Shown piece by piece: positions 1 to 11,306 of a DNA stretch of 11,306 nucleotides. Positions within the stretch are counted from its first letter, which is position 1. Every line of letters starts with the position of its first letter. The notes beneath the pieces are model-generated. The model was not told where the DNA came from, made no database searches, and saw only the letters and a list, made by a program, of their open reading frames with translations. This DNA comes from an uncultured Oscillospiraceae bacterium (GTDB taxonomy: Bacteria > Bacillota > Clostridia > Oscillospirales > Oscillospiraceae), in assembly GCA_944385305.1 (NCBI GenBank), contig CALWWS010000149.1:1-11306 (forward strand), read 5' to 3'. The translations under genes and the position numbers were made by a program.

Positions 1-128
1 ACGGGATGCCCGCCGGCACCGACCTGCTGCGCCTCTATGTCCAGGCCACCGGCGCGCCGGTGGACACGGTGACCCCCTCCTTCGGGGGCAACTCTATCCC
101 CCTGGCCGACTTCCGGGACGGCTGGTAA
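1..128 (+). CDS. 3' end of an unrecognised protein (partial)
   Basis: The reading frame is open from the window edge, with codons starting at position 3, and ends at TAA 126-128. The visible C-terminal 41 residues begin GMPAGTDLLRLYVQ and end IPLADFRDGW. There is no cysteine cluster, membrane segment or motif that I recognise. Codon use is GC-rich like the rest of the window and a strong terminator follows 20 bp downstream, so this is very probably the true end of a gene. No function can be assigned from the fragment. The LysR gene that follows is on the opposite strand and convergent with it, so the two do not share an operon. Confidence 0.7.
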   Translation, partial: GMPAGTDLLRLYVQATGAPVDTVTPSFGGNSIPLADFRDGW

Positions 129-148
129 AGCAAGTTTTAAACTACAAA

Positions 149-190
149 CCCCCGCCCGGCCATCTCCATGGCCGGGCGGGGGTATTTTGT
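149..190. terminator. Rho-independent terminator between convergent genes
   Basis: There is a perfect 14-bp GC-rich stem: left arm 149-162, right arm 169-182, with the 6-nt loop tctcca. On the plus strand it is followed by tattttgt, a short U-rich tract. It lies between the stop of the upstream plus-strand gene (128) and the stop of the minus-strand LysR gene (196). On the minus strand the stem is followed by a T-containing stretch (ggtttgtagttt), so it probably serves both transcripts. Confidence 0.85.
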
Positions 191-195
191 CCTTA

Positions 196-1089
196 TCAGC
201 AAAAGTCCTGGGTCTTTCGCTGGCGCAGGAAGTCTAGCACAGGGCGCAGGCTGGGGCTGTTCTCCGCCTCCGCCCGGTAGCACAGGTAGATGGGGTACTC
301 CTCCTCCAGCCCCACCACCTCAATCTCCTTGAAGGCCCCGGTGCGCAGCTCCTTCTTCACCGAGCTCATGGGCACGAAGGACAGGCCGAACTCCCGGAAC
401 ACCGCCGTCTTCACCGACTCGGTGGAGTCCAGGCTCATCACCGGGTTCAGCCCCGCCATGGCGGGGCCCAGGGTCTGCTCCAGAGGCTTGCGCTCGTGGA
501 AGATGTCCTCCAGCAGGATGATGGGGTAGCCCATGGCCTCCTCCAGGGTCATCCGCGCCGGCACCTTCAGCCCCGCCGCCGCCGCCAGGATGAGCCGGTC
601 GCTGCCCACCTTCACATACCGGATGTCCGGGTAGGGGCCGGTGAGATTCACATAGCCCACGTCGCTGATGCCGTTGAGCAGGTTGTTCTCCACCGCGTTC
701 ACCGTGGAGAAGGTGAGGTCGAAGTAGTAGTCCTGAAAGGCGGGATTGCGCTTGAGGGCGAAGATCATGCAGGGCAGGGCGTAGGTGGCCAGGGTGAGGT
801 TGGAGTCCACCCGCACCACCTTCCGGTCGTCGTGGAGCTGGTCGGCCTCCTCCCGGGCCTGGTGGTAGAGCTTGATGATGGTGCGGGCGTAGCTCTCCAG
901 CACCGCCCCCGCCTCGGTCAGGCGCACCCCCTTGTTGGTGCGCAGCAGCAGCCGGTGGCCGAAGTCGTCCTCCAGGCGCTTGATCTGCTGGCTGAGGGCC
1001 GGCTGGGAGACGTACAGCTTGGCCGCCGCCCGGGAGATGTTCCCCTCGTCCGCGATGGCCAGAAACCACTCCAGGCCCTTGATGTCCAT
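196..1089 (-). CDS. LysR-family transcriptional regulator
   Basis: A 297-aa protein of typical LysR length. The N-terminus (MDIKGLEWFLAIADEGNISR) begins the winged helix-turn-helix, whose recognition part AAAKLYVSQPALSQQIKRLE covers about residues 20-39. It is followed by the usual linker helix and a two-lobed periplasmic-binding-protein-like effector domain (about residues 90-290). I chose the ATG at 1087-1089 because it is preceded by a purine-rich AGGAGAGGGGAGAGGG stretch and matches the standard LysR N-terminus. A longer in-frame extension to 1251 would run through the promoter and repeats and is unlikely. The gene is divergent from the respiratory operon starting at 1312, the classic LysR arrangement, so it most likely controls that operon and itself. 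The effector is unknown. The family call is very secure; the target is inferred from position. Confidence 0.95.
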   Translation of the reverse strand: MDIKGLEWFLAIADEGNISRAAAKLYVSQPALSQQIKRLEDDFGHRLLLRTNKGVRLTEAGAVLESYARTIIKLYHQAREEADQLHDDRKVVRVDSNLTLATYALPCMIFALKRNPAFQDYYFDLTFSTVNAVENNLLNGISDVGYVNLTGPYPDIRYVKVGSDRLILAAAAGLKVPARMTLEEAMGYPIILLEDIFHERKPLEQTLGPAMAGLNPVMSLDSTESVKTAVFREFGLSFVPMSSVKKELRTGAFKEIEVVGLEEEYPIYLCYRAEAENSPSLRPVLDFLRQRKTQDFC

Positions 1090-1122
1090 GTTCCCTCTCC
1101 CCTCTCCTTGTCTCTCACCGGC

Positions 1123-1131
1123 AGTATACCA
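1123..1131 (-). promoter_or_regulatory. Candidate extended -10 promoter of the LysR gene
   Basis: Read on the minus strand, positions 1131 down to 1123 give TGGTATACT, an extended -10 element (TGn followed by TATACT). No good -35 hexamer lies 16-18 nt upstream, which is usual for extended -10 promoters. The predicted start point near 1116 gives a leader of about 27 nt containing the purine-rich ribosome binding site. Confidence 0.5.
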
Positions 1132-1160
1132 CAAACCCGCCGCCGGGGATAGGGGTTTGT
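1131..1160. repeat. Inverted repeat ACAAACCC...GGGTTTGT upstream of the LysR promoter
   Basis: There are two perfect 8-bp arms, ACAAACCC (1131-1138) and GGGTTTGT (1153-1160), separated by 14 bp. The repeat directly abuts the LysR extended -10 element and covers where its -35 region would be. It could be an operator or a weak cruciform/hairpin. It does not match a binding consensus I know. Confidence 0.4.
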
Positions 1161-1186
1161 TATAAGCAGCCCTTATACCTATAAGG
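1161..1186. promoter_or_regulatory. Candidate LysR-type operator (ATAA-N7-TTAT box plus a third half-site)
   Basis: Positions 1161-1177 form the interrupted palindrome TATAAG-N5-CTTATA, which contains ATAA-N7-TTAT (1162-1176). That is the spacing of LysR-family boxes such as the one described for CcpC. A third half-site, TATAAGG (1180-1186), makes a second perfect dyad CCTTATA-CC-TATAAGG (1171-1186) sharing the middle arm. LysR proteins typically bind one strong palindrome plus a weaker adjacent half-site, so this layout fits the divergent regulator. It lies about 50 bp upstream of the predicted LysR start point. Binding by this particular regulator is inferred. Confidence 0.6.
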
Positions 1187-1196
1187 AAGTTCCATC

Positions 1197-1225
1197 GGGA
1201 AATGATGCAATTTCCCTTGCAAGGG
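1197..1225. repeat. Overlapping dyads GGGAAAT/ATTTCCC and CCCTTGCAAGGG
   Basis: GGGAAAT (1197-1203) pairs perfectly with ATTTCCC (1210-1216) across the 6-nt spacer gatgca. The CCC of that second arm is also the start of a 12-bp perfect palindrome, CCCTTGCAAGGG (1214-1225). The two symmetries share 3 bp. They sit upstream of, or within, the likely promoter of the respiratory operon and could be a second regulator's operator. The palindrome does not resemble FNR, Rex or CcpA sites. Confidence 0.4.
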
Positions 1226-1245
1226 GGAGGAAAATTAGGTAGTCT
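1218..1245 (+). promoter_or_regulatory. Possible promoter of the respiratory operon
   Basis: TTGCAA (1218-1223) could be a -35 element with TAGTCT (1240-1245) as -10 after a 16-nt spacer. An alternative -10 is TATTCT at 1259-1264 with a poor -35. Both are weak matches, as expected for an activator-dependent LysR-controlled promoter. The position between the operator and the first gene makes sense, but the exact elements are uncertain. Confidence 0.3.
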
Positions 1246-1311
1246 AAACATACAGGATTATTCTGCCTATTTTTGGCTTGTTTGTGTAGGTTGACCGAAG
1301 GGGGTGTGACT

Positions 1312-1719
1312 ATGGGCCGGGACGCCCGCTGCATGGCGCTGCTGGCCGAGGGGGAGGGACTGCTGAACCGGTTCGGCGCGGCATTACCGGATCCCGATAG
1401 CCACCGCCGCACCGCCCGCCGGGTACTGGAGCAGCTGGAGGGGGAGCGGGGCGTCTACCTGGCCGCCGCCTGCCAGTGCCTGCACATCGCCCGGCTGCTC
1501 CACAGGGAGGAGCGCCCCACCCCCCGGACAGTGCTGCTGGGGGACTACTTCCAAAGCCGGTTTACCGCCCTCCTCCTCCGGCTGGACGCCCCCTGGCTCC
1601 AGGACGCCTTCGCCCGCTTTCTGGCCGGGGACGCCGCCCGGGCGGCGGCGGGAGTGCCCTTTGACAGCGCCGCCTTTGCCGACCTGGCCGGCGACCTGGC
1701 CGGCCGGGTGACCCCGTGA
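1312..1719 (+). CDS. Small HepS-like protein (putative non-catalytic partner of polyprenyl diphosphate synthase)
   Basis: A 135-aa protein, starting at the ATG preceded by GAAGGGGGTG. A TTG 39 bp upstream in frame is less likely. The middle reads LHIARLLHREE (about 57-67) and then TVLLGDYFQSRFTALLL (about 73-89). This parallels the downstream synthase, where MHTASLLHDDVVD is followed by the helix CGDFLLARAMELL. The catalytic DDxxD aspartates are absent here (LLHRE replaces LLHDD). HepS, component I of two-subunit heptaprenyl diphosphate synthases, is likewise a non-catalytic partner and has a similar conserved 'GD' helix. HepS is usually longer (around 250 aa), so this would be a minimal version. 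Its stop overlaps the GTG start of the synthase gene, implying coupled production. I infer it is a subunit controlling chain length or stability; the assignment is moderate. Confidence 0.45.
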   Translation: MGRDARCMALLAEGEGLLNRFGAALPDPDSHRRTARRVLEQLEGERGVYLAAACQCLHIARLLHREERPTPRTVLLGDYFQSRFTALLLRLDAPWLQDAFARFLAGDAARAAAGVPFDSAAFADLAGDLAGRVTP

Positions 1720-2726
1720 GGGGGGGCGCGGCGGTGCTGGCTCCCCCCGCCGCCCGGGAGCAGGCCGCGGCCGTGGAGCGGCTGGAGATGTACTTATCCC
1801 GCCTGTGCGGGGGCAGCACCCCGGAAATTTCCCAGCAGACCCGGCGGGTCATCCTGGCCGGAGGCAAGCGGCTGCGCCCCCGGCTGGCCTGGCTGTGCGG
1901 CCGGATGGGGGGCGCGTCCACCGACGAGCTGCTCCCCCTGATGGCCATTCTGGAGCTGATGCACACCGCCTCTCTCCTCCACGACGACGTGGTGGACGGG
2001 GCGGCGGAGCGCCGGGGGGCGCCCACGGTACAGATGCTGCTGGGGGAGCGGGCCGCCGTGCAGTGCGGCGACTTCCTCCTGGCCCGGGCCATGGAGCTGC
2101 TGGGCGCCTACCAGGGCACCGGCGTTGGCCCCCTGATTGCCGATACCTTTACCGCCATGTGCCGTGGGGAGCTGGAGCAGCTGGCGGCGGCGGAGCGCCC
2201 GGCGGGGCAGACCCTGGCGGGCTATTACCGGCGGATGAAGGCCAAGACCGCCCGCCTCATCCGCACCTGCTGTCAGGCCGGGGCCATGGCCGCCGGGCTG
2301 GAGGGGGAGACGGTGGAGGCCCTGGGCCGGTACGGGCTGCACCTGGGCCTGGCCTTCCAGCTGCGGGACGACCTGCTGGACTTCGCCTCCCCCGCCCACA
2401 CGGGCAAGCCCCGGGGACAGGATCTCCGCCGGGGGCTGCATACCCTCCCCGTCCTCTACGCCCGGGCCCATGACCGGGCGCTGGCGGCCCACCTGGCCCG
2501 CCCCGTCCGGGGACGGGAGGAGCTGGACGGGCTGCTGGAGCGGGTGTGCCGCAGCGGCGGACTGACCGTTGCCCAGCGGGCGGTGGAGAAGAGCGCTTCC
2601 GCCGCCCTGGCCGCCCTGGCCCCCCTGGCCCGCTTTCCCCAGACCCCCACTCTCATGGAGTACGCCCATATTCTTGCCCGCCCTCTTCCGGCGGCACTTT
2701 TTCAAACGGAAGACGCCACAGTATGA
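1716..2726 (+). CDS. Polyprenyl diphosphate synthase (long-chain, trans)
   Basis: A 336-aa class I trans-prenyltransferase that condenses isopentenyl diphosphate units onto an allylic diphosphate, probably making the side chain of (demethyl)menaquinone. Visible motifs are GGKRLRP (49-55), the first Asp-rich motif DDVVD (90-94), the second motif DDLLD (218-222) and the following GKPRGQD...G...TLP block (230-245). The residues 4 and 5 positions before the first Asp motif are Ser and Ala; small residues there are characteristic of long-chain enzymes (C30 and above). The GTG start overlaps the preceding TGA (GTGA), so it is translationally coupled to the HepS-like gene. The stop overlaps the ATG of the dehydrogenase gene (ATGA). 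Family certain. The exact chain length is unknown. The quinone role is inferred from the adjacent respiratory genes. Confidence 0.93.
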   Translation: MRGGAAVLAPPAAREQAAAVERLEMYLSRLCGGSTPEISQQTRRVILAGGKRLRPRLAWLCGRMGGASTDELLPLMAILELMHTASLLHDDVVDGAAERRGAPTVQMLLGERAAVQCGDFLLARAMELLGAYQGTGVGPLIADTFTAMCRGELEQLAAAERPAGQTLAGYYRRMKAKTARLIRTCCQAGAMAAGLEGETVEALGRYGLHLGLAFQLRDDLLDFASPAHTGKPRGQDLRRGLHTLPVLYARAHDRALAAHLARPVRGREELDGLLERVCRSGGLTVAQRAVEKSASAALAALAPLARFPQTPTLMEYAHILARPLPAALFQTEDATV

Positions 2727-4009
2727 ATCACATTGTCATTGTGGGCGCCGGATACGCCGGCGTCCATGCGGCCAAAACCCTGGAAAAGCGGCTCAGGGGC
2801 CGCCGGGACGTGGCCGTCACCCTGGTCAACCGGGACCGCTTCCACGTACTTATGACCTCCCTGCACGAGATCGCCGGGGGCCGGGTGGACAAGCAGGCGG
2901 TACGCATCCCCCTCCACGACCTGTTTGCCTCGGGGATCGTGCGTCTGGTGACCGACACGGTGGAGGAGGTGGACTACCAGGGCAAGACCCTCCGCCTGGC
3001 CAGCCATCCCCCCATCTCCTTCGACTACCTGATCCTGGCCACCGGCAGCCGCCCCAACTACTTCGGCATTGAGGGGGCGGCGGAGCACGCCATGCCCCTG
3101 TGGTCCCTGGCCGACGCTCTGGCGGTGCGCCGGATGGTGTCCGGCCGGTTTGAGCAGGCCGCCCAGTGCGCCGACCCCGCCCGGCGGCGGGAGTTGCTCT
3201 CCTTCCTGGTGGCAGGAGGCGGCTTCACCGGGGCGGAGCTGGCCGGCGAGCTGGCCCGCTGGTGCCCCAGGCTCTGCGCCCACTACGGGCTGGACCGGGG
3301 GGAGGTCTCCCTCACCCTTATCGAGGCCATGTCCGCCATCCTGCCCAACCTGGGCCCCCAGGCGGGGAGCCAGGCGGCGGCCAAGCTGGAGCGGATGGGG
3401 GTGAAGGTGCTCACAGGGGCCAAGATCGTGAAGGTGGAGGAGAACGCCGCCTGCCTGGCCGACGGCGCCCGCCTGCCCGGCCGCCTTGTCTGGACGGCGG
3501 GCATTGAGGGCAATCCGGTGAACGCCGGGCCCCTTCCTCTCAACAACCGGGGCCGCTTCCAGGTGGACGGCTGCATGTGTGCCGGCGGCTGCGTCTTTGC
3601 CGCCGGGGACGCCCAGACCTATGTGGAAAATGGCAAGCCCCTGCCCCAGATGGTGGAGGCCGCCGAGCAGACCGGCGCGGCGGCGGCGCTGAACGTGCTC
3701 CACGCCATCGACAAGGGAGCCCAGACCCCCCTGCGCACCCATCTCCACGGCTGCGTGGTCTCCCTGGGCAACAGGGACGGGGTGGCCCGGGTGATGGGCA
3801 TGAAGCTCTCCGGCTGGCCCGCCTCCATGATGAAGCACCTGATCAACGTGCGCTACTTCCTCCAGCTGGGGGATTTGGAGATGGTCTTTACCTACTTCCG
3901 CCACGAGTTCCGCACCCCCACCTATTCCATTCCCGAACCCCAGTATACTTTGACAGAAAGGACGGGATGTTCCCATGAGCAGGCAGGCGTACCGCAGCAC
4001 GCTCTCTGA
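2723..4009 (+). CDS. NDH-2-type NAD(P)H:quinone oxidoreductase (FAD-dependent)
   Basis: A 428-aa two-dinucleotide-binding-domain flavoprotein, usual NDH-2 length. The FAD-binding Rossmann motif GAGYAG lies at 8-13, ATGSRPNYF at about 106-114, and the NAD(P)H-binding motif VAGGGFTGAEL at 163-173. VWTAGIEGNP (256-265) and FAAGD (292-296) followed by LPQMVEAAEQTG (307-318) are the conserved C-terminal FAD/quinone-site region of NDH-2 enzymes. Known members are non-proton-pumping peripheral membrane proteins passing electrons from NADH to quinone. There is no transmembrane helix; the C-terminal region (about 365-395) contains hydrophobic/amphipathic stretches that could bind the membrane. It starts within the synthase stop (ATGA) and its last 35 bp overlap the molybdoenzyme gene. 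The sequence features fit NDH-2 better than sulfide:quinone reductase, but substrate is unproven. Confidence 0.85.
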   Translation: MNHIVIVGAGYAGVHAAKTLEKRLRGRRDVAVTLVNRDRFHVLMTSLHEIAGGRVDKQAVRIPLHDLFASGIVRLVTDTVEEVDYQGKTLRLASHPPISFDYLILATGSRPNYFGIEGAAEHAMPLWSLADALAVRRMVSGRFEQAAQCADPARRRELLSFLVAGGGFTGAELAGELARWCPRLCAHYGLDRGEVSLTLIEAMSAILPNLGPQAGSQAAAKLERMGVKVLTGAKIVKVEENAACLADGARLPGRLVWTAGIEGNPVNAGPLPLNNRGRFQVDGCMCAGGCVFAAGDAQTYVENGKPLPQMVEAAEQTGAAAALNVLHAIDKGAQTPLRTHLHGCVVSLGNRDGVARVMGMKLSGWPASMMKHLINVRYFLQLGDLEMVFTYFRHEFRTPTYSIPEPQYTLTERTGCSHEQAGVPQHAL

Positions 4010-6662
4010 GAGCGCGGGCACCATCCACACCCTGGAGTCCATGACCTCCCGCTGGGAGCGCATTGATCCCAGCGACGAGGGCAAGACCCAGGTGCTCCAC
4101 GGCATTTGCCGCATGTGCATGCAGGGGGACTGCGCCACCAAAATCACCCTGGAGGACGGCATCGTCACCCGGGTGGAGGGGGCGGGCACCGATATCCCCC
4201 CCAACTACGGCAACCTCTGCCCCCGGGGCAACTCCGCCGCCATGAACCTCTACAACCCCTACCGGGTGAAGGCCCCCCTCATCCGCACCAACCCGGAGAA
4301 GGGGCTGGACGTGGATCCCAAGTGGAAGGAGGTCACCTGGGAGGAGGCCCTGGACTACACCGCCAAAAAGCTCAAGGAGGTGCGGGACGAGGATCCCCGG
4401 GGCCTTGCCATCTGCGAGGGCTGGGGCAACCGGGAGACCATTGTGCGGGTGCCCTTCAAAATCGCCTACGGCACCCCCAACGAGATCGGCGCCCACGGCT
4501 CCTTCTGCACGGTGCACTACGGCACCGGCCTCATCCACGGCAACTTCCCCGTCTCCGTGGTGGATCTGGAGCACTGCGAGTACCACATCACCCTGGGGCG
4601 CACCATCGGCCCCAACTTCGCCACCGTACCCGGCACCCGCAAGCTCTCCCAGGCCCTGGAGCGGGGGATGAAGCTGGTGGTGGTGGACCCCCGCTCCTCC
4701 CACGAGGCGGCCAAGGGGGAGTGGGTGCCCATCAAGCCGGGCACCGACCTGGCCTTCCTGCTGGCCATGGCCCACTCCATCCTCTTCGAGGTGGGCCGCT
4801 ACGACGTGTGGTTTTTGAAAAACCGCACCAACGCCCCCTACCTCATCACCCCCGGCGGGGACTACCTGCGGGACGAGGCCACGGGCAAGCCCATGATGTG
4901 GGATCTCTCCGACAGCACCCCCAAGCCCTTTGACGCCTCCTTCGGCGATCTGGCCCTGGAGGGCAGCTTCGAGTGGAAGGGGCAGACCTGCTCCACCGGC
5001 TTTACCAAGATCAAGGAGGGCTTCAAGGAGTACACCCCCGAGTGGGCGGAGAAGATCTCCACCGTGCCCGCCGCCACCACCCGGCGCATTGCCCGGGAGT
5101 TCATCGACCACGCCCGCATCGGCAGCACCATTGAGATTGACGGCTTCACCTTCCCCTTCCGCCCCGTCTCCCTCAACTGCGAGCGCAACGTGATGAACCA
5201 CAAGGGGGGCACCCACGCCGACCTGGTGGGCAAGATCATCAACATGCTGGCCGGGGCCATCGAGGTGCCCGGCGGCTGCCTGGGCTGCGGCTACCGGGGG
5301 GGCGCGGCCATCGCCCCCAGCCCGGACGGCACCATGTTTCCCGGCTACGAGTCCCACGACCGGCCCTTTGTCTTCCCCCCCGACCTCACCATGCAGAGCT
5401 TCTACCCCAACAGCCACACCACCCCCCACCTCACCGCCGCCGCCCTGCGCAATCCGGAGGAGTACCACCTGGAGTACCAGCTCAAGGCGTGGCTCAACCT
5501 GGGGGGCAACCTCATCCGCTTCAACGCCGAGCCGGAGCAGTACATCGAGATGATGCGCAAGGTGCCCTTCAGCGTGTCCATCGCCTACCAGATGGATGAG
5601 CCCACCTTCCTCTCCGACGTGGTGCTCCCCGAGCACTGCTTCATGGAGCGGGAGCGGCTGGCTCCCTTCTGGCCCCAGCACCAGGCCACCTCCGACGAGG
5701 TGTCGGGGCTGCAGATGCTCCAGTACCGCCAGCCGGTGAAGCCCCTGTACAACACCATGCACGTGGACGACATCCTCATGGAGCTGGCCGAGCGCATCGG
5801 CATCCTCCGGGGTGAGGGCGGCGTGTACGACATCATGAACCACGACGTGGACTACATCATCAAGGAGGACGGCCTCAACCTGCGGGAGCCCTACCTGCTG
5901 GACATCAACACCAAACACACCCGCCAGGAGATCTACGAAAAGCAGGTGCTCAGCTGGAAGTACAACCAGGGGGAGACCTTCGCCGATGTGCAGCGGGAGG
6001 GCCACCTGGTGAAGTGGCAGCCCAAGAAGACCCACTACACCTACTATTACTACCCGGACAACCAGACCCGCCACGAGTTCTACATCATGAACCTCAAGCA
6101 CACCGCCGACCGGCTGCGGGCCAACCTGGAAAAGCACGGGGTGAAGTTCCCCGGCGTGGCCGACCAGGAGCGGGACGTGTTCCGGTTCTACAACCCGGTG
6201 CCCTTCTGGACGGGCAGCCCGGAGCTGGACGACATCCCCCCGGAGTACGATCTCTGGGCCATGAACTGGAAGTCCCCCTACTTCTCCTCCGACGTGGGCG
6301 GCTGCATCGGCAACCCCTGGCTGGCGGAGGTCTACAAGAAGGACCCCTGGGAGGCGGTCATCTGCCTCAACGCCGCCACCGCCGCCCGCAAGGGCCTCAA
6401 GGACGGGGACTGGGTGAAGGTCTCCTCCCGGTACGGCAGCGTGGAGGGCCAGGTGCGCACCTCCCAGCTCTTCCACCCCGACGCGGTGGGCATTTCCGGC
6501 GGCTACGGCCTGGGCAGCCTGCACTCCAATCCCCTCTACCGCCGGGGCCCCCTGTTCAACCAGCTCATCACCTCCCGGGAGGACACGCTGGATCCCATCA
6601 GCGGCGGCATTGAGCTGGCCCCCTGCGTGAAAATTGAAAAGAAGGAGGGTGGGCGCGCATGA
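3975..6662 (+). CDS. Molybdopterin (bis-MGD) oxidoreductase, catalytic subunit, substrate unknown
   Basis: An 895-aa DMSO-reductase-superfamily protein. The N-terminal [4Fe-4S] domain has C45, C48, C53 and C82 (CRMCMQGDC, then LCPRGN); the Cys-x4-Cys spacing between the second and third is slightly unusual. The molybdopterin core follows (about 100-600). C178 in GSFCTVHYG is the likely Mo ligand by position. The C-terminal dinucleotide-binding domain is at about 760-890 (LNAATAARKGLKDGDWVKV). The stretch YNPYRVKAPLIRTNPEKG resembles, from memory, anaerobe-specific reductases of the polysulfide/thiosulfate reductase and catechol-dehydroxylase-like groups. No twin-arginine signal or hydrophobic leader precedes the Fe-S domain, so the enzyme should be cytoplasmic. 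The chosen ATG has AAAGGA 12 nt upstream; ATG 4041 is an alternative that avoids the overlap. It forms a complex with the next two gene products. Family certain; substrate not determinable. Confidence 0.93.
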   Translation: MSRQAYRSTLSESAGTIHTLESMTSRWERIDPSDEGKTQVLHGICRMCMQGDCATKITLEDGIVTRVEGAGTDIPPNYGNLCPRGNSAAMNLYNPYRVKAPLIRTNPEKGLDVDPKWKEVTWEEALDYTAKKLKEVRDEDPRGLAICEGWGNRETIVRVPFKIAYGTPNEIGAHGSFCTVHYGTGLIHGNFPVSVVDLEHCEYHITLGRTIGPNFATVPGTRKLSQALERGMKLVVVDPRSSHEAAKGEWVPIKPGTDLAFLLAMAHSILFEVGRYDVWFLKNRTNAPYLITPGGDYLRDEATGKPMMWDLSDSTPKPFDASFGDLALEGSFEWKGQTCSTGFTKIKEGFKEYTPEWAEKISTVPAATTRRIAREFIDHARIGSTIEIDGFTFPFRPVSLNCERNVMNHKGGTHADLVGKIINMLAGAIEVPGGCLGCGYRGGAAIAPSPDGTMFPGYESHDRPFVFPPDLTMQSFYPNSHTTPHLTAAALRNPEEYHLEYQLKAWLNLGGNLIRFNAEPEQYIEMMRKVPFSVSIAYQMDEPTFLSDVVLPEHCFMERERLAPFWPQHQATSDEVSGLQMLQYRQPVKPLYNTMHVDDILMELAERIGILRGEGGVYDIMNHDVDYIIKEDGLNLREPYLLDINTKHTRQEIYEKQVLSWKYNQGETFADVQREGHLVKWQPKKTHYTYYYYPDNQTRHEFYIMNLKHTADRLRANLEKHGVKFPGVADQERDVFRFYNPVPFWTGSPELDDIPPEYDLWAMNWKSPYFSSDVGGCIGNPWLAEVYKKDPWEAVICLNAATAARKGLKDGDWVKVSSRYGSVEGQVRTSQLFHPDAVGISGGYGLGSLHSNPLYRRGPLFNQLITSREDTLDPISGGIELAPCVKIEKKEGGRA

Positions 6663-7264
6663 GATACGGCATGCTCATCGACCTGAACAAGTGCGTGGGC
6701 TGCAACGCCTGTACCGTGGCCTGCCGCAACAACAACGGCACCCCCGCCGGGGTGAGCCTGCACAAGCTGCTCAAGTACGAGGCCGGGGTGTACCCCAACG
6801 CCAAGATGAAGTTCCGGCCCATGCCCTGCATGCACTGTCAGGACGCCCCCTGCGCCAAGGTGTGCCCCACCGGGGCCACGGTGCAGCGCCCCGACGGCAT
6901 TGTGGATGTGGACGCCAACAAGTGCATCGGCTGCCGCAGCTGCATCACCGCCTGCCCCTACGACTCCCGCCAGTTCATCTGGGACTTCGGGGACTACTAC
7001 GAGCAGGCCCAGCCCACCCGGCTGGAGCAGAAGCGCCGTCTGGAGTTCCAGAAGGGCACGGTGGTCAAGTGCACCTTCTGCCTGACCCGGCTGCAGCAGG
7101 GCAAGGTGACCGCCTGCACCGCCACCTGTCCCTCCCAGTGCCGCGTCTTCGGCGATCTGGACGACCCCAACAGCGAGGTCTCCCGGGCCATCGTGGACAA
7201 GGGGGCCCGCCCCTTCCGCGAGGAGCTGGAGACTCACCCGTCCGTGTACTACGCGGGCGGCTAG
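6659..7264 (+). CDS. Four-cluster ferredoxin-type electron transfer subunit (DmsB/PsrB family)
   Basis: A 201-aa iron-sulfur protein that wires the molybdoenzyme to its membrane partner. All sixteen expected cluster cysteines are present: C12/C15/C18/C22, C57/C60/C65/C69, C89/C92/C95/C99 and C138/C141/C153/C157. The arrangement is that of DmsB, PsrB and NrfC proteins carrying four [4Fe-4S] clusters. It begins directly with MRYGMLIDLNKCVGC, without a signal peptide or C-terminal anchor, consistent with a cytoplasmic location alongside the catalytic subunit. The start overlaps the upstream stop by 4 bp (ATGA), so the two subunits are translationally coupled, which favours equal amounts. The NrfD gene follows after 18 bp. 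No missing ligands or truncation. Confidence 0.95.
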   Translation: MRYGMLIDLNKCVGCNACTVACRNNNGTPAGVSLHKLLKYEAGVYPNAKMKFRPMPCMHCQDAPCAKVCPTGATVQRPDGIVDVDANKCIGCRSCITACPYDSRQFIWDFGDYYEQAQPTRLEQKRRLEFQKGTVVKCTFCLTRLQQGKVTACTATCPSQCRVFGDLDDPNSEVSRAIVDKGARPFREELETHPSVYYAGG

Positions 7265-7282
7265 GAAGGAGGGGGATAAACT

Positions 7283-8314
7283 ATGCCACTGCTGATTCTG
7301 CTGGCCATTCTGGCCGTCATCGCCATCGTATGTATCTTCCACCAGCTCTCCCGTGGCTTTGCCAAAACCAACCTGAACGACCAGTACACCTGGGGTCTGT
7401 ACATCCAGGGCTTCTTCTTCCTGGTGTCCGCCGGGGCGGGGGCGCTGATGGTGCTCTCCATGCTCACCCTGGCCCAGGTACCCATGCCCGCGGGCTTTGC
7501 CGACTTCGGCAACGCTCTGGCCTTCACCCTGCTCATCGGGGGCATGGTAATTCTGGGTCTGGATCTGGGCAAGCCCATGCGCATCTTCTACATGATCACC
7601 AGCAAAAACTTCAAGTCCCCCCTCATCTGGGACTTCTACACCCTGGGCCTCACCGCCCTGCTCAGCCTGCTGTTCCTCTTCCCCTTCCTGTCGGAGAGCG
7701 GGGTGGGCAGCCAGGTCTGGGCCCTGCTGATGCTGCTGGCCGCCGGAATGTGCGTGACGGTGCACGCCATGTTCTTCCCCGCCCATGAGAAGGGGGGCAA
7801 CCAGGCCAACCTCTTCCTGGTGTTTGACACCTTTCTGTTCAGCCTGTCCGGCGGATGCGCCCTGCTCACCCTGATGGGGGCCTACCTGGGGCTCTCCCTG
7901 CCCCTGCTCTCCCGGTGCCTGTTCCTGCTGGCCATCCTGCTGCTCCTCTCCGCCGCCGGGCACAAGATCGCCCCCCTGCGCAGCGGGAGGGACGGTCTGC
8001 TCACGGTGTGCAATCTGCTCAAGATTCTGGTAGTTGTCCTGCTGGCCGTGTGGCAGTGGGCCGCGCCCACCCAGGGCCTGGCCGTCGCCGCCGCCGCCCT
8101 GGCTCTGGTGCTCCTCTTCCTGGAGAAGTACCACACCGTGGCCCACGCCCAGCACGAGCCCCCCATCCCCGGCACCTACGGGAGCCACCGCCCGGCGGCC
8201 ACCTACCGCCCGGCGGCCAAGGAGTGGCTCATCTTCATCGGCGGATTTTCCATCTGCCTGCTGCTGTGGGCGGGGATCTGCCTGCTGAAGGGGATCTGGC
8301 CGTGGACGCTGTAA
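7283..8314 (+). CDS. NrfD/PsrC-family integral membrane quinone-binding subunit
   Basis: A 343-aa highly hydrophobic protein with about nine to ten predicted transmembrane helices (near 2-19, 40-63, 77-95, 117-136, 144-164, 178-202, 208-226, 239-258, 264-280 and 315-336). The motif DLGKP (94-98) followed by FKSPLIWDFY (110-119) is typical of NrfD/PsrC proteins, the heme-free membrane subunits that exchange electrons between quinones and the attached Fe-S protein. A strong ribosome binding site (AGGAAGGAGGGGG) precedes the ATG. A polar loop rich in H and P (about 285-312) precedes the last helix. Its 3' end overlaps the start of the chaperone gene by 13 bp. In context it links the quinone pool to the molybdoenzyme. 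Electron direction (quinol oxidation or quinone reduction) is not proven, though the adjacent NDH-2 suggests quinol oxidation. Confidence 0.92.
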   Translation: MPLLILLAILAVIAIVCIFHQLSRGFAKTNLNDQYTWGLYIQGFFFLVSAGAGALMVLSMLTLAQVPMPAGFADFGNALAFTLLIGGMVILGLDLGKPMRIFYMITSKNFKSPLIWDFYTLGLTALLSLLFLFPFLSESGVGSQVWALLMLLAAGMCVTVHAMFFPAHEKGGNQANLFLVFDTFLFSLSGGCALLTLMGAYLGLSLPLLSRCLFLLAILLLLSAAGHKIAPLRSGRDGLLTVCNLLKILVVVLLAVWQWAAPTQGLAVAAAALALVLLFLEKYHTVAHAQHEPPIPGTYGSHRPAATYRPAAKEWLIFIGGFSICLLLWAGICLLKGIWPWTL

Positions 8315-8925
8315 CCGCCGCCCGGGGGCACCTCTACTCCTTCTTCTGCGGCCTGCTCGCCCCCCTGCCCTCGGCGGGGCTGCTGGAGCAGCTCACCCGG
8401 GGGGAAAACCTGGCCTATCTGGACGTGCTGCGCGGGCTGAACCAGGCGGAGATTACCGCCGGAGCGGAGGAGTTTGCCGCCTACCTGGGAGGCCTCACCC
8501 CGGAGATCACCTCCGGGGAGGTGGCCAGGCTGGCGGTGGATCGCACCGCCCTGCTCCGCGCCACCGGCGCGGGCGGGGTGAAGGCCCCCTATGAGCGCCT
8601 CTTCCGCCCCAAGAGCGAGGAGGAGACGGTGATCCCCGCCGTGCAGGCCTTCTACCGCCGGGCGGGGCTGCGCCAGCCCAACGCCCTGCAGGAGGCCCCC
8701 GACTACCTGCTCACCCAGCTGGAGTTTCTGGCCAACCTGTGCCTCCAGCAGGACACCCTGCCCCAGGCAGACCTGCTGTGCCGGGAGTTCTTCACCACCC
8801 ACGCGGGAACCTGGATGCCCGACTGGGCCGCCCAGGCCGCTCAGGCCGCCCAGACCGGCTTCTACCGGGGGGCGCTGGGCATGCTCTCCGGCTTCCTGCG
8901 CCTGGAGGGAGAGTTCTTCCAGTAA
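8302..8925 (+). CDS. TorD-like chaperone for molybdoenzyme assembly
   Basis: A 207-aa, mostly helical protein of the TorD/DmsD family, cytoplasmic chaperones that bind molybdoenzyme catalytic subunits during cofactor insertion. The diagnostic motif EAPDYLLTQLEFLANL (131-146) matches the family pattern E-x-PDH-x3-EL-x-F. Family-typical segments YERLFRP (97-103) and FFTTHAGTWMPDWA (163-176) are also visible. I chose the GTG at 8302 because it is preceded by GAAGGGGAT at good spacing and opens with MDAVTAARGHLYSFF, a normal TorD N-terminus. This makes a 13-bp overlap with the NrfD gene. The longer open frame upstream lies inside the NrfD gene and is spurious. As the last gene of the operon, it presumably matures the 895-aa subunit. 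With no Tat signal on that client, it would act in cofactor loading rather than export proofreading. Confidence 0.85.
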   Translation: MDAVTAARGHLYSFFCGLLAPLPSAGLLEQLTRGENLAYLDVLRGLNQAEITAGAEEFAAYLGGLTPEITSGEVARLAVDRTALLRATGAGGVKAPYERLFRPKSEEETVIPAVQAFYRRAGLRQPNALQEAPDYLLTQLEFLANLCLQQDTLPQADLLCREFFTTHAGTWMPDWAAQAAQAAQTGFYRGALGMLSGFLRLEGEFFQ

Positions 8926-8946
8926 ACGCCATTTCCGTTTTTGAAA

Positions 8947-8978
8947 AGGACGCCCCGGCCGATTGGCCGGGGCGTCCT
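8947..8978. terminator. Bidirectional terminator hairpin between the respiratory operon and the SASP gene
   Basis: A perfect 14-bp GC-rich stem: left arm 8947-8960, right arm 8965-8978, loop gatt. On the minus strand it is followed by TTTTCAAAAA, so it works best as the terminator of the SASP transcript. On the plus strand it lies 21 bp after the chaperone stop but is followed only by ctctgctt, a weak U-tract. Confidence 0.8.
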
Positions 8979-9045
8979 CTGCTTGGGGGGAGTGGGTTCA
9001 GGCCCCTCCCCGCCGGCTGAATTTGTCTTTCCCTTTCGGGGAAGG

Positions 9046-9249
9046 TTACTTCATGTTGTTCTCGTAGGCCTCGATCATCTTCTTGACCATCTGGCCGCCC
9101 ACGGAACCGGCCTCACGGCTGGTCAGGTCGCCATTGTAGCCCTGCTTCAGGTTGACGCCCACCTCCTGGGCGGCCTCCATCTTAAACTTGTTGAGAGCCT
9201 CGCGGGCGCTGGGGACAACAGCCTGGTTGGAATGATTGGAACTGGACAT
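9046..9249 (-). CDS. Alpha/beta-type small acid-soluble spore protein (SASP)
   Basis: A complete 67-aa protein of the usual SASP length. It has the family core KMEAAQEVGV (about residues 23-32), which includes the germination-protease recognition region. The conserved second half follows: GYNGDLTSREAGSVGGQMVK (about 37-56). These proteins coat DNA in the forespore core, protecting it from UV and heat, and are degraded at germination to supply amino acids. The ATG has a good ribosome binding site (AAGGAGAT) 9 nt upstream. The gene stands alone, convergent with the respiratory operon and divergent from the fumarase genes, as is normal for ssp genes. Expression is expected only in the forespore under sigma-G. 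It shows that the organism belongs to an endospore-forming lineage. Confidence 0.96.
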   Translation of the reverse strand: MSSSNHSNQAVVPSAREALNKFKMEAAQEVGVNLKQGYNGDLTSREAGSVGGQMVKKMIEAYENNMK

Positions 9250-9280
9250 AAGTCTTACATCTCCTTGTCTGTCAAATTTG

Positions 9281-9297
9281 TTGGATTGGGAATCCGA
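9281..9297. repeat. Small dyad in the SASP leader
   Basis: GGATT (9283-9287) and AATCC (9291-9295) form a 5-bp stem with a GGG loop, extended by a T-G wobble and a T-A pair. It would lie in the 5' leader of the SASP mRNA if the sigma-G promoter proposed here is right. It is small and may be chance. Confidence 0.2.
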
Positions 9298-9321
9298 ACA
9301 TAGCTTTGCCCCGGACGGTTT

Positions 9322-9350
9322 TTCTATGCGCTCCGCCTTCTGCTAATTCA
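9322..9350 (-). promoter_or_regulatory. Candidate sigma-G promoter of the SASP gene
   Basis: On the minus strand TGAATT (9350-9345) and CATAGAA (9328-9322) resemble the sigma-G -35 (TGAATA-like) and -10 (CATACTA-like) elements. The spacer is 16 nt, one or two shorter than usual. The leader would be about 65 nt. The call rests on the gene being an ssp gene. Confidence 0.4.
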
Positions 9351-9387
9351 TGGCCCTTTTGACAGCTTGGCCCGCTGCGCTTTTTCT

Positions 9388-9416
9388 TTGCTATTTCACA
9401 GGGGCCGTGCTAAAAT
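9388..9416 (+). promoter_or_regulatory. Candidate vegetative promoter of the fumarase genes
   Basis: TTGCTA (9388-9393), a 17-nt spacer and TAAAAT (9411-9416), preceded by TGC to give an extended -10 element, together form a good sigma-A-type promoter. The predicted start near 9423 leaves a leader of about 56 nt. A second TGATAAAAT at 9451-9459 has no matching -35 and lies too close to the ribosome binding site. Confidence 0.55.
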
Positions 9417-9478
9417 AACAGCATCCATCTGTTTTTCACAAGTTCTATTTTGATAAAATACGAAAGGGAGGGATCGCT

Positions 9479-10312
9479 GTGAGAGAGCTTGACGCCGCCC
9501 TGCTCACCGAAACGGTGGCCCGGCTGTGCATCCAGGCCAATCTCCGCCTGCCCGAGGATGTAAAGGAGCGCATCCAGGCCGCCCGGCAGGAGGAGGACTG
9601 GCCGGTGGCCCGGAATATTCTGGACAACATCATGGAAAACTACTCCATCGGCGGGGAGGTGCCCATCTGCCAGGACACCGGCATGGCCTGCGTCTTTCTG
9701 GAGGTGGGCCAGGAGGTACACATCCGGGGGGACGTCACCCAGGCGGTGAACGAGGGCGTGCGCCGGGGCTATGAGGAGGGCTACCTGCGCAAGTCCGTGG
9801 TGCGCGACCCCCTGGACCGGGTGAACACGGGGGACAACACCCCCGCCATGATCACCTATGAGCTGGTGCCCGGGGACAAGGTCACCGTCACCGTGGCCCC
9901 CAAGGGCTTTGGCAGCGAGAACATGAGCCGCATCGCCATGCTCAAGCCCTCCGACGGGGCGGAGGGGGTCAAAAATTTCATTGTGGACACGGTGGAGCAG
10001 GCGGGCCCCAACCCCTGCCCCCCCATTGTGGTGGGTGTGGGCGTCGGCGGCACCTTCGACAAGTGCGCCCTGCTGGCCAAAAAGGCCCTGCTGCGCCCCC
10101 TGGGCCAGCCCAGCCCCCTGCCCTTCTACCAGGCGATGGAGGCCGAGCTGCTGGAGCGGATCAACGCCCTGGGCATCGGCCCCCAGGGCTTCGGCGGGCG
10201 CACCACCGCCCTGGCGGTACACATCGAGACCCTGCCCACTCACATTGCCGGGCTGCCCTGCGCGGTGAACATCAACTGCCACGTGACCCGGCATATGACG
10301 GAGGTGATCTGA
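9479..10312 (+). CDS. Fumarate hydratase class I, alpha subunit
   Basis: A 277-aa N-terminal half of a class I (iron-sulfur) fumarase, which interconverts fumarate and L-malate using a [4Fe-4S] cluster as Lewis acid. The three likely cluster ligands are C64 in PICQDTG, C180 in NPCPPIVVGVGVGG and C267 in INCHVTRH. Other family features are NTGDNTPAM (116-124) and PKGFGSENMS (141-150). The GTG start is preceded by AAAGGGAGGGA; no better ATG lies upstream. The beta subunit gene follows after one base. The related two-subunit L(+)-tartrate dehydratase has the same architecture and cannot be excluded. Class I enzymes are oxygen-sensitive, which fits a strict anaerobe. The gene has its own promoter and is not part of the respiratory operon. 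Confidence 0.9.
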   Translation: MRELDAALLTETVARLCIQANLRLPEDVKERIQAARQEEDWPVARNILDNIMENYSIGGEVPICQDTGMACVFLEVGQEVHIRGDVTQAVNEGVRRGYEEGYLRKSVVRDPLDRVNTGDNTPAMITYELVPGDKVTVTVAPKGFGSENMSRIAMLKPSDGAEGVKNFIVDTVEQAGPNPCPPIVVGVGVGGTFDKCALLAKKALLRPLGQPSPLPFYQAMEAELLERINALGIGPQGFGGRTTALAVHIETLPTHIAGLPCAVNINCHVTRHMTEVI

Positions 10313-10313
10313 C

Positions 10314-10880
10314 ATGGCCAGACATATTACCGCGCCTCTCACCCCGGAAACCGCCCGCAGCCTGCGGGCGGGGGAGAGCGTGCTCCTCTCGGGCACGGTG
10401 TACACCGCCCGGGACGCCGCCCACAAGCGCCTGTGCGCCCTGGTGGCGGAGGGCAAGCCCCTGCCCTTCCCCATTGAGGGATCGGTCATCTACTTCGTGG
10501 GCCCCTCCCCCGCCCGGCCGGGGCAGCCCATCGGCTCGGCGGGCCCCACCACCAGCTACCGCATGGACGCCTACTCCCCCACCCTCCTGGCTCTGGGCCA
10601 GCTGGGCATGATCGGCAAGGGCAAGCGCAGCAAAGAGGTCATCGACGCCATGGTGAAGGCGGGCGCGGTGTACTTCGGCGCCATCGGCGGCGCGGGAGCC
10701 CTGCTGGCCAAGTGCGGGCAGGCCTCCCAGCTGGTGTGCTCTGAGGGTCCCGCCCCCGACGCCATCCGCCGCCTGGAGGTGGAAAACCTCCCCCTCACGG
10801 TGGTCATTGACAGCACAGGGGCCAACCTCTACGAGACCGGCCGGGCCGCCTATCTGGCCTGGCGGAAGCAGGAGAAGTAG
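10314..10880 (+). CDS. Fumarate hydratase class I, beta subunit
   Basis: A 188-aa protein corresponding to the C-terminal domain of single-chain class I fumarases. Conserved family segments include LSGTVYTARDAAHKR (25-39), GPTTSYRMD (77-85) and GKGKRSKEV (101-109), followed by AVYFGAIGGAGAL (118-130). It lies one base after the alpha-subunit stop. A near-perfect Shine-Dalgarno (GGAGGTGAT) is embedded in the end of the alpha gene, so the two are co-translated to form the heteromeric enzyme. It ends just before a long hairpin terminator. The alternative identity is L(+)-tartrate dehydratase beta subunit. Nothing in the neighbourhood (no tartrate transporter) favours that reading. Confidence 0.9.
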   Translation: MARHITAPLTPETARSLRAGESVLLSGTVYTARDAAHKRLCALVAEGKPLPFPIEGSVIYFVGPSPARPGQPIGSAGPTTSYRMDAYSPTLLALGQLGMIGKGKRSKEVIDAMVKAGAVYFGAIGGAGALLAKCGQASQLVCSEGPAPDAIRRLEVENLPLTVVIDSTGANLYETGRAAYLAWRKQEK

Positions 10881-10927
10881 CAGCAATCCCCCCTGCCGGG
10901 ACGGCAGGGGGGATTGCTGTCTGTCTG
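10881..10927. terminator. Terminator hairpin after the fumarase genes
   Basis: A perfect 18-bp stem (10881-10898 with 10902-10919) and a 3-nt loop gga begins at the base after the beta-subunit stop. It is followed on the plus strand by tctgtctg, a moderate U-tract. It lies between convergent genes and could also serve the minus-strand gene ending at 10932, although that side lacks a T-run. Confidence 0.75.
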
Positions 10928-10931
10928 GGCG

Positions 10932-11306
10932 CTATTCCAGGGTCAGGGGGCAGACCGTCTCGCCAATGCGCAGGCCCACGATGTCACCGGGATCCAGGGG
11001 CTCCTTGTCTCCGCACTGGTAGCTGTATTGCCAGAAGCTCCCGTCTCCCAGACCACCTCCCGAGCCGCTGGGCGGCCACTCGGTGCCGTCCTTCAGCAAA
11101 AAAACGGGGGTATTTTCCTCGTACCAGACGCGGTCGAAGTCCTCCAGCGTAGGGTTGAACTGAGCGAAGGCCCCATCCAGGCTGGTGAAGGTGGCTACAA
11201 TCTCCAGAGGGGTGCAGCTCACTGTCTCCAGTACGGCGGTCTTGTCTCCAATCTTGAACTCCAGCTCCGGCACAAAGTCCCGGGCATTGTTTTCCGACGG
11301 AAGGGT
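10932..11306 (-). CDS. C-terminal part of an unrecognised protein (5' end outside the window)
   Basis: The frame is open from the window edge to the TAG at 10932-10934 and shows the last 124 residues. An internal GTG at 11271-11273 is in frame, but there are no stops in the eleven codons upstream, so the gene most likely starts outside the window. The visible part is acidic and beta-rich in appearance: FKIGDKTAVLETVSCTPLEI near the front, a glycine/serine stretch PSGSGGGLGDGS in the middle, and DPGDIVGLRIGETVCPLTLE as the last 20 residues. The ending resembles C-terminal domains of some Firmicute membrane-anchored or anti-sigma-factor-like proteins, in which a loop 'DPxDIxxLxIGdxxxPL' closes the chain. 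I cannot confirm that and assign no function. Confidence 0.65.
   Translation of the reverse strand, partial: TLPSENNARDFVPELEFKIGDKTAVLETVSCTPLEIVATFTSLDGAFAQFNPTLEDFDRVWYEENTPVFLLKDGTEWPPSGSGGGLGDGSFWQYSYQCGDKEPLDPGDIVGLRIGETVCPLTLE

Follow-up and report, generated by a model that had tools for sequence, protein, structure and literature searches.

The window, an 11,306-nucleotide stretch of a contig from an uncultured Oscillospiraceae bacterium (GCA_944385305.1, CALWWS010000149.1), contains seven plus-strand genes that fill positions 1312 to 8925, with neighbors overlapping or spaced by no more than 18 bases (Table 1). Coordinates and homology of the parts confirm the packed seven-gene operon proposed in a preliminary description of this DNA. 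Pfam families match six of the seven operon proteins, the HepS-like protein being the exception, and chance open reading frames are an unlikely reading because the operon parts have homologues. The operon is flanked by a divergent LysR-type gene and followed by a hairpin, on both of which the preliminary description was silent.

Table 1. Genes and other features of the window, with the basis of each assignment
Feature	Position	Strand	Basis or remark
LysR-type regulator	196..1089	-	Divergent from the operon; LysR models
Intergenic region between LysR gene and operon	1090..1311	.	Presumably regulatory
Putative HepS-like small subunit of a two-part polyprenyl diphosphate synthase, 135 aa	1312..1719	+	Precedes HepT; small family; weak profile match
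HepT-like polyprenyl diphosphate synthase, GTG start	1716..2726	+	PF00348; PDB match
NDH-2, type II NADH:quinone oxidoreductase, 428 aa	2723..4009	+	Pyr_redox_2; YjlD match
bis-MGD-type catalytic subunit (Mo subunit), 895 aa	3975..6662	+	Molybdopterin; Cys ligands; tree
Fe-S subunit, 201 aa, 17 cysteines	6659..7264	+	Fer4_11; NCBIfam scores
NrfD/PsrC-type membrane subunit, ~10 TM	7283..8314	+	NrfD Pfam; charge pattern
TorD/NarJ-family chaperone, GTG start	8302..8925	+	Nitrate_red_del (TorD family)
Hairpin, 14-bp stem and 4-base loop	8947..8978	+	Behind the operon; possible terminator

We compared the window with the best 80 of 126 loci found in a locus scan, 18 of which (L003 to L016, L019, L020, L023, and L024) we call close loci, their enzymes being at least about 48% identical to the window enzyme over most of its length; L018 (65%, truncated) and L017 (42%) were left out. 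A LysR homologue lies near the enzyme gene in 8 of the 18, and that of L019 is 58% identical to the window LysR protein over 297 residues. The start of the window gene was placed where LysR models begin, at residue 55 of the longest open reading frame. The intergenic region contains no match to the sigma-70 consensus. The hairpin behind the operon has a predicted folding energy of -36.7 kcal/mol (65 bases; z -3.5; 1 of 200 shuffles equally good); it has no clear T-run and is not among the calls of a terminator scan.

The first three operon genes connect quinone-tail synthesis with NADH oxidation. HepT matches the polyprenyl synthase family (PF00348, E 2.5e-56, 191 bits), and its best PDB match is component 2 of a heptaprenyl diphosphate synthase (9kp1_B, E 3.3e-45); its best NCBIfam match, the equivalog TIGR02748, scores 206 bits against a cut-off of 457. 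The HepS-like assignment is the weak call among the seven: the protein has no Pfam or NCBIfam match and only four relatives besides one 96% copy, and the sole PDB match of its family profile (E up to 10) is component 1 of the same synthase (9kp1_A), with a weak E of 0.27. Apart from HepT, nothing in the host assembly, which is about 80% complete, matches PF00348, nor was an IspA-type synthase seen there. NDH-2 carries a Pyr_redox_2 domain (E 1.4e-36) and, among solved NDH-2 structures, aligns with YjlD (E 1.2e-62) over residues 2 to 382 of 428.

The catalytic subunit is a recognizable molybdopterin enzyme (Pfam Molybdopterin, E 1.1e-16) whose 4Fe-4S cysteines C45, C48, C53, and C82 are invariant across 23 aligned rows. 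Its Mo ligand C178 aligns with the cysteine of PsrA, PhsA, and ArrA, and the position is cysteine in all 39 close rows. By profile, the nearest solved enzymes are ArrA (195 bits) and PsrA (190 bits), with acetylene hydratase at 84 bits. Membership of the ArrA or PhsA family can be set aside, the equivalog scores lying far under their cut-offs (141 of 1600 bits for ArrA, 190 of 694 for PhsA). The Fdh-alpha model gives 119 bits against 666. In a tree computed by a quick method, the window enzyme sits in a 112-row clade (support 100) that excludes FdhF and FdnG; the reference enzymes drew long-branch warnings, and the PsrA and ArrA rows are of quarter length. Tree and model scores thus both speak against a formate dehydrogenase, in agreement with the preliminary description, although VIA-align ranks formate dehydrogenases first, and by more than a tie. 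By this tree the clade is well supported and distinct both from formate dehydrogenases and from the reductases of polysulfide, thiosulfate, and arsenate, the last three being its closest known kin by profile; no characterized member of it was found. Of the clade rows, 67 of 112 carry an IGST...P[FYW]R pattern, which nine other enzymes with full-length sequence all lack; this coverage is too partial for a strict family signature, and the PsrA and ArrA pieces stop short of the pattern. A 1142-residue enzyme examined as a SoeA candidate has no annotated Fe-S or NrfD genes adjoining it and is not SoeA-like.

The partner subunits are those of a quinone-linked complex. The Fe-S subunit (Fer4_11, E 1.8e-18) has cysteines whose spacing fits four 4Fe-4S clusters and is of the DsrO/ArrB/NrfC type by NCBIfam scores, while the membrane subunit and the chaperone match NrfD (E 4.4e-13) and Nitrate_red_del (E 4.6e-14), respectively. 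The first 60 residues of the catalytic subunit contain no RR pair and hence no Tat signal, and the charges of the membrane subunit agree with this. Across 59 NrfD rows (L023 has none), lysines and arginines in one set of loops (A) outnumber those in the other (B) in 54 of 55 rows from non-Tat systems and in none of the four rows from Tat systems, a set named by hand (L020, L022, Sulfuricella, and E. coli NrfD). The sole exception is L017, whose enzyme gene is broken off by the end of its contig, which leaves its Tat status unassigned; a further five rows (L011, L044, L050, L054, and L063) are incomplete. When the conserved third loop is omitted, A exceeds B in 52 of the 55, equals it in two (L011 and L015), and is lower in L017. 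We counted charges on aligned helices because per-protein helix calls gave irregular counts for L003, L005, and L024, with no clear bias. The Tat rule also flagged L036, in what we judge a false positive and count as non-Tat, the hydrophobic residues that follow its arginines being those of the Fe-S motif; RR pairs in L007, L009, and L016 are followed by no signal-like hydrophobic stretch, and L021 and L026 have Tat-like starts and no NrfD row. The absence of a Tat signal, together with NrfD charges opposite to those of Tat-exported relatives, predicts that the complex faces the cytoplasm. The pairing of a Tat-less enzyme with a reversed NrfD charge pattern is new here; among the openly licensed PMC articles listed, taken by titles and the starts of abstracts, none describes this gene combination or an inverted NrfD complex.

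Genes for the Mo, Fe-S, NrfD, and TorD proteins co-occur across several phyla, and what surrounds them varies. The preliminary description had asked whether the seven-gene order is conserved: not one of the 18 close loci has the exact order, whereas the four-gene core is kept and NDH-2 stands directly upstream of it in four (L003, L004, L005, and L014; the L003 homologue is 38% identical to the window NDH-2). UbiA and HepT genes lie near the complex in three others (L006, L019, and L024), and UbiD, amidohydrolase, or TRAP genes occur in the vicinity of some enzyme relatives. The best named relatives of the enzyme are 73% identical to it, as is the L019 enzyme; Anoxybacterium hadale MT110 (73%) and Sinanaerobacter chloroacetimidivorans BAD-6 (63%) are among those named; the HepT of L019 is 33% identical to that of the window, against 58% for LysR and 73% for the enzyme, and the quinone genes therefore look separately recruited. 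Among 60 genomes, the enzyme is found in its own genome and as two matches of about 30% identity; the closest of the plasmid matches listed is in Sporomusa termitida pSPTER (35% identity), and the phage matches listed are weak DMSO-reductase matches. Such a sporadic, mix-and-match distribution agrees with the mobile, plug-in respiratory chain suggested earlier, but composition gives no signal of recent transfer: GC is 68.1% in the operon, 63.5% in the remaining window, and 65.0 and 66.2% in two other host contigs, whereas loci L019, L024, and L003 are at about 45%.

The operon is not self-contained, as it had been called, when the quinone head group is considered. We searched the host assembly for head-group markers of two pathways, and MenD (68 bits, cut-off 244), MenB (139, cut-off 343), and PF02621 (MqnA/D; 22, cut-off 26) all stayed below their cut-offs. 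The assembly does contain, on a contig other than that of the operon, one UbiA-family gene, for which DHNA polyprenyltransferases are the best models (151 bits, under the cut-off of 277), and, adjoining it, a UbiE/MenG gene above its own cut-off. Of the menA and head-group genes whose presence the preliminary description had made a check, the MenA and MenG homologues were thus recovered and a head-group pathway was not, in an assembly about four-fifths complete. This result and the missing seven-gene order each count in part against the preliminary description by the terms it set itself. The 18 close loci are covered by 16 relative genomes (L012 comes from the assembly of L011, and L023 from that of L010), giving 17 enzyme-bearing genomes with the host. 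All 17 have a UbiA-family gene; MenD is above cut-off in none and PF02621 in two, leaving 15 with neither, completeness being given for the host alone. DHNA is the substrate of MenA. With markers below cut-off and MenA and MenG homologues present, precursor scavenging is predicted, and the host, which is anaerobic and probably forms spores, probably imports its naphthoquinone head as a precursor.

Parts of this arrangement are familiar from known systems. Like the window, PsrABC/PhsABC and ArrAB have a Mo subunit with a Cys ligand and a four-cluster Fe-S subunit; PsrABC/PhsABC share the N-terminal 4Fe-4S cluster of the Mo subunit as well, and Psr also has an NrfD/PsrC-type membrane subunit. 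In PsrABC/PhsABC, however, the catalytic subunit is Tat-exported to the outer face, whereas the window enzyme is Tat-less, its NrfD charges are reversed, and its clade is separate from PsrA, PhsA, and ArrA. A cytoplasmic Mo/Fe-S/NrfD-like complex, as predicted here, is described for the sulfite-oxidizing SoeABC in the available text of PMC6335251; the likeness is by description and not by SoeA sequence, and the window, unlike SoeABC, combines the complex with NDH-2 and quinone-tail genes. The FLEET locus of Listeria and Lactiplantibacillus pairs a dmkB-type polyprenyl synthase with ndh2, and for this pairing alone the analogy drawn in the preliminary description stands. Further FLEET genes are eetA, eetB, pplA, and dmkA; none was recognized among the window proteins scanned, the genome-wide search covering UbiA only. 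With just two of its genes recognized in the window, we do not assign the window to FLEET; the terminal partner differs too, being here a molybdoenzyme complex for which an inward orientation is predicted. Lactiplantibacillus makes use of exogenous quinones, according to an excerpt of PMC10746273. A quinone or DHNA requirement is known in gut bacteria, and Faecalibacterium, Gordonibacter, and others have respiratory genes with menaquinone synthesis missing or incomplete; Faecalibacterium KLE1255 reportedly has neither menA nor ubiE (PMC5738691, in the part available). The window host, unlike KLE1255, keeps homologues of both, plus HepS-like and HepT proteins, and for this reason use of a precursor is predicted.

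We consider a cytoplasm-facing respiratory module running on a borrowed quinone head the best explanation, and one slightly on the probable side. In this module NDH-2 would oxidize NADH and reduce (demethyl)menaquinone, whose tail would come from the HepS-like and HepT proteins of the same operon and whose head, DHNA or similar, would be acquired from neighboring microbes, with the MenA and MenG homologues joining head to tail and adding the methyl group. The NrfD subunit would re-oxidize the quinol, and electrons would travel by way of the four-cluster Fe-S subunit and then the catalytic 4Fe-4S cluster until they reach a bis-MGD center with Cys-ligated Mo (or W), which would reduce a small molecule in the cytoplasm; TorD would mature the enzyme, and LysR would probably sense the substrate. 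Neighboring genes suggest, as no more than a guess, that the substrate may be an organic or aromatic acid taken up by the cell. The earlier respiratory reading is largely supported by these data, gene content and homology bearing out NDH-2 beside a quinone-type Mo/Fe-S/NrfD complex.

Three other readings were weighed against the borrowed-head module. Electrons might flow the other way, the complex being a cytoplasmic dehydrogenase like SoeABC or formate dehydrogenase that feeds menaquinone; NDH-2 would then be another source of electrons, and a different enzyme would serve as quinol oxidase. The sulfite oxidation of SoeABC and the VIA-align ranking favor this reversal, but the NDH-2 gene that immediately precedes the complex, both in the window and at four other loci, would leave two quinone reducers with no partner in the operon; profiles rank ArrA and PsrA first, and the tree, which has no SoeA among its references, places FdhF and FdnG outside the clade. 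We regard the reversal as unlikely. We give just as little credence to a host that makes its own menaquinone, its head-group genes lying in the fifth that the assembly lacks and its operon being an ordinary Psr-like respiratory one: incompleteness would allow for this, and an IspA-type synthase is likewise unseen, yet three marker searches across two pathways gave nothing above cut-off, and neither MenD nor PF02621 is above cut-off in 15 of the 17 enzyme-bearing genomes, the completeness of the other 16 not being given. Less probable still, the enzyme may act in the cytoplasm and be related to catechol dehydroxylases or to other enzymes of aromatic rings, the NADH and quinone genes being incidental neighbors. 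In favor of this, Gordonibacter has Tat-less dehydroxylases that are regarded as soluble (PMC7028382), and UbiD, amidohydrolase, or TRAP genes are found near some relatives. The same paper reports that in the family tree catechol dehydroxylases are akin to acetylene hydratase, which scores 84 bits here beside 195 for ArrA and 190 for PsrA.

More broadly, and more tentatively than for the borrowed-head module itself, the window may represent a large bacterial and archaeal clade of Mo-quinone complexes that are reversed in the membrane, Tat-less with an inverted NrfD, and carry out a cytoplasmic, quinone-linked reaction on a new substrate, forming in the host and its relatives a plug-in chain that needs the quinone precursors of other microbes. 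If so, this would define, in a form open to test, a family of respiratory molybdoenzymes that face inward, give a gene-level case of respiration that relies on the quinone precursors of neighbors, advise cultivators to supply DHNA, and show chemists where a new electron acceptor might be sought. It would also offer a natural experiment on a reversed NrfD-type subunit, a protein whose quinone site is mostly known on the outer face.

The seven plus-strand genes at 1312-8925, each of which overlaps or almost abuts the next, are a real operon. Most of the length of the NDH-2 aligns with solved NDH-2 structures, and the top match of HepT among solved structures is component 2 of heptaprenyl diphosphate synthase. 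No family model, Pfam's included, recognises the HepS-like protein, and only five proteins in the database are related to it at E of 0.001 or below, one of them a 96% copy. A profile of the protein and four relatives matched a sole PDB sequence with E no higher than 10, that of heptaprenyl diphosphate synthase component 1 (E 0.27). In the downstream fumarase both the alpha and the beta parts exceed the cut-offs of curated models, and the spore-protein gene makes it very likely that the host is an endospore former.

Features of the operon and its flanks
Feature	Position	Strand	Details
LysR gene	196-1089		divergent, upstream of operon
HepS-like protein	1312-1719	+	gene 1; 135 aa
HepT-type polyprenyl diphosphate synthase		+	gene 2
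NDH-2		+	gene 3
Molybdopterin enzyme		+	gene 4; 895 aa
Fe-S protein		+	gene 5; 17 cysteines, spacing as for four clusters
NrfD-type membrane protein		+	gene 6
TorD-type chaperone		+	gene 7
14-bp hairpin			3' of operon
Alpha/beta-type small acid-soluble spore protein gene	9046-9249	-	PF00269, E 1.6e-30
Class I fumarase, two genes	9479-10880	+	downstream of operon

A scan of genome contigs for relatives of the enzyme gave 126 loci, of which we retained the best 80; 18 of these are close (about 48% identity or more over most of the enzyme). The exact seven-gene order, whose conservation the preliminary description had raised as a question, recurs in none of these 18. The complex itself is more constant: Fe-S and NrfD genes are each present in 17 (NrfD being counted first in 14, then in L009 and L011 by Pfam and in L012 by loop comparison) and TorD in 14. 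LysR accompanies eight, all labelled Bacillota, Firmicutes or Clostridiales bacteria, or Sinanaerobacter; NDH-2 lies immediately upstream of the enzyme in four (L003, L004, L005 and L014), and HepT is present in three. The most similar named loci, L019 and L024 (enzyme 73%), share the order LysR (divergent), UbiA, molybdenum subunit, Fe-S, NrfD, TorD, HepT, MoeA and MobB, with a MobA-like gene nearby; families were read directly in L019 and assigned by similarity in L024. In L006, HepT and UbiA lie downstream of the enzyme on the opposite strand.

We read the complex genes, plus LysR in Bacillota, as the inherited core, which quinone-prenylation genes joined more than once. Between the window and L019, LysR is 58% identical and HepT only 33%; the window and L003 NDH-2 proteins share 38%. 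The alternative is that HepT was replaced or is fast-changing. Repeated joining, the reading we prefer, would in turn speak for a link to quinones.

The proposal that the operon is self-contained is not supported. In the host assembly (1.8 Mb, 80% complete), searches for MenD, MenB and PF02621 (MqnA/D) gave nothing above cut-off; they pass in 7/14, 7/14 and 4/14 control genomes, respectively. The assembly's one UbiA-family gene, outside the operon, has DHNA polyprenyltransferases as its best NCBIfam models, below cut-off (151 of 277 bits), and adjoins a MenG/UbiE gene that is above cut-off. The operon HepT is the sole PF00348 match; as not even an IspA-type synthase was seen in this search, the incompleteness of the assembly has to be borne in mind. 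When the host is taken together with 16 further genomes that have a close enzyme, UbiA-family genes occur in all 17 (four of these weak), MenD is above cut-off in none and PF02621 in two. Of 20 UbiA loci, 11 have a homologue of UbiE or HepT no more than 1.5 kb away on one side or the other, and a further two belong to the L019 and L024 operons. Named relatives of the host UbiA, among 120 matches listed of 1415, are from Gordonibacter, Raoultibacter, Paraeggerthella, Arabiibacter, Parasporobacterium and Family XIII bacteria. Gut bacteria requiring quinones or DHNA are known, according to PMC5738691, and PMC10746273 describes use of exogenous quinones by Lactiplantibacillus.

In profile comparison with solved structures, the catalytic subunit scores highest against ArrA (195 bits) and PsrA (190), followed by TMAO reductase (115), then perchlorate reductase, formate dehydrogenase and nitrate reductase; acetylene hydratase reaches 84 bits and pyrogallol hydroxytransferase 33. 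With the AlphaFold model (mean pLDDT 80), Foldseek also places ArrA and PsrA closest, but VIA-align ranks formate dehydrogenases top (27.7), above perchlorate reductase and acetylene hydratase (26.6), ArrA (26.2) and PsrA (25.1). A tree of 123 rows, built by a quick method, puts the protein within a six-row clade nested in a 112-row clade (support 100 for both), outside which fall PhsA, PsrA, ArrA, the Sulfuricella enzyme, FdhF, FdnG, NapA, DmsA and TorA, as well as the host's second molybdenum enzyme and the 30% relative from genome G026. That second enzyme (L092, contig C159, 8101-10164, minus strand, E 2.4e-37) lies apart from the operon enzyme in the tree. The molybdenum ligand is cysteine in 39/39 close rows and 67/69 others, with a gap in the last two, and an IGST...P[FYW]R stretch is found in 67/112 clade rows and 0/9 other full-length enzymes.

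Among 60 genomes (the host's own and 59 relatives), a close enzyme match occurs in its own only, and two have matches of about 30%, at E up to 1e-30. In a sample of 391 genomes of the class, E 1e-120 was passed by its own genome alone. Composition gave no sign of recent transfer of the operon. Plasmid pSPTER of Sporomusa termitida (L117) carries a 35% enzyme relative with NrfD, Fe-S, TorD, LysR and sodium:solute symporter genes. On an E. coli plasmid (L123), thiosulfate reductase genes phsAB adjoin an IS26-family transposase gene; phsA-bearing Escherichia or Shigella plasmids make up 15 among 30 matches listed. Some loci of environmental MAGs have two or more enzyme homologues (L030, L031, L032, L036, L053, L066, L068, L079 and L081), which suggests a radiation of substrates. 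In two distant members of the enzyme family, a small ThiS-like protein is encoded adjacent to the enzyme gene, upstream in one (L050:2391-2681) and downstream in the other (L035:4298-4639); both proteins score below the Pfam cut-off and perhaps carry sulfur for cofactor synthesis.

The proposed respiratory reading, from NADH through (demethyl)menaquinone to an acceptor, is likely. The position of NDH-2 ahead of the complex, both in the window and at four other loci, speaks for the complex being the end that oxidises quinol and reduces the substrate; that substrate would then be a small molecule of the cytoplasm whose potential lies above that of menaquinone. In a chosen subset of neighbouring genes we found TRAP-transporter genes (L007 and L009 by Pfam, L014 and L016 by similarity to those), a DASS-type carrier (L014), an amino-acid permease (L006, with a homologue in L008), the Sporomusa symporter, UbiD (L004) and amidohydrolases (L007). 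Our guess, to which this mixture loosely points, is an organic or aromatic acid that the cell imports.

No RR pair lies near the start of the window enzyme, and a clear Tat signal is found in L020 only among the 18 close loci, and in the more distant L021, L022 and L026. When the loops between aligned NrfD helices are divided into two sets, one per membrane side, the window protein carries 9 K+R in one set and 0 in the other. The four NrfD proteins from Tat-type systems (L020, L022, Sulfuricella and E. coli) all show the reverse, with positive charge in excess on the other set, and 54/55 from systems without a Tat signal match the window pattern (52/55 without the third loop), the exception having a truncated enzyme gene. 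Under the positive-inside rule, this pattern predicts an inverted NrfD throughout this enzyme family, with the enzyme facing the cytoplasm. In NrfD-type proteins the quinone site is on the outer side in the majority of cases, as stated in PMC13059093. SoeABC, which PMC6335251 describes as a cytoplasmic complex, is of the same general kind as the predicted complex of the window; the new element here is the predicted inward-facing architecture.
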